A stretch of DNA of 64,000 nucleotides from Gemmobacter fulvus (GTDB taxonomy: Bacteria; Pseudomonadota; Alphaproteobacteria; Rhodobacterales; Rhodobacteraceae). The translations under genes were made by a program, and so were the position numbers. The notes beneath the pieces were generated by a model that was given only the letters and a program-made list of their open reading frames with translations, ran no database searches and was not told where the DNA came from. This document shows, in pieces, positions 1 through 64,000 of the stretch (positions within the stretch are counted from its first letter, which is position 1; each line of letters starts with the position of its first letter). The stretch lies in NCBI RefSeq assembly GCF_018798885.1, contig NZ_CP076361.1, forward strand, positions 558,001 through 622,000, given 5' to 3'.

Positions 1-431
1 AAACTGCCCGCCCCATCCGCCAGCGCCTGCGCCGCGGCCACACCATCGACCAGCACCGTCACCTCGGCCCCCGGTGCCGCCCGACCCGCCACCAGCGCCT
101 CGCCCTCGGGCGTGACCCGCACGGTATCAAAGCGCGGCGGCTCGAACGCGGTTTCCGGGGCGGGTTGCACCGCCGGATCGGTGGCGGGCACGGCTGCGGC
201 CTCCGGCGTAGTCGCAGGCTCTCCGGCGGGCGCAGGCTCTACCGCGGGCGCGCTGGTCGTCTCGGATGTGCCCGTGCTGCCCTCGGGCGTGGGCGACAGC
301 AGCGCCGCAGGGGCGGCCTCGGGTGCAGGCACCGGGCGCTGCACGAACCACAAGATCCCCACCAGAACCGCCGCCCCCAGCACCAGCAGCCCCGCTTGCC
401 CCGCCTTGCTCAAACCCGTCTGTGCCGCCAT
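1..431 (-). CDS. LysM/Ig-like envelope protein, N-terminal part (runs off the window start)
   Basis: The reading frame opens with ATG at 431 on the minus strand and stays open to base 1, so only about 143 N-terminal residues are present. There is one hydrophobic membrane anchor at about residues 12-29, then a long Pro/Ala/Glu/Thr-rich linker (about 35-95), then the start of a small beta-rich domain with the pattern VAGRAAPGAEVTVLVDG seen in bacterial Ig-like modules. In Rhodobacterales such anchored Ala/Pro-rich proteins next to a LOG gene usually end in a LysM peptidoglycan-binding domain, but that end is outside this window and the assignment is inference. It is divergent from the LOG-family gene with a 96-base gap. 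Confidence 0.6.
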   Translation of the reverse strand, partial: MAAQTGLSKAGQAGLLVLGAAVLVGILWFVQRPVPAPEAAPAALLSPTPEGSTGTSETTSAPAVEPAPAGEPATTPEAAAVPATDPAVQPAPETAFEPPRFDTVRVTPEGEALVAGRAAPGAEVTVLVDGVAAAQALADGAGS

Positions 432-527
432 GCCGATCCCCTTCCCGGCGCCCGCATCCGGCCCCGGCTTCCTTTTTCACAGGAACCTCGATAAACCCGT
501 GCAAAGCAACTGTTTTCAGGAGGTCCA

Positions 528-1082
528 ATGGCTGCGCTGCGTTCCGTCTGTGTCTTTTGCGGCTCGCGCCCCGGCGTGCGCCCGGCCTATGTCCATGCCG
601 CACGCGAGACGGGCACCATGCTTGCCGCCGAAGGCTGGCGTCTGGTCTATGGCGCGGGCGATGTGGGGCTGATGGGCGAAACCGCCCGTGCCGCCATGGC
701 CGCAGGGGCCAAGACCATGGGCGTCATCCCGACGCATCTGATGGGGCGCGAGGTCGGCAAACGCGATCTTACGCAACTGGTGATCACCGAAGACATGCAC
801 GAGCGCAAGAAGGTCATGTTCATGAACTCGGATGCGATCGTAGTGCTGCCCGGCGGCGCAGGCTCGCTGGACGAGTTTTTCGAAGTGGTGACATGGGCGC
901 AGATCGGCCTGCACCGCAAGCCGATTTTCCTTTTGAACACCGAAGGCTACTGGACACCGCTGAACGCCTTGATCGATCATGTGATCGCCGAAGGCTTTGC
1001 CGCAGATAGCCTCAAGATTCAGTTCAGCACCGTGGCCGATGTGCCCGCGCTGACCGAGGCCCTGCGCGCCGCCCTGTCCTGA
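528..1082 (+). CDS. LOG-family Rossmann-fold protein (cytokinin riboside 5'-monophosphate phosphoribohydrolase-like, TIGR00730)
   Basis: This 184-residue protein has the LOG/YvdD family hallmarks: the N-terminal VCVFCGSRPG, GAGDVGLMG near residue 44, and the nucleotide/active-site motif PGGAGSLDEF near residue 108. Family members hydrolyse the N-glycosidic bond of nucleoside 5'-monophosphates; a true cytokinin substrate in this bacterium is not shown. An AGGAGG Shine-Dalgarno sequence ends about six bases before the ATG, which fixes the start. The 3' end overlaps the convergent rarD gene by 64 bases, an unusually long coding overlap. Length is normal for the family. Confidence 0.88.
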   Translation: MAALRSVCVFCGSRPGVRPAYVHAARETGTMLAAEGWRLVYGAGDVGLMGETARAAMAAGAKTMGVIPTHLMGREVGKRDLTQLVITEDMHERKKVMFMNSDAIVVLPGGAGSLDEFFEVVTWAQIGLHRKPIFLLNTEGYWTPLNALIDHVIAEGFAADSLKIQFSTVADVPALTEALRAALS

Positions 1083-1957
1083 CGCAGCGCCTCGAAGGTA
1101 TAAAGTGCCAGCCCTGCCCAGATCAGGCCAAAGGCCGCCGCATGCCAGCGGGTGAAGGGTTCGGCAAAGACCAGCGTTGCGCAGAGAAACTGCCCGGTGG
1201 GGTTGAGGTATTGCACCACCCCCACCGTCGCCATGCGCACCCGTGCCGTGGCATAGGTGAACAGCATCAACGGCCCGGCAGTCAGCACGCCCGAAAACAC
1301 CAGCAGCAGCGCCGTGGCGGGATCATCGAAGAAATGCCCGCCCGACCGCCCAAATTCCTGCACCTGCCCGCTGCCCGTCAAGCCCAGCCAGATCAGCGCG
1401 AGGGGCACAAGCACCAGCACCTCGGCGGTGACCGAGGGCACCGGTGAGGCCCCCAGCCGCTTTTTCACCAGCCCATAGAGCCCGAAGGTCAGCGCAATCG
1501 CCAGCGCGATCCACGGTGCCACGCGCAGTCCCACCGTCAGCACCAGCACCGCAAGGGCTGCCAGCAGAACCGCCAGCGCCTGCCCCCGGCTCAGCCGCTC
1601 GCCAAATGCCAGAACGCCGATCAGCACCGCCACCAGCGGAAAGATGTAGTAGCCCATCGACGCCTCGACCGTATGACCCGCCTGCACCGAAAAGATGAAC
1701 AGGAACCAGTTGGCCGAGATCATCAGCGCCGCAAAGCCCACCAGAAGCAGCGCCCGCCCGCGCAACAGGCGCGGCAAGCTGCCCAACTGCCCCTGCATCG
1801 CCAACACGGCGGTAAAGATCACCGCCGACCAGAGGGTGCGATGGCTCAACACCTCCAGTGGCGGCACATGGGACAGCTGTTTGTAAAACAGCGGCGAGGC
1901 GCCCCAGATCACCGCGGCCACCACCATGGCCCAGACACCCTTTGTTGCAGCACTCAT
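1019..1957 (-). CDS. rarD: EamA-family transporter RarD
   Basis: The 312-residue product is an inner-membrane protein with about ten hydrophobic segments arranged as two EamA repeats. It begins MSAATKGVWAMVVAAVIWG and carries the RarD-type sequence LYKQLSHVPPLEVLSHRTLWS (written FYKQLSHVPP then LEVLSHRTLWS here). RarD was named from chloramphenicol sensitivity in other bacteria; the natural substrate is unknown. ATG at 1957 is preferred over the in-frame ATG five codons upstream because a GGCAGGGG stretch precedes it. The 3' end overlaps the LOG gene on the other strand. Confidence 0.85.
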   Translation of the reverse strand: MSAATKGVWAMVVAAVIWGASPLFYKQLSHVPPLEVLSHRTLWSAVIFTAVLAMQGQLGSLPRLLRGRALLLVGFAALMISANWFLFIFSVQAGHTVEASMGYYIFPLVAVLIGVLAFGERLSRGQALAVLLAALAVLVLTVGLRVAPWIALAIALTFGLYGLVKKRLGASPVPSVTAEVLVLVPLALIWLGLTGSGQVQEFGRSGGHFFDDPATALLLVFSGVLTAGPLMLFTYATARVRMATVGVVQYLNPTGQFLCATLVFAEPFTRWHAAAFGLIWAGLALYTFEALRQDRAARRASVSAGTSATVLN

Positions 1958-2036
1958 GCCCCTGCCCCCCAATCCGGATACGCCCTTTCTGGCGCAAAGC
2001 CGGGATGGGGGAAAGGGTGTGTGAGGTCCGGGCGGC

Positions 2037-2483
2037 TCAGTGCGGGCGGGCGAGTTCCGCGCAGACCAGATCCGCGATGCGCGGCAGGCTGTGCCCGGTC
2101 AGCGTCTTGTCCATTTCGGCCACAAGGCGCTGTGACACCGCATCGCAGCGCGCCGCCCGAAACGCCCCCAGCACCTGCGGCGGGGCGGCAAAGATCAGCT
2201 GGTCAAACCGCCCGTCCCGCGCCGCCGTGCCCAGCCGGTCCGCCAGATCGCTGACCATGCGGTCTGCGCCCAGCCGCGCCAGATCGGTCTGCGCCATCGC
2301 CGAGCGCTGCCCCGGCCCCGGATCCGGCATCCGGCCCGGCTTGTCGGTGGCCTCCATCACCTCGGCCTGCATCTGTGCCACCTGCCGCAATTGCGGCGAT
2401 TGCGCATCGCCCATGTTTTCCAACACCATCGCGCGGCTTGCATCCGCCACCACGACCCATGCGCCTTTTGCCAGAAATGCCAT
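2037..2483 (-). CDS. Host attachment-type protein (PF10116 family)
   Basis: This is a 148-residue soluble protein starting MAFLAKGAWVVVADASRAMVL. The N-terminal strand followed by a variable charged middle, and the C-terminal part with FDQLIFAAPPQVLGAFRA and a Leu/Pro-rich end, match the family first named from an Agrobacterium attachment mutant. Its biochemical role is unknown; related folds resemble eRF1 domain 3, so the name should not be read as function. AAGGAGG precedes the ATG at 2483, which rules out the longer frame starting at 2591. It lies downstream of sodB on the same strand, with a strong terminator between them. Confidence 0.75.
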   Translation of the reverse strand: MAFLAKGAWVVVADASRAMVLENMGDAQSPQLRQVAQMQAEVMEATDKPGRMPDPGPGQRSAMAQTDLARLGADRMVSDLADRLGTAARDGRFDQLIFAAPPQVLGAFRAARCDAVSQRLVAEMDKTLTGHSLPRIADLVCAELARPH

Positions 2484-2590
2484 TCCGTCCTCCTTGCAGC
2501 GGCCCGCCGGTCCGGCCAGCCCTCCCTTATGAAATGGGGTGCCCCGCCCCGGATGCCAGAGCTGGCCCACGCCGCGCTGCCGGATGCGCA

Positions 2591-2620
2591 AAGGCCCGCC
2601 CGGAGAACCGGGCGGGCCTT
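2591..2620. terminator. Rho-independent terminator-like hairpin after sodB
   Basis: A perfect 13-base inverted repeat (AAGGCCCGCCCGG / CCGGGCGGGCCTT) surrounds a 4-base loop at 2604-2607. It lies 43 bases after the sodB stop codon and before the downstream attachment-type gene. The U-run is short on the sodB strand; efficiency is inferred. Confidence 0.75.
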
Positions 2621-2662
2621 GCGGTTTTCTGCCGATGGCAGAAAAATCAAGCAGTTGCAGGA

Positions 2663-3265
2663 TCAGAGTTTGGCTGCGACCGCATCCCAGTTGACCAGCT
2701 TTTCAAGGAAGTTGGTCAGGTAGGCCGGGCGCTTGTTGCGGAAGTCGATGTAGTAGGAATGTTCCCACACATCGCAGCCGAGCAGCGCGGTCTGACCAAA
2801 GCACAGCGGGTTCACGCCGTTTTCGGTCTTGGTGACTTTCAGCGCGCCATCCGCATCCTTCACCAGCCATGCCCAGCCCGAACCGAACTGGCCCGCACCT
2901 GCGGCAGCGAAATCTTCCTTGAACTTGGCGACCGAACCGAACGATTCGACCAGCGCCTTTTCCAGCACGCCGGGGATCTTCTTGTCTTCGCCCGGCCCCA
3001 TCACTTCCCAGAACAGGTTGTGATTCCAGTGCTGCGAGGCATTGTTGAAAATGCCGTTCTGGGCAACCGCGCCCGCAGCATAGGTGCCTTTGACGATCTC
3101 TTCGAGGGACTTGTTCTCCCACTCGGTGCCTGCAATCAGCTTGTTGCCATTGTCGACATAGGCCTTGTGGTGCAGGTCGTGGTGGTATTCCAGCGTCTCT
3201 TTCGACATGCCAAGAGCCGCCAGCGCATCATGTGCGTAGGGCAGATCGGGAAGGGTGAAAGCCAT
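2663..3265 (-). CDS. sodB: Superoxide dismutase [Fe], iron/manganese family
   Basis: The 200-residue enzyme converts superoxide to oxygen and hydrogen peroxide in the cytoplasm. Metal ligands are visible: His28 (LEYHHDLHHKAY), the His in NNASQHWNHNLFW near residue 82, and Asp and His in DVWEHSYY near residues 165-169. Gln in NNASQ is the iron-type second-shell residue. A second Gln (GQTALLG) sits about where Mn enzymes place their second-shell Gln, so metal preference is less certain than the name suggests. Length fits the family. A GGAGAG sequence precedes the ATG. It appears to be transcribed alone, with a terminator 3' of it. Confidence 0.95.
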   Translation of the reverse strand: MAFTLPDLPYAHDALAALGMSKETLEYHHDLHHKAYVDNGNKLIAGTEWENKSLEEIVKGTYAAGAVAQNGIFNNASQHWNHNLFWEVMGPGEDKKIPGVLEKALVESFGSVAKFKEDFAAAGAGQFGSGWAWLVKDADGALKVTKTENGVNPLCFGQTALLGCDVWEHSYYIDFRNKRPAYLTNFLEKLVNWDAVAAKL

Positions 3266-3435
3266 GGGTGTCTCTCCTCTTCGGAATGATTTCCGTTGCT
3301 GTCAATAAGGCCCCCGAGACCGCCAAGGTCAAGAGGCGCGAGGGCATTTCCTGACAAAACCCCTCTGCCGCTTCGCGCGGGTCGACAGGCGCATGGGCTG
3401 GGGCGGCGGCATGGCGCCGACGCGCCCCGCCTCGT

Positions 3436-3864
3436 TTATTTGCGCTTGAGCGGCGAGCATTTGCCGCGGGCCGTGTCGCGATTGTCATACCCCAGTGGCG
3501 TGGCTGAAATGCGCAGCTCTCGCGTCGCGGTCATGAAGGTCGCTGAATATTTCACGACGCCCCGTTTTGCACTCGCCCCTTTGGTATTGAGGCTCCAGCC
3601 AAAGGACAGACTGTCGGCTGTGCTTTTGGAGACACTTGCCTCGATAGGGGCGCCGGTAAAGTGTTGGATAATCCCATCCAGAACGAGAACGCGGTTCGTT
3701 TCGGCATCATGGATCACAAGAATATCAGATTCGATCCAGGATTTTTGGGGCACGTTCTTTTGAACACAGTGCCATTGCTGCGGCGCGGCATAGGCCGCAG
3801 CACACGGAAAAAGTGCAATGCCGGCAACAAGGGCGGCACGCGTAACACGCTTGAAAGTCAACAT
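3436..3864 (-). CDS. Small secreted protein of unknown function
   Basis: I do not recognise this family. The 142-residue product has a clear Sec signal peptide: positively charged MLTFKRVTR, hydrophobic ALVAGIALFPCAAA, and a likely cleavage after AYA near residue 26. The mature part is about 116 residues, beta-strand-like, with two cysteines (in QQWHCVQK and ARGKCSPLK) that could form a disulphide, and it ends in a basic tail LKRK. The start is placed at 3864 because a TGGAG sequence lies just upstream; a longer frame to 3948 would destroy the signal peptide. It lies downstream of soxG in the same direction with a 109-base gap. Confidence 0.6.
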   Translation of the reverse strand: MLTFKRVTRAALVAGIALFPCAAAYAAPQQWHCVQKNVPQKSWIESDILVIHDAETNRVLVLDGIIQHFTGAPIEASVSKSTADSLSFGWSLNTKGASAKRGVVKYSATFMTATRELRISATPLGYDNRDTARGKCSPLKRK

Positions 3865-3930
3865 GATCTCCACAAAAAAGACGATACTCTCCGTCAGAGG
3901 AGTGCATCGCCCTTTTGCAGAAATGTCAAC

Positions 3931-3958
3931 CCATGGGAGAATGGCCATGGGAGAATGG
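3931..3958. repeat. Perfect tandem duplication of a 14-base unit
   Basis: The unit CCATGGGAGAATGG occurs twice with no spacer, at 3931-3944 and 3945-3958, in the gap between soxG and the small secreted protein. Each unit contains an NcoI-type CCATGG palindrome. It looks like a recent slippage duplication. Confidence 0.9.
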
Positions 3959-3973
3959 CCCCAGGCGATTGGA

Positions 3974-4525
3974 TCAGAACAGCGTGCTGCCCTTCTGCGC
4001 CGAATGGCTGAGCAGGCCCATCACATAGGCCGCGACCGACCGGAAACAGACCAGCGTGAAACCGCCATCCTCGGCCCAGAAGGCCGCCGCCACCTGTGCC
4101 GTGCGCGACCGACGCAACTCGCCGGGTTCCAGCGTGGCGAAATCGACCGGGGCCAGTTTCATCAGCACTTGCTCCGCCTGTGGCCCCTCGATGCGGAACA
4201 CCGCACGGGCGTCCGACACATCGACCGCAAGGTGATGCTGCCCGGCCAGCTTTTCGGCCAGCAGCGCCAGCGTCGCCGCCACATGCGCATAGGGCACCAC
4301 CAGCAGATATTCGTCCGGCGACATCCAGCCCGCCGCCTTGTCACCCACGCGCAGGATGCGGCGCTGGGCGGGCAGCGCACAGCCGGTGGCGGCCGCGACC
4401 GCCTCGGCCAGCCCGACCACATCCGGCTTGGCGCGCAGCGTGATCATGCCCAGTGGGCCGATCTCGCGCACCTGGGCGAAGCCGTCAAAGCTTGCGCCCT
4501 CAAGGGCACTGACAACCTTAGACAT
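3974..4525 (-). CDS. soxG: Sarcosine oxidase, gamma subunit
   Basis: The 183-residue protein is the last subunit of heterotetrameric sarcosine oxidase, which demethylates N-methylglycine to glycine and passes the C1 unit to tetrahydrofolate. Family features include the GPLGMITLRA segment, WMSPDEYLLVVP, DVSDARAVFRIEGP and the ending VCFRSVAAYVMGLL, all typical of SoxG. The start ATG at 4525 overlaps the end of soxA by eight bases (ATGTCTAA), indicating translational coupling; longer frames upstream would lie inside soxA. Confidence 0.92.
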   Translation of the reverse strand: MSKVVSALEGASFDGFAQVREIGPLGMITLRAKPDVVGLAEAVAAATGCALPAQRRILRVGDKAAGWMSPDEYLLVVPYAHVAATLALLAEKLAGQHHLAVDVSDARAVFRIEGPQAEQVLMKLAPVDFATLEPGELRRSRTAQVAAAFWAEDGGFTLVCFRSVAAYVMGLLSHSAQKGSTLF

Positions 4526-7496
4526 TCTGCTTTTCCCCATCCTTGTCATAGAACACCGGATCGACAATCTTGACCTGCATCAGGCTGCCATCCAGACGCG
4601 TCATCTCGATCGTCTCGCCCAGACGGCTCATGCCGCCCTTGACCAGACCCATGGCAATGCCCCGCTTTAGCGTCGGCGAATAATAGGTCGAGGTGATGCG
4701 CCCCTGCGTGTTGCGCTGACCATTGGCATTCAGCCCCGCCGCCACGGCATAAGACCCGTCCGGGATCACCGATCCGTCCAGCGCCTCCAGCCCGACCAGT
4801 TTCCAGCGATCCGGGCTGGCAAGGAAGGGCCGTTCCTGACCGCGCTTGCCAAGGAAATCGTCTTTCTTCTTGGAAATCGCCCAGCCGAGGTTCAGGTCTT
4901 GCGGGATCACCGTGCCATCGGTTTCGTCGCCGATCATGATGAAGCCCTTTTCGGCCCGCATGATGTGCAGCGCCTCGGTGCCATAGGGCATCACGCCGAA
5001 TTCGGCCCCCGCCGCCGTCAGCGCATCCCAGAAGGCGCGGCCTTCGCTGGCAGGCACCGCGATCTCATAGGACAGCTCGCCCGAGAACGAGATGCGATAG
5101 ACCCGCGCGTTGAAGCCGCCCAGCGTGCCATCCGCCCATTGCATGAAGGGCAGCGTCTCTTTGGACACATCCATTCCGCCCAAGCGTTCCAGCACCTTGC
5201 GGGCATTGGGGCCCACCACGGCGATCTGCGCATATTGCTCGGTCACATTGGCGGTATAGACCTGCCAATCCCACCATTCGCATTGCAGCCAGTCTTCCAT
5301 CCAGCCGTGGATCCGGTCTGCCCCGCCCGAGGTGGTGTGGCAGAGCCAGGTATCGGCGTCGATCCGCGCCACCACGCCGTCATCGGACAGGAATCCCTGT
5401 TCGTTGCACATCAGGCCATAGCGGCATTTGCCGATCCCGAGGTTCGACATGACATTGGTATAGAGCATGTCGAGGAACTTGCCCGCATCGGGGCCCTTGA
5501 CGATGATCTTGCCGAGGGTCGAGGCATCGAGCAGGCCCAGATTGCTGCGGGTATTGATCACCTCGCGGTGCACCGCCTGTTCATGCGTCTCGCCGGGGCG
5601 CGGGAAGCAATAGGGGCGACGCCACAGGCCCACCGGCTCGAAATAGGCATTGGCCGCTTCGTGCCGGTCATGGATCGGCGTCTTGCGCAGCGGCTGGAAG
5701 ATGTCGCCACGCGACTCGCCTGCCAGTGCGCCGAACGGCACAGGCGTATAGGGCGGGCGGAAGGTCGTTGTGCCCACCTGCGGGATCGCGGTGTTCAGAC
5801 TGTCGGCCAGAACGGCCAGACCGTTGATATTGCTCAGCTTGCCCTGATCGGTCGCCATGCCGAGCGTGGTATAGCGCTTGGTATGCTCAACGCTGCTGTA
5901 ACCTTCGCGCGCCGCCAACTGCACGTCCGAAACCTTGACGTCATTCTGGTAGTCGAGCCACATCTTCATGCGCAGCGCGGGCGGTGCCCCCTGCGGCATG
6001 ATCCAGACCGGCTCCATCGCGGCCTCTTGCGGCGCGGTGGCGCCCGGTGCGCCCTCGCCGCCGACGGCAGCGGTGGCATCGGCCAGCACTGCTGCCGGAT
6101 GCAGCACCCCCGAGGCGCAGCCTGCCGTTACCACCATGGCGGATCCGTCATGGTTCAGCGGCGGGCGGGCCGGATCGGGGGCAAAATGCGCCTGATCGGC
6201 GTCCCAGTTCAGCTTGCCGCCGCAATGGCTCCACAAATGCACCACCGGCGACCAGCCGCCCGACATGGCGACGGCATCACAGGCGATTTCTTCCAGCACA
6301 GCCCCCTGCCCGGCCTGCGCACAGATCGCAACGCCGGTCACCCGCTTGCCGCCCTTGACCGAGGCGATGCCACGCCCGGCCTCGACCCGGATGCCAAGCG
6401 CCCGCGCCCGGGCCGGCAGATCGCCGGTCACCGAGGCCCGCGCATCAAGGATCACCGGAACCTCAAGCCCCGCCTCTTTCAGCGCAATGGCGGTGCGATA
6501 GGCATCGTCATTGTTGGTGACGACCACCGTGCGGTCGCCGGGGCTGACAGCATAGTTCACCACATAGTCGCGCATGGCCGCTGCCAGCATCACGCCCGGA
6601 ATGTCATTGCCCGCGAAGGACAGCGGACGCTCGATTGCGCCCGTCGCTGCAATGATCTGGCCGGTGCGGATGCGCCACAGGCGGTGGCGCGGCTGGCCGT
6701 CGCCCGGCGTGTGATCGGCGATCTTTTCATCCGCCAGCACATAGCCATGGTCATAAGAGCCCGCCGCCATGCAGCGCAGCCGCAGGGTGACATTTTTCAT
6801 GCTCTCAAGGGCTTGCACGGCGTTCTTCACCCAGGTGTCAGCGGGTTTGCCGTCAATCTCCACGTCGTCGACAGGCGCGCGCCCGCCCCAATGGGCGGTC
6901 TGTTCCATCAGCCAGACCCGTTTGCCTGCGGCCCCGGCGACCAGTGCGGCCTGCAATCCGGCAATGCCGCCGCCGACGATCAGCAGATCGCAGAAGGCAT
7001 AGGCATGTTCATAACGATCCGCGTCGCGATCTTTCGGCACCTTGCCCAAACCCGCCGACTGGCGGATGATCGGTTCAAACACGTGTTTCCACGCGGCACG
7101 CGGATGGATGAAGGTCTTGTAATAGAACCCGGCAGGCAGGAAGCGCGCGACGTAATTGTTGGCCACGCCTACGTCGAATTCGAGGCTCGGCCAATGGTTC
7201 TGCGAGGTGCAGGTGAGGCCATCGAACAATTCGGTCGTGGTGGTGCGCTGGTTCGGCTCGAACCGGCCGCCCTCGCCCATGTTCACCAGCGCGTTCGGCT
7301 CTTCGGCGCCGCTGGCCACGATGCCGCGCGGGCGGTGATATTTGAACGAGCGGCCAACCAGCATCTGGTCATTGGCCAGCAACGCCGCCGCCAGCGTATC
7401 GCCGGAAAAGCCGCGCAGCCGTTTGCCGTTGAAGGTGAAGTCATGGGCGGTGGAGCGGTCGATCAGACGGCCACCTTTTGCAAGACGGGTGCTCAT
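4518..7496 (-). CDS. soxA: Sarcosine oxidase, alpha subunit
   Basis: This 992-residue subunit has the expected order: an N-terminal Fer2_4-like domain (about residues 15-95), a dinucleotide-binding domain with GGGIAG at 175-180 that holds NAD+, and a C-terminal aminomethyltransferase-like (GCV_T) domain that binds tetrahydrofolate, including GLLDASTLGKI and GELSYEIAVPA. It works in the cytoplasm with SoxB, SoxD and SoxG. The start at 7496 overlaps the soxD stop (ATGA). An in-frame extension to 7802 is only the antisense-free shadow of soxD and is rejected. Length matches the family (about 965-1000). Confidence 0.96.
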   Translation of the reverse strand: MSTRLAKGGRLIDRSTAHDFTFNGKRLRGFSGDTLAAALLANDQMLVGRSFKYHRPRGIVASGAEEPNALVNMGEGGRFEPNQRTTTTELFDGLTCTSQNHWPSLEFDVGVANNYVARFLPAGFYYKTFIHPRAAWKHVFEPIIRQSAGLGKVPKDRDADRYEHAYAFCDLLIVGGGIAGLQAALVAGAAGKRVWLMEQTAHWGGRAPVDDVEIDGKPADTWVKNAVQALESMKNVTLRLRCMAAGSYDHGYVLADEKIADHTPGDGQPRHRLWRIRTGQIIAATGAIERPLSFAGNDIPGVMLAAAMRDYVVNYAVSPGDRTVVVTNNDDAYRTAIALKEAGLEVPVILDARASVTGDLPARARALGIRVEAGRGIASVKGGKRVTGVAICAQAGQGAVLEEIACDAVAMSGGWSPVVHLWSHCGGKLNWDADQAHFAPDPARPPLNHDGSAMVVTAGCASGVLHPAAVLADATAAVGGEGAPGATAPQEAAMEPVWIMPQGAPPALRMKMWLDYQNDVKVSDVQLAAREGYSSVEHTKRYTTLGMATDQGKLSNINGLAVLADSLNTAIPQVGTTTFRPPYTPVPFGALAGESRGDIFQPLRKTPIHDRHEAANAYFEPVGLWRRPYCFPRPGETHEQAVHREVINTRSNLGLLDASTLGKIIVKGPDAGKFLDMLYTNVMSNLGIGKCRYGLMCNEQGFLSDDGVVARIDADTWLCHTTSGGADRIHGWMEDWLQCEWWDWQVYTANVTEQYAQIAVVGPNARKVLERLGGMDVSKETLPFMQWADGTLGGFNARVYRISFSGELSYEIAVPASEGRAFWDALTAAGAEFGVMPYGTEALHIMRAEKGFIMIGDETDGTVIPQDLNLGWAISKKKDDFLGKRGQERPFLASPDRWKLVGLEALDGSVIPDGSYAVAAGLNANGQRNTQGRITSTYYSPTLKRGIAMGLVKGGMSRLGETIEMTRLDGSLMQVKIVDPVFYDKDGEKQNV

Positions 7497-7816
7497 TTGT
7501 ACCCCTTCCAGTCCGGCCGTTTGGCCTTGATCTTTGCGACGATATCGGCGGGCGGCTCGCCCGATTGCGCGGGATAGGTGCCGAACACTTCGAGCGTGGC
7601 GGTGCAGCGCGCGGCCAGAAACCACTTGCCGCAGCCATAGGCATGGCGCCAGCGTTCGAAATGCACGCCCTTGGGGTTCTTGCGCGCGAACATGTAATCC
7701 TCGAACTCCGCATCCGAGGAGCCGGGGCCGAACCGTTTCAGATGCGCCTCGTATCCCGGGGCCAGTTCGGTTTCTTCGGCCTTCACGCCGCAATAGGGGC
7801 ATTCAAGGATCAGCAT
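7493..7816 (-). CDS. soxD: Sarcosine oxidase, delta subunit
   Basis: The 107-residue subunit is a small zinc-binding protein. The zinc ligands expected from SoxD structures are present: Cys6, Cys9 (ECPYCG), His58 and Cys62 (RHAYGCGKW). The sequence from LEVFGTYPA to the end is also typical. It overlaps soxA by four bases (ATGA) and is separated from soxB by an 81-base gap that contains a GC-rich hairpin and an ATATTTTT element, so soxB may be expressed at a different level from soxDAG. Confidence 0.95.
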   Translation of the reverse strand: MLILECPYCGVKAEETELAPGYEAHLKRFGPGSSDAEFEDYMFARKNPKGVHFERWRHAYGCGKWFLAARCTATLEVFGTYPAQSGEPPADIVAKIKAKRPDWKGYK

Positions 7817-7842
7817 GTCCGGGCCTCGTGCTTGCGGAGACC

Positions 7843-7890
7843 CCGGGGGCGCTGCCCCCGGTCCCCCGGGATATTTTTGCCAATGTGAAA
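7843..7890. repeat. GC-rich hairpin plus 22-base ATATTTTT element (copy 1)
   Basis: CCGGGGGC at 7843-7850 and GCCCCCGG at 7854-7861 form a perfect 8-base stem with a 3-base loop. It is followed at 7869-7890 by an element beginning GGATATTTTTGCCAA and ending GTGAAA. A near copy occurs at 11348-11369 (19 of 22 bases identical). It lies between soxB and soxD. Whether it acts as an attenuator, an RNA processing site or a mobile intergenic repeat cannot be decided from the sequence. Confidence 0.65.
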
Positions 7891-7897
7891 CTGCATG

Positions 7898-9145
7898 TCA
7901 GTGCGCCACCCCGGCAGCGACCGACTCGTCGATGAAGCGGCCTTCGCGGAAGCGGGTCATGTTGAATTCGGCGGCCAGCGGCCCCGGTTCGCCCTTGGCC
8001 ATCAGATCGGCCATCGCCCAGCCCGAGCCGGGGATCGCCTTGAAGCCGCCGGTGCCCCAGCCGCAGTTGATGAAGCAATTGCCCAGCGGGGTTTTCGAGA
8101 TGATGGGCGAGCGGTCACCGGTCATGTCGACGATGCCGCCCCATTGACGCAGCATTTTCAGCCGCGAGATCATCGGGAAGGTTTCGATCAGGGCGCGCAG
8201 GGTTTCCTCGATATGGTGGAAGCTGCCGCGCTGGGTGAAGTTGTTGAACCCGTCGGTGCCGCCGCCGATCACCATCTCGCCCTTGTCTGATTGCGACATG
8301 TAGCCATGCACGGTGTTGGCCATCACCACCACATCCATGCAGGGTTTGATCGGCTCGGACACCAGCGCCTGCAGCGCCACCGCCTCGACCGGCAGGCGGA
8401 AGCCCGCCATATCGGCCACCTGCCCCGAATGGCCGGCGACGACGATGCCCAGTTTTTTGGTGCCGATATGGCCTTTGGTGGTGTCGACGCCGACAACGCG
8501 GCCGTTTTCCGAGCGCACGCCGGTCACTTCGCATTGCTGGATGATGTCCATGCCCATGGCCGAACAGGCGCGGGCATAACCCCAGGCCACGGCATCATGC
8601 CGCGCCGTGCCGCCGCGCGCCTGATAGAGCGCGCCGAGAATCGGATAGCGCGGGCCGTCGATATTGATGATCGGCACCAGCTCTTTCACCCGTTCCGGCG
8701 AAATCCACGAGGTTTCAACGCCTTGCAGGTTGTTGGCATGGACGGTGCGCAGATAGCCGCGCACCTCGTGATGGGTCTGTGCCAGCATCAACAGGCCACG
8801 CGGGCTGAACATCACGTTGTAGTTCAGATCCTGGCTCATCGTCTCGTAGAGGCTGCGCGCCTTTTCGTAGATCGCCGCCGAGGGATCCTGCAGATAGTTC
8901 GAGCGGATGATCGTGGTGTTGCGCCCGGTATTGCCGCCGCCGAGCCAACCCTTTTCGATCACGGCGACATTGGTGATGCCATGGTTCTTGCCAAGGTAAT
9001 AGGCTGTGGCAAGGCCATGCCCCCCAGCGCCGATGATCACGGCATCATAAGAGGCTTTGGGCGCGGGCGAGGCCCAGGCCTTTTCCCATCCCTGATGGTA
9101 GCGCAGCGCCTCGCGGGCGATGGCGAAAACCGAATAGCGTTTCAT
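7898..9145 (-). CDS. soxB: Sarcosine oxidase, beta subunit
   Basis: The 415-residue catalytic flavoprotein subunit oxidises sarcosine using non-covalent FAD and covalently bound FMN. An FAD-binding motif, IIGAGGHGLATAYY, lies at about residues 37-50. His183 in GGTARHDAVAWGY corresponds to the histidine that carries FMN in characterised enzymes. The C-terminal GNCFINCGWGTGGFKAIPG is diagnostic for SoxB. I place the start at MKRYSVFAIAREAL (9145); the frame extends to 9223 but that extension lacks family similarity. It is the first gene of the sox cluster and is divergent from ccmI across 195 bases. Confidence 0.96.
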   Translation of the reverse strand: MKRYSVFAIAREALRYHQGWEKAWASPAPKASYDAVIIGAGGHGLATAYYLGKNHGITNVAVIEKGWLGGGNTGRNTTIIRSNYLQDPSAAIYEKARSLYETMSQDLNYNVMFSPRGLLMLAQTHHEVRGYLRTVHANNLQGVETSWISPERVKELVPIINIDGPRYPILGALYQARGGTARHDAVAWGYARACSAMGMDIIQQCEVTGVRSENGRVVGVDTTKGHIGTKKLGIVVAGHSGQVADMAGFRLPVEAVALQALVSEPIKPCMDVVVMANTVHGYMSQSDKGEMVIGGGTDGFNNFTQRGSFHHIEETLRALIETFPMISRLKMLRQWGGIVDMTGDRSPIISKTPLGNCFINCGWGTGGFKAIPGSGWAMADLMAKGEPGPLAAEFNMTRFREGRFIDESVAAGVAH

Positions 9146-9340
9146 GAGCTTGGTCCAACTCCCGTTCGGGTATGCGGTATCTATGGGACAAGCCGCAAAA
9201 TGATCCGCCGCGCGCAGCGGCACAATCGGGAAAATTGCGACATCACGTCGAAAAGAGCGGCGGCCTGCGACGCCAAGGCCCTTTTGCCGACGGGCCTGAG
9301 CCGCTACATGGGGGCAACAGGCTTGGCGAAGAGGGCGCGA

Positions 9341-10570
9341 ATGGGGTGGTTTTGGCTGACGGCGGGGGCCTTGGTGCTGGCATCGGCGGTGGCGCTGATG
9401 CGCGGGCTGCGGCGCGGGCGCGCGGCCCCGGCGCCGGGCGCGCAGGACATGCAGGTCTATCGAGATCAGCTTGCCGAGATCGAGCGCGACATGGCGCGCG
9501 GGGTGATTGCCGCCGAAGAGGCGGCGCGGCTGCGCACCGAAGTGTCGCGCCGGATTCTGGAGGCCGACCGGATGGTGCAGGCCGGGGCCGGTGGCACGGA
9601 TCGCAGCACGACGGGGCCTGCCCTGCTGCTGCCTGCGCTGCTGGTGATCGCAGTGCTGGCCGGGGGGGCGGCGCTCTATTGGCGGTTAGGGGCGCCGGGC
9701 TATCCCGACATGCCGCTGGCCGAGCGGATTGCCATGGCCGAGACGCTGCGCAGCACCCGCCCCGATCAGGCCAAGGCCGAGGTCGGTCTGCCCGCTGCCG
9801 TGCCGCCCGAAGGGGTGGATGCCGAATTCCTTGCGCTGATGGATAAGCTGCGTGCCGCCGTCCGCGACCGGCCCGGCGATGTACAGGGCCAGCGCCTGCT
9901 GGCGCAGAACGAGGCGCGGCTGGGCAATTTTGCGGCGGCCCATGCGGCACAGGCGCAGGTGATTGCGCTGAGCGGGGCGGCGGCGACGGCCGAGGATCAC
10001 GCGGCGCTGGCCGAGCTGCTGGTCTTTGCGGCGGGCGGCTATGTCTCGCCCGAGGCGGAGGCCACGCTGACCGAAGCGCTGCGCCGCGATCCGCAGAATG
10101 GCACCGCGCGCTATTATTCCGGGCTGATGTTTGCGCAGACCGGGCGGCCCGACCGGGCCTTCCGGCTGTGGCGGGATCTGCTTGAGAGCAGCCCGCCCGA
10201 TGCGCCCTGGGTCGCGGCGATCCGGGCGCAGATCGGTGATCTTTCGGTGCGGGCCGGGGTGCGTTATAGTCCCGCCCCCCAGCCGGGGCTGGCCGGGCCG
10301 TCGGCGGCAGATATGGAGGCCGCGGCGGGCATGGCAACCGAGGACCGTGCCGCGATGATCGAAGGCATGGTGGCGCAGCTGAACGACCGGCTGGCGACCG
10401 AGGGCGGCACGGCGGCGGAATGGGCGCAGCTGATCGGTGCCTATGGTGTGCTGGGCCAGACCGAGCGCGCCCGCGAGATCTGGGCCGAGGCGCAGGGCCG
10501 GTTTGCCGCGCGGCCCGAGGATCTGGCGGTTGTGCGGACTGCCGCCGAAGCGGCGGGGGTTGCGCCATGA
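9341..10570 (+). CDS. ccmI: Cytochrome c maturation protein CcmI
   Basis: The 409-residue membrane protein presents apocytochrome c to the haem-ligation machinery. It has a first membrane segment at residues 3-20, a cytoplasmic coiled region with the family motif [16 protein letters not shown] at about 39-54, a second membrane segment near 93-110, and a periplasmic TPR-rich part. The ATG at 9341 follows AAGAGGG and starts [11 protein letters not shown]; an in-frame ATG at 9308 is possible, and the open frame further upstream is antisense to soxB. The last four bases overlap ruvX (ATGA). Other ccm genes are not in this window. Confidence 0.9.
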
Positions 10571-11052
10571 GTTTTGAACGTGCCGAAGATTTCGTCGGCC
10601 TGCTGCCGCCGATGCAGCCGATTGCGGGCCTTGATTTCGGCGACAAGACCATCGGGATCGCGGTGTCGGATGTGCTGCGCGGCGTTGCCACGCCGCTCCT
10701 GACCATTCGCCGGGTCAAGTTCACCACCGATGCCGAGGCCCTGCTGAAGATCGTAGCTGATCGGCGGATCTGTGGGCTGGTTCTGGGCCTGCCCCGCAAC
10801 ATGGACGGATCGGAGGGGCCGCGCGCGCAGGCCACCCGCGCCTTTGCGCGCAATCTGTCGCGGCTGTCGCCGCTGCCGCTGATGTTCTGGGACGAGCGAT
10901 TGTCGACCGTGGCCGCCGAACGGGTGCTGATCGCGGCGGATACGTCACGCAAACGTCGCTCTGAGGTGATCGATCAGGTGGCCGCCGGGTTTATCCTGCA
11001 AGGAGCGCTGGACCGGATGGCGCATCTGCGGCGGAGCCAGGCCGATGAATGA
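10567..11052 (+). CDS. ruvX: Holliday junction resolvase RuvX / YqgF
   Basis: The 161-residue RNase H-like nuclease has the characteristic first acidic motif [15 protein letters not shown], then [30 protein letters not shown], and the terminal acidic Asp in [12 protein letters not shown]. YqgF family members are implicated in 16S rRNA 3'-end processing as well as Holliday-junction resolution. Its ATG lies in the ccmI stop (ATGA) and its own end overlaps the next gene by eight bases, so ccmI-ruvX-DUF1289 is a coupled operon. Confidence 0.93.
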
Positions 11053-11278
11053 CGATCTGTGGAAACGCAACGAGGTGGAGAGCCCCTGCGTGAAACTGTG
11101 CTCGGTGCATCCGGTGGAGCGCATCTGCGTCGGCTGCCGCCGCACGCTCGAAGAGATCGGTGCCTGGTCGCGCATGACCCCCGAAGCCCGGCGCGCGGTG
11201 ATGGCGGAGCTGCCGGGCCGGGCGGCGCGGCTGAGCAAGCGGCGCGGCGGGCGGATGGGGCGGCTGGAGGGGCAGTGA
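11045..11278 (+). CDS. DUF1289 small cysteine protein
   Basis: The 77-residue protein belongs to the DUF1289 family, recognised from [22 protein letters not shown] with Cys15, Cys19, Cys28 and Cys31, followed by [22 protein letters not shown]. The four cysteines suggest a metal or Fe-S site, but no function has been established for the family. It overlaps ruvX by eight bases. The C-terminal end is strongly basic (RRGGRMGR). Confidence 0.88.
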
Positions 11279-11347
11279 CCCTAGGGGCGCGGTGACGTAT
11301 TGCCCTTGATCGACCGTTGTGGGGGCGGTGGCCGGGGCCTGCGGCTC

Positions 11348-11369
11348 GGATATTTTTACCAAGATGAAA
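11348..11369. repeat. 22-base ATATTTTT element (copy 2)
   Basis: The element begins GGATATTTTTACCAA and ends ATGAAA; it matches the copy at 7869-7890 at 19 of 22 positions. Here it lies in the 120-base gap between two convergent genes (DUF1289 and the dioxygenase-like gene), so it cannot be a promoter for either. Confidence 0.6.
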
Positions 11370-11398
11370 TGTGCAGCGTCAGAGCTGGTTGGGTCGCG

Positions 11399-12145
11399 TC
11401 AGGGTTGGGTCAGCCAGTCGGCGACGCGGGGCAGCTCGGGGCGGAAATAGGCGATGATGCGGCCTTCGGGCGGGGCGGCGGCCCCGTCTTGCCAAGGTGC
11501 TACGCCATGCAGGGTCAGCCGGTGCAGCAGCGTGGCCTCGCCCGGGCGGGCGGGCAGCAGGATGCGGCGGCAGGTCTCGAAACAGGTTTTGCGGGCTGTG
11601 GTATAAGCGGCGGTGATGTCGATCTGGCCCCAGACATCGGGTGGGTGCGGGGCCAGCGCCGCGCGCAGGGCGGTTTGCAGGATCTGGTGGCTGCCCTCCC
11701 ACACCGTCAAGGGCGATGCGCCCTCGTCGCAGGCGGTGAGCGGCAGTCCGACAATCCAGCCATGTGGTTCGGCGATGCGGCGCGCGCCGTCCAGCCCGGC
11801 GATCAGCCCATCGAGATGCGCGGCATCGCGGTTGCGGCGAAAGGCGAAGGCTGCCGCCGTTTCGCTGTCGGAGGGCTGTGGATAGCCGGGCCGGATGGTG
11901 GAGAGCTGCCCGCGGTGCAGCGGTTCGGCGGCAAGTCCAAGCGCGGCCCAAGGGAAGGCCGTGCCGGATATGCTGCCATCGGGCGCATTGGGCAGGGCAT
12001 CGACACCGACGAACCAGGTGCCGCCACAGCGCCAGGGCTCGGCGCTGTCGGCCAGCACCTGCCGCGCGATGGGCAGGGCCGCGGCGGCCCAGGCGGCAAT
12101 CGCCGGATCCGGGCCGATGCGCTGCCAGCCCGCCGCATTTACCAT
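11399..12145 (-). CDS. Putative 2-oxoglutarate/Fe(II)-dependent oxygenase (PhyH-like), function unknown
   Basis: This 248-residue protein is not one I can name. The pattern suggests a phytanoyl-CoA-dioxygenase-like fold: His110-x-Asp112 (AAHLDG) as the first two iron ligands, a possible distal His at 208 or 213 (LLHRLTLHGV) and a possible 2-oxoglutarate-binding Arg at 229 or 235 (GRIIAYFRPE). GWIVGLPL and SPLTVWEGSHQIL also fit this superfamily. The assignment is by motif reading only. Its start overlaps the end of the TauE-like gene by seven bases (ATGGTAA), so the two are co-translated. The substrate is unknown. Confidence 0.55.
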   Translation of the reverse strand: MVNAAGWQRIGPDPAIAAWAAAALPIARQVLADSAEPWRCGGTWFVGVDALPNAPDGSISGTAFPWAALGLAAEPLHRGQLSTIRPGYPQPSDSETAAAFAFRRNRDAAHLDGLIAGLDGARRIAEPHGWIVGLPLTACDEGASPLTVWEGSHQILQTALRAALAPHPPDVWGQIDITAAYTTARKTCFETCRRILLPARPGEATLLHRLTLHGVAPWQDGAAAPPEGRIIAYFRPELPRVADWLTQP

Positions 12146-12957
12146 CCGGCGACCTTGCGCAGCATGTTCAGCGCCACCACGATCAGGAACAGCGCAAAGG
12201 CGCGTTTCAGCGGTTTGGGGTTCATCGCATGGGCCAGCCGCACGCCGTAAGGGGTGGTCAGCAGCGTCATCGCCACGATCACCACGAAGGCGGGCAGGTT
12301 GACCGCGCCGAGGCTGTAAGGTGGCGCGCCCTCGACCGGCATCAGCAGGAAGCCGATGGCCGATGGCACCGCGATGATCAGCCCGAAGCCCGAGGCCGTG
12401 GCCACCGCACGATGAATCGGCATGGCATAAAGCGTCATCATCGGCACGCCGAAGGTGCCGCCGCCGATGCCCATCAGCACCGACAGAAGGCCCAGCCCGC
12501 CGCCGAGCGCCCAGCGTTTGCCGCCGGTCGGCATGGTCTCACCCAATCGCCATTCGGGTCGGCCAAAGGCCATATAGGCCCCGGCGATCAGGCCGAGCGT
12601 GCCGAACACCGCCTGCAATGTCACCGATTTAAGCTGTGTCGCCAGCAGGAAGCCCAGCACTGCCCCGCCGCCGATGGCCGGGGCCCAGCCGCGCAGCACC
12701 GCCCAATCCACCGCGCCCTTGCGGTTATGCGCATTCACCGAGCGCATCGCCGTGGCCATGATCGTGGCCAGCGACGTGCCGAGGCAGACCTGCATCAGCT
12801 GCGGCCCGTCATAGCCGAGATGCGAGAAGGTGTAGAAAAACGCGGGCACCAGCACGATGCCGCCCCCGACCCCCAGCAATCCGGCAATCACCCCCGCAAA
12901 GCCGCCGATCACGATCAGCAACACAAGCATGGGCAGCAGGCTCAGAACATCCGGCAT
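12139..12957 (-). CDS. TauE/SafE (TSUP) family membrane transporter
   Basis: The 272-residue product has about eight hydrophobic segments and both TSUP half-motifs: GVIAGLLGVGGGIVLVPAFF near residue 21 and GLLSVLMGIGGGTFGVPMM in the second half. The family exports sulfite, sulfoacetate or other small organosulfur anions, but the substrate cannot be read from sequence. AAAGG before MPDVLSLLPM supports the start at 12957. It is coupled to the downstream dioxygenase-like gene by a seven-base overlap, which hints at a shared substrate pathway, possibly organosulfur; that is inference. Confidence 0.85.
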   Translation of the reverse strand: MPDVLSLLPMLVLLIVIGGFAGVIAGLLGVGGGIVLVPAFFYTFSHLGYDGPQLMQVCLGTSLATIMATAMRSVNAHNRKGAVDWAVLRGWAPAIGGGAVLGFLLATQLKSVTLQAVFGTLGLIAGAYMAFGRPEWRLGETMPTGGKRWALGGGLGLLSVLMGIGGGTFGVPMMTLYAMPIHRAVATASGFGLIIAVPSAIGFLLMPVEGAPPYSLGAVNLPAFVVIVAMTLLTTPYGVRLAHAMNPKPLKRAFALFLIVVALNMLRKVAGW

Positions 12958-13087
12958 GGCACGACCTTTCATCGGTTTGCCCAAGGCTTAGCGCGGCTCT
13001 GCCGCCTCGGCCAGTGGTGGATTGTCGCCGCAGTGCGGAAAGGTTAGTCTCTGCCGCAACATCAGATCTGGTTTCCGAGGTTTCCCC

Positions 13088-14284
13088 ATGTCGACTTCCC
13101 TTTTGCGCCCGGCGCTTGTGCTGGGCCTGCTGTCTGCCGTGGGGCCGTTTGCGATTGACATGTATCTGCCCGCCATGCCCGCCATCGGCGCGGATCTGGG
13201 CGCATCGGTGCCTGCGATGCAGGGCACGATCATCAGCTATTTCATTGCTTTCGGTCTGGCGCAGCTGATCTATGGCCCCTGGGCCGATCAGGCCGGGCGC
13301 AAGCTGCCGCTGTATGTGGGGCTCACGATCTTTCTGATCGGCTCGGTGCTGTGCACGATTGCGCCGACCACCGGCACGCTGATTTCCGGGCGCTTCGTAC
13401 AGGGGCTGGGCGGGGCGGCGGTCATGGTGGTGCCGCGCGCAGTGATCCGCGACATGCACACCGGGCATGACGCCACGCGCATGATGGCGGCCATCATGCT
13501 GGTGATTTCGATTTCGCCCTTCCTTGCGCCGATGGCGGGAGCAGGCCTGATGGCGATTGCCGACTGGCGCGCGATTTTCGGCGTGCTGGTGCTGGCCTCG
13601 CTGGCCAGCCTTGCGATGACCCGGCTGATGCTGGCCGAAACCTTGCCGGTGGCAGAGCGGCAGCCGGTGTCGATTGCCGCCCTGCGCACGGGCACCGTCA
13701 AGCTGATGACCCATCGCGGGTTTCTGGCGCTGACCTTCCTCGGCGGTTTTGCGATGGCGAGCTTTTTTGTGTTCATCGCCTCGGCCTCCTTCGTCTATTC
13801 CAGCGCCTTTGGCCTGACGCCCACGCAGTTTTCGTTGGCCTTTGCCGTCAATGCGCTGGGGTTCTTTTCGGCCTCGCAACTGGCGGCGCGGCTGGGGCTG
13901 CGCTTTGGGGCGCAGGCGGTGATGGTGCGCGCCACCTTTGGCTTTGCCGTCTTTACCGTTGGGCTGTTCGCGCTGGGGCTGGCCGGGGCGGCCAATCTCT
14001 GGGTTACGATTGCCGGGCTGTTTCTGGCCAATGCCTGCCTTGGGCTGGTGATCCCCACCGCGATGGTGATGGCGCTTGAGGAACATGGCGAGATTGCGGG
14101 CCTTGCCTCGTCACTGGGTGGCACCTTGCAGATGGTGGCGGGTGGCGCGATGATCGCCGCCGCCGCGCCGTTCTTTGATGGCACCGTCCTGCCGATGCTG
14201 GCGGCGATTGCGCTCTGCGGGGTTCTGGCGCTGGTTCTCAGCCGTGTTGTGGCGCGGCTGCCTGAGGTTCAGGCCCCGGCCTGA
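13088..14284 (+). CDS. Bcr/CflA-family multidrug MFS exporter
   Basis: The 398-residue protein has about twelve membrane segments and the Bcr/CflA signature near the start, PFAIDMYLPAMPAIGADLG, followed by the MFS loop motif YGPWADQAGRKLP. Family members are proton-driven drug exporters (bicyclomycin, chloramphenicol). The ATG at 13088 begins MSTSLLRPALVLG; the frame could be extended to 13022 but the extension is polar and unlike the family. The 3' end overlaps the convergent dusA by 16 bases. Confidence 0.88.
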   Translation: MSTSLLRPALVLGLLSAVGPFAIDMYLPAMPAIGADLGASVPAMQGTIISYFIAFGLAQLIYGPWADQAGRKLPLYVGLTIFLIGSVLCTIAPTTGTLISGRFVQGLGGAAVMVVPRAVIRDMHTGHDATRMMAAIMLVISISPFLAPMAGAGLMAIADWRAIFGVLVLASLASLAMTRLMLAETLPVAERQPVSIAALRTGTVKLMTHRGFLALTFLGGFAMASFFVFIASASFVYSSAFGLTPTQFSLAFAVNALGFFSASQLAARLGLRFGAQAVMVRATFGFAVFTVGLFALGLAGAANLWVTIAGLFLANACLGLVIPTAMVMALEEHGEIAGLASSLGGTLQMVAGGAMIAAAAPFFDGTVLPMLAAIALCGVLALVLSRVVARLPEVQAPA

Positions 14285-15285
14285 TCCGCGATGCGGCCCT
14301 GCACTTCGGCTAGGGCCGCGTCGATCAGATCCAGACTGGCACCGGGGCGCGCCACGCCTTCGGACAGCACCCGCCGCCAGTGCCGCCCGCCCGGACGCCC
14401 GGTGAACAGGCCCAGCATATGACGGGTGATCTGGTGCATCCGCCCGCCATCAGCCAGATGGGCGGCGATATAGGGGCGCATCGCGGCGACGACGGCAAAG
14501 GCATCGGGCGCATGGCTGTCGCCCCAGAGCGCGTCGGCCCCGATCAGGCTGTTGCCCGGATCGTGATAGGCCGCGCGCCCGATCATCACCCCGTCAAGCC
14601 CTTGATCCAGCAGCTCTTTTGCCTGATCCAGCGTCGCCACCCCGCCATTGAGGCAGAGCGTCAGCTCTGGAAACTCCTGCTTCATCCGCAGGACCAGCGG
14701 ATAATCCAGCGGCGGGATCTCGCGGTTTTCCTTGGGGCTGAGCCCTTGCAGCCAGGCCTTGCGCGCATGGATAATGATATGGCGCACCCCTGCCCCGGCG
14801 AGCGTTTCGATGAAGCGCGGCAGGATCTCGGCCGGCTCCTGATCATCCACGCCGATGCGGCATTTCACCGTCACCGGCACATCGGTTTCGGCCTGCATTG
14901 CGGCCACACAGTCGGCCACCAGCGCGGGCCGCTCCATCAGCACCGCGCCAAAACAGCCCGATTGCACCCGGTCTGACGGGCAGCCGCAGTTCAGGTTGAT
15001 CTCGTCATAGCGCCAGTCCCGCGCGATGGCGGTCGCCTGCGCCAGCTCGCGCGGGTCCGAGCCGCCAAGCTGCAAGGCAATCGGATGTTCGGCATCGCTG
15101 TAATTGAGCAGCCGTGGCTTTGGCCCATGAATGATGGCGGGCGCAGTGACCATCTCGGTATAGAGCATCGCACGCCGTGTCATCAGCCGGTGAAAATACC
15201 GGCAATGACGATCCGTCCAGTCCATCATCGGTGCAACGGACAGCCGGTGGCTGCCGACATCTTTGGGGGCTTCGGTCATGGTCAT
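14269..15285 (-). CDS. dusA: tRNA-dihydrouridine(20/20a) synthase DusA
   Basis: The 338-residue flavoenzyme reduces uridine to dihydrouridine at positions 20/20a of tRNA. It begins with the family motif LSVAPMMDWTDRHCRYFHR, has the active-site segment NLNCGCPSDRV with the catalytic Cys at about 102, KCRIGVDD, HARKAWLQGLSPKENR (DusA-specific) and NGG near residue 226. Another ATG two codons downstream (15279) could equally be the start. It is convergent with the Bcr/CflA gene and upstream of pepN in the opposite reading order, with 120 bases between. Confidence 0.94.
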   Translation of the reverse strand: MTMTEAPKDVGSHRLSVAPMMDWTDRHCRYFHRLMTRRAMLYTEMVTAPAIIHGPKPRLLNYSDAEHPIALQLGGSDPRELAQATAIARDWRYDEINLNCGCPSDRVQSGCFGAVLMERPALVADCVAAMQAETDVPVTVKCRIGVDDQEPAEILPRFIETLAGAGVRHIIIHARKAWLQGLSPKENREIPPLDYPLVLRMKQEFPELTLCLNGGVATLDQAKELLDQGLDGVMIGRAAYHDPGNSLIGADALWGDSHAPDAFAVVAAMRPYIAAHLADGGRMHQITRHMLGLFTGRPGGRHWRRVLSEGVARPGASLDLIDAALAEVQGRIADQAGA

Positions 15286-15405
15286 CGGGTCCGGCGGTCA
15301 TTGGGGGCGGGCCTGGGCGGCCCGTTCCGGCCTCATGTAGGGCCGTGGGCGCGGCGTGGCAACCGCCTGTCTGCCACACCGCCCCCGAGCGGCCCCCAGC
15401 CGATG

Positions 15406-17997
15406 TCAGCCCGCCGCCATGCGGGCCGCCATCTCGCCCAGATCGCGGCTGAGGCCGGGCGTGGCCAGGATGCGGTGCAGCGCGCGCCGGATCAGCGCCT
15501 GCCGGTCGGCATCATAGCGGGGCCAGGTTTCAAAGGCGGTGGACATGCGCGCCGCCGTCTGCGGGTTTTTCGGATCGAGCCGCAGCAGCCAGTCGGCCAG
15601 CAGGTCATAGGCGACCCCATCGGCGTGATGGAAGCCCGCGTGATTGGCGCTGAGCGCGCCAATGACTGAGCGGAAGCGGTTGGGGTTCTTCCAGTCGAAA
15701 TCGGGCCGCGCCGTCAGCCGCCGCACCACCGCCGCCAGATCCTGCGGCGCGGCATAAAGCACCTGCAACATGAACCATTTGTCCATCACCAGCCGGTCCG
15801 CCTGCCAGCGCGCCTCGAAGGCGGCCAGTTCGGGCGCCCCTGCCCCGATCTCCAGCAGCGCCACCAGCGCGGCAAGACTGTCGGTCATGTTATCCGCCGC
15901 CGCAAAGGCCGCCCGCGCCGCCGCACCGCCATCGCGCCGCGTCAGCAGCGCCAGTGCGGCATTGCGCAGCGCCCGCCGCCCGGCCTGCGCCGCATCCGGC
16001 GAGAACCGGCCCGGCGTCGCCATCCCGGCGATCAGGCCCGGCAGCGCGGGCGCAAGCTCTGCCGCAACCGCATCAGCCAGCGCCTGCCGCGCGGCATGCA
16101 CCGCCGCCGGATCCGGCACATGCCCCGCCGCCGCCAGCGTCGCCGCCATGTCATCCTCGCCCGGCAGGCGCAGCGCAAGGGCGCGAAAAGCCGGATCCAG
16201 CCCCTCATCCAGCGCGACGCGGGCCAGCGCCGCCAGCCAGTCGCGGCTGACCGGGGCCGCATCGGTGATCATATGCGCCATCACCTCCTTGGCCAGCGCC
16301 CGTCCCGCCTCCCATTTGTTGAAAGGATCGGTGTCATGGGCCAGCAGGAAGGCGCGTTCGGCGGCAGAAACCGCCCGGTCCAGCACCACCGGGGCCGAAA
16401 ACCCGCGCAGGATCGACGGCACCGGCCGCGCCGCCAGCCCCGCAAAGCGGAAGCTTTGCTGCGCCTCGGTCAGTTCCAGCACCGTGGTCGGCACCACCTC
16501 GTCGCCATTCGGGTTCAGCAAGCCCACCGCCACCGGAATCACCTTCAGCCCCTTGTGCGGCTGCCCCGGCGTGGCGGGCAGGGTCTGCGCCAAAGTCAGC
16601 GTATAGACCCCATCAGCCCAGTCGTCGCGCACCGACACCTGCGGCGTGCCCGCTTCGGTATACCAGCGTTTGAACTGCGTCAGATCGCGGCCTGTCGCAT
16701 CTTCGAACACCTGCAACCAATCCTCGATGGTGGCAGCCGCGCCATCATGGCGGTCGAAATACAGATCCAGCGCCGCCTTGTAGCCCGCATCGCCGACCAG
16801 ACGCTTCAACATGCCGATCACCTCGGCACCCTTTTCATAAATGGTGGCGGTGTAGAAATTGTTGATCTCCACATAGGCATCCGGGCGCACCGGATGCGCC
16901 AGCGGCCCGCCATCCTCGCGAAACTGCCGCCCGCGCAGCATCAGCACATCCTCGATCCGCTTGACGGCATGCGAGCGCATGTCGCCCGAAAACTGCTGAT
17001 CGCGGAACACGGTCAGTCCCTCTTTCAGACAGAGCTGAAACCAGTCGCGGCAGGTGATGCGGTTGCCGGTCCAGTTGTGGAAATATTCATGCGCAATGAT
17101 CGCCTCGATCCGGGCGAAATCCTCATCCGTCGCAGTCTCGGGGCTGGCCAGAACGTATTTGGAGTTGAAGATGTTCAGCCCCTTGTTCTCCATCGCGCCC
17201 ATGTTGAAATCATCCACCGCCACGATGTTGAACACATCGAGATCATATTCGCGGCCATAGGCGGTCTCGTCCCAGCGCATCGAGCGGATCAGGCTGTCCA
17301 TCGCATAGGCGCAAAAGCCCTCGTCGCCCTTGCGCACCCAGATGTTCAGCGCCACGTCGCGGCCCGACTGGGTGGTGAAACGATCGGAATGGGCCACCAG
17401 ATCGCCCGCCACCAGCGCGAACAGATAGGCGGGTTTGGGCCAGGGGTCATCCCATTCGGCCCAGCCCGGCCCTGCCGCCACCGGATTGCCATTGGACAGC
17501 AGCACCGGCATGTCGGACTCGATCCGCACATGGAATCGCGCCATCACATCGGGGCGGTCGGGGTAAAAGGTGATCTTGCGAAAACCCTCGGCCTCGCATT
17601 GCGTGCAATACATGCCGCCCGACATATAGAGCCCTTCCAGCGCGGTATTGCCTGCGGGCGCAATCTCAACCTCGGTCTCCAGCACGAAGGGCGCATCGGG
17701 CAGCAGATGCGCCGGGATCGTCAGCCCGGTGGCATCGGGCTGCACCTCCAGCCGCTGCCCATCCACTGCCAGCGCGATCAGCACCAGGTTTTCGCCATCG
17801 AGCCGCAGATCCAGGCCGCTGCCCCGCACCGGATTGGGCGCCAGATGCAGCCGCGCCTGCACCCGCGTGGCCTGCGGCAACAGGCGGAAGGTCAACGCCA
17901 CCCGGTCCAGCACATGGCTGTAGGGTTGATAATCGGCAAGCTTCACAGCCGTCTGTGCGGGCATTTGCGGTGCCGTCTGCGCGGGGGTCTGGGTCAT
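15406..17997 (-). CDS. pepN: Aminopeptidase N
   Basis: The 863-residue M1 zinc aminopeptidase removes N-terminal residues from peptides in the cytoplasm. Landmarks are the exopeptidase motif GAMEN at 267-271, the zinc site HEYFH at 303-307 with the third ligand Glu326, the DUF3458 Ig-like domain after about residue 440 and the helical C-terminal domain. Length agrees with the proteobacterial type (about 850-880). GGAAGGAGACTGCC before the ATG at 17997 fixes the start; the frame continues upstream to 18153 but without family similarity. Confidence 0.96.
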   Translation of the reverse strand: MTQTPAQTAPQMPAQTAVKLADYQPYSHVLDRVALTFRLLPQATRVQARLHLAPNPVRGSGLDLRLDGENLVLIALAVDGQRLEVQPDATGLTIPAHLLPDAPFVLETEVEIAPAGNTALEGLYMSGGMYCTQCEAEGFRKITFYPDRPDVMARFHVRIESDMPVLLSNGNPVAAGPGWAEWDDPWPKPAYLFALVAGDLVAHSDRFTTQSGRDVALNIWVRKGDEGFCAYAMDSLIRSMRWDETAYGREYDLDVFNIVAVDDFNMGAMENKGLNIFNSKYVLASPETATDEDFARIEAIIAHEYFHNWTGNRITCRDWFQLCLKEGLTVFRDQQFSGDMRSHAVKRIEDVLMLRGRQFREDGGPLAHPVRPDAYVEINNFYTATIYEKGAEVIGMLKRLVGDAGYKAALDLYFDRHDGAAATIEDWLQVFEDATGRDLTQFKRWYTEAGTPQVSVRDDWADGVYTLTLAQTLPATPGQPHKGLKVIPVAVGLLNPNGDEVVPTTVLELTEAQQSFRFAGLAARPVPSILRGFSAPVVLDRAVSAAERAFLLAHDTDPFNKWEAGRALAKEVMAHMITDAAPVSRDWLAALARVALDEGLDPAFRALALRLPGEDDMAATLAAAGHVPDPAAVHAARQALADAVAAELAPALPGLIAGMATPGRFSPDAAQAGRRALRNAALALLTRRDGGAAARAAFAAADNMTDSLAALVALLEIGAGAPELAAFEARWQADRLVMDKWFMLQVLYAAPQDLAAVVRRLTARPDFDWKNPNRFRSVIGALSANHAGFHHADGVAYDLLADWLLRLDPKNPQTAARMSTAFETWPRYDADRQALIRRALHRILATPGLSRDLGEMAARMAAG

Positions 17998-18167
17998 GGC
18001 AGTCTCCTTCCCGGCGGAGGCTAACGCATGGGGCGGCAGGTGCAAGCGGCCGCATGTGGCGGGTTCCCGCACAGATTTGATCGGCCTGACCCGGAATTGA
18101 TCCAGCCCGTGCTTGCGCCACGGGACAGAGCGCCTAAACTGATCCAAACTCAATCAGGAGCCCTCAG

Positions 18168-18971
18168 GTGTTTCAACTCAAAACGATTTTGGCAGGCTTT
18201 GCCACGGCGGCCCTGTTCGGATCTGCGGCATTGGCCGCGCCTTGCAGCGATACGGGGGCGCAATACGAAAGCTGGAAGCCGGTAATGGCCCAGGAGGCCG
18301 CCGCTGCAGGCGTGGGGGATCGTGGCATCGCCGCCCTCATGGGCAGCAGCTATGCCAGCAAGACCATCGGCGCGGACCGCAATCAGAAAAGCTTCAAATA
18401 CTCGCTGCAAAAATTCATGCAGGTGCGCGGTGCCGATACGATCGTGTCGCAGGGCCGCAAGCGCAAGGCGCAGAGCGCCAGCTTCTACAGCGGGCTGGAG
18501 CAGCGTTATGGCGTGCCGGCCGGTGTGGTTCTGGCGATTCATGGCATGGAAACCGGCTTTGGCAACTTCATGGGCGACAGCAATGTGGTCTCGGCCATTG
18601 CCACCCTGGCCTATGATTGCCGCCGGTCGGATTTCTTCACCGATCACCTGATTGCCGCGCTGAAACTGGTCGATTCCGGGGTGATTTCGCCCAAATCGGT
18701 CGGCGCGAAACATGGCGAGGTCGGCCACACGCAATTCCTGCCCGGCAATGTGCTGCGCTATGGCGTGGATGGCGATGGCGACGGGCGGCTGGATCTGACC
18801 AAACAGGCCGATGCCCTTGCCTCCACTGCCAATTTCCTTGCGCAGAAAGGCTGGCGCCCCGGCGCGGGCTATCAGGAAGGCGAGCCGAATTTCGCCGTGA
18901 TCAAGGAATGGAATGCGGCCACCGTCTATCAGCAGGCCATCGCGATCATGGGTGCGAAAATCGACGGGTGA
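18168..18971 (+). CDS. Lytic murein transglycosylase, MltB-like (SLT_2 family)
   Basis: The 267-residue protein cleaves peptidoglycan glycan strands to 1,6-anhydro products. It has a Sec signal peptide (MFQLKTILAG, hydrophobic core, cleavage after ALA at residue 23) and no lipobox. The catalytic Glu128 is in AIHGMETGFGNFMG; GEVGHTQFLPGNVL and DGDGDGRLDL also match the MltB-type family. The start is GTG at 18168, chosen because AGGAG lies eight bases before it and it gives a full signal peptide. Many family members are longer; this is a minimal catalytic form. Confidence 0.88.
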   Translation: MFQLKTILAGFATAALFGSAALAAPCSDTGAQYESWKPVMAQEAAAAGVGDRGIAALMGSSYASKTIGADRNQKSFKYSLQKFMQVRGADTIVSQGRKRKAQSASFYSGLEQRYGVPAGVVLAIHGMETGFGNFMGDSNVVSAIATLAYDCRRSDFFTDHLIAALKLVDSGVISPKSVGAKHGEVGHTQFLPGNVLRYGVDGDGDGRLDLTKQADALASTANFLAQKGWRPGAGYQEGEPNFAVIKEWNAATVYQQAIAIMGAKIDG

Positions 18972-18986
18972 GGATGCTTTTTCCTC

Positions 18987-19021
18987 TTGCGTGCGTCGGG
19001 CGGCTGACCTAAACAGCCGCC
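18987..19021 (+). promoter_or_regulatory. Candidate tRNA-Glu promoter overlapping a stem-loop
   Basis: TTGCGT at 18987-18992 and TAAACA at 19010-19015 are spaced by 17 bases and lie just upstream of the tRNA gene. The same region holds a perfect 8-base inverted repeat, GGCGGCTG (18999-19006) and CAGCCGCC (19014-19021), with a 7-base loop, which could end the transglycosylase transcript. Both readings are from pattern only. Confidence 0.35.
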
Positions 19022-19031
19022 ACGACAGGAT

Positions 19032-19106
19032 GGCCCGTTCGTCTATCGGTTAGGACACCAGGTTTTCAACCTGGGAAGAGGGGTTCGACTCCCCTACGGG
19101 CTGCCA
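19032..19106 (+). tRNA. tRNA-Glu (anticodon TTC)
   Basis: The 75-base gene folds as a tRNA. The acceptor stem is GGCCCGT paired with ACGGGCT (with one G-U at the first pair), the D-arm contains GGTTAGGAC, the anticodon stem CCAGG/CCTGG holds loop TTTTCAA with anticodon TTC, the T-arm is GGGG-TTCGACT-CCCC, the discriminator base is G and CCA is encoded. This anticodon reads GAA and GAG. Confidence 0.96.
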
Positions 19107-19342
19107 CTTCTCTCGGTAAGTGATGCGTTTCAAAGGATTTTATTTCCTTCGACACCATTCTTTTTACCGAGGGCGTTTCCCTCCCACATCCTGTTGCCGA
19201 CATACCTGCACAGGGCCGGACTGCCTCTCGGCCCGCCTCCCGCCGACACAGCCATCATTGACTTTGGCCCGGCTCTGCACTTCAAACGACAGACCGCTGG
19301 CCCTGAATGTTCCGGGGTGCGGGCGGTCAGGAAGGGCCCTTC

Positions 19343-20443
19343 ATGTCGTCAAACACTGTGCCACCCGCCGCCGGAGATCTGCCGGCCCCGCCCGCGACGC
19401 TGGCGGATCTGGGCTGGCGCAGCTTTTTCGCGGATCAGCTGGAGGTCGCAGAGCGGGACACGGCGCTGATTGGCCGGGTCAATGCCGTGCACCGCTCGCG
19501 GCTGCATGTCATCGGGGTCGGGCTGGATGTGATGATTCCGCATTACGCCACGCTCGACGGCGATGCGACCGAGGTGGCGACGACCGGCGACTGGCTGCTG
19601 CTGGACCCGGATACGCAACTGGCACAGCGGCTGTTGCGGCGTGCCAGCCTGATCAAGCGGATCGCGCCGGGCCATGGCAGCAAGCTGCAACTGATCGCCG
19701 CCAATATCGACACGCTGTTCATCGTGACCTCCTGCAATCAGGATTTCAACGTCGCCCGGCTGGAGCGTTATCTGACCCTCGCCCATGAGGCCGAGATCAC
19801 CCCGGTGATCGTGCTGACCAAATCCGATCTGGCGGCGGATCGGGCCGCCTTCCGGCAGGGGGCGGCGGATCTGCTGCCGGGGCTGGAGGTGGTCATCCTC
19901 GACGCCCGCGTGCCGCAGGATGTGGCGCAACTTGTGCCCTGGTGTGGCCGGGGGCAGACGGTGGCCTTTGTCGGATCCTCCGGTGTCGGAAAATCCACCT
20001 TGATCAATACCCTGACCGGCAGCGACCGAATCGCCACGCAGGGCCTACGCGAGGATGATGCGAAGGGCCGCCACACGACATCGGTGCGCCAGCTGCACCG
20101 GCTGCCCAGCGGCGGTTATCTTATGGACACGCCCGGCATGCGTGAATTGCAGCTGACCGAGGTGCAGCAGGGCATCGAAGATGTGTTCTCCGATATTTCC
20201 GATCTGTCGCGCACCTGCCGCTTCCACGATTGCCAGCACGAAAGCGAGCCGGGCTGTGCGGTGCGGGCGGCGATTGCAGCGGGCGAGATCGACGAAGAGC
20301 GGTTTCAGCGCTGGAAAAAGCTGGTGGCCGAAGATGCAGCCAATACAAAATCCCTGACCGACCGCCATATAAAAAACCGCAGCTTCGGGCGGATGGTCAA
20401 GGCCCCGAAAGGTGGCAAAGGCCCGAAAAAGGACCGTTATTAG
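19343..20443 (+). CDS. rsgA: Ribosome small-subunit GTPase RsgA
   Basis: The 366-residue circularly permuted GTPase assists late 30S subunit maturation. It has an OB-like N-terminal region, then G motifs in permuted order: VLTKSD (G4) first, then GSSGVGKST (G1), and DTPGMREL (G3). A zinc-binding Cys/His cluster follows (CRFHDCQHESEPGC). The C-terminal tail is very basic (FGRMVKAPKGGKGPKK), probably for rRNA contact. GAAGGG precedes the ATG at 19343; an in-frame ATG at 19307 is an alternative. It follows tRNA-Glu by 236 bases with no other gene seen between. Confidence 0.94.
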   Translation: MSSNTVPPAAGDLPAPPATLADLGWRSFFADQLEVAERDTALIGRVNAVHRSRLHVIGVGLDVMIPHYATLDGDATEVATTGDWLLLDPDTQLAQRLLRRASLIKRIAPGHGSKLQLIAANIDTLFIVTSCNQDFNVARLERYLTLAHEAEITPVIVLTKSDLAADRAAFRQGAADLLPGLEVVILDARVPQDVAQLVPWCGRGQTVAFVGSSGVGKSTLINTLTGSDRIATQGLREDDAKGRHTTSVRQLHRLPSGGYLMDTPGMRELQLTEVQQGIEDVFSDISDLSRTCRFHDCQHESEPGCAVRAAIAAGEIDEERFQRWKKLVAEDAANTKSLTDRHIKNRSFGRMVKAPKGGKGPKKDRY

Positions 20444-20515
20444 GCCGGTGCCTTAAAATACCGGGGCAAGCCCGGTTAAAAGCGGGCGCTTTGAAATAGA
20501 ACTCCCTGAAATGCA

Positions 20516-20545
20516 AAACGGGGGCAACCTGCGTTGCCCCCGTTT
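20516..20545. terminator. Bidirectional terminator between rsgA and the cold-shock gene
   Basis: A perfect 13-base inverted repeat (AAACGGGGGCAAC / GTTGCCCCCGTTT) encloses a 4-base loop CTGC at 20529-20532. It lies between convergent genes and has T-rich ends on both strands, as expected for a shared intrinsic terminator. Confidence 0.85.
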
Positions 20546-20573
20546 CAAATGCCTGCCCGAAAGGGCAATAAAC

Positions 20574-20780
20574 TCACGCCAGAGCGAGGTTCATCGCGGA
20601 TTCGCGGCCATTGCGGTCATTCTCGACATCATAGGTGACGGCCTGGCCGTCATTCAGCTGATGAATGCCAGCGCGTTCCAGCGCCGAGATATGCACGAAA
20701 ACGTCCTTGGAGCCATGCGCCGGAGCGATGAAACCAAAACCTTTTGTTGCGTTGAACCATTTCACGGTGCCATTGGCCAT
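20574..20780 (-). CDS. Cold-shock domain protein, CspA type
   Basis: The 68-residue single cold-shock domain binds single-stranded nucleic acid and acts as an RNA chaperone. RNP1 (KGFGFIAP) and RNP2 (VFVHIS) are both intact, after the standard start MANGTVKWFN. AGGAGA before the ATG at 20780 supports this start; the frame is open upstream to 20921 but without similarity. The 195-base region upstream to the permease gene probably holds a long 5' leader, as is common for csp mRNAs, although I see no specific structure to prove it. Confidence 0.95.
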   Translation of the reverse strand: MANGTVKWFNATKGFGFIAPAHGSKDVFVHISALERAGIHQLNDGQAVTYDVENDRNGRESAMNLALA

Positions 20781-20975
20781 CGTGATGTCTCCTATTCTAT
20801 ATGCCACCCGCAAAATGCAGCAGCCCGGCTCAGTGTCATCAGAAACGCGACTGAAGCCGTAAGGGGACAGAAGGTCGAAAGAAGATGCTTTGCCCCTCTC
20901 ATATGCCTGCATATCCCCCACATTACAACCCCTGTTGCGAAATAAGATTTCGCACGACCCTTTTTGTACGAAATT

Positions 20976-22370
20976 TCAGATCCAGCCCCACAGCCGCCAC
21001 CACAGATAATCGAGCGGCAAAAGAAGCAGCAGGGTCAGCGCCGCCAAAGGCAGGCTGATGCGGATCAGATGGCCGGGCTTTTCGCCCGCAAGCTGCATCG
21101 CCACCACCAGCGGCGCCACCTGATAAGGGAACAGCACGGTGGAAAAACCGATCACCTGCGTCATCAGCACGGTCTCGATCCCGAGGCCCGATTGCGTGGC
21201 CAGATCGGGGGCCAGCGGGGTCAGCACGGCGGGCACGCCCGGCACGGTGGCAATCAAGCCGGTCACCACCGACATCAGCGACAAGGACAGGAAGTTGAGC
21301 ACGTCCCGCCCCGGTTCAAGCGGCAGCACCTGCTGCATGGCCCGCCCGATCTGCGCGCCAAGGCCGGATTGGTTGACCAGCGCCCCCAGCGCCAGGGCCC
21401 CCGCCACGAACAGCAGCAACCCGAAATCAACCGAAGTCTTGAAGCTGGCAGGGGCCACGACGCCGATGCGCGGCAGCAGCAGGATCACCGCTGTGGCAAG
21501 CCCGATCCAAGCCGGGTTGATGCCATGCAGCGCATCGGTCATCCACAGGACCAGCGTCACCAGCAGCACCGCCGCGACGCGCAGTTGCACCGCCGTCGAT
21601 GCGCCCGCCCCACGCGGTGCCGGATCGGGCGCTTGCCCGCCCTGCGCAATCCGGTCCGGGAACAGCCGCAGCACCAGCGCCACGACCAGCGCGGCTTTCA
21701 GGATCCCCAGCACCGGGTAATGCAGCAACAGGTAATCGGTATAACCAAAGCTGACATGGTGGATCGTCTCGGCCGCACCCGACAGGATCATGTTGGGGAT
21801 ATTCGCGGGCAGGATGGCAAAACTGGGCAGATTGCACCCCAGCGCCAGCACCACGGCAATGCCGATCCGGCCATTCGACCCCTTGCCGAAGCCGCAGCGA
21901 TCGGCCAGCGCCATGCCGATCGGCACCAGAACCACCGCCCGCCCCACCGAGGAGGGCATCAGGAACCCCAGCGCCATGGCCGCCAGCATCAGCCCACCCA
22001 GCATCTGCGCATAACTGCCGCGCAGCAGCGGTGCCATCAGATCGGCCAGCCGTGTCCCCAACCCCGAGGCGCTGATCGCTGCCCCGATCACAAAGCCCGA
22101 CACGATCAGCCAGACAGCCGCCGAGGCAAAGCCCGCGAACACCAGATCCGGCGTTGCCAGCCCGAAGATCAGCGTCAGCGCGAAAAAGATCAGGCTGGCC
22201 AGATAGGGCAGCACCGCCCCCGTGGTCCACAGGACCAGCGTCAGCAGCACAACCGCAAACACCGCGCCCTGCCCCGCTGCCAGCCCGGAGACCGGCAGCA
22301 GCGCCAGCCCCACTGCGGCGGCGATCACCGCCGCCATTGATATCTGCATCCATCCGAATGTTGCGGTCAT
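20976..22370 (-). CDS. SLC13/DASS-family anion permease
   Basis: The 464-residue protein has eleven to twelve hydrophobic segments and the two-repeat layout of SLC13/DASS sodium-coupled carboxylate or sulfate transporters, including FLMPSSVGRAVVLVPIGMA in the first half and TVPGVPAVLTPLAPDLA in the second, where the SNT-type motif would be. The substrate is unknown. AAGGAG lies nine bases before the ATG at 22370. It is divergent from an AraC-type regulator with 68 bases between, so the regulator probably controls it. Confidence 0.82.
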   Translation of the reverse strand: MTATFGWMQISMAAVIAAAVGLALLPVSGLAAGQGAVFAVVLLTLVLWTTGAVLPYLASLIFFALTLIFGLATPDLVFAGFASAAVWLIVSGFVIGAAISASGLGTRLADLMAPLLRGSYAQMLGGLMLAAMALGFLMPSSVGRAVVLVPIGMALADRCGFGKGSNGRIGIAVVLALGCNLPSFAILPANIPNMILSGAAETIHHVSFGYTDYLLLHYPVLGILKAALVVALVLRLFPDRIAQGGQAPDPAPRGAGASTAVQLRVAAVLLVTLVLWMTDALHGINPAWIGLATAVILLLPRIGVVAPASFKTSVDFGLLLFVAGALALGALVNQSGLGAQIGRAMQQVLPLEPGRDVLNFLSLSLMSVVTGLIATVPGVPAVLTPLAPDLATQSGLGIETVLMTQVIGFSTVLFPYQVAPLVVAMQLAGEKPGHLIRISLPLAALTLLLLLPLDYLWWRLWGWI

Positions 22371-22438
22371 GGCCTGCGCTCCTTCTCTGTCCCACCGCCA
22401 GACTAGCCGCAGCGCGCGATCTGCGTTAGACCGACAAC

Positions 22439-23230
22439 ATGACAACAGATGTCGATAAAGCGCCAACCTTCGTGCCCAGCACGATTGCCTATGTCGAAGA
22501 CCCGGCCCGCCCGGTGCTGACCCATGCCCGCACCCTGAAAGCCGGGGCCAGCGTACATCCGCATCGCCATCCGCGCGGGCAATTGCTGTGGGCGTGGCAC
22601 GGGGTGATGCGGGTGATCTGCGACGGCGCGGTCTGGATCGTGCCCGCCAGCCATGCCGTCTGGGTGCCCGGCGGAACGCTGCACCATATCGTGACCGAAA
22701 CCGAGGTGCGCATCCGCAATCTGTATGTCGATGCCTCGCGGCGGGTGCGGGCCGAACCGGATGTGCTGCTGCTGACGCCGCTGCTGCGCGAGGTGATCCT
22801 GCGGCTGGTATCGGGCGCGGAGGAAGATGCCGCCGCCGCCCGGCATCAGCGCCTGTGCGAGGTGGCGCTGGATGAAATCGCGGGCCTGCCTGCCGCCCCG
22901 CTCAGCCTCGCAGGCGGGCAGGATCCGCGTCTGGTGCGGCTGACCGGGCATCTGGGGCGGCAGCCGGCCGATCCGCGCGGGCTGAAGGAACTGGCTGCGC
23001 TATCCGGGGCCAGCCCTCGCACGATGGAACGGCTGTTCCGGCAGGAGACCGGCCTGACCTACCGGCAATGGCGCAGCCAGAGGAAGCTGCTTGCCGCCAT
23101 CGAACGTCTGGGCCATGGCGAAAGCAGCACCAGCATCGCCTATGCGCTGGGCTATCACAGCCCCAGCGCCTTTGTGGCCGCCTTCCGCGCACATTTCGGC
23201 CAGCCACCGCAGAGCTTTCTGCCCGGCTGA
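22439..23230 (+). CDS. AraC-family transcriptional regulator with cupin sensor domain
   Basis: The 263-residue protein has an N-terminal cupin (VHPHRHPRGQLLWAWHG at about 39-55, HAVWVPGGTLHHI at about 72-84) and a C-terminal double helix-turn-helix from about residue 165 (LKELAALSGASPRTMERLFRQETGLTYRQW and SIAYALGYHSPSAFVAAFRAHFG, given here as two separate helical motifs). Histidines in the cupin could bind a metal or ligand. It is divergent from the SLC13-type permease, its most likely target. Confidence 0.88.
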   Translation: MTTDVDKAPTFVPSTIAYVEDPARPVLTHARTLKAGASVHPHRHPRGQLLWAWHGVMRVICDGAVWIVPASHAVWVPGGTLHHIVTETEVRIRNLYVDASRRVRAEPDVLLLTPLLREVILRLVSGAEEDAAAARHQRLCEVALDEIAGLPAAPLSLAGGQDPRLVRLTGHLGRQPADPRGLKELAALSGASPRTMERLFRQETGLTYRQWRSQRKLLAAIERLGHGESSTSIAYALGYHSPSAFVAAFRAHFGQPPQSFLPG

Positions 23231-23251
23231 CCGCAGTGCCTCAGGCGGCCC

Positions 23252-24541
23252 TCAGACCCCGGTCACGCGCCAGATCACATCGCCCACATCATCGGCCATC
23301 AACAACGAGCGTTTGTCCGGCCCGATGGTCACGCCAACCGGGCGACCATAAGAGGTCTTTTCATCCGCTGACAGGAAACCCCACAGGATGTCGCGCGGCG
23401 GGCCAGAGGGGCGGCCACCGCTGAACGGCACGAAGATCAGCTTATACCCGCTGAGCTTTGAGCGGTTCCACGATCCGTGCTGGCCGATCACCATGCCATC
23501 GGGGAAGCCCGGCAAGGTGCCTTCGGGCATCCAGCACAGCCCCAGCGAGGCGGTATGCCCGCCCAGCGCATAGTCCGGCGTGATCGCCCGGGCGACCAGA
23601 GCCGCGTCCTGCGGCACCCGGTCATCGACCGTCCGGCCCCAATAGCAATAGGGCCAGCCGTAGAACCCGCCATCCTGCACCGAGGTCAGGTAATCCGGCG
23701 GCGTCTCGTCGCCCAGACCGTCGCGTTCGTTCACCACCGTCCACAGCGCGCCGGTGACCGGCTCCCACGCCATGCCCACCGCATTGCGCAGCCCCGAGGC
23801 GAAGATGCGCGCGGCCCCGCTGGCAATATCCAGCTCCCAGATCGCGGCGCGGCCTTCTTCGGCCTCCATGCCCTCGTCGCCGATATTGCTGAGCGAGCCG
23901 ACCCCGGCATAGATCCGGCGGCGGTCGGGCGACACGATCAGGCTGCGGGTCCAGTGCCCGCCCGGCTTGAACGTCACCAGCTTGCGCCCCGGCCCCTCCA
24001 GCCGCGTCGCCCCGTCCTGATAGGGGAAGGCCACGATGCCATCGGTATTGCCGACGTAAAATGTGCCATCGACCAGCGCCATGCCGAAGGGCTGGTTCTG
24101 CCCCTCCAGAAACGCCTCGCGCGTTTCGGCCACGCCATCACCATCGGCATCACGCCACAGGCTGATGCGGTTGGCGCTGATGCCCAGTGCGCGGGCGCGC
24201 CGCATGGTGGCCTGCGTCGCCCGGTCCATCAGGCTTTTGGGCGGGCTGGCCTGCTGCAAGGCCTCGGCCACCAGCACGTCCCCATTGGGCAGCACTTCGA
24301 TCCAGCGCGGGTGTTGCAGCCCCGTCGCAAAGGCATTGACCCGCAGGCCTGCCGCCGCGACGGGCACCTGCCCCGGTGCCCAGCCCTGCGCCGTCGGCAT
24401 TTTCAGGGTCATGATGCCCTGCTTTTTCGCGTCGGGGATGGTCGGGGCCGTGCCCACCGCCACCGTATTCGGTGCCCCGAACCGCCGCAGCAATACCATT
24501 GCCCCGCCCACAATGGCCGTCGCCCGTGCCAGAAAATCCAT
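23252..24541 (-). CDS. Sorbosone dehydrogenase-family beta-propeller protein (PQQ-type sugar dehydrogenase fold)
   Basis: The 429-residue protein begins with a short hydrophobic N-terminal anchor (about residues 6-18) and continues as a six-bladed beta-propeller of the soluble glucose/sorbosone dehydrogenase superfamily: GLQHPRWIEVLPNGDVLVAE, SANRISLWRDADGDG, GLRNAVGMAWEP, DGGFYGWPYCYWG and GQHGSWNRSKLSGYKL. Characterised relatives use PQQ and face the periplasm. No PQQ biosynthesis gene is in this window, so cofactor and substrate are not established. AGGGG is about six bases before the ATG. It is divergent from map. Confidence 0.78.
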   Translation of the reverse strand: MDFLARATAIVGGAMVLLRRFGAPNTVAVGTAPTIPDAKKQGIMTLKMPTAQGWAPGQVPVAAAGLRVNAFATGLQHPRWIEVLPNGDVLVAEALQQASPPKSLMDRATQATMRRARALGISANRISLWRDADGDGVAETREAFLEGQNQPFGMALVDGTFYVGNTDGIVAFPYQDGATRLEGPGRKLVTFKPGGHWTRSLIVSPDRRRIYAGVGSLSNIGDEGMEAEEGRAAIWELDIASGAARIFASGLRNAVGMAWEPVTGALWTVVNERDGLGDETPPDYLTSVQDGGFYGWPYCYWGRTVDDRVPQDAALVARAITPDYALGGHTASLGLCWMPEGTLPGFPDGMVIGQHGSWNRSKLSGYKLIFVPFSGGRPSGPPRDILWGFLSADEKTSYGRPVGVTIGPDKRSLLMADDVGDVIWRVTGV

Positions 24542-24711
24542 GCCGTGCCCCTGATGATGTTTGTCTGCAACCTAGCGCAGGTCGAGAGGGGGTCAAAGGG
24601 TCAAATCGGGGCCATTGTCCCGCCCGGCCTGCGCTTTGGGCAAGCGCAGCGCCCGTCCCCCCGCTATACTGGCCGCTGACCCCGCGTTTACGCTTTGGAA
24701 GAGATGCCTTT

Positions 24712-25461
24712 ATGACCATCACACAGCAGGACGATCTGGACGGGATGCAGGAGATTGGCCGGATCGTCGCCAATACCTTGCAGGCCATGACAAAAGCGGT
24801 CGAACCCGGCATGACGACGCGCGAGCTGGACGAGATCGGGCGCGCCTTGCTGGAGCGGGACGGCGCGTTGTCGGCCCCGCAGTCCACCTATGCGTTTCCG
24901 GGCACGACCTGTATCAGCGTCAATGAGGAAATCGCGCATGGCATCCCCGGTGATCGGCGGATTGCGGTGGGGGACCTGGTCAATATCGACGTGTCCGCCT
25001 CGAAGAACGGTTATTTTGCCGATACCGGCGCCACCTGCCGGATCGGTCCGCAGCGCCCGGCGCTGGACCGGCTGTGCCGCGATGGCAAACGCGCCATGCA
25101 GATCGGGATTGCGCAGGTCGGCGCGGGCAAGCCGCTGGCGGGTATTGGCCGCGCCATCGGGCGCTTTGCCTCGGATCGCGGCTATACGCTGATCCGCAAT
25201 CTGGCGAGCCATGGCGTCGGGCGGGCCCTGCATGAATATCCCGAAGAGATCGCCACCTGGCCCGCGAACGGCGACAAGCGCCGCATCAGCAAGGGGCTTG
25301 TGCTGACGGTAGAGCCGTTCCTGTCACTGGGCGGGCTCTGGGCGACTGAGGGCAAGGATGGCTGGACGCTGTACAGCGAACCCGCAGCGCCGGTTGTGCA
25401 ATATGAACACACGGTGGTTGCCACGGATCGCGGCGCGCTGGTGCTGACGCTGCCGGGCTGA
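24712..25461 (+). CDS. map: Methionine aminopeptidase, type I
   Basis: The 249-residue enzyme removes N-terminal methionine from nascent proteins. The metal ligands of the pita-bread fold are Asp93 (VNIDVS), Asp104 (ADTGAT), His167 (ASHGVGRALHE), Glu201 (TVEPF) and Glu232 (YEHTVV); His76 (IAHGIPG) is the conserved active-site His. GGAAGAG lies before the ATG at 24712. The sequence between motifs is less conserved than usual for the housekeeping enzyme, so this could be a second map copy; whether another exists elsewhere cannot be seen. Confidence 0.9.
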   Translation: MTITQQDDLDGMQEIGRIVANTLQAMTKAVEPGMTTRELDEIGRALLERDGALSAPQSTYAFPGTTCISVNEEIAHGIPGDRRIAVGDLVNIDVSASKNGYFADTGATCRIGPQRPALDRLCRDGKRAMQIGIAQVGAGKPLAGIGRAIGRFASDRGYTLIRNLASHGVGRALHEYPEEIATWPANGDKRRISKGLVLTVEPFLSLGGLWATEGKDGWTLYSEPAAPVVQYEHTVVATDRGALVLTLPG

Positions 25462-25475
25462 ACCCTTTGCCTCAC

Positions 25476-25500
25476 AGGGGGCGACACGCTGCCGCCCCCT
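25476..25500. terminator. Terminator-like hairpin between map and the GMC oxidoreductase gene
   Basis: AGGGGGCG (25476-25483) and CGCCCCCT (25493-25500) form a perfect 8-base stem in the 48-base gap between two convergent genes. There is no T run on either side, so its strength is uncertain. Confidence 0.5.
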
Positions 25501-25509
25501 CTGCGCCGG

Positions 25510-27081
25510 TTACAGCGTGCCTGCGCTCATTTCGCGGGCGATGTGGTCGGCCTGCCGGATCGCCAGCGCCACGATGGTCAGCGTCGGGTTTTCCGCCGCG
25601 CCGCTGGTGAATTGCGACCCGTCCGAGATGAACAGATTGGCAATGTCATGCGTCTGGCCCCATTTGTTCACCACCCCGTCGCGCGGGTTTTCCGACATGC
25701 GGTTGGTCCCGAGATTGTGGGTAGAGGGATAGGGCGGCGTCGGGAAGGCGCGTGTCGCCCCCACCGCCTCGTAGATCGCCATGCCCTGCTGATAGGCATG
25801 GTTGCGCATCGCAATGTCATTGGCGTGATCGCTGAAATGCACATCCGGGGCAGGCAGGCCATACTGGTCTTTCAACACGCCATTCAGGGTGACGCGGTTG
25901 GTTTCCTGCGGCATATCCTCGCCCACGATCCACATGCCGGCCATGTTTTCATACTGATCCAGCGCCGAGGTGAATTCACGCCCCCAGCCCCCCGGATCGA
26001 GGAAGGCCGCCATGAAGGGCAGACCAAGGCTCAGCGTTTCCAGCTCGTAGCCGCCGACGAAACCGCGCGCCGGATCATGGCGCGCCTCGTCCTGCACGAT
26101 GCCCGCCATGGTGGTGCCCCGCCACATGCGGACCGGCTTGTCGAACACCGCATAGACCGATCCGGTGACATGGCGCATGTAATTGCGCCCCACCTGACCG
26201 GAGCTGTTCGCCAGCCCGTCGGGGAACATGGACGAGGCCGAATTGAGCAACAGCCGCGGGCTTTCGATGGTGTTGCCTGCGACGCAGACGATGCGCGCTT
26301 TCTGCACATGCTGGTTGCCGTCCTTGTCGGCATAAAGCACCCCCGTCACCTTGCCGGTGTCGTCATGTTCGATCTTCAGAACATGGGCGCGGTCGCGCAC
26401 CTCCAGATTGCCGGTCGCCTCGCCATTCGGGATCTCGGTATAGGCGGCCGACCATTTTGCCCCCCATTTGCAGCCCTGAAAGCAGAAACCGGTCTGCTGG
26501 CAGGCGGGGCGTCCGTCGCGCTCGACCGAGTTGATGGCCATGCGCCCGGTATGGACTTCCTTATAGCCCAGCGCCTGTGCGCCTTTCTCCAGCACCTTGT
26601 AATTGTTGTTGCCCGGCAGGCCCGGACGGTCGCCGGTGCGGGTGACGCCCAGCTTTTCCTCGGCCTTGTCATACCAGGGGGCCATCTCGTCGCCGTCAAT
26701 CGGCCAGTCGATCAGGTTCGCGCCATCCACGCGGCCATAGGTGCTGAGCGGCTTCCATTCATGTTTCTGAAACCGCAACGAGGCCCCGGCCCAGTGGATC
26801 GTGGTGCCGCCCACAGCCTTGACGATCCAGGCAGGCAAGCCCGAGAAATCCTTGGCCACGCGCCAGTCGCCCGAGGTGCTGCGCGGATCAAGCCAGCTCA
26901 GTTGGCTGAACGCATCCCATTCGTCATTCAGATAATCTTCGGGCAGGTAGCGCCCGCCCGCCTCCAGCGCCACAACCTTCACGCCCTTTTGCGCCAGTTC
27001 ATTGGCCAGCACGCCGCCCCCGGCGCCGGTGCCGACGATCACCACCACGGAGTCGTCGTTCAGTTCGAATTTCGCAACCAT
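25510..27081 (-). CDS. GMC-family oxidoreductase, gluconate 2-dehydrogenase flavoprotein type
   Basis: The 523-residue FAD enzyme begins with the dinucleotide-binding motif VVVIVGTGAGGGVLANELA and has GGTTIHWAGASLRF, a Cys-rich GFCFQGCKWGAKWSA segment, NTIESPRLLLNS and the C-terminal STHNLGTNRMSENPRDGVVN and NPTLTIVALA motifs of the periplasmic gluconate/sorbitol/fructose-type dehydrogenases. It lacks its own signal peptide; such subunits are exported with a Tat-bearing partner, here encoded just upstream. GGAGG is close to the ATG. The electron-accepting cytochrome c subunit usually found with it is absent nearby. Confidence 0.87.
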   Translation of the reverse strand: MVAKFELNDDSVVVIVGTGAGGGVLANELAQKGVKVVALEAGGRYLPEDYLNDEWDAFSQLSWLDPRSTSGDWRVAKDFSGLPAWIVKAVGGTTIHWAGASLRFQKHEWKPLSTYGRVDGANLIDWPIDGDEMAPWYDKAEEKLGVTRTGDRPGLPGNNNYKVLEKGAQALGYKEVHTGRMAINSVERDGRPACQQTGFCFQGCKWGAKWSAAYTEIPNGEATGNLEVRDRAHVLKIEHDDTGKVTGVLYADKDGNQHVQKARIVCVAGNTIESPRLLLNSASSMFPDGLANSSGQVGRNYMRHVTGSVYAVFDKPVRMWRGTTMAGIVQDEARHDPARGFVGGYELETLSLGLPFMAAFLDPGGWGREFTSALDQYENMAGMWIVGEDMPQETNRVTLNGVLKDQYGLPAPDVHFSDHANDIAMRNHAYQQGMAIYEAVGATRAFPTPPYPSTHNLGTNRMSENPRDGVVNKWGQTHDIANLFISDGSQFTSGAAENPTLTIVALAIRQADHIAREMSAGTL

Positions 27082-27093
27082 CGGATCGCCTCC

Positions 27094-27615
27094 TTACAGC
27101 CAGTTGATGTCGTCAAAACCGCGGTCGATATACCCGCCCTGGCTGAAGCTTTCGCCTTCATAGCCAAACAGCGGCCAGACGGCCTTCTGGTTGTAAAGCC
27201 CGGTCACCAGCCCGCCACGCACCGTCTGGAAAAAGGCGCTCTGCTCCATGCCGCGCAGCAGCGCCACACGGTCTTTCTCCCATCCGATGGCCAGATAGCT
27301 GGCATGGCCCGCGCCCTGGGCTGCGGCATTCAGCGCGGCGATGCCAGCCTCGATGGCCGGGGCGGCCTCGGCGGTGTCATAACCTTTCACGGCAACAGCG
27401 TAGAATTCATCCGCCAGATGGTCATGCGGATAGATGTCCCGCGCCATCTGGATCAGGGTCGCCATCGATTCAGGCGCCAGCACCGTGGTTTCCAGCGCCC
27501 AGGCGGCATTGCCCCCGGCCACGAACCCCGCGCCCACCATGAAACTGGCCCCGGCCGCGACCGACCGCGCCAGCAACTGGCGGCGGGTCAGGCCTTTTTT
27601 TGTCTGTTCCTGCAT
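27094..27615 (-). CDS. Tat-exported small subunit, gluconate 2-dehydrogenase subunit 3 type
   Basis: The 173-residue protein carries a twin-arginine signal (GLTRRQLLARSVAAGASFM with the RR at about 11-12) and cleavage near AWA at about residue 40. The mature part, with MATLIQMARDIYPHDHLADEFY, resembles the small (gamma/subunit 3) partner of membrane-bound GMC dehydrogenases. It likely carries the co-folded flavoprotein encoded immediately downstream through the Tat system. GGGAGGAG before the ATG at 27615 fixes the start. The tatABC genes are elsewhere in this window. Confidence 0.82.
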   Translation of the reverse strand: MQEQTKKGLTRRQLLARSVAAGASFMVGAGFVAGGNAAWALETTVLAPESMATLIQMARDIYPHDHLADEFYAVAVKGYDTAEAAPAIEAGIAALNAAAQGAGHASYLAIGWEKDRVALLRGMEQSAFFQTVRGGLVTGLYNQKAVWPLFGYEGESFSQGGYIDRGFDDINWL

Positions 27616-27684
27616 AGTCTCTCCTCCCAAAGAGTTCTGGCTGACACAGGGACCGGCTCCTCTTCCGGTCCCTGCTGGCTGGCA

Positions 27685-28080
27685 TCAGAGGTAGCGGCCT
27701 CCCCGGTTCAGAACTTCGATCTGATAGCCATCGGGGTCGGCAATGAAGAAAAAGCGCGCGATCACCGTGCCGCCGGGGGCGAAATCCACCAGCTTGCGCG
27801 GGGCAAGCCCCGCTGCGGTCAGCCGCGCATGTTCGGCATCGACATCCGTCACCGACACCGCCAGATGGCCGTAGCCATCGCCCAGCGCATAGGGTTCCGT
27901 CCGGCCCTTGTTGACCGTCAGCTCCAGCTCGAATCCGGTTTCGGCATTCGAGAGATAGATCAGGGTGAATGTTTCAAAATCCAGCCGCTCCGCGACCTTG
28001 AGCCCGAAGGCCTGATCGTAGAACGCCACTGACCGTGCCTCGTCCAGGACACGGATCATGCTGTGAATGGCCTTTGCCAA
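27685..28080 (-). CDS. gloA: Glyoxalase I / VOC-family lactoylglutathione lyase
   Basis: The 131-residue protein is a VOC metalloenzyme of the lactoylglutathione lyase type, converting the methylglyoxal-glutathione adduct to S-lactoylglutathione. Metal ligands expected from the family are His6 (AIHSMIRV), Glu in FELELTVNKG, His in GYGHLAVSV and Glu in GYQIEVLNRG. The start is TTG at 28080: AAGGAGG lies six bases before it, and it yields the family-typical MAKAIHSMIRV; an ATG seven codons on would cut off the first metal ligand. It is followed in the same direction by the Tat subunit gene after 69 bases. Confidence 0.87.
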   Translation of the reverse strand: MAKAIHSMIRVLDEARSVAFYDQAFGLKVAERLDFETFTLIYLSNAETGFELELTVNKGRTEPYALGDGYGHLAVSVTDVDAEHARLTAAGLAPRKLVDFAPGGTVIARFFFIADPDGYQIEVLNRGGRYL

Positions 28081-28215
28081 GGCTGCCTCCTTCTGTCGTC
28101 ATCGCAAGTCTGCGTTCTGAAACAGTGGAAGCTGCCGGGCGGCTGCGGGTAGTAGGGTGATACTACGCCCGCATTTTATGCCCCGTCCTGTCAGGCGGTT
28201 ACCCCGGCACGGGGA

Positions 28216-28509
28216 TCAGCTGGCGGCGGCGGCGCTGCGGCGTGGTTCGGCACGGCGATCCATATGGATCAGGCAGGCACAGCGCAGCAGCGAGGTGAAG
28301 TTTTCCGGCTCTCCGCGCAATTGCAGCACTTCGGAATGCAGTTTCGACACGAAGGCCGGGGTGGAACTGCCCTCGACCGCCGCGATCTCGTCGATGATGT
28401 CCCAGAAGGCGCGCTCCAGCCGGATGCTGGTGCTTTGGCCATTCAGCCGCAACCGCCGTGTGATGCTTTCATATCTTGCGGGTTCCTGCCCCGCGAATAC
28501 CTGGCACAT
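28216..28509 (-). CDS. Ribbon-helix-helix domain protein
   Basis: The 97-residue protein has a central ribbon-helix-helix core (LRLNGQSTSIRLERAFWDII and DEIAAVEGSSTPAFVSKL) as in the RHH_4 (arylsulfate sulfotransferase-associated) family, with an Ala-rich basic tail. Such proteins are presumed DNA-binding regulators; no target is known. GGGAGGGAGACC precedes the ATG at 28509. It is divergent from nasT across 271 bases and upstream of gloA. Confidence 0.78.
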   Translation of the reverse strand: MCQVFAGQEPARYESITRRLRLNGQSTSIRLERAFWDIIDEIAAVEGSSTPAFVSKLHSEVLQLRGEPENFTSLLRCACLIHMDRRAEPRRSAAAAS

Positions 28510-28780
28510 GGTCTCCCTCCCCCGAACACCCGGACCCTGACCGGGTCTGTGGGAATCCTAGGCGCAATCGCGACGCGTGGCACCCCCTCTCGGGTCGCAG
28601 ATCGGTGAATTCTGCGTGCTTGCCAGACGGCGAGAGCTTAAAATTGCGGCATACCCGCGATAACCGCCACCGATACAGGCAAAACCGCCAAAGATGACGG
28701 CCCGTTTCGCGCGCGCGCTTCCCAAACGCGCAGCCATGGCAGGATTGGACAAAGCCCCTTTGCTGCGGATCGGGATCACC

Positions 28781-29365
28781 ATGCCCTCCACCCTGTCGAT
28801 CATCGTCGTGGAAAAGGACCGCGAGCGCGCCTTGCGGATCGTCGATGCGCTGAAGGATGCGGGCGATCTGCACATCACGGTGATTGCCGACGAGGCCGGG
28901 CTGGCGCGGCGCATTGCCGAACACAAGCCCGATGTGGTGCTGATCGACATTGCCAGCCCCTCCCGCGATGTGCTGGAGGAGTTGACGCTGGCCTCCGGCC
29001 CGTTGGAACGTCCGGTGGCGATGTTCGTTGATCGGTCCGACACCGGCCTGACCCGCGCCGCAATCGAGGCCGGGGTCAGCGCCTATGTGGTGGACGGGCT
29101 GCGCCCCGACCGGATCAAGCCGATCCTGGATGCCGCCATCGCGCGCTTTCACATGTTCCAGCGGATGCGCACCGAACTGGCCACCACCAAGGCGGCACTG
29201 GAAGAACGCAAGGTGATCGACCGGGCCAAGGGCATCGTGATGCGGGCCAAGGGAATCGGCGAGGATGAGGCTTATGCCCTGATCCGCCGCACCGCGATGG
29301 ATCAGGGCAAACGCATCGTCGATGTGGCGCAGGCGCTGGTCACGGCGGCGGAGCTGCTGAAATGA
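28781..29365 (+). CDS. nasT: Nitrate-responsive antiterminator NasT (REC-ANTAR)
   Basis: The 194-residue protein has an N-terminal receiver-like domain with Asp56 (VVLIDIASP) and a C-terminal ANTAR domain from about residue 135 (RKVIDRAKGIVMRAKGIG, EDEAYALIRRTAMDQGKRI, VDVAQALV). ANTAR domains bind tandem-hairpin RNAs and prevent termination. In characterised systems, NasS holds NasT when nitrate is absent and releases it when nitrate binds. I take MPSTLSIIVVEKDRE at 28781 as the start, giving the usual length. It overlaps nasS by four bases (ATGA). Its probable RNA target is present upstream of nrtA. Confidence 0.93.
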   Translation: MPSTLSIIVVEKDRERALRIVDALKDAGDLHITVIADEAGLARRIAEHKPDVVLIDIASPSRDVLEELTLASGPLERPVAMFVDRSDTGLTRAAIEAGVSAYVVDGLRPDRIKPILDAAIARFHMFQRMRTELATTKAALEERKVIDRAKGIVMRAKGIGEDEAYALIRRTAMDQGKRIVDVAQALVTAAELLK

Positions 29366-30525
29366 CGCGTGCGCTGCCCTTGGGGTTCATTCCGCTGGTC
29401 GATGCCGCACCGCTGATCATAGCCGCCGAACTGGGCTTTGCCGAGGAAGAAGGGCTGGCCGTCAGCCTGCACCGCGCCGCCAGCTGGTCGATGCTGCGCG
29501 ACATGCTCGATTTCGGGCAGGTGGATGCGGCGCAGATGCTGTCGGTGGTGCCGGTGGCCCGTGCGCTGGGGCTTGGCGGCGGCACGGTGCCGCTGGAAGC
29601 GCCGATGGTGCTGTCGCTCAACGGGCAGGTGTTGGGGCTTTCGGCGCGGCTGGCGGCGGCGATGCGGGCGACCGGCCTGCCCTTCCGCTTTGGCGAGGCG
29701 CGGGCGGCTGGGCTGGCGCTGGCCGCCACGCCGATCCGCATTGGCGTGCCCTTCCCGTTTTCGATGCAGGCAGCTCTGGTGCAGTATTGGCTGGCCCATG
29801 CCGCCCCCGCCGCACAGGTCACCATCCGCACCGTGCCGCCCCCCCGCATGGCCGAGGCGCTGGCCGCAGGCGAGGTGGATGCGTTCTGCGTGGGCGAGCC
29901 CTGGGGCAGCCATGCGGTCGAGGTGGCGGGGGCGGAACTGCTGCTGCCCGGTGCCGCGATCTGGAGCCAGGCACCGGAAAAGGTGCTGGCGACCCGCGCC
30001 GGCTGGTGCGAGGCCGAACCTGATCTGGCGGGGCGTTTGCTGCGGGCGCTGTGGCGTGCCGCGCGTTGGCTGGGCGATGCCGCCAACCGCGTCACCGCCG
30101 CCGAACTGCTGGCCCGCCCCGCCCATCTGGGCATCGCGGCAGAGCTGATCGACCGGGCGCTGACCGGCCGTCTGCTCATCACCCGCGCCGGGGCCGAAGA
30201 AGCCGTGCCGCAGTTTCTGGAGTTTCACGCGGGGGCGGCCAATTTCCCATGGCGCAGTCAGGCGGCCTGGATCGGGGCCGATCTTGCCGCCCGCCACGGG
30301 CTTGCGCCGGATGCGGCCATCGCCGCCGCCCGCGCCACCTTTCGCAGCGATCTGTTCCGCCTGCACCTAGGCCCCGCCGGGGCGGTGCTGCCCCGCGCCT
30401 CGGACAAGGCAGAGGGGATGCTGACCGCCGCCGAAGCCGTGCCCGCCGTGAAGGGCACGCTGATTCTGGCGCGCAACCGTTTCTTTGACGGCCAGATTTT
30501 CGACCCCGCCGCCCCGCAACGCTGA
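29362..30525 (+). CDS. nasS: Nitrate sensor NasS (NrtA-like, cytoplasmic)
   Basis: The 387-residue protein resembles the nitrate-binding periplasmic proteins NrtA/CmpA (LGFIPLVDAAPLIIAAELGFAEEEGL, VDAAQMLSVVPVARALG, VDAFCVGEPWGSHAV) but starts MTRALPLGFIPL with no signal peptide. This is the difference between a sensor and a transporter component. With NasT it forms the two-protein nitrate/nitrite switch of the assimilation genes. The first four bases overlap the nasT stop. A 244-base regulatory leader separates it from nrtA. Confidence 0.9.
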   Translation: MTRALPLGFIPLVDAAPLIIAAELGFAEEEGLAVSLHRAASWSMLRDMLDFGQVDAAQMLSVVPVARALGLGGGTVPLEAPMVLSLNGQVLGLSARLAAAMRATGLPFRFGEARAAGLALAATPIRIGVPFPFSMQAALVQYWLAHAAPAAQVTIRTVPPPRMAEALAAGEVDAFCVGEPWGSHAVEVAGAELLLPGAAIWSQAPEKVLATRAGWCEAEPDLAGRLLRALWRAARWLGDAANRVTAAELLARPAHLGIAAELIDRALTGRLLITRAGAEEAVPQFLEFHAGAANFPWRSQAAWIGADLAARHGLAPDAAIAAARATFRSDLFRLHLGPAGAVLPRASDKAEGMLTAAEAVPAVKGTLILARNRFFDGQIFDPAAPQR

Positions 30526-30630
30526 AAAAACAGGCAGCTTTCGCCGCATCGCGGCATTTGTCCCTTTCACCATGCCGCAGCTGCAAACCGACGCTTGACC
30601 CAACCTCGACCGGACCACATCCTGATCTCA

Positions 30631-30671
30631 AGACGGAGCAATGGCGTTCCGTTTCCCCCCGAAAGCTCGGG
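30631..30671 (+). promoter_or_regulatory. ANTAR-target tandem hairpins in the nrtA leader
   Basis: The first hairpin spans 30631-30654: nine pairs (two G-U), with hexaloop AATGGC at 30640-30645. The second spans 30658-30671: CCCG/CGGG with hexaloop AAAGCT at 30662-30667. Both loops have A at position 1 and G at position 4, the established ANTAR RNA recognition rule, and the pair sits directly before an intrinsic terminator. NasT binding here would permit read-through into nrtA. The pairing was read by eye and is the only evidence. Confidence 0.8.
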
Positions 30672-30680
30672 ACACAGGCA

Positions 30681-30735
30681 AGGCCGCCTGACACGTCGCA
30701 GGGATTTTTCCTGCGGTGCTGTCTGCGGCCTTTTT
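30681..30735 (+). terminator. Intrinsic terminator in the nrtA leader (attenuator)
   Basis: An outer stem AGGCCGC/GCGGCCT (30681-30687 and 30725-30731), a middle interrupted stem (GACAC with GTG-C-TGTC), and an inner stem CGCAGG/CCTGCG enclose a GATTTTT loop. The hairpin ends in a T5 run at 30731-30735. It lies before the nrtA coding region, so it would stop transcription unless antiterminated. Confidence 0.85.
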
Positions 30736-30769
30736 CGCATTTCCCACCCCGTTCACAGGATACCCCGCC

Positions 30770-32131
30770 ATGACCCTCACCGCCCGGATTCTGCTGGCCA
30801 CCACGCTGCTCGCCTCGCCCGCTGTCGCCGTGACCCCCGATATTGAAAAAGACGAACTGACCCTTGGTTTCATCAAGCTGACAGATATGGCCCCGCTGGC
30901 GATTGCCAAGGAAAAGGGCTTTTTCGAAGAGGAAGGGCTGTATGTCACCCTCGAGGCGCAATCGAACTGGAAAGTGCTGCTCGACCGGGTGATCGCGGGC
31001 GAGTTGGATGGCGCGCATATGCTGGCAGGCCAGCCGATTGCCGCCACCATCGGCTATGGCACCAAGGGCGCGGTGGTCACGCCGTTTTCGATGGATCTGA
31101 ACGGCAATGCCATCACCGTGTCGAACGCGGTCTGGCAGGCGATGAAACCGGCCCTGCCGCTGGGCGCCGATGGCAAGCCCGCCCACCCGATCAGCGCCGC
31201 CGCACTCAAGCCGGTGATCGAGGCCTATGCCAATGACGGCAAGCCCTTCAATCTGGGCATGGTGTTTCCGGTCTCCACCCATAATTACGAACTGCGCTTC
31301 TGGCTGGCGGCAGGCGGCATCCATCCGGGGCTGTATTCAGCGGATGATGTCTCGGGCCAGATCGGTGGCGATGTGCTGATTTCGGTGACACCGCCGCCGC
31401 AGATGCCCGCCACGCTGGAGGCCGGCACGATTGATGGCTATTCCGTGGGTGAGCCATGGAACCAGGCCGCTGTCGCCAAGGGCATCGGCGTGCCGGTGAT
31501 CACCGACACGGACATCTGGAAGAACAACCCCGAAAAGGTGTTCGGCCTGACGGCAGAGTTTGTCGATGCCAACCCCAATACCACGCTGGCGCTGACCAAG
31601 GCGCTGATCCGCGCCGCGATCTGGCTGGACGAGGGCGACAATGCCAACCGCGCCGAGGCGGTCGAGATCCTCAGCCGTGCGGAATATGTCGGGGCGGATG
31701 CGGCGGTGATCGGCAATTCGATGACCGGCACCTTTGAATACGAGGCAGGCGACACCCGCCCCGCCCCCGATTTCAACGTGTTCTTCCGCTACAACGCGAC
31801 CTTCCCCTATTACTCGGACGCGGTGTGGTATCTGACCCAGATGCGCCGCTGGGGCCAGATCACCGAGGCAAAGCCCGATGGCTGGTATGATGAGACCGCG
31901 AAATCGGTCTACAAACCCGATCTCTACAAGGCCGCCGCCGAAGCCCTGATTGCCGAGGGCAAGGCCAGCGCCGATCAGTTCGACTTTGATGCCGATGGCT
32001 ATCGCGCGCCCAGCGCCGAATTCATCGACGGCGTCAGCTACGACGGCACCCGCCCCAACGCCTATATCGACAGCCTGAGCATCGGGCTGAAAGGCGCGCA
32101 AACCGTTGCCGGCGGCGAAATCGTCAACTGA
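30770..32131 (+). CDS. nrtA: Nitrate ABC transporter, substrate-binding protein
   Basis: The 453-residue protein binds nitrate (or nitrite) in the periplasm. It has a Sec signal peptide ([21 protein letters not shown]), then the NrtA/CmpA family sequence [46 protein letters not shown] and [17 protein letters not shown]. The C-terminal extension with [21 protein letters not shown] is typical of NrtA. AGGAT lies before the ATG at 30770. It is the first gene of nrtABC-nirBD-nasA-cobA. Confidence 0.94.
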
Positions 32132-32173
32132 TCCCTGCCTCCCCTCCCAGGCCCATTCGCCAAGGATAGCCCC

Positions 32174-33265
32174 ATGACCTCCATCGACCCCGCCGCCCTG
32201 CCGGAAGATTCCGCCCAAAGCCGCGAACTGCGCCTTGCCAATCTGTCGCGCCTGATCACGCGCTGTGATCCGTGGTTCCGCGCGCTTGGCCTTGGTTTCC
32301 TCAGCCCGGTGTGGCGCATGTTGATCGGCGACAACCCGCGCGGCCAGATCGCCGATCTGTGGCGGCTGGCCGGGGTTCCGGTGCTGGCGATTGCGGGTTT
32401 CCTCGCACTCTGGGCCACGCTGGCGCCGATGGTGCAAACCTCGCTTGGGGCCATTCCCGGCCCGGCGCAAGTCTGGGAGCAGGCGCAGGTGCTGCATGCC
32501 GATTCCCGCGCCGCTGGGGTGAAAGAGGCCGAATTCTACGCCCGTCAGGCCGACAAGAACGCCGAACTGGTGGCGGCGGGCAAGGCGGATGAGGTGAAGG
32601 ACCGCGCCTATACCGGCAAGCCTACCTATTACGCACAAATTGCCACCTCGATCAAAACCGTGTTCTTCGGCTTTCTGATCGCCACGGCCATCGCGGTGCC
32701 GCTGGGCATCGTGTCGGGCCTTTCGCCGCTGGCCAATGCCGCCATCAACCCGGTGGTGCAGATCTTCAAGCCGGTCTCGCCGCTGGCCTGGCTGCCGATC
32801 GTCACAATGGTCGTCTCGGCCCTCTATGCGGGCGGCGATGGCGGCATGTCGAAAAGCTTTCTGATCTCGGCAGTGACGGTGACGCTGTGTTCGCTGTGGC
32901 CGACGCTGATCAACACCGCGCTGGGCGTCGCCTCGATCGACAAGGATCTGGTCAATGTGGGCCGTGTGCTGAAGCTTGGCCCGTGGAAAAAGATCACCCG
33001 GCTGGTACTGCCTTCAGCGCTGCCGCTGATCTTCACCGGGTTGCGCCTGTCGCTGGGCGTGGGCTGGATGGTGCTGATCGCCGCCGAGATGCTGGCGCAG
33101 AACCCCGGTCTGGGCAAGTTCGTCTGGGATGAATTCCAGAACGGATCCGAGCAAAGCCTCGCGCGCATCATGGTGGCGGTGCTGACCATCGGCATCATCG
33201 GCTTCCTGCTCGACCGGGTGATGTTCGCGCTGCAATCCGCCTTCACCTTTTCAGCAAACCGGTGA
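32174..33265 (+). CDS. nrtB: Nitrate ABC transporter, permease
   Basis: The 363-residue inner-membrane permease has a cytoplasmic N-terminal segment, a first membrane helix near residues 67-88, a charged insertion of about 60 residues (AEFYARQADKNAELVAAGKAD), and then the BPD_transp_1 core with five further helices. The ABC-contact EAA loop is VGRVLKLGPWKKITRLVLPSALP. This charged insertion is common in proteobacterial NrtB. It ends two bases inside the following ABC gene region (stop at 33263-33265), and an alternative GTG start for that gene overlaps it. Confidence 0.92.
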   Translation: MTSIDPAALPEDSAQSRELRLANLSRLITRCDPWFRALGLGFLSPVWRMLIGDNPRGQIADLWRLAGVPVLAIAGFLALWATLAPMVQTSLGAIPGPAQVWEQAQVLHADSRAAGVKEAEFYARQADKNAELVAAGKADEVKDRAYTGKPTYYAQIATSIKTVFFGFLIATAIAVPLGIVSGLSPLANAAINPVVQIFKPVSPLAWLPIVTMVVSALYAGGDGGMSKSFLISAVTVTLCSLWPTLINTALGVASIDKDLVNVGRVLKLGPWKKITRLVLPSALPLIFTGLRLSLGVGWMVLIAAEMLAQNPGLGKFVWDEFQNGSEQSLARIMVAVLTIGIIGFLLDRVMFALQSAFTFSANR

Positions 33266-33270
33266 GCGCC

Positions 33271-34917
33271 ATGGCAATCCTTGAACTCGATATGGTTTCC
33301 AAAGGCTATGGCGATACGCCGGTGCTGAAAAACCTGAGCCTTGCGGTGGAGGAAGGCGAATTTCTGGCGATCCTCGGCTTTTCCGGCACCGGCAAGACCA
33401 CGCTGATGAACCTGATGGCCGGGCTGGTGCTGCCCGACCGGGGCGAGCTGCGCTTTCGCGGCAAGCCGGTCACCGGGCCGGGGCCGGAACGCGGGCTGGT
33501 GTTCCAGTCCTATGCGCTGATGCCCTGGCTGACGGTGGCGGGCAATATCGGTCTGGCGGTCGATGCGGTGCATGGCCACAAGCCAAAGGCCGAACGCGCG
33601 GCGCTGGTGACGCGCTACATCCAGATGGTCGGGCTGGCCCATGCCGCCGACCGTCGCCCGGCAGAGCTTTCAGGCGGGATGCGGCAGCGGGTGGCGGTGG
33701 CGCGCGCGCTGGCGATGCAGCCCGATGTGCTGCTGATGGACGAGCCGCTGTCGGCGCTGGACGCGCTGACCCGCGCCAATGTTGCCGCCGAAATCGAGGC
33801 GATCTGGGCGGCGGACAAGCGCACCGTCGTGTTGATCACCAATGATGTGGACGAGGCGCTGGTTCTGGCCGACCGCATCCTGTGCCTGAACCCCGATGGC
33901 AGCCTTGGCGCGGCCTTTCCGGTCGATCTGCCCCGCCCGCGCAACCGTAGCGTGATGACCGAGGACGCACATTTCAAGGTGCTGCGCGCCGAGGTGACGG
34001 CCTATCTGATGGATGTGGGCATTGCCGCCAAACTGCCCGAAACCCGCAGCCTGCCCAATGTCACCCCGCGCCATGCCATGCCCAAGGCCTATGCGCAGGC
34101 GGCCAAAAGCTTCACCGATGACCGCTATCTGCACTATTCGCAGCTGCACAAGATCTATGCCACGCCGAAAGGCCCGCTGACCGTGGTGGAGGATTTCAGC
34201 CTCACCCTGAAAAAGGGCGAGTTCGTCAGCCTGATCGGCCATTCCGGCTGCGGCAAATCCACCGTGCTGACGATGACGGCGGGGCTGAACAGCATTTCCA
34301 AGGGCGCGATCAAGCTGGACGGGGTGCATGTGGAAGGCGCAGACCCCGAACGTGCCGTGGTGTTCCAGTCGCCCAACCTGTTCCCCTGGCTGACCGCCAA
34401 GGAGAATGTGGCGATCGGGGTGGACAAGGTCTACCCCAAGGCCAGCCAGGCCGAACGGCAAGAGGTGGTGGAATATTATCTGGAGCGGGTGGGCCTCGCC
34501 GATGCGATGGACCGCTCTGCCGCAGATATGTCCAACGGCATGCGCCAGCGCGTCGGCATCGCCCGCGCCTTCGCGCTGTCGCCCAAGCTGCTGCTGCTGG
34601 ATGAACCCTTCGGCATGCTGGACAGCCTGACCCGCTGGGAATTGCAGGAAGTGCTGATGGAAGTGTGGTCGCGCACCAAGGTGACCGCCGTCTGCGTCAC
34701 GCATGATGTGGATGAGGCGATCCTGCTGGCCGACCGCGTGGTGATGATGACCAACGGCCCGCGCGCCACCATCGGCAAGATCACCGAGGTGAACCTGCCG
34801 CGCCCGCGCAGCCGCAAAGACCTGCAAAACCATGCGGACTATTACCATTACCGGGCCGAAGTGCTGGAATTCCTTGCGGAATATGAGCATGGCGCCAAAA
34901 AGAAGGATGCTGCGTGA
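33271..34917 (+). CDS. Nitrate ABC transporter, fused double ATP-binding protein (NrtC/NrtD-like)
   Basis: The 548-residue protein joins two ATPase domains. The first has Walker A GFSGTGKTT, signature LSGGMRQR and Walker B VLLMDEP; the second, from about residue 285, has GHSGCGKST, signature MSNGMRQR and LLLLDEP. In cyanobacteria these are separate NrtC and NrtD, with NrtC bearing a regulatory solute-binding domain; no such domain is present here. The start ATG at 33271 follows GGTGAG, while a GTG at 33262 would overlap nrtB (GTGA). The stop overlaps the nirB start by one base. Confidence 0.9.
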   Translation: MAILELDMVSKGYGDTPVLKNLSLAVEEGEFLAILGFSGTGKTTLMNLMAGLVLPDRGELRFRGKPVTGPGPERGLVFQSYALMPWLTVAGNIGLAVDAVHGHKPKAERAALVTRYIQMVGLAHAADRRPAELSGGMRQRVAVARALAMQPDVLLMDEPLSALDALTRANVAAEIEAIWAADKRTVVLITNDVDEALVLADRILCLNPDGSLGAAFPVDLPRPRNRSVMTEDAHFKVLRAEVTAYLMDVGIAAKLPETRSLPNVTPRHAMPKAYAQAAKSFTDDRYLHYSQLHKIYATPKGPLTVVEDFSLTLKKGEFVSLIGHSGCGKSTVLTMTAGLNSISKGAIKLDGVHVEGADPERAVVFQSPNLFPWLTAKENVAIGVDKVYPKASQAERQEVVEYYLERVGLADAMDRSAADMSNGMRQRVGIARAFALSPKLLLLDEPFGMLDSLTRWELQEVLMEVWSRTKVTAVCVTHDVDEAILLADRVVMMTNGPRATIGKITEVNLPRPRSRKDLQNHADYYHYRAEVLEFLAEYEHGAKKKDAA

Positions 34918-37379
34918 TGATCCCTGGCACAGCCGAACGCAAAACCGAGAAACTTGTCGTCATCGGGGCCGGCATGGCCTCAGGCCGGGTTCTGGAACAT
35001 CTGATGACCGAGGCGCCGGGCGCCTTTGACGTGACCCTGTTCAATGCCGAACCGCGCGGCAATTACAACCGCATCATGCTGTCGCCCGTGCTGTCGGGCG
35101 AAAAGACCTATGCCGAGATCGTGACCCATGATGACGACTGGTATGCGCAGCAGGGCATCGACTGCCGCTTTGGCGAAAGCATCGTCAAGATCGACCGCGC
35201 CAACAAGGTGGTCTATTCCAACGCGGGTGGCGTGCCCTATGACAAGCTGGTGATCGCCACCGGCTCGGCCCCCTTCATCATCCCGGTGCCGGGCAAGGAT
35301 CTGCCCGGCGTTGTCAGCTACCGCGACCTTGACGATACGAACACGATGATCGCCGCCGCCCGACCGGGTGCGCAGGCGGTTGTCATTGGCGGCGGGCTTC
35401 TGGGGCTGGAAGCCGCTGCCGGGCTGGCGCTCCGGGGCATGGAGGTCACGGTGATCCATCTGATGGGTCATCTGATGGAGCGCCAGCTGGATCCTTCGGC
35501 GGGTTACCTTTTGCAAAAGGCGCTGGAAGCACGCGGCATCCGCATCCATTGCAAGGGCGCGACCAAGGCCATTCTGGGCACCGACCGGGTGGAGGCGGTG
35601 GCGCTGGAGGATGGCACCGTCTACGGCGCCGATCTTGTGGTGATGGCGGTGGGCATCCGCCCGGAAACCCGCATCGCCACCGATGCGCATCTGGAGGTGG
35701 CGCGCGGCATCACCGTCGATGATGCGCTGCGCACCTCTGACCCGGCGATCTGGGCGGTGGGCGAATGTGTGGAACATGACAAACAGCTGTTTGGTCTGGT
35801 CGCGCCCTTGTACGATCAGGCCAGGGTGGTGGCGGCCTCGCTTCTGGGCCACGAGGCCGCCTTCCGCCCGGTGCAGACGGCCACCAAGCTGAAAGTCACC
35901 GGCTGCGATCTGTTCAGCGCCGGGGATTTCGCCGAAGGGCCGGGCCGCGAGGATATCGTGTTCCGCGATCCGGGGCGCGGCGTCTACAAACGGCTGGTGA
36001 TCGAGGGCGACAGGCTCATCGGCGCGGTGATGTATGGCGATACCGCCGATGGCGGCTGGTTCTTCGGGCTGATCAAGGATGGCACCGATATTTCCGCCAT
36101 GCGCGACACGCTGATCTTTGGTCCGGCCTTTCAGGGGGGCCCCTCCGCGGACCCTTTGGCAGCCGTTGCAGCCTTGCCGCCTGAGGCGGAAATCTGTGGC
36201 TGCAACGGCGTCTGCAAAGGCAAGATCGTCTCGGCCATCGAAGGCGGGGCCACCACATTGGACGCGGTGCGCGCCCAGACCAAGGCCAGTTCATCCTGTG
36301 GCACCTGCACCGGACTGGTGGAGCAGGTTCTGGCGGTGACGATGGGCGATGCCTTCGTGCTGCCCACGGCGCAGCCGATGTGCAAATGCACCCGGCACAC
36401 CCATGAGGATGTGCGGCGGCTGATCAAGGCGCAGGGGCTGAAGTCGATCCCGGCGGTGATGCAGGAACTGGGCTGGACCTCGGTCGGCGGCTGCGCCTCC
36501 TGCCGCCCGGCGCTGAACTATTACCTGCTGTCGGACTGGCCGCTGGACTATACCGATGACCGGCAGGCGCGCTTCGTGAACGAACGCAACCACGCCAATA
36601 TCCAGAAGGACGGCACCTATTCGGTGGTGCCGCGCATGTGGGGCGGTGTCACCACCCCGGACGAGCTGCGCGCGATTGCCGATGCGGCAGACCGCTACAA
36701 TGTGCCGATGGTCAAGGTGACGGGCGGCCAGAGGATCGACCTGCTGGGCGTCCGCAAAGAGGATCTGCCTGCGATCTGGGCCGATTTCAACGCGGCGGGC
36801 ATGGTGTCGGGCCATGCCTATTCCAAAGGGCTGCGCACGGTCAAAACCTGTGTCGGATCCGAATTCTGCCGCTTTGGCACGCAGGACAGCACCGGGCTTG
36901 GCATCCGGCTGGAAAAGCACCTCTGGGGATCGTGGACGCCCGCCAAGGTCAAGCTGGGGGTTTCGGGCTGCCCGCGCAACTGCGCCGAGGCCACCTGCAA
37001 GGACATCGGCATCGTCTGTGTCGACAGCGGTTATCAGATCAGTGTGGCCGGGGCGGCGGGCATGGATGTGAAGGAAACCGAGTTGCTCTGCACCGTCGCC
37101 ACCGAAGACGAGGTGATGGAGATCGTGTCGGCCTTTGTGCAGCTTTACCGCGAAAACAGCCGCTACCTGCACCGCATCTACAAATTCGTGGCCAAGACCG
37201 GCCTTGACTGGTGCAAGGCGCAGGTCGTCGCGGATCTGGACAACCGCCGCGCCCTCGCCGCCCGGTTCGAGCTGAGCCAATCCGTCTACCGCACCGACCC
37301 CTGGGCCGAACATGCCGCGCCGCGCGAACGCGCCAAGTGGCAGCCTTTGGCCGATCTTTCGCTGGAGGCCGCAGAATGA
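34917..37379 (+). CDS. nirB: Assimilatory nitrite reductase [NAD(P)H], large subunit
   Basis: The 820-residue flavo-sirohaem enzyme reduces nitrite to ammonium in the cytoplasm. It has an FAD motif (VVIGAGMASGR at 14-24), an NAD motif (VVIGGGLLGLEAAAG), a BFD-like 2Fe-2S domain (CGCNGVCKGKI and CGTC) followed by a second Cys-rich repeat, a ferredoxin-like half-domain, and the 4Fe-4S/sirohaem ligands Cys645, Cys651, Cys685 and Cys689. ATG at 34917 shares one base with the upstream stop; AAGGA lies eight bases before it. It overlaps nirD by ATGA. Confidence 0.96.
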   Translation: MIPGTAERKTEKLVVIGAGMASGRVLEHLMTEAPGAFDVTLFNAEPRGNYNRIMLSPVLSGEKTYAEIVTHDDDWYAQQGIDCRFGESIVKIDRANKVVYSNAGGVPYDKLVIATGSAPFIIPVPGKDLPGVVSYRDLDDTNTMIAAARPGAQAVVIGGGLLGLEAAAGLALRGMEVTVIHLMGHLMERQLDPSAGYLLQKALEARGIRIHCKGATKAILGTDRVEAVALEDGTVYGADLVVMAVGIRPETRIATDAHLEVARGITVDDALRTSDPAIWAVGECVEHDKQLFGLVAPLYDQARVVAASLLGHEAAFRPVQTATKLKVTGCDLFSAGDFAEGPGREDIVFRDPGRGVYKRLVIEGDRLIGAVMYGDTADGGWFFGLIKDGTDISAMRDTLIFGPAFQGGPSADPLAAVAALPPEAEICGCNGVCKGKIVSAIEGGATTLDAVRAQTKASSSCGTCTGLVEQVLAVTMGDAFVLPTAQPMCKCTRHTHEDVRRLIKAQGLKSIPAVMQELGWTSVGGCASCRPALNYYLLSDWPLDYTDDRQARFVNERNHANIQKDGTYSVVPRMWGGVTTPDELRAIADAADRYNVPMVKVTGGQRIDLLGVRKEDLPAIWADFNAAGMVSGHAYSKGLRTVKTCVGSEFCRFGTQDSTGLGIRLEKHLWGSWTPAKVKLGVSGCPRNCAEATCKDIGIVCVDSGYQISVAGAAGMDVKETELLCTVATEDEVMEIVSAFVQLYRENSRYLHRIYKFVAKTGLDWCKAQVVADLDNRRALAARFELSQSVYRTDPWAEHAAPRERAKWQPLADLSLEAAE

Positions 37380-37711
37380 CCCGTTATCTGGATATCGGCC
37401 CGCTGGACGACATTCCGCGCGAAGGTGCGCGGGTGGTAAAAACCGCGATGGGCTGCGTTGCCGTCTTTCGCACCGCGACCGATGCGGTGTTCGCGCTGGA
37501 TGACCGCTGCCCGCACAAGGGCGGCCCGCTGTCCGAAGGCATCGTGCATGGCACCTCGGTCACCTGCCCGCTGCATGCCTGGGTGTTCGACATGGGCACC
37601 GGCGCCGCACAGGGCGCGGATGAGGGTCAGGTGGCCACCTATGACGTGCGGGTGGAGGCCGGGCGTGTCCTGCTCGACACCAGCCGCATTCTGCGGGAGC
37701 GCGCGGCATGA
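37376..37711 (+). CDS. nirD: Nitrite reductase [NAD(P)H], small subunit with intact Rieske site
   Basis: The 111-residue protein has a Rieske fold and complete 2Fe-2S ligands: Cys45 and His47 (CPHKGG) and Cys64 and His67 (CPLHAW). The enterobacterial NirD has lost these ligands, so this version can probably carry electrons. It overlaps nirB at its start and nasA at its end, both by ATGA, which suggests fixed stoichiometry with these enzymes. Confidence 0.95.
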   Translation: MTRYLDIGPLDDIPREGARVVKTAMGCVAVFRTATDAVFALDDRCPHKGGPLSEGIVHGTSVTCPLHAWVFDMGTGAAQGADEGQVATYDVRVEAGRVLLDTSRILRERAA

Positions 37712-40392
37712 CAGATCCGCGCGATGCCGGGCAGACCCTGACCGACGGGCAGACCGGGCGACAGGCGGAAGCCATCCGCACCACCTGCCCCTATTGCGGT
37801 GTGGGCTGCGGCGTGCTGGCCCGGCAGACCGCGCAGGGCTGGGAGATCGCGGGCGACCCCGATCACCCGGCCAATATGGGACGGCTCTGCTCCAAAGGTG
37901 CCGCGCTGGGCGAAACGCTGGGGCTTGAGGGGCGTCTGCTCGCGCCGCAGATCCATGGGCAAGAGGCCAATTGGGATACGGCGCTGGATCTGGTAGCGGC
38001 CAAGTTCCGCGCAGCGATTGACACCCACGGGCCGGATGCGGTGGCCTTCTATGTGTCCGGTCAATTGCTGACCGAGGATTATTATGTCGCCAACAAGCTG
38101 ATGAAGGGCTTCATCGGCAGCGCCAATATCGACACCAATTCGCGGCTCTGCATGGCATCCTCGGTCGCGGGCCATCGCCGCGCCTTTGGCACCGATACCG
38201 TGCCGGGGCTCTATGAGGATCTGGAACAGGCGGATCTGGTGGTGCTGGTCGGCTCCAATCTGGCGTGGTGCCATCCGGTGCTGTTCCAGCGCCTTGTCGC
38301 CGCCAAGGCGGCACGGCCCGCGCTGCGGGTGGTGGTGGTCGATCCGCGCCGCACCGCCAGCTGCGATCTGGCCGATCTGCATCTGGCGCTGGCCCCCGGC
38401 AGCGATGCCGCCCTGTTCAACGCGTTGCTGGTGCATCTGGCCGACAGCGGCAAGGTGGATGCCGACTTTATAAACAACATCAATGGGTTTGACGCAGCTC
38501 TTGAAGCGGCGCGTCAAGAAGATTCCGCCCGCTGCAACCTGCCGCAGGCCGATCTGGAGGCCTTCCTTGCCCTTTGGGCGGGCACGCAGAAGGTGGTGAC
38601 GGTCTATAGTCAGGGCATCAACCAATCCGCCTCGGGCAGCGACAAGGTGAATGCCATTCTCAACTGCCATCTGGCGACCGGGCGCATTGGTCGGCCCGGC
38701 ATGGGGCCGTTTTCGGTGACGGGGCAACCCAATGCGATGGGCGGGCGTGAAGTGGGCGGGCTTGCCAATATGCTCGCCTGCCATCTGGAGCTGGAGGTCC
38801 CCGCCCACCGCGCCGCCGTGCAGACCTTCTGGGCCGCCCCCGCCATGCCCGAAACACCCGGCCTCAAGGCGGTGGACATGTTCCGCGCGGTCGAGGCCGG
38901 AACAATCAAGGCGCTGTGGATCATCTGCACCAACCCCGCCGTGTCGATGCCTGATGCCGATCGGGTGGCGCGGGCGATTGCCTCATGCGATTTTGTGGTG
39001 GTCAGCGACATGATGGCTTCGACCGATACCACCCGGCTGGCGCATGTGCTGCTGCCCGCAACTGGCTGGGGAGAAAAGGATGGCACCGTCACCAATTCCG
39101 AACGCCGGATCAGCCGCCAGCGCGCGCTGCGCCCCGCCGCAGGGCAGGCAAGGCATGATTGGCAGATCCTGGCCGAGGTTGGCCGCCGCATGGGCTGGGC
39201 CGAGGCTTTCGCCTGGGACTATCCGGCCCAGATCTTTGCCGAACATGCAGCACTCTCGGGCATCGCCGGCGCCCTGGGCAGCGATTTCGACATTTCCGAC
39301 CATGCGGGCATCAGCAGCGCCGGGTTCGACGCGCTGGCACCGTTTCTCTGGCCCGCCAATCCGCGCCAGCGCGGCGGGCGTTTCTTTGCCGAGGGGCGGT
39401 TTCACACCGCCGATGGCCGGGCGCGGATGCTGCCGATCACCGCGCGCACGCCGCAGCCCACCGATGCGGCACATCCGTTCCGCCTGAACACCGGCCGGGT
39501 GCGCGACCATTGGCATACGATGACGCGGACCGGCCTGTCGGCCCGGCTCAGCCAGCATCTGGCCGAACCCTATCTGGAGATCCATCCCCACGATGCAGCG
39601 GCACTGGGCCTTGCCGCCGCCAGCCTTGCCGAAGTGACCAGCCCGCAGGGCCGGGCCGTGCTGCGCGTGCTGATCAGCGACAAGGTGGCCCCCGGCCATC
39701 CCTTCGCCCCGATCCACTGGAGCGGCGAAACCGCCCCCACGGGCCGGGTTGATGCGCTGGTGCCCGCGATCACCGATCCGGTGTCGGGCCAGCCCGACAG
39801 CAAGGCCGCCGTGGTGGCGATTGCACCCTTTCCGGCGGCCTGGTTCGGCTATGCGGTGACCGCGCAGGATCTACGCCCCGATTGCGCCTATTGGGCGCGG
39901 GCCACGCTGGGCCATGGCGGGTGGCGCTACGAACTGGCGGGCACCCATTGCCCCGACGATTGGGGCCGCGAGGCCCGCCGCCTGCTGTCGGTGCCCGACA
40001 GTGCGGCGATGCAGGCCTATAGCGACCCGGCGCGCGGCCAGCATCGCATGGTCTTTACCGAGACAGGCCGCCTGATCGCCGCGCTGTTCATCGACCGCCA
40101 GCCGGTTGCCGTGGCGCGCGACCACCTTGCCAGCCTGATCGGGGCCGAACCCGAGCGTGATGCGCTGGCAGGCCGCCCTGCCGCAGATCGCCCCGATCCG
40201 GGGGCCACGGTCTGCGCCTGTTTCAACGTGGGGGTCAATACGCTGGCCCGCGCCATTGCCGAACAGGGGCTGCTCAGCGTCGAGGCCATCGGTGACGCAC
40301 TGAAAGCTGGCACGAATTGCGGCTCCTGCCGCCCCGAAATCAAGGCGCTGATCGCCCGCCACAGCCCCGCAATGAAGGAGGCCGCCGAATGA
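37708..40392 (+). CDS. nasA: Assimilatory nitrate reductase, molybdopterin catalytic subunit
   Basis: The 894-residue enzyme reduces nitrate to nitrite in the cytoplasm. The N-terminal 4Fe-4S ligands are Cys27, Cys30, Cys34 and Cys61 (TTCPYCGVGC, LCSKG). The bis-MGD core includes DTNSRLCMASSV, where the Cys near residue 149 is the expected molybdenum ligand, and GQPNAMGGREVGG. The last 60 residues form a BFD-like 2Fe-2S domain (CACFNVGV and CGSC), as in NasA of Klebsiella type. No separate reductase subunit (NasB/NasC-like) is encoded beside it. It overlaps nirD and cobA by ATGA. Confidence 0.95.
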   Translation: MTDPRDAGQTLTDGQTGRQAEAIRTTCPYCGVGCGVLARQTAQGWEIAGDPDHPANMGRLCSKGAALGETLGLEGRLLAPQIHGQEANWDTALDLVAAKFRAAIDTHGPDAVAFYVSGQLLTEDYYVANKLMKGFIGSANIDTNSRLCMASSVAGHRRAFGTDTVPGLYEDLEQADLVVLVGSNLAWCHPVLFQRLVAAKAARPALRVVVVDPRRTASCDLADLHLALAPGSDAALFNALLVHLADSGKVDADFINNINGFDAALEAARQEDSARCNLPQADLEAFLALWAGTQKVVTVYSQGINQSASGSDKVNAILNCHLATGRIGRPGMGPFSVTGQPNAMGGREVGGLANMLACHLELEVPAHRAAVQTFWAAPAMPETPGLKAVDMFRAVEAGTIKALWIICTNPAVSMPDADRVARAIASCDFVVVSDMMASTDTTRLAHVLLPATGWGEKDGTVTNSERRISRQRALRPAAGQARHDWQILAEVGRRMGWAEAFAWDYPAQIFAEHAALSGIAGALGSDFDISDHAGISSAGFDALAPFLWPANPRQRGGRFFAEGRFHTADGRARMLPITARTPQPTDAAHPFRLNTGRVRDHWHTMTRTGLSARLSQHLAEPYLEIHPHDAAALGLAAASLAEVTSPQGRAVLRVLISDKVAPGHPFAPIHWSGETAPTGRVDALVPAITDPVSGQPDSKAAVVAIAPFPAAWFGYAVTAQDLRPDCAYWARATLGHGGWRYELAGTHCPDDWGREARRLLSVPDSAAMQAYSDPARGQHRMVFTETGRLIAALFIDRQPVAVARDHLASLIGAEPERDALAGRPAADRPDPGATVCACFNVGVNTLARAIAEQGLLSVEAIGDALKAGTNCGSCRPEIKALIARHSPAMKEAAE

Positions 40393-41192
40393 GCCTGCTG
40401 CCCGATCCACACCGCCTGCACGCCGGGGCCAGCCCGCGCGGCACGCTCAGCCTTGTGGGCGCAGGCCCCGGTGCCGCCGATCTGCTGACCCGGCGCGCGC
40501 TGGACCGGATCGCCCGCGCCGATCTGGTGCTGCATGACCGGCTGATCGACCCGGAGGTTCTGGCGCTGATCCCGCCTGCCGCTCGCCGGATCGACGTGGG
40601 CAAGGCGGTCGGGGCCAATGCCTGGCCGCAGGCGCGGATTGATGCGCTGATCGTGGCCGAGGCGCTGGCCGGGGCGCGAGTGGTGCGGCTGAAATCCGGG
40701 GATCCGTCGATCTTTGGCCGCGCCGCCGAAGAAATCGCCGCAGCACAGGCCGCAGGCATCCCGGTTGACATCGTGCCGGGCATCACCGCCGCTTCGGCTG
40801 CCGCCGCCAGCCTGTTGCAGCCGCTGACCGAACGGGGCCGGTTCGACCGGCTGGTGCTGGCCACCGCCACCGATGCGGCGGGTGGGCTGACGGCGCGGCT
40901 GACCGCCAGCATCGTGCCCGGCACGCAGCTTGTGCTGTATATGGCGATGCAGCATCTGGCCGAGATCGAACAGGCGCTGCTGGCGCATGGGCTGCCCGCC
41001 GACATCCCGATCACTCTTGTCGCGCGCTGCGGCACCGCCCAGGAAGCGCGGCTGGCGACGCCCTTGGCCGGTCTGGCCCGCGCCGCGCGCCACGCGGGCC
41101 TGCGCAACCCGGCGGTGATCTTCGTGCCGGTGCCGAAAGCCGGGGCCGCGCTGTGGCCTCAGCCCCCCGCCCGGCAGGAAATGCACGCCTGA
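40389..41192 (+). CDS. cobA: Uroporphyrinogen-III C-methyltransferase
   Basis: The 267-residue SAM-dependent enzyme makes precorrin-2, the precursor of sirohaem needed by NirB. Family motifs are LVGAGPGAADLLTRRAL (the usual DPE is AAD here), DLVLHDRLID, VRLKSGDPSIFGRAAEE, VPGITAASAAAA and TQLVLYMAMQHL. No CysG dehydrogenase/chelatase domain is fused, so completing sirohaem needs another protein outside this window. It is last in the nitrate cluster, coupled to nasA by ATGA. Confidence 0.93.
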   Translation: MSLLPDPHRLHAGASPRGTLSLVGAGPGAADLLTRRALDRIARADLVLHDRLIDPEVLALIPPAARRIDVGKAVGANAWPQARIDALIVAEALAGARVVRLKSGDPSIFGRAAEEIAAAQAAGIPVDIVPGITAASAAAASLLQPLTERGRFDRLVLATATDAAGGLTARLTASIVPGTQLVLYMAMQHLAEIEQALLAHGLPADIPITLVARCGTAQEARLATPLAGLARAARHAGLRNPAVIFVPVPKAGAALWPQPPARQEMHA

Positions 41193-41261
41193 CCGCGCAG
41201 GCCGCGCTTGCCGCCCCTATCCGGCTCGTCTAATCAGGGAGGACAGCGAAAGGCAGGCCCC

Positions 41262-42050
41262 ATGCGAATTCTGATCACCAATGACGATGGCATCAATGCG
41301 CCGGGGCTGGAGGTGCTGACCGAAATCGCCACGGCGATTGCCGGGCCGGAGGGCGAGGTCTGGACCGTCGCCCCCGCCTTTGAACAATCGGGGGTGGGTC
41401 ATTGCATCAGCTATACGCATCCGATGATGATCGCCAAGCTTGGACCCAACCGCTATGCCGCCGAGGGCAGCCCGGCCGATTGCGTGCTGGCCGCCCTTTA
41501 TGACGTGCTGCAGGGCGCCAAACCCGATCTGGTGCTGTCAGGGGTGAACCGTGGCAACAACTCTGCCGAAAACGCCCTCTATTCCGGTACCATCGGCGGC
41601 GCGATGGAGGCGGCGCTGCAGGGCATCCCGGCCATTGCGCTGTCGCAATTCATGGGGCCGCAGACCAGCGAGCTGGCCGACCCGTTCGAGGCGGCGCGTG
41701 TGCATGGCACCGCCGTGGTGCGCGCGCTGCTCGACAAGGGCCTGTGGCAGGCCGAGGCCGATTACCGGATTTTCTACAATGTGAATTTCCCGCCCGTGGC
41801 CGCCGCCGAGGTCAAAGGCAGCAAGGTGGCCGCGCAGGGCTTTCGCCGCGACACCAGTTTTTCCGCCGATCCGCATATATCGCCCTCGGGCAAGCGGTTC
41901 CTGTGGATCAAGGGCGGGCCACAGCACGCGCCCACCCTGCCCGGCACCGATGCCGCCGTGAACCTTGACGGTTATATTTCCATCACGCCGATGCGCGCCG
42001 ATCTGACGGCGCATGATGTGCTGGCAGACCTCGCGGTGCGGCTGGCATGA
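41262..42050 (+). CDS. surE: 5'/3'-nucleotidase SurE
   Basis: The 262-residue metal-dependent phosphatase acts on nucleoside monophosphates and is linked to stationary-phase survival. The signature [15 protein letters not shown] with Asp8-Asp9, the Ser/Asn site [10 protein letters not shown] and the segment [13 protein letters not shown] are intact. The ATG at 41262 is preferred to the in-frame ATG at 41208, which lies before the typical N-terminus. It overlaps pcm by ATGA, forming the classical surE-pcm-nlpD order. Confidence 0.94.
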
Positions 42051-42712
42051 CAACAGGAGCGCCGGATCACGAGGACGACCCGGCGGAACGCAAGATGCGG
42101 TTTCTTTTTGCCTTGCGCTCGCGTGGCGTGACCGACAGCCGGGTTCTGTCCGCGATGGAGCGGACGGACCGGGGCCGGTTTGTCAAAGGCCTGTTCGCGG
42201 ATCGCGCCTATGAGGATATGCCGCTGCCGATCTCGTGCGGCCAGACCATCAGCCAGCCTTCGGTGGTAGGGCTGATGACGCAGGCGCTGGATGTGCAGCC
42301 GCGCGATGTGGTGCTGGAGGTGGGCACCGGATCGGGCTATCAGGCCGCGATCCTCAGCCATCTGGCGCGGCGCGTCTATACGGTGGACCGCCACCGCCGC
42401 CTTGTGCGCGAAGCGGTGGCGCTGTTTCGTGACCTGAACCTGATGAACATCACCGCGCTGTCGGCGGATGGCAGCTTCGGCCTGCCTGATCAGGCCCCAT
42501 TCGACCGTATTCTGGTGACTGCCGCCGCCGAGGATCCGCCCGGCCCGCTCCTGGCGCAACTTAAGGTCGGCGGCATCATGGTGCTGCCGGTCGGCCAATC
42601 CGATGCGGTGCAAAGCCTGATCAAGGTCACCCGGCGCGAACGCGGCTTCGATTATGACGAGTTGCGCCCGGTGCGCTTTGTCCCTCTGGTCGAAGGGCTT
42701 GCGTCAGAGTAA
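42047..42712 (+). CDS. pcm: Protein-L-isoaspartate O-methyltransferase
   Basis: The 221-residue enzyme starts repair of isoaspartyl residues in damaged proteins using SAM. Motifs are [18 protein letters not shown], the SAM site [15 protein letters not shown], and [13 protein letters not shown]. The length is standard. It is coupled to surE by a four-base overlap and followed after 68 bases by the NlpD-like gene. Confidence 0.95.
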
Positions 42713-42780
42713 TATCTGCGCACAAGATACGGCGTAACATGATGCGACCCGGATCAACCGGGCATTGGCGAGGCTGAGCA

Positions 42781-44052
42781 ATGCGATTGACCGCACCTTC
42801 CCCTGCAACCCTTCTTCGCGCCTTCGGGCTGACCACCGCGCTTGGCGCGCTGTCGGCCTGCGGCGGGCAACCCTTTGACTGGGATCTGCGCCCCGGCGGG
42901 CTGAACACCCGCGAGGCGGCGCTGGCCGCCACCGCAAGCCGCCCCGCCCCGGATGCGCGCGGTGTGATCTCTTATCCCGGCTATCAGGTCGCCGTGGCGC
43001 GGCGCGGCGATACCGTCAGCAGCCTTGCGGCGCGGGTCGGCACCGATGCGGGCGAACTGGCGCGCTACAATGCCGTGCAGCCCGGCGATCCCCTGCGCGA
43101 GGGCGAGGTGATCGCGCTGCCCCGTCGCGTGGCCACCGCAGGGGTTGCGGCCGCCGCACCGGGCACCGGGGCGATCATCGGCGCACCGATCCAGTCGGGC
43201 GCGATTGACGTGGGCACCATCGCTTCTTCTGCCATCAACAAGGCCGCCCCGGCAGGCACGGCCGGTGCCGCCGCGCCGACCGGCTGGCAAAAGGGCCCCG
43301 AGGCCAATTCGCAGGCGGCCGGCGTCGAACCGGCGCGCCATCAGGTGCAGCGCGGCGAAACCGCCTTCACCATTGCCCGCGCCTATAATGTCACCGCCAA
43401 GGCGCTGGCCGACTGGAACGGGCTCGATGCCAATCTGACGGTGCGCGAAGGCCAGTATCTGATGATCCCGGTGGCACAGGCGCAGGCCGCCCCTGCCGCC
43501 GCAGCCCCCGTGCCGGTGACGGCACCGGGCGCAGGCTCGCCGACGCCGGTGCCGCCCTCGGCCTCCAAACCGCTGCCCGCGCAGGACGAAGCCCCGGTGG
43601 CGCAGAAACCCGCCGCCGCGAAACCCGGTGCGGCGGCCCAGCCCGCCAAACCCGCCGCGCCGCCGGTGGCCGATCTCGGCGCCACCCGCACCGCCGCCTC
43701 CTCGTCGAAACTGGCGATGCCGGTCGGCGGTCAGATCATCCGCGGCTATGCCAAGGGCAAGAACGAAGGCATCGACATCGGGGCCGCTGCCGGGGCGGGC
43801 GTCGCCGCTGCCGCCGATGGCACCGTGGCCGCGATCACCAAGAACACCGATGGCGTGCCGATCCTGGTGATCCGCCACGCCGACAACCTGCTGACGGTCT
43901 ATGGTGGCATCGACGCCATCACCGTCGCCAAGGGGGCCACGGTGAAACGCGGGCAGGCCATTGCCAAGGTGCGTGCAGGCAGCCCCGCCTTCCTGCATTT
44001 CGAGGTTCGCAAGGGCTTCGATTCCGTCGATCCGGCAGGCTATCTGCAATAA
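42781..44052 (+). CDS. NlpD-like murein hydrolase activator (lipoprotein, two LysM, degenerate M23)
   Basis: The 423-residue protein has a lipoprotein signal with lipobox LSAC (Cys at about 27), two LysM domains (about 66-104 and about 186-227), a long Ala/Pro-rich linker, and a C-terminal LytM/M23 domain. The M23 zinc site is incomplete: the usual HxxxD is NEGID, and the HxH motif appears as FLHFE. This matches activator proteins of the NlpD/EnvC type, which stimulate amidases instead of cutting peptidoglycan. Function is inferred from this and from the surE-pcm context. Confidence 0.87.
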   Translation: MRLTAPSPATLLRAFGLTTALGALSACGGQPFDWDLRPGGLNTREAALAATASRPAPDARGVISYPGYQVAVARRGDTVSSLAARVGTDAGELARYNAVQPGDPLREGEVIALPRRVATAGVAAAAPGTGAIIGAPIQSGAIDVGTIASSAINKAAPAGTAGAAAPTGWQKGPEANSQAAGVEPARHQVQRGETAFTIARAYNVTAKALADWNGLDANLTVREGQYLMIPVAQAQAAPAAAAPVPVTAPGAGSPTPVPPSASKPLPAQDEAPVAQKPAAAKPGAAAQPAKPAAPPVADLGATRTAASSSKLAMPVGGQIIRGYAKGKNEGIDIGAAAGAGVAAAADGTVAAITKNTDGVPILVIRHADNLLTVYGGIDAITVAKGATVKRGQAIAKVRAGSPAFLHFEVRKGFDSVDPAGYLQ

Positions 44053-44076
44053 GGCCGGGCGGCCCCTCACAGACAG

Positions 44077-44104
44077 AAAGGCCGGGCACTTGCCCGGCCT
44101 TTTT
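44077..44104. terminator. Intrinsic terminator between nlpD and the DUF815 gene
   Basis: AAAGGCCGGGCA (44077-44088) and TGCCCGGCCTTT (44091-44102) form a perfect stem, followed by TT. It lies 24 bases after the nlpD-like stop and also points toward the convergent DUF815 gene, so it may serve both. Confidence 0.9.
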
Positions 44105-44182
44105 ATTGCCCCCGCCTGTCATGGGTCCACGGCAGTCGGCCCGAGGGGGCTCGATGCCCCCGAGAGCCGGGCCCCGTTGCGG

Positions 44183-45040
44183 TCAGGCCAGCGCGACACC
44201 CTGGCGCGCCGCCAGATCGGTGAAGAACTGCCAGGCCACCCGGCCCGAGCGTGCGCCGCGCGTCGCCTGCCACTCGATCGCCTCGGCCCGCAGCACATCC
44301 GCCGCCACCTGCACGCCGTAAGCGGCGCAATAGCCATCAATCATCGCCAGATATTCATCCTGCGAACAGGGGTGGAAGCCCAGCCACAGCCCGAACCGAT
44401 CCGACAGCGAGACCTTTTCCTCCACCGCTTCCGACGGGTTGATGGCGCTGGACCGCTCGTTCTCGATCATATCGCGCGGCATCAGATGCCTGCGGTTCGA
44501 AGTGGCATAGAGCACCACATTCTCCGGTCGGCCTTCGATGCCGCCATCCAGCACCGCCTTCAGGCTTTTGTAATGCTGGTCATCATGGCTGAACGACAGA
44601 TCATCGCAAAACAGCACGAAACGGGCCGGAGCGGCCTGCAGATGCTTCAGCAACCGCCCGACCGAGGGCAGATCCTCGCGCGCCAGTTCCACCAGCTTCA
44701 AATCGAGCCCGCGTGCCCGCACCGCCGCATGCACGGCTTTCACCAGACTGGATTTGCCCATGCCACGCGCGCCCCAGAGCAGGGCATTGTTGGCGGGCAG
44801 GCCCTTGGCGAAATGCAGGGTGTTTTCAAACAGCGTATCGCGCGACCGGTTCACCCCCACCAACAGCTCCAGCGCCACCCGCGAGACTTTCGCCACCGGA
44901 TCGAGCCGGTCGGGGTTGGTGTGCCAGACGAAGGCCTCCGCGCCGGAAAACTCCGGCGCGGGATGGGCGGGCGGAGCCAGACGCTCCAGCGCCTCGGCAA
45001 TCCGGGTCAGGGCGTCGCTGGGCAGGCTGTCAAAGCTCAT
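44183..45040 (-). CDS. DUF815-family AAA-type ATP-binding protein
   Basis: The 285-residue protein belongs to the DUF815 ATPases: [18 protein letters not shown] holds Walker A (GARGMGKSS), [13 protein letters not shown] holds Walker B, and [15 protein letters not shown] is the sensor region. The family function is unknown. Its ATG overlaps the tatC stop (ATGA), so it is translated with the Tat translocase. This association may be significant or merely operon convenience; no Tat role has been proved. Confidence 0.85.
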
Positions 45041-45912
45041 TTATGCGCTCCTGCATCCGCGTCGGCTTCGTCTTCATCCTCGTCCACCCACAGGCCCTCG
45101 GCGCGCAGCGCGGCCTCGCGTTTCTTTTCGATCCGCGCGATCAGGAAGATCGACACTTCATACAGCGGATAGATGGCGGCAAAGAGGATGATCTGGCTCA
45201 TCATGTCGGGGGGGGTGACCACCGCCGCCACGATCAGGATCAGCACGACCGCATATTTGCGCATCGCCTTCAGACCCTTGGACGAGATCAGTCCGGCCTT
45301 GCCCATCAGCGTCAGCAGCACCGGCAGCTGGAAACACAGTCCGAAGGCCATCACGAAACTGGTGGTCAGCGCCAGATATTGCTCCATCGAGCCTTGGAAT
45401 AGCACCCCCGCCGGCGCGCTGGATACCACCTCGCCCGCCACATCGGCCTCGGTTGCGCCGAAGTTCTGCTGGAAGCCCAGAAAGAAATCAAACGCGATCG
45501 GCAGCACGATGTAATAGGAAAACGCCGCGCCCAGCAGGAACATCAGCGGCGAGGCGACGAGGAAGGGCAGGAAGGCATTCTTTTCCGACCGATAAAGGCC
45601 GGGAGCCACAAAGCGCCAAAGCTGATAACCGATCACCGGGAAAGACAGCGCAAAGCCACCCATCACCGAAATGCGGATGGCCACGAAGAAGCCCTCCTGC
45701 AACTTCACGAGGATCAGCCCGCATTCCTGATTGCGCGCGGCCAGCGCGTCGCAGATCGGCTGGGTCAGGAAGTTGAAGATCGGGTTCCAGACGGTAAAGC
45801 ACAGGCACATCGCCACCAGAAACGCGCCAAGCGCATAGAGGATGCGATTGCGCAGCTCTGCCAGATGTTCGATCAGCGGCGCGCTGCTGTCTTCGATATT
45901 GTCGCTCGTCAT
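45037..45912 (-). CDS. tatC: Twin-arginine translocase subunit TatC
   Basis: The 291-residue membrane protein binds twin-arginine signals and has six hydrophobic segments. The N-terminal [12 protein letters not shown] includes the conserved glutamate, and the first periplasmic loop and the segment [16 protein letters not shown] are typical of TatC. An acidic cytoplasmic tail ([12 protein letters not shown]) is unusual in length. It overlaps tatB at the start and the DUF815 gene at the end by ATGA. Confidence 0.96.
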
Positions 45913-46478
45913 GCCTGCTCATGTCCTTCGGGGGCCGCGCCTGCGGGGGCGGGCGCATCGGTCTTGGGCTGGGCCTGCCTTGCGGCCTGCTCTGCCAGAC
46001 GCGCCGCGCGTTTGGTGGCGACCTCTTCGGCGAGGGCCGTGGTGGCGGGTCCCAGCGGTGCCGCTGCGACCGCCTCGGCGGCCACGGGTGCGGCGGTGGC
46101 TGCCGCTCCGGCCGCGATGGTGGCGGCAGCGGTGGGCGGAGCCGCCGGGGCCGCAGGCGCATCGGGGTCCGGCACGGCCGAAGTGCCCGGTTTCGGTTTC
46201 AGCGGATCCCAGGCCTCGAATTTGGTGGCGGCGTTTTTAACCGCATCCAGACCCATGCTGCGCGCCGAGGTGGCCTTGCGCAGATCATCTGCCACATCGC
46301 GCAGGCCGGTATCATCCGCGGCACTTTCCATCGCCCGCTGAAATTCGCGCGCCATCGACCGCGCCTTGGCGGTAAACCGCCCCAGCGTGCGGAACATTTC
46401 CGGCAGGTCTTTCGGTCCGATGACGATAAGCGCCACCACCCCGATGACCATCAGTTCGGTCCAGCCGATATCGAACAT
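45909..46478 (-). CDS. tatB: Sec-independent translocase protein TatB
   Basis: The 189-residue protein has the TatB start [22 protein letters not shown] with the membrane helix, the amphipathic region [20 protein letters not shown], and then a long Ala/Pro/Thr-rich tail from about residue 90, of low complexity. TatB forms the receptor with TatC. It overlaps tatC by four bases and follows tatA by 46 bases. Confidence 0.94.
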
Positions 46479-46524
46479 CTTTCAGGTGCCTCCGGGCGTG
46501 TGCCGTGCCATCCCCTTTGGGGGA

Positions 46525-46737
46525 TCAGACCTTGTCTTTTTCGGGGGTCGGCGTCACGTCGCGCAGCGCGGCATCGGTGCGTTCGATTTCGGCGGTCTCT
46601 TCCTTGACGCCTTTCTTGAAGGCATTGATGCCCTTGCCGACTTCGCCCATCAGCGAGCTGACCTTGCCCTTGCCAAACAGCACGAGCACGACGACACCGA
46701 TCAGAAGCAGGCCGGGAAGGCCGATATTGTTGAGCAT
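46525..46737 (-). CDS. tatA: Sec-independent translocase protein TatA
   Basis: The 70-residue protein forms the Tat transport channel. It has a short membrane helix (LPGLLLIGVVVLVLFG), a hinge, and an amphipathic helix ending in a charged tail (KEETAEIERTDAALRD). It is the first gene of tatA-tatB-tatC-DUF815 and divergent from the short HTH regulator across 196 bases. AAGGAGAACTGCC precedes the ATG. Confidence 0.95.
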   Translation of the reverse strand: MLNNIGLPGLLLIGVVVLVLFGKGKVSSLMGEVGKGINAFKKGVKEETAEIERTDAALRDVTPTPEKDKV

Positions 46738-46933
46738 GGCAGTTCTCCTTGCACGCCCGGTTCGGGGGCCGATTGCAGTTGATCCGGCAGTGCGATGCGC
46801 CGGTGACTGATGTTGTGTCGCGCAAAGCGGGCGGCGTTACCAGAGGCTTTGGCGGCACAGCCGCGCGCTGCTGACAGCAAGATGTCAGTTGCCCCGGTTG
46901 ACGCCCGCCCGGCTTGCGCGCACCCTGCCCGGC

Positions 46934-47293
46934 ATGAGCCGCAATGACCGCCTGTATGATCTGATTCAGCTGCTGCGCGACGGGCGGTTGCACCGCGCGG
47001 GCGATCTGGCGGCGCAATTGGGCGTCTCAACCCGCACGATCTGGCGCGATATGGCGGTGCTGGCCGACTCGGGCCTGCCGGTGACGGGCGAACGCGGCGT
47101 GGGTTATATCCTGCGCGCGCCGGTGACGCTGCCGCCCTTGATCCTGACCACCGACGAGTTGGTGGCGCTGCAACTGTTCCTGAGCCAGACCTCCGAGGCG
47201 GCGGACAGTGACGTGGCGCGCGGGGCGCGCAGTCTGGCGGCAAAGATCTCCGCCGTCCTGCCACAGACCGGGGCCGAGGGCGAGGCGGGCTAA
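46934..47293 (+). CDS. Short HTH regulator (YafY/DeoR-like helix-turn-helix, WYL part truncated)
   Basis: The 119-residue protein starts MSRNDRLYDLIQLLRDGRLHRAGDLAAQLGVSTRTIWRD (only the latter half is the recognition helix), followed by a wing with GERGVGYILR and a short region LTTDELVALQLFLSQ. This is the front of YafY-type regulators; the usual WYL ligand-binding domain is missing. Short versions of this kind are known in Rhodobacterales, so it is not necessarily broken. It is divergent from tatA and overlaps the end of the convergent ABC gene by four bases. Confidence 0.75.
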   Translation: MSRNDRLYDLIQLLRDGRLHRAGDLAAQLGVSTRTIWRDMAVLADSGLPVTGERGVGYILRAPVTLPPLILTTDELVALQLFLSQTSEAADSDVARGARSLAAKISAVLPQTGAEGEAG

Positions 47294-48393
47294 GCTGAGG
47301 CGTGGCTGGCGCGCTGCGCCGGAAACACGAAACAGCGGTCACGCCGGATCATCAGCCACAGCACGGTGCCCGGTTTGGGCAAGAACACCCCCGGCACCGA
47401 GGCGGTGAGTTTGGCACCTTCGAAATCCATCGCAAATTCCACAAGGCTTTCGCGGCCCAGAAACCGGGCGCGCTGCACCGTGCCACGGGCGGGCGTGCCA
47501 TCCATCGGCGTCGGATTGGGGCCCCGTCCGGCGCGGTCAAAGTCGATCTTCAGATGCTGGGGACGGATGATGATATCCACCTCGGCCCCATCGGCATGGC
47601 CCGGCGTCAGAAACTCGCCAAAGGGTGTTTCGGTCAGCGCCCCGCGCGACACGCCCCGGATCACGTTGATATCGCTGAAAAACGCCGCCGCAGCCTTGTC
47701 TGCCGGGCTGTTGTAGACATGATAGGGCGAGCCGCGCTGCACGATGCGCCCGCCGCGCATCAGCGCGATTTCATCGGCCATGCGCAGCGCCTCGTCCGGC
47801 TCATGCGTGACCAGCAGCACCGCCGCGCCCTCTTCCTTCAGCACTTCCAGCGTGGTGTCGCGGATGCCGTCGCGCAGGCGGTTGTCGAGGCCGGAAAACG
47901 GCTCGTCCATCAGCATGATACGCGGGCGCGGGGCCAGCGCCCGTGCCAGCGCCACCCGTTGCTGTTCCCCACCCGAAAGCTGATGCGGATGTTTGTCGCC
48001 ATAGCCGGAGAGGTTCACCCGCTCCAGCAATTCGCCGATGCGGGCGCTGCGGGCGGCCCGGTCGGCCTTCAGCCCGAAGCCCACATTCTGCGCCACCGTC
48101 AGATGCGGAAACAACGCGAAGTCCTGAAACATCAGGCCAATGCCCCGCGCCTCGGGCGGCAGGGCGGTGACGGGGCCAAACACTTCGGCCCCGTCGATCA
48201 GGATCTGGCCGTCATCCGGCGTTTCGACCCCGGCAATCATGCGCAGCGTGGTGGATTTGCCGCAGCCCGAAGGGCCGAGCAGGCAGGTCACCTGCCCTGG
48301 CGCGATGGTCAGGCTGACCGCATCCACCACCGCCCGCCCGCCAAAGCGGCGGGTCAGCGACCGGGTTTCCAGACGGGCGGGCGTGTTGGGCAC
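47290..48393 (-). CDS. ABC transporter ATP-binding protein, Fe3+/spermidine (FbpC/PotA-like) type
   Basis: The 367-residue ATPase has Walker A GPSGCGKST, Q-loop MFQDFALFPHLTV, signature LSGGEQQR, Walker B IMLMDEPFSGLD and the switch His in VTHEPDEAL, followed by a C-terminal TOBE-type beta domain (DIIIRPQHLKID). Such proteins serve ferric iron, thiamine, spermidine or sulfate importers. No permease or binding protein gene lies next to it, so the partner is unknown. It starts with ATG at 48393; the next gene upstream (SDR) is 98 bases away on the same strand. Confidence 0.88.
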   Translation of the reverse strand: MPNTPARLETRSLTRRFGGRAVVDAVSLTIAPGQVTCLLGPSGCGKSTTLRMIAGVETPDDGQILIDGAEVFGPVTALPPEARGIGLMFQDFALFPHLTVAQNVGFGLKADRAARSARIGELLERVNLSGYGDKHPHQLSGGEQQRVALARALAPRPRIMLMDEPFSGLDNRLRDGIRDTTLEVLKEEGAAVLLVTHEPDEALRMADEIALMRGGRIVQRGSPYHVYNSPADKAAAAFFSDINVIRGVSRGALTETPFGEFLTPGHADGAEVDIIIRPQHLKIDFDRAGRGPNPTPMDGTPARGTVQRARFLGRESLVEFAMDFEGAKLTASVPGVFLPKPGTVLWLMIRRDRCFVFPAQRASHASA

Positions 48394-48491
48394 GGGCTAT
48401 CCCTAGAGAATTGATCGGGTATCTGCCTAACAGCCCGCAGAGGCAGAGACAAGCACCGCACCGGCCCGCGCCGCCGCTGCGGTGCGCCCGG

Positions 48492-49271
48492 TCACAGCGT
48501 TGCGTTGGTGGCACCACCATCCAGCAGGATGTTCTGCCCGACAATGAACCCGGCATGGGCCGAACACAGGAACGCACAAGCCGCGCCGAATTCAGCCGAG
48601 GTGCCATAGCGCCGCGCCGGAATGGTCGCCATGCGCTGCGTGCGCGCCGCATCCATGCTGATGCCCTGCGCCTTGACCACACCGCCATCCAGCGCCGTGG
48701 CGCGATCCGTGTCATGGATGCCGGGCAGCAGGTTGTTGATGGTCACGCCGAACGGGGCCACCTGCCGCGAGGTGCCCGCCACATAGCCGGTCAGCCCGGT
48801 GCGCGCGGCATTGGACAGGCCGAGCTGGGCAATGGGCGCCTTGACCGATTGCGAGGTGATATTGACCACCCTTCCCCAGCCCCGGTCGATCATGCCGGGC
48901 AACAGCGCCGTCATCAGCGCGATCGGCGTCAGCATATTGGCATCCAGCGCGCGGATGAAATCATCGCGCGTCCAGTCGCTCCACATCCCCGGCGGCGGAC
49001 CACCGGCATTGGTGACCAGAATATCCACCGCGCCTGCCGCCGCCAGCACCTCGGCCCGGCCCGCATCGGTGGTGACATCCGCCGCGACCGTGGTCACACG
49101 CACGCCATGCGCCGCCCGGATCTCTGCCGCCGCCGCCTCCAGCGCCTCGGCGCCGCGCGCGTTCATCACCAGATCGACACCGGCTTCGGCCAGCGCCTCG
49201 GCGCAGCCCCGGCCCAAGCCTTTGGACGATGCGCAGACCAGCGCCGTCTTTCCCCGAATCCACAGATCCAT
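48492..49271 (-). CDS. SDR-family oxidoreductase with non-canonical active site (BKR-like)
   Basis: The 259-residue Rossmann protein has an unusual nucleotide motif (CASSKGLGRG near 13-22), NAGGPPPG near 88, and NITSQSVKAPIAQLGLSNAARTGL. With Ser140 aligned to the catalytic Ser, the expected Tyr position is Ser153 and the expected Lys is Arg157. This resembles a known BKR-like SDR subgroup that lacks the canonical tetrad; its reaction is unknown. C-terminal GQNILLDGGATNATL is typical of the subgroup. The start codon at 49271 is divergent from the Hint-domain gene. Confidence 0.82.
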   Translation of the reverse strand: MDLWIRGKTALVCASSKGLGRGCAEALAEAGVDLVMNARGAEALEAAAAEIRAAHGVRVTTVAADVTTDAGRAEVLAAAGAVDILVTNAGGPPPGMWSDWTRDDFIRALDANMLTPIALMTALLPGMIDRGWGRVVNITSQSVKAPIAQLGLSNAARTGLTGYVAGTSRQVAPFGVTINNLLPGIHDTDRATALDGGVVKAQGISMDAARTQRMATIPARRYGTSAEFGAACAFLCSAHAGFIVGQNILLDGGATNATL

Positions 49272-49507
49272 GCCCGTTCTCCCGTTTGCGTTTGACCAAG
49301 CCTAGACCAGCGCGCCGCGGGTTTGAAGGCCGCGTTATGGCCGCTGTCTTTCTGGCGCTGCTGACGCTTCTGTGTCCAACTCTGCGCCGCGATGCCCGAA
49401 TTTTGCTTCATTGCCGTGATGTTATGTGCCAAAGACACGGGCGCGGCAGGATCGGGATGGCCTGCCCGCGCGTTTTCGTCCCTCCATCCGATGAACGGCC
49501 CCGCCCC

Positions 49508-50530
49508 ATGACGGACAGTCGCACCCCTTATGATCTACCCGGACAGGCCTGCATGGTTTTCCCTGCGGATGCCGTTTACGTGGCGGCTGGGGCCAATGTA
49601 GGCGACAGCCTGAGCGCGCCCGCCGAGGTCTGCCCCGGCGACATCTACGAGCTGGAACGCGGACAAGAGGCGCTGCGGCTGGTGGTCGCGCGCGAAGCCG
49701 GGGCGCAGCATGTCGCCGCCGGTTCGGCCATCGGCACGCCCGGCGATGTGGTCGATCTGCTGGGGCGCTATACGCTGATGGGTGATGACGGCAACCGGGT
49801 CGAATTGCTGGTTCTGGCGCTGCATGGCACGGCGGCGGGCATCTATGCCCTGCCCATGTCCCCCATGGGCGCGGGCATCGAATATGCGCTGGTCAAGGTG
49901 GAAGATGCGCCCGAAGCCGCGCCGTTGTCGGATCTGCTCTGCGTCAGCTTCGCGCGTGGCACGCTGATCACCATGGCCGATGGCACCCAGCGCGGGATCG
50001 AGACTCTGGCGCAGGGCGACAGGGTGCTGACCCGCGATCACGGCCCCCAGCCGGTGCGCTGGGTTGGCCATGCCACGCTGCGGGCGGTCGGGGCCTTTGC
50101 CCCGGTGGTGATCAGTGCCGGGGCCATGGGCAATGCGGGCGATCTGATCATCAGCCAGCACCACCGCATGTTCCTCTATCAGCGCAACCGCGCCAAGGGC
50201 GTACCCACCTCTGAAGTGCTGGTGCAGGCCAAACATCTGGTGAATGGCGAGACGATCTTTCTACGCGAAGGCGCTTATGTCGATTACTTCAGTCTGGTGT
50301 TTGACCGGCACGAGATCATCTATGCCGAGGGCATCCCCGCCGAAAGCTTGATGGTGACAGAGGCCACGCTGTCGCGCCTGCCGGTCGAGCTGTCAGCCGA
50401 GGTCAAGGCGCAGTTCCCGGGGCTGAGCCAGCATCAGCATTTCGGCACCGAGGCCGGGCGGCAGATGCTTGACCTGCTGACCCCCTCGGCGCAGGTTGGG
50501 CCAAAGGCGAAGGCGCGGCCCAAGGCCTGA
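49508..50530 (+). CDS. Hint-domain protein (Hedgehog/intein type, Rhodobacterales family)
   Basis: The 340-residue protein has an N-terminal region of about 140 residues (LysM-like or adhesin-like, not identified) and then a Hint domain from about 145 to 300: VSFARGTLITMADGTQR, GIETLAQGDRVLTRDHG, PVRWVGHATLRAVGAFAPVV and LIISQHHRMFLYQRN. The nucleophile position before Phe148 is Ser147 instead of Cys, with Cys145 two residues earlier. Function of these proteins is unknown. The ATG at 49508 begins MTDSRTPYDLPGQ. It lies in front of a small secreted protein gene. Confidence 0.78.
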   Translation: MTDSRTPYDLPGQACMVFPADAVYVAAGANVGDSLSAPAEVCPGDIYELERGQEALRLVVAREAGAQHVAAGSAIGTPGDVVDLLGRYTLMGDDGNRVELLVLALHGTAAGIYALPMSPMGAGIEYALVKVEDAPEAAPLSDLLCVSFARGTLITMADGTQRGIETLAQGDRVLTRDHGPQPVRWVGHATLRAVGAFAPVVISAGAMGNAGDLIISQHHRMFLYQRNRAKGVPTSEVLVQAKHLVNGETIFLREGAYVDYFSLVFDRHEIIYAEGIPAESLMVTEATLSRLPVELSAEVKAQFPGLSQHQHFGTEAGRQMLDLLTPSAQVGPKAKARPKA

Positions 50531-50563
50531 CGCCCGCGCGACTTTTTGCCGGAAGGAACCGCC

Positions 50564-50980
50564 ATGATCCAGGGCTTGTGGCACGCGCTGATCGGGATCT
50601 GCCTGCTGGCCAGCCCGGCCTTGGCGCAGGAGCTGGTCGAGGTGTCCGACATTCCGGCCACGGTCAGCGCCGATCTGGCCGCCCCCGACACGCCCGATTA
50701 TGTGCGCGCCTGGTCAGGCGATCTGACCGGCGATGGTCTGGCTGATCTGCTGGTGCAGGCTGCCTACCCGATGGGCGGGGGCAATGCCGCCATGCTGGCG
50801 CATGTGATCTATCAAGCCGAAGGCACCGGCTTTACCCGCCTGCGGGAGATGACCTTGCCGCAGGGCATCAAATCCGCCCGTCGCGAGGGCACCGACCTTG
50901 TGGTGACGATGTTCCGCTATCTGCCCGAGGATCCGCATTGCTGCCCCTCGGGTGAGGATGATCTGCGCCTGCCGCTGTGA
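50564..50980 (+). CDS. Small secreted protein of unknown function
   Basis: The 138-residue product has a Sec signal peptide (MIQGLWHALIGICLLASPALA, cleavage after residue 21) and a mature part with WSGDLTGDGLADLLVQAAYP, which reads like an FG-GAP or calcium-binding loop (D-x-T-x-D-G-x-x-D). It ends DPHCCPSGEDDLRLPL, with paired cysteines. I do not recognise a family. AAGGA precedes the ATG at 50564; it follows the Hint gene by 33 bases and may be cotranscribed. Confidence 0.65.
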   Translation: MIQGLWHALIGICLLASPALAQELVEVSDIPATVSADLAAPDTPDYVRAWSGDLTGDGLADLLVQAAYPMGGGNAAMLAHVIYQAEGTGFTRLREMTLPQGIKSARREGTDLVVTMFRYLPEDPHCCPSGEDDLRLPL

Positions 50981-51036
50981 CGCTGCCATGGTTACAGTCT
51001 GTGGACTGGCGCGCGCCTTTGCGGTAAACGCCCGCC

Positions 51037-52635
51037 ATGCTTGACAACCGCCCCACCCTCCCGCCCGAAATCGCCCGCCGCCGGACCTTCGCGATCATCG
51101 CGCACCCGGACGCCGGCAAAACGACGCTGACCGAAAAGTTCCTGCTGTTCGGCGGGGCGATCCAGATGGCCGGGCAGGTGCGCGCCAAGGGCGAAGCGCG
51201 GCGCACCCGCTCCGACTTCATCAAGATGGAGCAGGAGCGCGGGATCTCGGTCTCGGCCAGCGCCATGTCCTTCGATTTCCGCGAATACCGCTTCAATCTG
51301 GTGGATACGCCCGGCCACTCGGATTTCTCCGAGGATACCTACCGCACGCTGACGGCTGTGGATGCGGCGGTGATGGTGATCGACGGGGCGAAGGGCGTGG
51401 AAAGCCAGACCCGCAAACTGTTCGAGGTCTGCCGCCTGCGCGATCTGCCGATCCTGACCTTCTGCAACAAGATGGACCGCGAGGCCCGTGACACCTTTGA
51501 AATCATTGACGAGATTCAGGAAAACCTCGCCATTGACGTGTCGCCCGCAAGCTGGCCCATCGGATCGGGGCGCGAGTTTCTGGGCTGCTATGACATTCTG
51601 AACGACCGGCTGGAGCTGATGGACCGCGCCGACCGCAACCGCGTGGCCGAAACCATCCAGATCAACGGGCTGGACGATCCCAAACTGGCTGAACATGTGC
51701 CCGCCGCGATGCTGGCAAAGCTGCGCGAAGAGCTGGAGATGGCGCGCGAGCTGCTGCCCGCCTTTGACCGCGCGGCGCTGCTCAACGGTTCGATGACACC
51801 GATCTGGTTCGGCTCGGCCATCAACTCTTTCGGGGTGAAAGAGCTGATGGACGGCATCGGCAAATTCGGCCCCGAACCGCAGCCGCAGCCCACCGCCAGC
51901 CGCAAGGTGGCCCCCGAAGAATCCGCCGTGACCGGCGTGGTGTTCAAGGTTCAGGCCAATATGGACCCGAAGCACCGCGACCGCGTGGCCTTTGTGCGCC
52001 TCGCCTCGGGGCATTTTGAACGCGGCATGAAACTGACCCATGTGCGCACCAAAAAGCCGATGGCGATTGCCAACCCGGTGATGTTTCTGGCCGCCGACCG
52101 CGAACTGGCCGAAGAGGCCTGGGCCGGGGATATCATCGGCATTCCCAACCACGGGCAATTGCGCATCGGCGATGCGCTGACCGAGGGCGAGGCGCTGCGC
52201 TTTACCGGCATCCCGTCCTTTGCGCCGGAACTGCTGCAAGGCGTGCGGGCGGGCGATCCGATGAAGGCCAAACATCTGGAAAAGGCGCTGATGCAATTCG
52301 CCGAAGAAGGTGCGGCCAAGGTGTTCAAACCGATGATCGGCTCCGGCTTCATCGTGGGCGTGGTGGGCGCACTGCAATTCGAGGTGCTGGCCAGCCGGAT
52401 CGAGCAGGAATACAGCCTGCCCGTGCGGTTCGAGCCGTCGCAATTCACCTCGGCGCGCTGGCTGACCGGGGCGAAGGCGGATGTGGAGAAATTCGTCAAC
52501 GTCAACAAGGGCCATGTCGCCTATGACAACGACGGCGATCTGGTCTACCTGACCCGCCTGCGCTGGGACATTGACCGGGTGGAACGCGATCACCCCGAGC
52601 TGAAACTGACCGCGACGAAAGAGATGATGGTGTAA
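51037..52635 (+). CDS. prfC: Peptide chain release factor 3
   Basis: The 532-residue translational GTPase recycles RF1/RF2 from the ribosome. The GTPase motifs are AHPDAGKTTLTE (G1), ERGISVSAS (switch I region), DTPGHSDFSEDTYR (G3) and FCNKMDRE (G4). The rest (GVVFKVQANMDPKHRDRVAFVR, FKPMIGSGFIVGVVGALQFEV) is specific to RF3 versus EF-G. Length is standard. Confidence 0.96.
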   Translation: MLDNRPTLPPEIARRRTFAIIAHPDAGKTTLTEKFLLFGGAIQMAGQVRAKGEARRTRSDFIKMEQERGISVSASAMSFDFREYRFNLVDTPGHSDFSEDTYRTLTAVDAAVMVIDGAKGVESQTRKLFEVCRLRDLPILTFCNKMDREARDTFEIIDEIQENLAIDVSPASWPIGSGREFLGCYDILNDRLELMDRADRNRVAETIQINGLDDPKLAEHVPAAMLAKLREELEMARELLPAFDRAALLNGSMTPIWFGSAINSFGVKELMDGIGKFGPEPQPQPTASRKVAPEESAVTGVVFKVQANMDPKHRDRVAFVRLASGHFERGMKLTHVRTKKPMAIANPVMFLAADRELAEEAWAGDIIGIPNHGQLRIGDALTEGEALRFTGIPSFAPELLQGVRAGDPMKAKHLEKALMQFAEEGAAKVFKPMIGSGFIVGVVGALQFEVLASRIEQEYSLPVRFEPSQFTSARWLTGAKADVEKFVNVNKGHVAYDNDGDLVYLTRLRWDIDRVERDHPELKLTATKEMMV

Positions 52636-52643
52636 GCACGACA

Positions 52644-52680
52644 GGGGCAGCACAGCTTGCGCACCGCCAGCTGCTGCCCC
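52644..52680. terminator. Possible terminator stem-loop after prfC
   Basis: GGGGCAGC (52644-52651) and GCTGCCCC (52673-52680) form an 8-base stem with a long GC-rich loop, starting eight bases after the prfC stop. There is no T run, so it may be a weak or Rho-assisted terminator. The rest of the 226-base gap to the glycosyltransferase gene shows nothing else I can support. Confidence 0.4.
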
Positions 52681-52861
52681 CAGCCGTCACTAAATCCGCA
52701 CAGGAAAACCGCGCCGTCTTTGAAACCGCGCGCGCAAAGTCGCATTTTCAGCCTGTCAAGCCTAGCACAAAGCGGGCAAGGCGCATAGGTCTTGCCCCTG
52801 TTGGCGGATCCGGGTGACAGTGGCCGCAGAGTGTTGGAGCCCGCAGAGCGTTGGAGGAAGC

Positions 52862-53872
52862 ATGACGGCACCGCGCGCCTTTCTGGTTGGCACGGCAAAG
52901 AACGAAGGGCCGTTCATTCTGGAATGGGTGGCGCATCACCTTGAGGTGGGCTTCACCGATATTGTCATCTATCAGAACGATTCCGACGATCTGACCCATG
53001 AAATCCTGTCGCTGTTGCAGGCGATGGGGGTGATCCAGTATTTCGTGAACCATGCCGGGCGCGGTGGCCATCAGGTGCGCGCCTATGCCCGTGCCGGGGC
53101 CCTGCCCGAATACAAGGCCGCCGCTTGGGCGATGGCGTTGGATCTGGATGAGTTTCTGGTGGTCAAGACCGGCGATGGCCGTCTGGCGGATTTCGTCGCC
53201 GCCGCCCCCGAAAGCGATCTGATGCAGGTCAACTGGCGGCTGTTCGGATCCTCGGGCAAGCGGCTGCAAAGCTTTCGCATGCAGACAGAGCGTTTCACCA
53301 TGGCCGACTATCTGATGGAGGATAACGAAAGCTTCAACGCCTATAAATGCCTGTTCCGTCCGGCCCATTATGTGCGCCCGGGCATCCACCGCCCGCAACT
53401 GCCCAAGGGATCGACCTTCACGCCGCGCGTGACCAATGGCTCTGGCCTGCTGCCAGAGCAATACAAGGTAAAGAATTACAACTCCACCGATCCGGGTGGG
53501 CAGCGGCTGGCGCAGATCAACCATTACATCGTGCGCGATCTGGACACGTTTCTGGTCAAAACACGGCGCGGTTCGGCGCATCAGGACGACCGCGAGGTCG
53601 GGCTGAAATACTGGGCGCTGCGCAACCGCAACTTTGTGCGCGATGACAGCATGCAGCCCTGGCTGCCCCGCATGTTCGACCGGATCCGCGCGCTGGACGC
53701 GGCCTCCAAGGGCAAGCTGATGCGGCTCAGACGGCAGAGCATCGGGTTGCACAAGGAAAAGTTCGTGATTCTGATGGAAGACGCCGAAGCCCGGCTTTTG
53801 CGCCGCGATTGCCTGAAATTCGAGGGAAATGTGCCGCTTGTCGGCAGTTACAAGGATTACCTTGATCCCTGA
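52862..53872 (+). CDS. Glycosyltransferase family 2-like protein (Glyco_tranf_2_4)
   Basis: The 336-residue protein starts AFLVGTAKNEGPFILEWVAHH and has IVIYQNDSDD and WAMALDLDEFLVV, the last containing the DxD-type metal and sugar-nucleotide site. This is the Glyco_tranf_2_4 (DUF616-related) group seen often in Rhodobacterales. The target could be surface polysaccharide, but no linked glycan genes are nearby. GGAGGAAGC before the ATG at 52862 fixes the start. The C-terminal part is rich in Arg and Lys. Confidence 0.83.
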   Translation: MTAPRAFLVGTAKNEGPFILEWVAHHLEVGFTDIVIYQNDSDDLTHEILSLLQAMGVIQYFVNHAGRGGHQVRAYARAGALPEYKAAAWAMALDLDEFLVVKTGDGRLADFVAAAPESDLMQVNWRLFGSSGKRLQSFRMQTERFTMADYLMEDNESFNAYKCLFRPAHYVRPGIHRPQLPKGSTFTPRVTNGSGLLPEQYKVKNYNSTDPGGQRLAQINHYIVRDLDTFLVKTRRGSAHQDDREVGLKYWALRNRNFVRDDSMQPWLPRMFDRIRALDAASKGKLMRLRRQSIGLHKEKFVILMEDAEARLLRRDCLKFEGNVPLVGSYKDYLDP

Positions 53873-54009
53873 CGCCGGGCGCTTGCTTGACTCGCGGCCA
53901 TATTTCGGGTAACCGGCAACAGGCTGATACAGCCATGATGCCGGGGCGCCCGGACAACTTGCGTCCCTTCTTATCTCCTGCGGGCCGATCCCGCTGTGAC
54001 AGGACGTAA

Positions 54010-55647
54010 ATGACCAAGTTCTCCGACCTCGCGCTGGACCCGCGCGTATTGCAAGCCGTAGCGGAAGCCGGCTATGAAACTCCGACCCCCATTCAGGCGC
54101 AGGCGATCCCTCATGCCTTGCAGGGCCGCGATGTGCTGGGTATTGCCCAGACCGGCACCGGCAAGACAGCGAGCTTCACGCTGCCGATGATCACCCTGCT
54201 CGGGCAGGGCCGAGCCAAGGCGCGGATGCCGCGCAGCCTCGTGCTGGCCCCCACCCGCGAACTGGCAGCACAGGTGGCCGAAAACTTCGACACCTATGCC
54301 AAACACACCAAACTGACCAAGGCGCTGCTGATCGGCGGCGTGGCGTTTGGTGAACAGGACAAGCTGATCGACCGTGGCGTCGATGTGCTGATCGCGACCC
54401 CGGGCCGCCTGCTCGACCATCACGAACGCGGCAAGCTGTTGCTGACCGGCGTGCAGATCATGGTGGTGGACGAGGCAGACCGGATGCTCGACATGGGGTT
54501 CATCCCCGACATCGAACGCATCTTCAGCCTGACGCCGTTCACCCGGCAGACCTTCTTCTTCTCGGCCACCATGGCGCCCGAGATCGAGCGGATCACCAAT
54601 ACCTTCCTGTCGAACCCGGTGAAGATCGAAGTGGCGCGCCAGTCGACCACCTCGGAAACCATCGAACAGCAGCTGATCCAGATCACGCCCTCGCGCAAGG
54701 ATCGCAGCTTTGCCGACAAGCGCGCCGTGCTGCGCGCGCTGATCAAGCAGGAAGGCGAAGCCTGCACCAACGCCATCATCTTCTGCAACCGCAAGATGGA
54801 TGTCGATGTGGTGTCCAAGTCGTTGAAAGCGCATGGTTTCAACGCCTCGCCGATCCATGGCGATCTGGATCAATCGGTCCGCACCAAGACGCTGGATGGC
54901 TTCCGCGATGGCTCGGTTCACCTGCTGGTGGCTTCGGATGTCGCGGCGCGTGGCCTTGATATTCCGGCGGTCAGCCATGTCTTCAACTTCGATGTGCCCT
55001 CGCATCCCGAAGATTACGTGCACCGCATCGGTCGCACCGGCCGGGCCGGGCGCAAGGGCAAGGCCTATACCATCGCCACGCCCTTTGATGACAAATATCT
55101 GGCGAATATCGAAGCGCTGGTGAAACAGCCGATCCCGCGCGGTGTGCTGCCCGAAGGCTTCACCCTGCCGGAACCGGGTGCCAAACCCGAGCGCCCCGAG
55201 CGCAAGGACGAGCGCGGGCCGAAAAACAGCCGCTCCAGATCCGGTCGCGATGATCGCAAACCGAAGGAAGAGCCGCAGGCCGCAACCGCCCCCGTCGCCG
55301 TTGCCGCAGCCCCGGCCCCCCGCAAGGAAGAGCCGCGCCGCGACGATCGGAAAGACGACCGCCGCGAGGACCGCAAGGATGACCGCCGTGACGAGCGTCG
55401 CGACTCGCCGCGCCCTGCCCCGCATGGCGCTGTGGCGCATCACGGCACCGGCCATCACGGCCATCACCACGCCGCCCCCTCGGGCGAGCGCCGCGATTAC
55501 CGCAACCGGAACGACCGCGATGACCGTGTGGTGGGCATGGGCGACCATGTGCCCGACTTCATCCTGCGCAGCTTCAAACTGCGCGAGTCAACCCCGGATG
55601 ATCTTGAGGTCTCGGCCCCCGAGGCCGAACGCGCCGACGCAGAATAA
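54010..55647 (+). CDS. DEAD-box RNA helicase, RhlE-like
   Basis: The 545-residue ATP-dependent RNA helicase has the Q motif (PTPIQAQAIP), motif I AQTGTGKT, motif II DEAD (VVDEADRMLDMGF), motif III SAT, and motif VI HRIGRTGRAGR. After residue about 395 there is a long low-complexity tail rich in Arg/Asp (RRDDRKDDRRED, DDRRDERRD) plus a His run (HHGTGHHGHHH), probably for RNA binding. This tail is typical of RhlE. Two hairpins follow the stop codon at 55645. Confidence 0.92.
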   Translation: MTKFSDLALDPRVLQAVAEAGYETPTPIQAQAIPHALQGRDVLGIAQTGTGKTASFTLPMITLLGQGRAKARMPRSLVLAPTRELAAQVAENFDTYAKHTKLTKALLIGGVAFGEQDKLIDRGVDVLIATPGRLLDHHERGKLLLTGVQIMVVDEADRMLDMGFIPDIERIFSLTPFTRQTFFFSATMAPEIERITNTFLSNPVKIEVARQSTTSETIEQQLIQITPSRKDRSFADKRAVLRALIKQEGEACTNAIIFCNRKMDVDVVSKSLKAHGFNASPIHGDLDQSVRTKTLDGFRDGSVHLLVASDVAARGLDIPAVSHVFNFDVPSHPEDYVHRIGRTGRAGRKGKAYTIATPFDDKYLANIEALVKQPIPRGVLPEGFTLPEPGAKPERPERKDERGPKNSRSRSGRDDRKPKEEPQAATAPVAVAAAPAPRKEEPRRDDRKDDRREDRKDDRRDERRDSPRPAPHGAVAHHGTGHHGHHHAAPSGERRDYRNRNDRDDRVVGMGDHVPDFILRSFKLRESTPDDLEVSAPEAERADAE

Positions 55648-55674
55648 AAAGAGGCGCCTTCGGGCGCCTTTTTT
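55646..55674 (+). terminator. Intrinsic terminator after the helicase gene
   Basis: AGGCGCC (55652-55658), loop TTCG and GGCGCCT (55663-55669) form a stable hairpin followed by a T run to 55674. It starts just after the helicase stop. Confidence 0.92.
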
Positions 55675-55704
55675 CATGCCCGCCCTGCCGGGCCTCCCCC
55701 ATGC

Positions 55705-55730
55705 AAAAGGGCGCCCGCAGGCGCCCTTTT
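55705..55730 (-). terminator. Second intrinsic terminator, facing rnj
   Basis: AAAAGGGCGCC (55705-55715), loop CGCA and GGCGCCCTTTT (55720-55730) form a perfect 11-base stem. On the minus strand it follows the rnj stop and ends in T4, so it likely ends the nuo-birA-coaX-rnj transcript; it could also stop read-through from the helicase side. Confidence 0.88.
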
Positions 55731-55757
55731 CTATTGGAAGTCGGGCGATGGTGCGCC

Positions 55758-57434
55758 TCAGCCTTCGGTCAGGCGGCTGACCACCACGGTGACTTCGGGT
55801 TTCTTGCCGATTTCTTCGACGCCGACCTGCCGCACGATCCGGCGGATCGCCTCTTCCAGCTTGTCATCATCGCGCAGCACCTTGGCCGGGGCGGTGCCCA
55901 GGAACTCGGTCACTTCGGTTTCCATCATCTCGGCCAGACCCGAGCCGCGCTTGCCCACTTCGGGCAGGCCCATCAGTTCCACCCAGGCATCGCCCAGCGG
56001 TTCGTCCTGTTCATCCAGGATCACCGTGACCAGCGTATGCCCGTTCAGCGCCATACGGATCCGGTCGCGCACCACGCCATCCCGCGCGCCGATCAGCACC
56101 GAGCCATCCAGATAGATCCGCCCGGTTTCGATGAACTCCGCCACTTCCGGCGCGCCGCCGGTCAGATCCATCATCATGCCATTGGTGGCAATCTCGGCGG
56201 CAATGCCGCGCAGCGTGGCCAGACGCGCATGTTCGCGCAGATGGCGGTGTTCGCCATGCATCGGGATCAGCATCGCCGGTTTCAGGATCTCGTGCACCGC
56301 TTCCAGATCGGGGCGGTTGGCATGGCCCGAGACGTGATAGCGGCCATTGGTGTCATCCACCACATCCACGCCCATTTCCGAGAAGCTGTTCATGATGCGC
56401 AGCACATCGCGTTCATTGCCCGGAATGATCTTGGACGAGAACAGGAACAGATCGCCCTCTTTCAGCTCCAGCCCCAGATAGCGCCCGCGCGACAGTTGCG
56501 CAGTGGCCGCGCGGCGTTCCCCCTGTGATCCGGTGACGATCAGCATCAGATTGCCGCGCGGCACTTCCAGCGCCGCCTCGGACGGGATGGTCGGCGGCAT
56601 GCCGGTCAGAACGCCGGTTTCCGTCGCCACCTTCACCATGCGCTGCATCGCGCGGCCCAGCAGACAGACCGAGCGCCCCGCCGCCCGGCCCGCTTCAGCC
56701 AGGGTCTTCAGACGCGCCACGTTGGAGGCAAAGGTGGTTGCCACCACCATGCCGCCCGCATTGGCGATCAGCCCATGCAGCGGATCGGCCAGCGTCGATT
56801 CCGACCGGCCCGCATGCAGCGAGAACACATTGGTGCTGTCGCACATCAGCGCTTTCACCGGACGTTCCGCCGCAATCTCGCGGAACAGCGCCGGGTTCCA
56901 GCCCTCGCCCACGATCGGGGTTTCATCCAGCTTGAAATCGCCGCTGTGCACGATCCGCCCCGCAGGCGTGTCAATGATCAGCGCCGAGCTTTCGGGAATC
57001 GAATGGGCCACCGGCACGAACTGCACCTGGAATGGTCCGGCTTCGACCACGGCGGGGCGGGCCTCCACGGTGTTGATCACATCCAGCGGCAGGCCGTATT
57101 CTTCGAACTTGAGCCGCCCGATGGCGGCGGTAAAGCGGCGGGCATAGACCTTTTTCTTCAGCTTGGGCCAAAGATGGCTCAGCGCGCCGATATGGTCCTC
57201 ATGTGCATGGGTGATGAAGATCGCCTCGATCCGGTCAAGGCGCGCCTCCAGCCAGGCAATATCGGCCATGATCAGATCGACACCCGGTGTCGTATCCATA
57301 TCGGGGAAGGTCACGCCCAGATCGACCACGATCAGGCGTTCGCGGTCTTCGGGACCATAGCCATAAACATAGCAGTTCATGCCGATTTCGCCGGCGCCGC
57401 CCAAGGGGAGGTAGATCAGGCGGTTGGTTTTCAT
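55758..57434 (-). CDS. rnj: Ribonuclease J
   Basis: The 558-residue metallo-beta-lactamase/beta-CASP nuclease has both endonuclease and 5' exonuclease activity in characterised members and works in mRNA decay and rRNA maturation. The zinc motif THAHEDHIG with His76, His78, Asp80 and His81, the SGD motif in VHSGDFKLDETP, and the later MHGEHRHLREH are present. The start at 57434 overlaps coaX by ATGA. RNase J is widespread in Rhodobacterales. Confidence 0.95.
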   Translation of the reverse strand: MKTNRLIYLPLGGAGEIGMNCYVYGYGPEDRERLIVVDLGVTFPDMDTTPGVDLIMADIAWLEARLDRIEAIFITHAHEDHIGALSHLWPKLKKKVYARRFTAAIGRLKFEEYGLPLDVINTVEARPAVVEAGPFQVQFVPVAHSIPESSALIIDTPAGRIVHSGDFKLDETPIVGEGWNPALFREIAAERPVKALMCDSTNVFSLHAGRSESTLADPLHGLIANAGGMVVATTFASNVARLKTLAEAGRAAGRSVCLLGRAMQRMVKVATETGVLTGMPPTIPSEAALEVPRGNLMLIVTGSQGERRAATAQLSRGRYLGLELKEGDLFLFSSKIIPGNERDVLRIMNSFSEMGVDVVDDTNGRYHVSGHANRPDLEAVHEILKPAMLIPMHGEHRHLREHARLATLRGIAAEIATNGMMMDLTGGAPEVAEFIETGRIYLDGSVLIGARDGVVRDRIRMALNGHTLVTVILDEQDEPLGDAWVELMGLPEVGKRGSGLAEMMETEVTEFLGTAPAKVLRDDDKLEEAIRRIVRQVGVEEIGKKPEVTVVVSRLTEG

Positions 57435-58210
57435 TGGGTTTCCAGTTCCTTGTTGTAACGGTGAATGAGGACGAGGCCATGCATGGTCAGATCGTCCTCC
57501 ACCGAATGAAATAGCTCGGTTCCCTGCTGGAACAGGGGGGCAAGCCCCCCGGTGGCAATGACCTTCATCGGGCGGTCGCGTTCCAGACGGATCTGGCGGA
57601 CGATGCCTTCAACGAGGCCGATATAGCCCCAATACACGCCAGCCTGCATACAGGCCACAGTATTCGTGCCGATGGCGGTCAGCGGGCGGGCAATGTCGAT
57701 ATGCGGCAGCGCCGCCGCCGCCATATGCAGCGCCTCGAGGCTGAGGTTGACGCCGGGCGCAATCACCCCGCCGATATAGGCGCCGTCAATGTCGACGACG
57801 TCAAAGGTGGTGGCGGTGCCGAAATCGACCACGATCAGATCACCGCCATGCCGGTCAAACCCGGCCACGGTGTTCACCAGCCGGTCCGGTCCGACCGTCG
57901 TGCCCTGATCGACACGCGGCGCCACGGGCAGCGCACATTCCGGCTTGCCCACCACCAGCGGTCTGCAATCGTAATAGCGGTTGCACAGCACGCGCAGATT
58001 GAACACGACCCGTGGCACGGTCGAGGAAATGATCGCCTCGGTGATCTGCGCGTCAATTCTGGTAAGCATCATCAGCGACGACAGCCAGACGAAATATTCA
58101 TCCGCCGTGCGTTTGTGATCCGACGCGATGCGCCAGGTCGCAATGAACCGATCCCCGTCCCAGATGGAAAACACGGTGTTGGTATTGCCGCAGTCGATGG
58201 CGAGCAGCAT
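57431..58210 (-). CDS. coaX: Type III pantothenate kinase
   Basis: The 259-residue enzyme phosphorylates pantothenate in the first step of CoA synthesis. Motifs LLAIDCGNTNTVFSIWDG (phosphate 1), VGPDRLVNTVAGFDRHG, IVVDFGTATTFDVVD and GAYIGGVIAPGVNLSLEAL are typical of CoaX. It is coupled to rnj by ATGA and lies 15 bases after birA. Confidence 0.95.
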   Translation of the reverse strand: MLLAIDCGNTNTVFSIWDGDRFIATWRIASDHKRTADEYFVWLSSLMMLTRIDAQITEAIISSTVPRVVFNLRVLCNRYYDCRPLVVGKPECALPVAPRVDQGTTVGPDRLVNTVAGFDRHGGDLIVVDFGTATTFDVVDIDGAYIGGVIAPGVNLSLEALHMAAAALPHIDIARPLTAIGTNTVACMQAGVYWGYIGLVEGIVRQIRLERDRPMKVIATGGLAPLFQQGTELFHSVEDDLTMHGLVLIHRYNKELETQ

Positions 58211-58225
58211 GGATGCCCCCTTCCC

Positions 58226-58978
58226 TCAGAAGAAAACCTCGGCGGCGGGGATCGCGACCCGCATACCGCTCATGTTCAGCACCAGCGCGCCGCTGGCGTC
58301 AATCGTCTCGAAAATGCCATCGCGGGTTGTGCTGCCGGTGCGGGCGCGGATCCGCTCGCCGATCCGGGCGGCGCGGGCCAGCCAAGCGGCGCGCAACGGT
58401 GCGAAGCCCGCCGTGGCAAAGGTGGCTTCCCACTGCGCAAAGGCCGGGGCGAGGTGTTCCAGAAAGCGTTCGGGCGTGATGCGCAGCCCGGTTTCCGACA
58501 GCAGGCTGACTGGCGTTACCGCCCCCGGCTCCACCGCCTCAGGCGGTGGCGCGCCGATCAGGTTGACGCCGATGCCGATCACCAGATGCGAGACCGCCGC
58601 CCCCTGCCCGACGCTTTCCAGCAGGATGCCCGCCAGCTTGCCACCATTCAGCAGCACGTCATTCGGCCATTTCAACGCAAAAGCCTGCGGCAGGCCGGTC
58701 AGGCTGACGCAGGTATCATGCAGGGCCAAGGCCGCAGCAAATGAGCGCAGCGCCACCTGATCGGGCGGGCCTGCGGGTTTCATCACCAGAGAGCCGTAAA
58801 AATTGCCCTGCGGGCTGGTCCAGGGGCGGCCCCGACGGCCACGCCCGGCAGTCTGCTCTGCGGCCAAGACCCAAGCCGGGCCGGTCAGGCCCGGCGCAAG
58901 CGTCGCCGCATAGGCATTGGTGCTGTCAACGCTGGCAAGGGCGTGGCGTGCCACGCCCTCGGGCCAGTTCGGGGTCAC
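58226..58978 (-). CDS. birA: Biotin--[acetyl-CoA-carboxylase] ligase, short form
   Basis: The 250-residue ligase attaches biotin to carboxylases. It has VDSTNAYAA, the catalytic loop AEQTAGRGRRGRPWTSPQGNFY (given in part), LKWPNDVLLNGGKLAGIL and VIGIGVNLI. The N-terminal DNA-binding domain of the E. coli type is absent, so this form does not repress bio genes. No ATG suits the start; I chose GTG at 58978 (V-T-P-N-WPEG), eight bases past the nuoN stop; TTG at 58996, overlapping nuoN, is possible. The upstream ATG at 59053 lies inside nuoN and is rejected. Confidence 0.88.
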   Translation of the reverse strand: MTPNWPEGVARHALASVDSTNAYAATLAPGLTGPAWVLAAEQTAGRGRRGRPWTSPQGNFYGSLVMKPAGPPDQVALRSFAAALALHDTCVSLTGLPQAFALKWPNDVLLNGGKLAGILLESVGQGAAVSHLVIGIGVNLIGAPPPEAVEPGAVTPVSLLSETGLRITPERFLEHLAPAFAQWEATFATAGFAPLRAAWLARAARIGERIRARTGSTTRDGIFETIDASGALVLNMSGMRVAIPAAEVFF

Positions 58979-58985
58979 GCCGGGC

Positions 58986-60425
58986 TTAGCGGACAAGGGC
59001 TTCCGCCGCGACAGCCGCGATCGGATCAATGCCGAACAGCTGCACCGCCGCACCGAACACCACGATCAGCACGGTGCCGACAAAGGCCAGCCATTGCACC
59101 GGGCTCATCCGGCTTTCCACGCCTTCGGATTCCTTGCCGAAGAACATGAAATAGACGATGCGCAGATAATAGAAGGCACCGATCACCGAGGCGACCGCCC
59201 CGGCCACAGCCAGCCAGGTCAGCCCGGCATCCACCGCCGCCGTCAGCACCGTCCATTTGGCGAAGAAGCCGATGAAGGGCGGCACGCCGGCAAGGCTGAA
59301 CATCAGTGCCAGCACGGCATAGGCTTTCATCGGCTCGCGCTTCGACAGCATGTGCAGGGCCGCAATATCCGACACGGGTTTGCCGTCCCGCTCCAGCGAC
59401 AGGATGAAGGCAAAGGTGCCGACGTTCATCGTGACATAGATCGCCAGATAGACCAGCATTGCCTGCACGCCCATCGCCGTCCCGGCAGCCAGACCCAGCA
59501 GTGCATAGCCCATATGCGCAATCGAGGAATAGGCCATCAGCCGTTTGATGTCGCGCTGACCGATCGCCGCAATCGCACCGAAGAACATCGACAGCAGCGA
59601 CAGCACGGCAATCACCTGCGTCCACTGGCTCGGCACGCTGCCAAAGGCATCATGCACCAGCCGCGCCAACAGCGCCATCGCTGCCACTTTCGGGGCGGTG
59701 GCAAAGAAGGCGGTGACCGGCGTGGGCGAGCCTTCATAGACATCCGGCGTCCACATATGGAACGGCACGGCCGAGACCTTGAACGCAAGGCCCGACAGCA
59801 TGAAGACAAGGCCGAACAGCAGGCCAACCGGCACACCATCGCCCAGCGTGGACAGGATGCCCGAGAACAGCGTAGTGCCTGCAAAGCCATAGGTCAGCGA
59901 TGCGCCATAGAGCAGCAGCCCCGAGGACAGCGCGCCGAGGACGAAGTATTTCAGGCCGGCTTCGGTCGATTTGGCGCTGTCGCGGCGGATCGAAGCCACG
60001 ACGTACAGTGCCAGCGATTGCAGCTCCAGCCCCATATACAGCGCCATCAGATCGCCGGCAGAGACCATCATCATCATGCCGATGACCGACAGCGCCACTA
60101 GGATCGGGTATTCAAACCGCGCCAGGGCGCGGCGCTGCATGTAATCCTCGCTCATCACCAGAACAGCGGCGGCGGACAGCAGGATAGTGACTTTGGCAAA
60201 GCGCGCAAAGGGATCATCGTTGAACATGCCGCCAAAGGCCGTGCGCGCACCCTCGCCGCTGACACCGATCCACAGCGCCAGTGCCACGAACATCGCGGCA
60301 GTGGCCCAGGTGATCAAGGTCGAGGTCTTGTCCTTGCCGGTATAGACCCCGAACAGCAGGGCCCCCATCGCATAGACCGCAAGGGCGACCTCGGGCAGGA
60401 CGATGTTGAAATCAGACGCGTTCAT
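58986..60425 (-). CDS. nuoN: NADH-quinone oxidoreductase subunit N
   Basis: The 479-residue antiporter-like subunit of complex I has 14 membrane segments, with a conserved Glu/Lys pattern including LEYMGLE ([16 protein letters not shown]), [23 protein letters not shown] and [22 protein letters not shown] precedes the ATG at 60425, and the frame upstream to 60509 is rejected. It ends the nuo series, with birA next; ten bases separate it from nuoM. Confidence 0.96.
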
Positions 60426-60435
60426 CTCTCGGCCC

Positions 60436-61977
60436 TCAATGCGATGCGGCTTCGGCCATGCCCGCAGGGGCAGGCGTTGCAGCTTGGTAGTCAGTGACGA
60501 GCTGCCCAACCGAGGGGCCGATGATGTCGGTCACAAGGCTGGGGTAAATGCCCAGAAGCAGGGTCATCACCACCAGCGGCGCAAAGATGGCGCGTTCGCG
60601 GATGGTCATGTCGGTGATGGATTTCAGCGCCTCTTTCACCAGATCGCCGAACACGACGCGGCGATAGAGCCACAGCGCATAGGCCGCCGAGAAGATGACG
60701 CCCGAGGTGGCGACAGCGGCCACCCAGGTATTGACCTGGAAGATCCCCATCAGCGTCAGGAATTCACCGACAAAGCCCGAAGTGCCCGGCAGGCCCACGT
60801 TCGCCATGGTGAAGAACATGAAGATCAGCGCATAGGCGGGCATGCGGATCACAAGGCCGCCATAAGCGTCGATGTCGCGGGTGTGCATCCGGTCATAGAT
60901 CACGCCGACGCAGAGGAAGAGCGCGCCCGAAATGAAGCCGTGGCTGATCATCTGGAAAATCGCGCCGTCAATACCCTGCTGGTTGGCGGCAAAGATGCCC
61001 ATGGTCACATAACCCATATGGGCAACCGACGAATAGGCGATCAGCTTTTTCATGTCCTGCTGTGCCAGAGCGACCAGCGAGGTGTAGACGATGGCGATGG
61101 CCGACATCCACAACACCAGCGGCGTCAGAAGATCGGCGCCCACCGGGAACATCGGCAGCGAAAAGCGCAGGAAGCCATAGCCGCCCATCTTCAGCAGGAT
61201 TGCCGCCAGCACCACCGACCCGGCAGTTGGAGCCTGAACGTGGGCATCGGGCAGCCAGGTGTGCACCGGCCACATCGGCATCTTCACCGCAAAGCTGGCA
61301 AAAAAAGCGAGGAACAGCAGAGTCTGCAAGCCACCGACGATCTGGAAGCCCGCAAGGCCGATGGTCTCGGAGGCAAAGTCATGCGTCAGCAGCGTCACGA
61401 TATCGGTGGTGCCTGCATCGACGAACATCGCAATCATCGCCACCAGCATCAGCACCGAGCCGAGAAAGGTGTACAGGAAGAACTTGAACGAGGCGTAGAT
61501 CCGGTCCTTACCGCCCCAGATGCCGATGATCAGAAACATCGGGATCAGACCGGCTTCGAAGAACAGGTAGAACAGCACCAGATCCAGCGCACAGAACACG
61601 CCGAGCATCAGCGTTTCCAGCATCAGGAAGGCAATCATGTATTCCTTGACGCGGGTGTCCACCCCCCAGCAGGCCGCGATGGTGATCGGCATCAGGAAGG
61701 TGGTCAGCATGACAAACAGCACCGAAATGCCGTCAACGCCCATCTTGTATTTCAGGCCGAGGATCCAGTCATATTCCTCGACAAACTGCATCCCGGTATT
61801 GGCCGGGTCGAACCCGGCCAGAATGGTCAGCGACACAAGGAACGTGGCCGAGGTGGCAAGCAGGGCCACCCATTTCGCATTGCGCTGTGCGGCGGCATCA
61901 TCGCCACGCAGGAACAGCGCCAGAACGGCGGCGGCCACTGCGGGGATGAAGGTGATGATGGAAAGAACGTTTTCCAT
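60436..61977 (-). CDS. nuoM: NADH-quinone oxidoreductase subunit M
   Basis: The 513-residue antiporter-like subunit of complex I has the features [56 protein letters not shown] and [17 protein letters not shown]. It contains 14 hydrophobic segments. The ATG at 61977 shares one base with the nuoL stop (TAATG). Order nuoL-nuoM-nuoN is conserved. Confidence 0.96.
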
Positions 61978-64000
61978 TAGTGTGCGCCCCCCGAGAGCGA
62001 CATCCAGGTGACAAGGGCAGCGATGCCCAGCACCATGGCGAATGCGTAGTGGAAGATGTAACCCGATTGCATCCGGGCGGCAAAGCGCGTCAGCATCGGA
62101 ATGAGGCCCATGGCAACACCGTTGATCGACCCGTCGATCACTGCGCCATCACCCTTCCGCCACAGGAAGGAACCAAGCCATTTCGCCGGGGCCACGAAGA
62201 TCGCGTCATACAGCTCGTCGAAATACCACTTGTTGAGCAGGAATTCGTAAAGCGGACGCTGCGTGGCGGCCAAGCGTTTCGGCAGATCGGGCCGACGGAT
62301 GTAGAACTGATAGGCCAGCGCAAGGCCGAGCAGCATGGCGATGAACGGCGAGACCTTCACCCATTTCGGCACCGAATGGGCCGCGGCGATGATGGTGGTC
62401 GGCTCGTGATGGCCTTCACCCTCGTGGAAGCCGATCCGCTCCTTGACGGCCGCCAGCTCTTCCGGGCCATAGGGCAGGATGCTGATGGCACCCTTGGGCG
62501 CGGCAGCGACCGCATGGGTGTCGGCGGCATGGGCCTCGGTGCCCGGAGCGGCTTCGGTCGTCGCAGCTTCTGTTGCCTCGGGGGCGGCATGCGCCTCGCC
62601 TTCGGCGGCGTGATGCACGGCGGCTTCCATGCCGAACCAGGCATTCATCTTGGCTTCATCGCCAAAGAAGCTGTTGTACCAGATCATGCCCGAGAACACC
62701 GCCCCAAGCGCCAGAACGCCCAGCGGGATCAGCATGACAGCCGGGCTTTCATGCGGTTCGTGATGGCCGTGGCCGTGATCATCATGGCCATGGGCGTCGT
62801 GACCATGCGCGGCATGTCCGTGGGCATCATGCCCATGCGCGCGGCTTTCCCCGTAGAAGGTGAGGAACATCAGGCGCCACGAATAGAACGAGGTCATGCA
62901 GGCCGCGATCACCAACAGCCAGAAGGCATAGTTGGAGCCGACATAGGCGCTTTCGATCACGGCATCTTTCGACAGGAAGCCTGCAAAGCCGTAATGGGTC
63001 AGCGGGATACCGACGCCGGTGATGGCCAGCGTGCCGATCATCATCGCCCAGAAGGTCAGCGGGATCTTTTTGCGCAGACCACCATAGTTGCGCATGTCCT
63101 GTTCGTGATGTGTTGCATGGATCACCGACCCGGCGCCCAGAAACAGCATCGCCTTGAAGAAGGCATGCGTGAACAGGTGGAACATGGCGACCGGGTAGGC
63201 CCCCACCCCGGCAGCGACGAACATGTAGCCCAGTTGCGAACAGGTCGAATAGGCGATCACGCGCTTGATGTCGTTCTGCACCAGACCGACGGTGGCAGCA
63301 AAGAACGCCGTCGTCGCCCCCAGCACGGTGATCATGGTGGTGGCCGAAGGCGCGAATTCATAGAGCGGCGACATGCGGCACACGAGGAACACGCCCGCCG
63401 TCACCATGGTTGCCGCGTGAATCAGCGCCGACACCGGGGTCGGGCCTTCCATCGCATCCGGCAGCCAGGTGTGCAGGCCAAGCTGGGCCGATTTGCCCAT
63501 CGCGCCGATGAACAGCAGCACACCGATCAGGTTCGCAGCGTTCCAGTCGGCCCAGAGGAAATGCAGATTGGTCTGCGCCAGTTCCGGTGCGGCCGCGAAC
63601 ACATCGTCAAAGCGGATGCTGTCGGTCAGGAAGAACAGCGCAAAGATGCCAAGCGCAAAGCCGAAGTCACCCACGCGGTTGACGATGAACGCCTTCATCG
63701 CGGCGGCATTGGCCGAAGGCTTGCGGTAATAGAAGCCGATCAGCAGGTAAGACGCGACGCCCACGCCTTCCCAGCCGAAGAACATCTGCACCAGGTTGTC
63801 AGAGGTGATCAGCGTCAGCATGGCGAAGGTGAAGAACGAGAGATAAGCGAAGAACCGCGCCTTGTAATGTTCGCCCTCGCCCCAGTTGTCGTCATGCGCC
63901 ATGTAGCCGAAGCTGTAGAGATGCACGAGCGCCGAGACGGAGTTCACCACCACCAGCATGATCGCGGTCAGCCGGTCCAGCCGGATCGCCCATTCGGTGT
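61977..64000 (-). CDS. nuoL: NADH-quinone oxidoreductase subunit L (5' end beyond the window)
   Basis: The gene runs off the right edge; 673 C-terminal codons are present. It has [64 protein letters not shown] and [19 protein letters not shown], all NuoL. Near 62735-62850 the encoded protein has a His-rich run of about 30 residues (repeats of GHDAHGH), and near 62470-62650 an Ala/Thr/Glu/His-rich stretch; both lie in loops after the antiporter core and before the long lateral helix, and make the protein longer than E. coli NuoL. The reading frame is open to base 64000. Confidence 0.95.

Follow-up and report, generated by a model that had tools for sequence, protein, structure and literature searches.

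The 244-base gap between nasS and nrtA in Gemmobacter fulvus raises the question of how many RNA hairpins an ANTAR protein reads at a terminator. In the accepted model, two loops are bound by one ANTAR dimer, and their spacing is tightly limited. We analyzed the gap within a stretch of 64,000 nucleotides, hereafter the window. A first-pass annotation had described two hairpins and a terminator in the gap and had taken the two hairpins for a possible compact variant of the ANTAR motif. We observe three hairpins in a row, mutual exclusion between the last one and the terminator, conservation and covariation among relatives, and a gene context of nitrate assimilation. With good confidence, we interpret the locus in front of nrtA as a transcription attenuator under NasT control, built on three hairpins of the ANTAR type. 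The leader is a variant of the dual-hexaloop motif that has three hairpins, and not a compact form of it.

Gene context of the leader

On one side of the gap are the genes of an ANTAR regulator and its partner, and on the other, in the same orientation, a series of genes for nitrate and nitrite assimilation.

28781 to 29365, plus strand: nasT, with a receiver-like and an ANTAR domain (Pfam ANTAR E 2e-21); start codon chosen within the ORF 28694-29365
29362 to 30525, plus strand: nasS, the nitrate-binding partner of NasT, NMT1_2 family (Pfam E 1.4e-58)
30770 to 32131, plus strand: nrtA (Pfam NMT1_2 E 3.5e-94), first gene of the controlled operon
32174 to 40392, plus strand: rest of the presumed operon (ORFs and Pfam), with a permease, a double-ATPase ABC protein, and nirB-like, Rieske, and molybdopterin nitrate reductase genes

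The stop codon of nasT overlaps the start of nasS, and the Pfam matches agree with the earlier recognition of NasT and NasS upstream of the leader. The names nirB-like, nirD-like (Rieske), and nasA-like (nitrate reductase) for the operon genes are presumptive and were given by domain. The ORF at 33262-34917 has two ABC ATPase domains in one 551-aa chain (Pfam, two stretches) and is a fused nitrate-transporter ATPase. The ANTAR match of nasT is the single one in the genome (seven contigs), and the Response_reg match of the protein, at 25.9 bits, is below the Pfam cut-off of 30.2. In an alignment of NasT with EutV (6wsh/6ww6), the two proteins share a Tyr-Met pair at a distance of eight residues. 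We take this pair as the putative equivalent of the RNA-contacting Tyr164 and Met172 of EutV, assuming a numbering offset of 2 (available text of PMC8934654).

Three hairpins, the last one inside the terminator

The RNA elements of the gap are the following.

30631 to 30654, plus strand: hairpin A (P1), stem 30631-30639/30646-30654, loop AATGGC at 30640-30645, C-G closing pair
30658 to 30671, plus strand: hairpin B (middle), stem 30658-30661/30668-30671, loop AAAGCT at 30662-30667, G-C closing pair
30675 to 30690, plus strand: hairpin C (P2, antiterminator), CAGGC-AAGGCC-GCCTG, loop AAGGCC at 30680-30685, C-G closing pair, -8.1 kcal/mol
30680 to 30735, plus strand: intrinsic terminator, stem 30680-30732, outer stem 30680-30687/30725-30732, U-run (T5) at 30731-30735

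Hairpins A and B had been placed correctly in the first-pass annotation, and both are present in the minimum free energy fold, where ViennaRNA closes one additional A-U pair in B and a tetraloop remains. The terminator, already described as strong, folds at -33.8 kcal/mol (z -6.4). Hairpin C had been overlooked. All three hexaloops have A at place 1 and G at place 4 (A1/G4), and the C-G closing pair is found in A and C and not in B. The A-B and B-C linkers are 3 nt each, in line with the very short A-B linker (about 3-6 nt) noted earlier, and 20 nt containing a hairpin lie between A and C. The loop starts are 22 (A-B), 18 (B-C), and 40 nt (A-C) apart. We searched both strands of the window for triples of A1/G4 hexaloops, with hairpins of at least 4 bp and loop spacings of 14-30. 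Exactly one triple was found, A-B-C, with the terminator in its third member, compared with a mean of 0.05 triples, none with a terminator, in 40 dinucleotide shuffles of the 64 kb (one strand each).

The loop and the 3' arm of C are part of the 5' arm of the terminator, and the two structures are thus mutually exclusive. Since neither A nor B overlaps the terminator, neither can be an antiterminator in the published way. The role of antiterminator (P2) in the known ANTAR mechanism hence belongs to C (30675-30690) instead of B. The fold of 30628-30692 with the three hairpins has an energy of -27.5 kcal/mol, against -33.8 for the terminator. Once C forms, an inner terminator hairpin remains (fold of 30691-30740), 8 nt away from the U-run.

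NasT binding, the response to nitrate, and read-through are proposed for G. fulvus by analogy with homologues. Without nitrate, NasS would hold NasT, the terminator at 30680-30735 would form, and transcription would end before nrtA. With nitrate (or nitrite), NasT would be freed and would bind the hexaloops in their order of synthesis (A, B, C). With C held, the terminator would lose its 5' arm (30680-30687) and the inner hairpin would be left 8 nt from the U-run, so that polymerase would read into nrtA and the genes behind it.

Conservation of the leader in relatives

A search with NasS gave 410 loci, from which the best 80 were taken. nasT is upstream of nasS in all 80, and nrtA is downstream in 77. 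The other three (L061, L102, L106) have no nrtA above 45% identity and were left out, which gives a set of 78 leaders: 77 homologous nasS-nrtA leaders, one of them (L075) with a gap set by hand, and the window. The leader RNA was also found after nasS in L061 (5277-5347) and L106 (4510-4581), and weakly in L102 (R2 model); in L061 and L106, it may control another gene.

A hairpin of type C was found in 78/78 leaders, with one of type A upstream of it. The A loop has A1 in 77 and G4 in 78 of them. These counts are partly by construction, because only hairpins with A1, G4, and a C-G closing pair were accepted as C, and candidates for A with these features were preferred. We therefore also folded each core freely, starting 12 bases ahead of the A loop and finishing where C ends, with the core ends given by the search. 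Three hairpins formed in 75 of the 78 cores, four in two, and two in one. The first hairpin had an A1/G4 hexaloop in 64 cores and the last one in 73. A and C are the best-kept hairpins, and B is the variable middle member.

The first-pass annotation had suggested aligning homologous leaders to look for compensatory changes. In the MAFFT alignment (76 distinct rows), these are strong for A, with double changes at 6 of 7 pairs; they occur at 3 of 5 pairs in C and 3 of 4 in B, where 9 of the 11 such cells concern the outermost pair. The covariation score of the 76 distinct leaders is 0.387, compared with 0.179 when shuffled and at most 0.121 when slid. Without guidance, RNAalifold recovers A and C from the 78 leaders and misses B, partly owing to the misalignment of 7- and 8-base B loops. 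Base 3 of the P2 loop and its partner in the 3' arm of the terminator, in the register chosen for best fit, form A-U in 57 leaders, G-C in 14, C-G in 3, and G-U in one, with an unpaired C-U in the other 3 (n=78).

A covariance model was trained on 72 leaders, without the window, its two close relatives L032 and L033, and L040, L058, and L072. With a rough calibration, it scores the window site at 41.8 bits (E 4.4e-12), and the next best place in the window at 10.8 bits. Among 29 further loci of the family (L003-L031), 25 match at E below 1e-6; they are not all independent, as some probably come from genomes already represented among the named loci (e.g., L012/L053). Taken together, the gene context, the covariation, the covariance-model score, and the conservation of the leader support the NasT/ANTAR attenuator that had been proposed between nasTS and nrtA.

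Two- and three-hairpin leaders across lineages

To place the leader among those of other bacteria, we fetched 97 nasT regions from other families, other classes, and distant members of the same family. They were searched for a pair of A1/G4 hexaloops with a terminator in the second one. In 48 of 98 loci, there was no match downstream of nasT, and these stayed unlabelled, except for L276, labelled by eye; the result is not a census. L276 (Rhodobacter sp. CZR27) has three A1/G4 hexaloops and a terminator, as judged by eye, and the gene after its leader is annotated as CmpA/NrtA family. Four loci (L203, L207, L231, L274) were labelled as three-hairpin on account of an additional A1/G4 hairpin upstream, at the normal pitch. 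In each of these four, A1/G4 is present in every loop, the middle ones having been found by a search requiring A1/G4. The spacings are 25/25 in L274, which is from another class of the phylum, and 28/19 in L231.

The labels were plotted on a NasT tree of 58 rows, from which L178, L187, L204, and L271 were left out and in which L185 was put among the three-hairpin leaders by eye. It holds 22 two-hairpin and 36 three-hairpin leaders, and the 36 include ten chosen from the 77 homologues. The label changes 6 times on the tree, at least 4 of them forced by supported branches, compared with about 18 times when shuffled. Thus, gain or loss of the extra hairpin has occurred several times. In the clade that includes the Rhodobacteraceae, 27/27 rows have three hairpins, and some other lineages have them too. 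Among the nine labelled rows outside the class, eight are two-hairpin and one, L274, is three-hairpin, with an unsure place in the tree on a long branch. As far as these sequences indicate, the three-hairpin layout reaches beyond Alphaproteobacteria.

The R1 covariance model was also run on whole genomes. Its second match in the genome of G. fulvus (L113, 27 bits, E 3.5e-5) resembles coding sequence when judged by eye, and neither A1 nor G4 is present in its first loop. We took it as chance, and the E-values of R1 are thus rough. Over 289 genomes of the class, 41 have a match at E 0.01 or better, and those in G000, G210, and G400 were accepted. The match in G553 adjoins nasT and belongs to a two-hairpin leader (L232). 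Nine further R1 loci (L122-L130), viewed by eye on one strand, showed no such leader.

The type of promoter may differ between groups of leaders.

30595 to 30623, plus strand: possible sigma70-type promoter, tentative (TTGACC, 17 nt, CATCCT)

A scan for consensus promoters gave nothing at this place. Among the 78 leaders, T is found at -45 and -44 from the P1 loop in 72% and 54%, and a search for sigma54 promoters gave one match. In the gaps downstream of nasS from other alphaproteobacterial families, TGGCAC is found in 12 of 19 (L178-L181, L183-L185, L187-L190, L193), and in 9 of the 12 it is followed six bases further by TGC, as in a sigma54 promoter (by eye). These sigma54-like sites are mostly upstream of the hexaloops, again by eye. 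The type of promoter seems to have changed between leader groups while the RNA persisted.

The role of the middle hairpin

The analysis of B required a procedure that avoids choosing the loops by eye. For this purpose, the A-C spacer was folded under a minimum loop size of 6 bases. The mean energy is -6.3 kcal/mol, compared with -3.6 when shuffled, with p below 0.05 in 19 of the 78 spacers and p 0.015 in the window. The signal of B by itself is weak across the 78 spacers. In its loops, G is at place 4 in 38 of the 39 seven-base loops, and at place 4 in 17 and place 3 in 13 of the 34 six-base loops. When the last B hairpin with a loop of 6 or 7 bases is taken (69 of the 78 leaders), G4 is found in 38/39 seven-base and 16/30 six-base loops, and the closing pair is C-G in 50, G-C in 12, A-T in 5, and T-A in 2. 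B is an A1/G4 hexaloop, so that all three loops are A1/G4, in 13 of the 78 leaders, window included, and its A1 is missing in most. The first-pass annotation expected the A and B loops to be conserved in homologous leaders. This holds for A and for half of B, where G4 is widely kept and A1 is not. In leaders of more distant origin in which A and C are widely spaced (25 places, of which some are spurious), G4 is found in 16/22 hexaloops and 3/4 seven-base loops, and the B stems are of quite different sequence.

The spacing of the loops was compared as well. In 65 leaders, the spacing is 22-31 (mode 28) for A-B and 18-26 (mode 21) for B-C, and the P1-P2 spacing of the 22 two-hairpin leaders is 18-26 (mode 23). 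Thus, A and C are separated by about twice the usual pitch, and B lies at about normal pitch from both. For EutV, antitermination was lost when the linker was made 20 nt longer (PMC8934654). The A-C spacing itself is 43-53 in most relatives and about 38-53 across the family, with one leader at 63.

These data are compatible with two main roles for B. The first, to which we give an even chance, is a third ANTAR contact that would link A and C, each step at normal hexaloop spacing. It gains from two leaders of the Rhodobacteraceae clade that had seemed to be two-hairpin exceptions and turned out to have three A1/G4 hexaloops. Two published results speak against it: in the available text of PMC3369931, EutV is intolerant of a 3-nt linker, the length of both window linkers, and in that of PMC7496416, the SELEX consensus of NasR has a C:G pair closing the loop, and B of the window is closed by G-C.

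The second role, nearly as likely as the third contact and in itself a serious if less favored possibility, is that of a structural bridge. A and C would be the ANTAR pair, and B, its loop uncontacted, would shorten the A-C linker for a NasT dimer. This linker ranges from 20 nt in the window to about 33 nt in the family when stems are taken as 5 bp. A bridge accounts for the uneven conservation of the loops (A1/G4 in 64 leaders for A, 73 for C, and 13 for B, out of 78) and for the loss of A1 from most B loops. It also fits L005 and L007, near relatives on the reverse strand (about 227-288), where the B hairpin persists and place 4 of its loop is A, not G; they are the best natural case for B as a mere bridge. 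Yet a pure spacer needs no G4, which is in 38 of the 39 seven-base loops and, in other lineages and on unrelated stems, in 16 of the 22 hexaloops of wide-spaced leaders. It does not need the A1/G4 loops of L203, L207, L231, and L274 either, with the caveat that the search required A1/G4 in the middle.

It is unlikely that the canonical dual hexaloop consists of B and C, at a spacing of 18, with A as an additional site upstream. The B-C spacing of 18-26 (mode 21) does fall in the two-hairpin range of 18-26, with L188 and L190 also at 18. However, A covaries most strongly and keeps A1/G4, and B does not; moreover, in Paracoccus denitrificans, loss of hairpin HI leads to no growth on nitrate (available part of PMC5424462), i.e., the hairpin is essential.

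The compact dual motif of A and B, with a terminator that merely comes after, had been suggested from the A1/G4 loops of both hairpins in the window. It is very improbable: neither hairpin overlaps the terminator, the overlooked C does so and was found in 78/78 leaders, and B is A1/G4 in only 13/78. Hardly more can be said for a plain, constitutive nasTS terminator that has hairpins beside it by accident. It would explain a strong terminator between nasS and nrtA and leaves unexplained the covarying A, the kept loops, the position of C inside the terminator, and the gene context. Attenuation by a leader peptide is the least credible of all and was rejected: the 16-codon ORF at 30641-30691 starts with an ATG in the A loop, has GGAG upstream, and ends in hairpin C, but is not conserved, as the ATG is in only 32/78 leaders and 12 peptides compared differ in length and sequence. 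Kissing between the loops of A (GGC) and C (GCC) was also discarded, as the A loop varies without a matching change in C (by eye).

Returning to B as a third contact, a broader version can be put forward tentatively, at somewhat less than even odds. In Rhodobacteraceae and in several further lineages, NasT would read a row of three hexaloops, evenly spaced at a pitch of about 18-31 nt. The active antiterminator would be a higher NasT oligomer instead of a simple dimer, and hairpins could be added or lost as whole units. The two best-kept loops, about 38-53 nt apart, either break the spacing limit or imply that ANTAR proteins bridge loops in series. The three-hairpin family makes the NasT:RNA stoichiometry directly testable.

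Comparison with known systems

At the gathering score, Rfam 15 has no match in the window leader or in 14 homologous loci, and only a tRNA is found in the window; three sub-threshold matches on the leader were taken as chance. The present work provides a usable covariance model for Rhodobacteraceae nitrate-operon leaders, which Rfam 15 does not match. In the passages of text covered by our literature search, we found no three-hairpin ANTAR target, and the targets described there are dual hairpins.

The closest experimental systems are Enterococcus faecalis eut and Klebsiella oxytoca nasF, compared here through the available parts of PMC3369931, PMC7496416, PMC8934654, and PMC3369936. The window shares with them the A1/G4 hexaloops, the C-G closure (here in A and C), an ANTAR protein, and a last hairpin that excludes an intrinsic terminator; the overlap of the second hairpin with the terminator is part of the ANTAR design in PMC3369931 and PMC3369936. 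It differs by its three hairpins, by A and C loops 40 nt apart with a hairpin between them, and by its 3-nt linkers. Linkers in E. faecalis are 5-12 nt, and 3 or 14 nt are disabling there (PMC3369931, same parts), whereas 2-25 nt was the criterion used for actinobacteria (PMC8164766); the window linkers fall outside the former range and within the latter. The ANTAR dual hexaloop is defined by exactly two hairpins, and the leader of the window, with three hairpins as in 75/78 cores, is hence a variant and no plain member of this class.

The NasS-NasT system of P. denitrificans (PMC3795266, PMC5424462) is a second close system. Both systems have the order nasT-nasS and a leader before nitrate genes. 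In P. denitrificans, NasT was shown experimentally to bind the nasA leader, NasS-NasT parts on nitrate, and NasT is an oligomer of about six (PMC3795266); for G. fulvus, such binding is predicted. The structural operon of P. denitrificans starts with nasA and that of the window with nrtA, and the P. denitrificans leader is discussed as hairpins HI and HII (PMC3795266, PMC5424462), against three hairpins in the window. In the nasS-nasA gap of a P. denitrificans genome in our set (L275, NZ_CP141053.1), we see by eye three G4 hexaloops, AACGGC, AATGAT, and GACGAT, with no U-run after the last one.

The two-hairpin NasT leaders of other Pseudomonadota (22 labelled, e.g., L188, L190, L237, L267) resemble the window in their position downstream of nasT, their A1/G4 loops in P1 and P2, and the location of P2 in the terminator. 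Unlike the window, they have no hairpin between P1 and P2, no further A1/G4 hairpin upstream, and a loop spacing of 18-26. The dual-hexaloop NasT/ANTAR switch is already known, and the window departs from it by the third hairpin in the row, which recurs in relatives.
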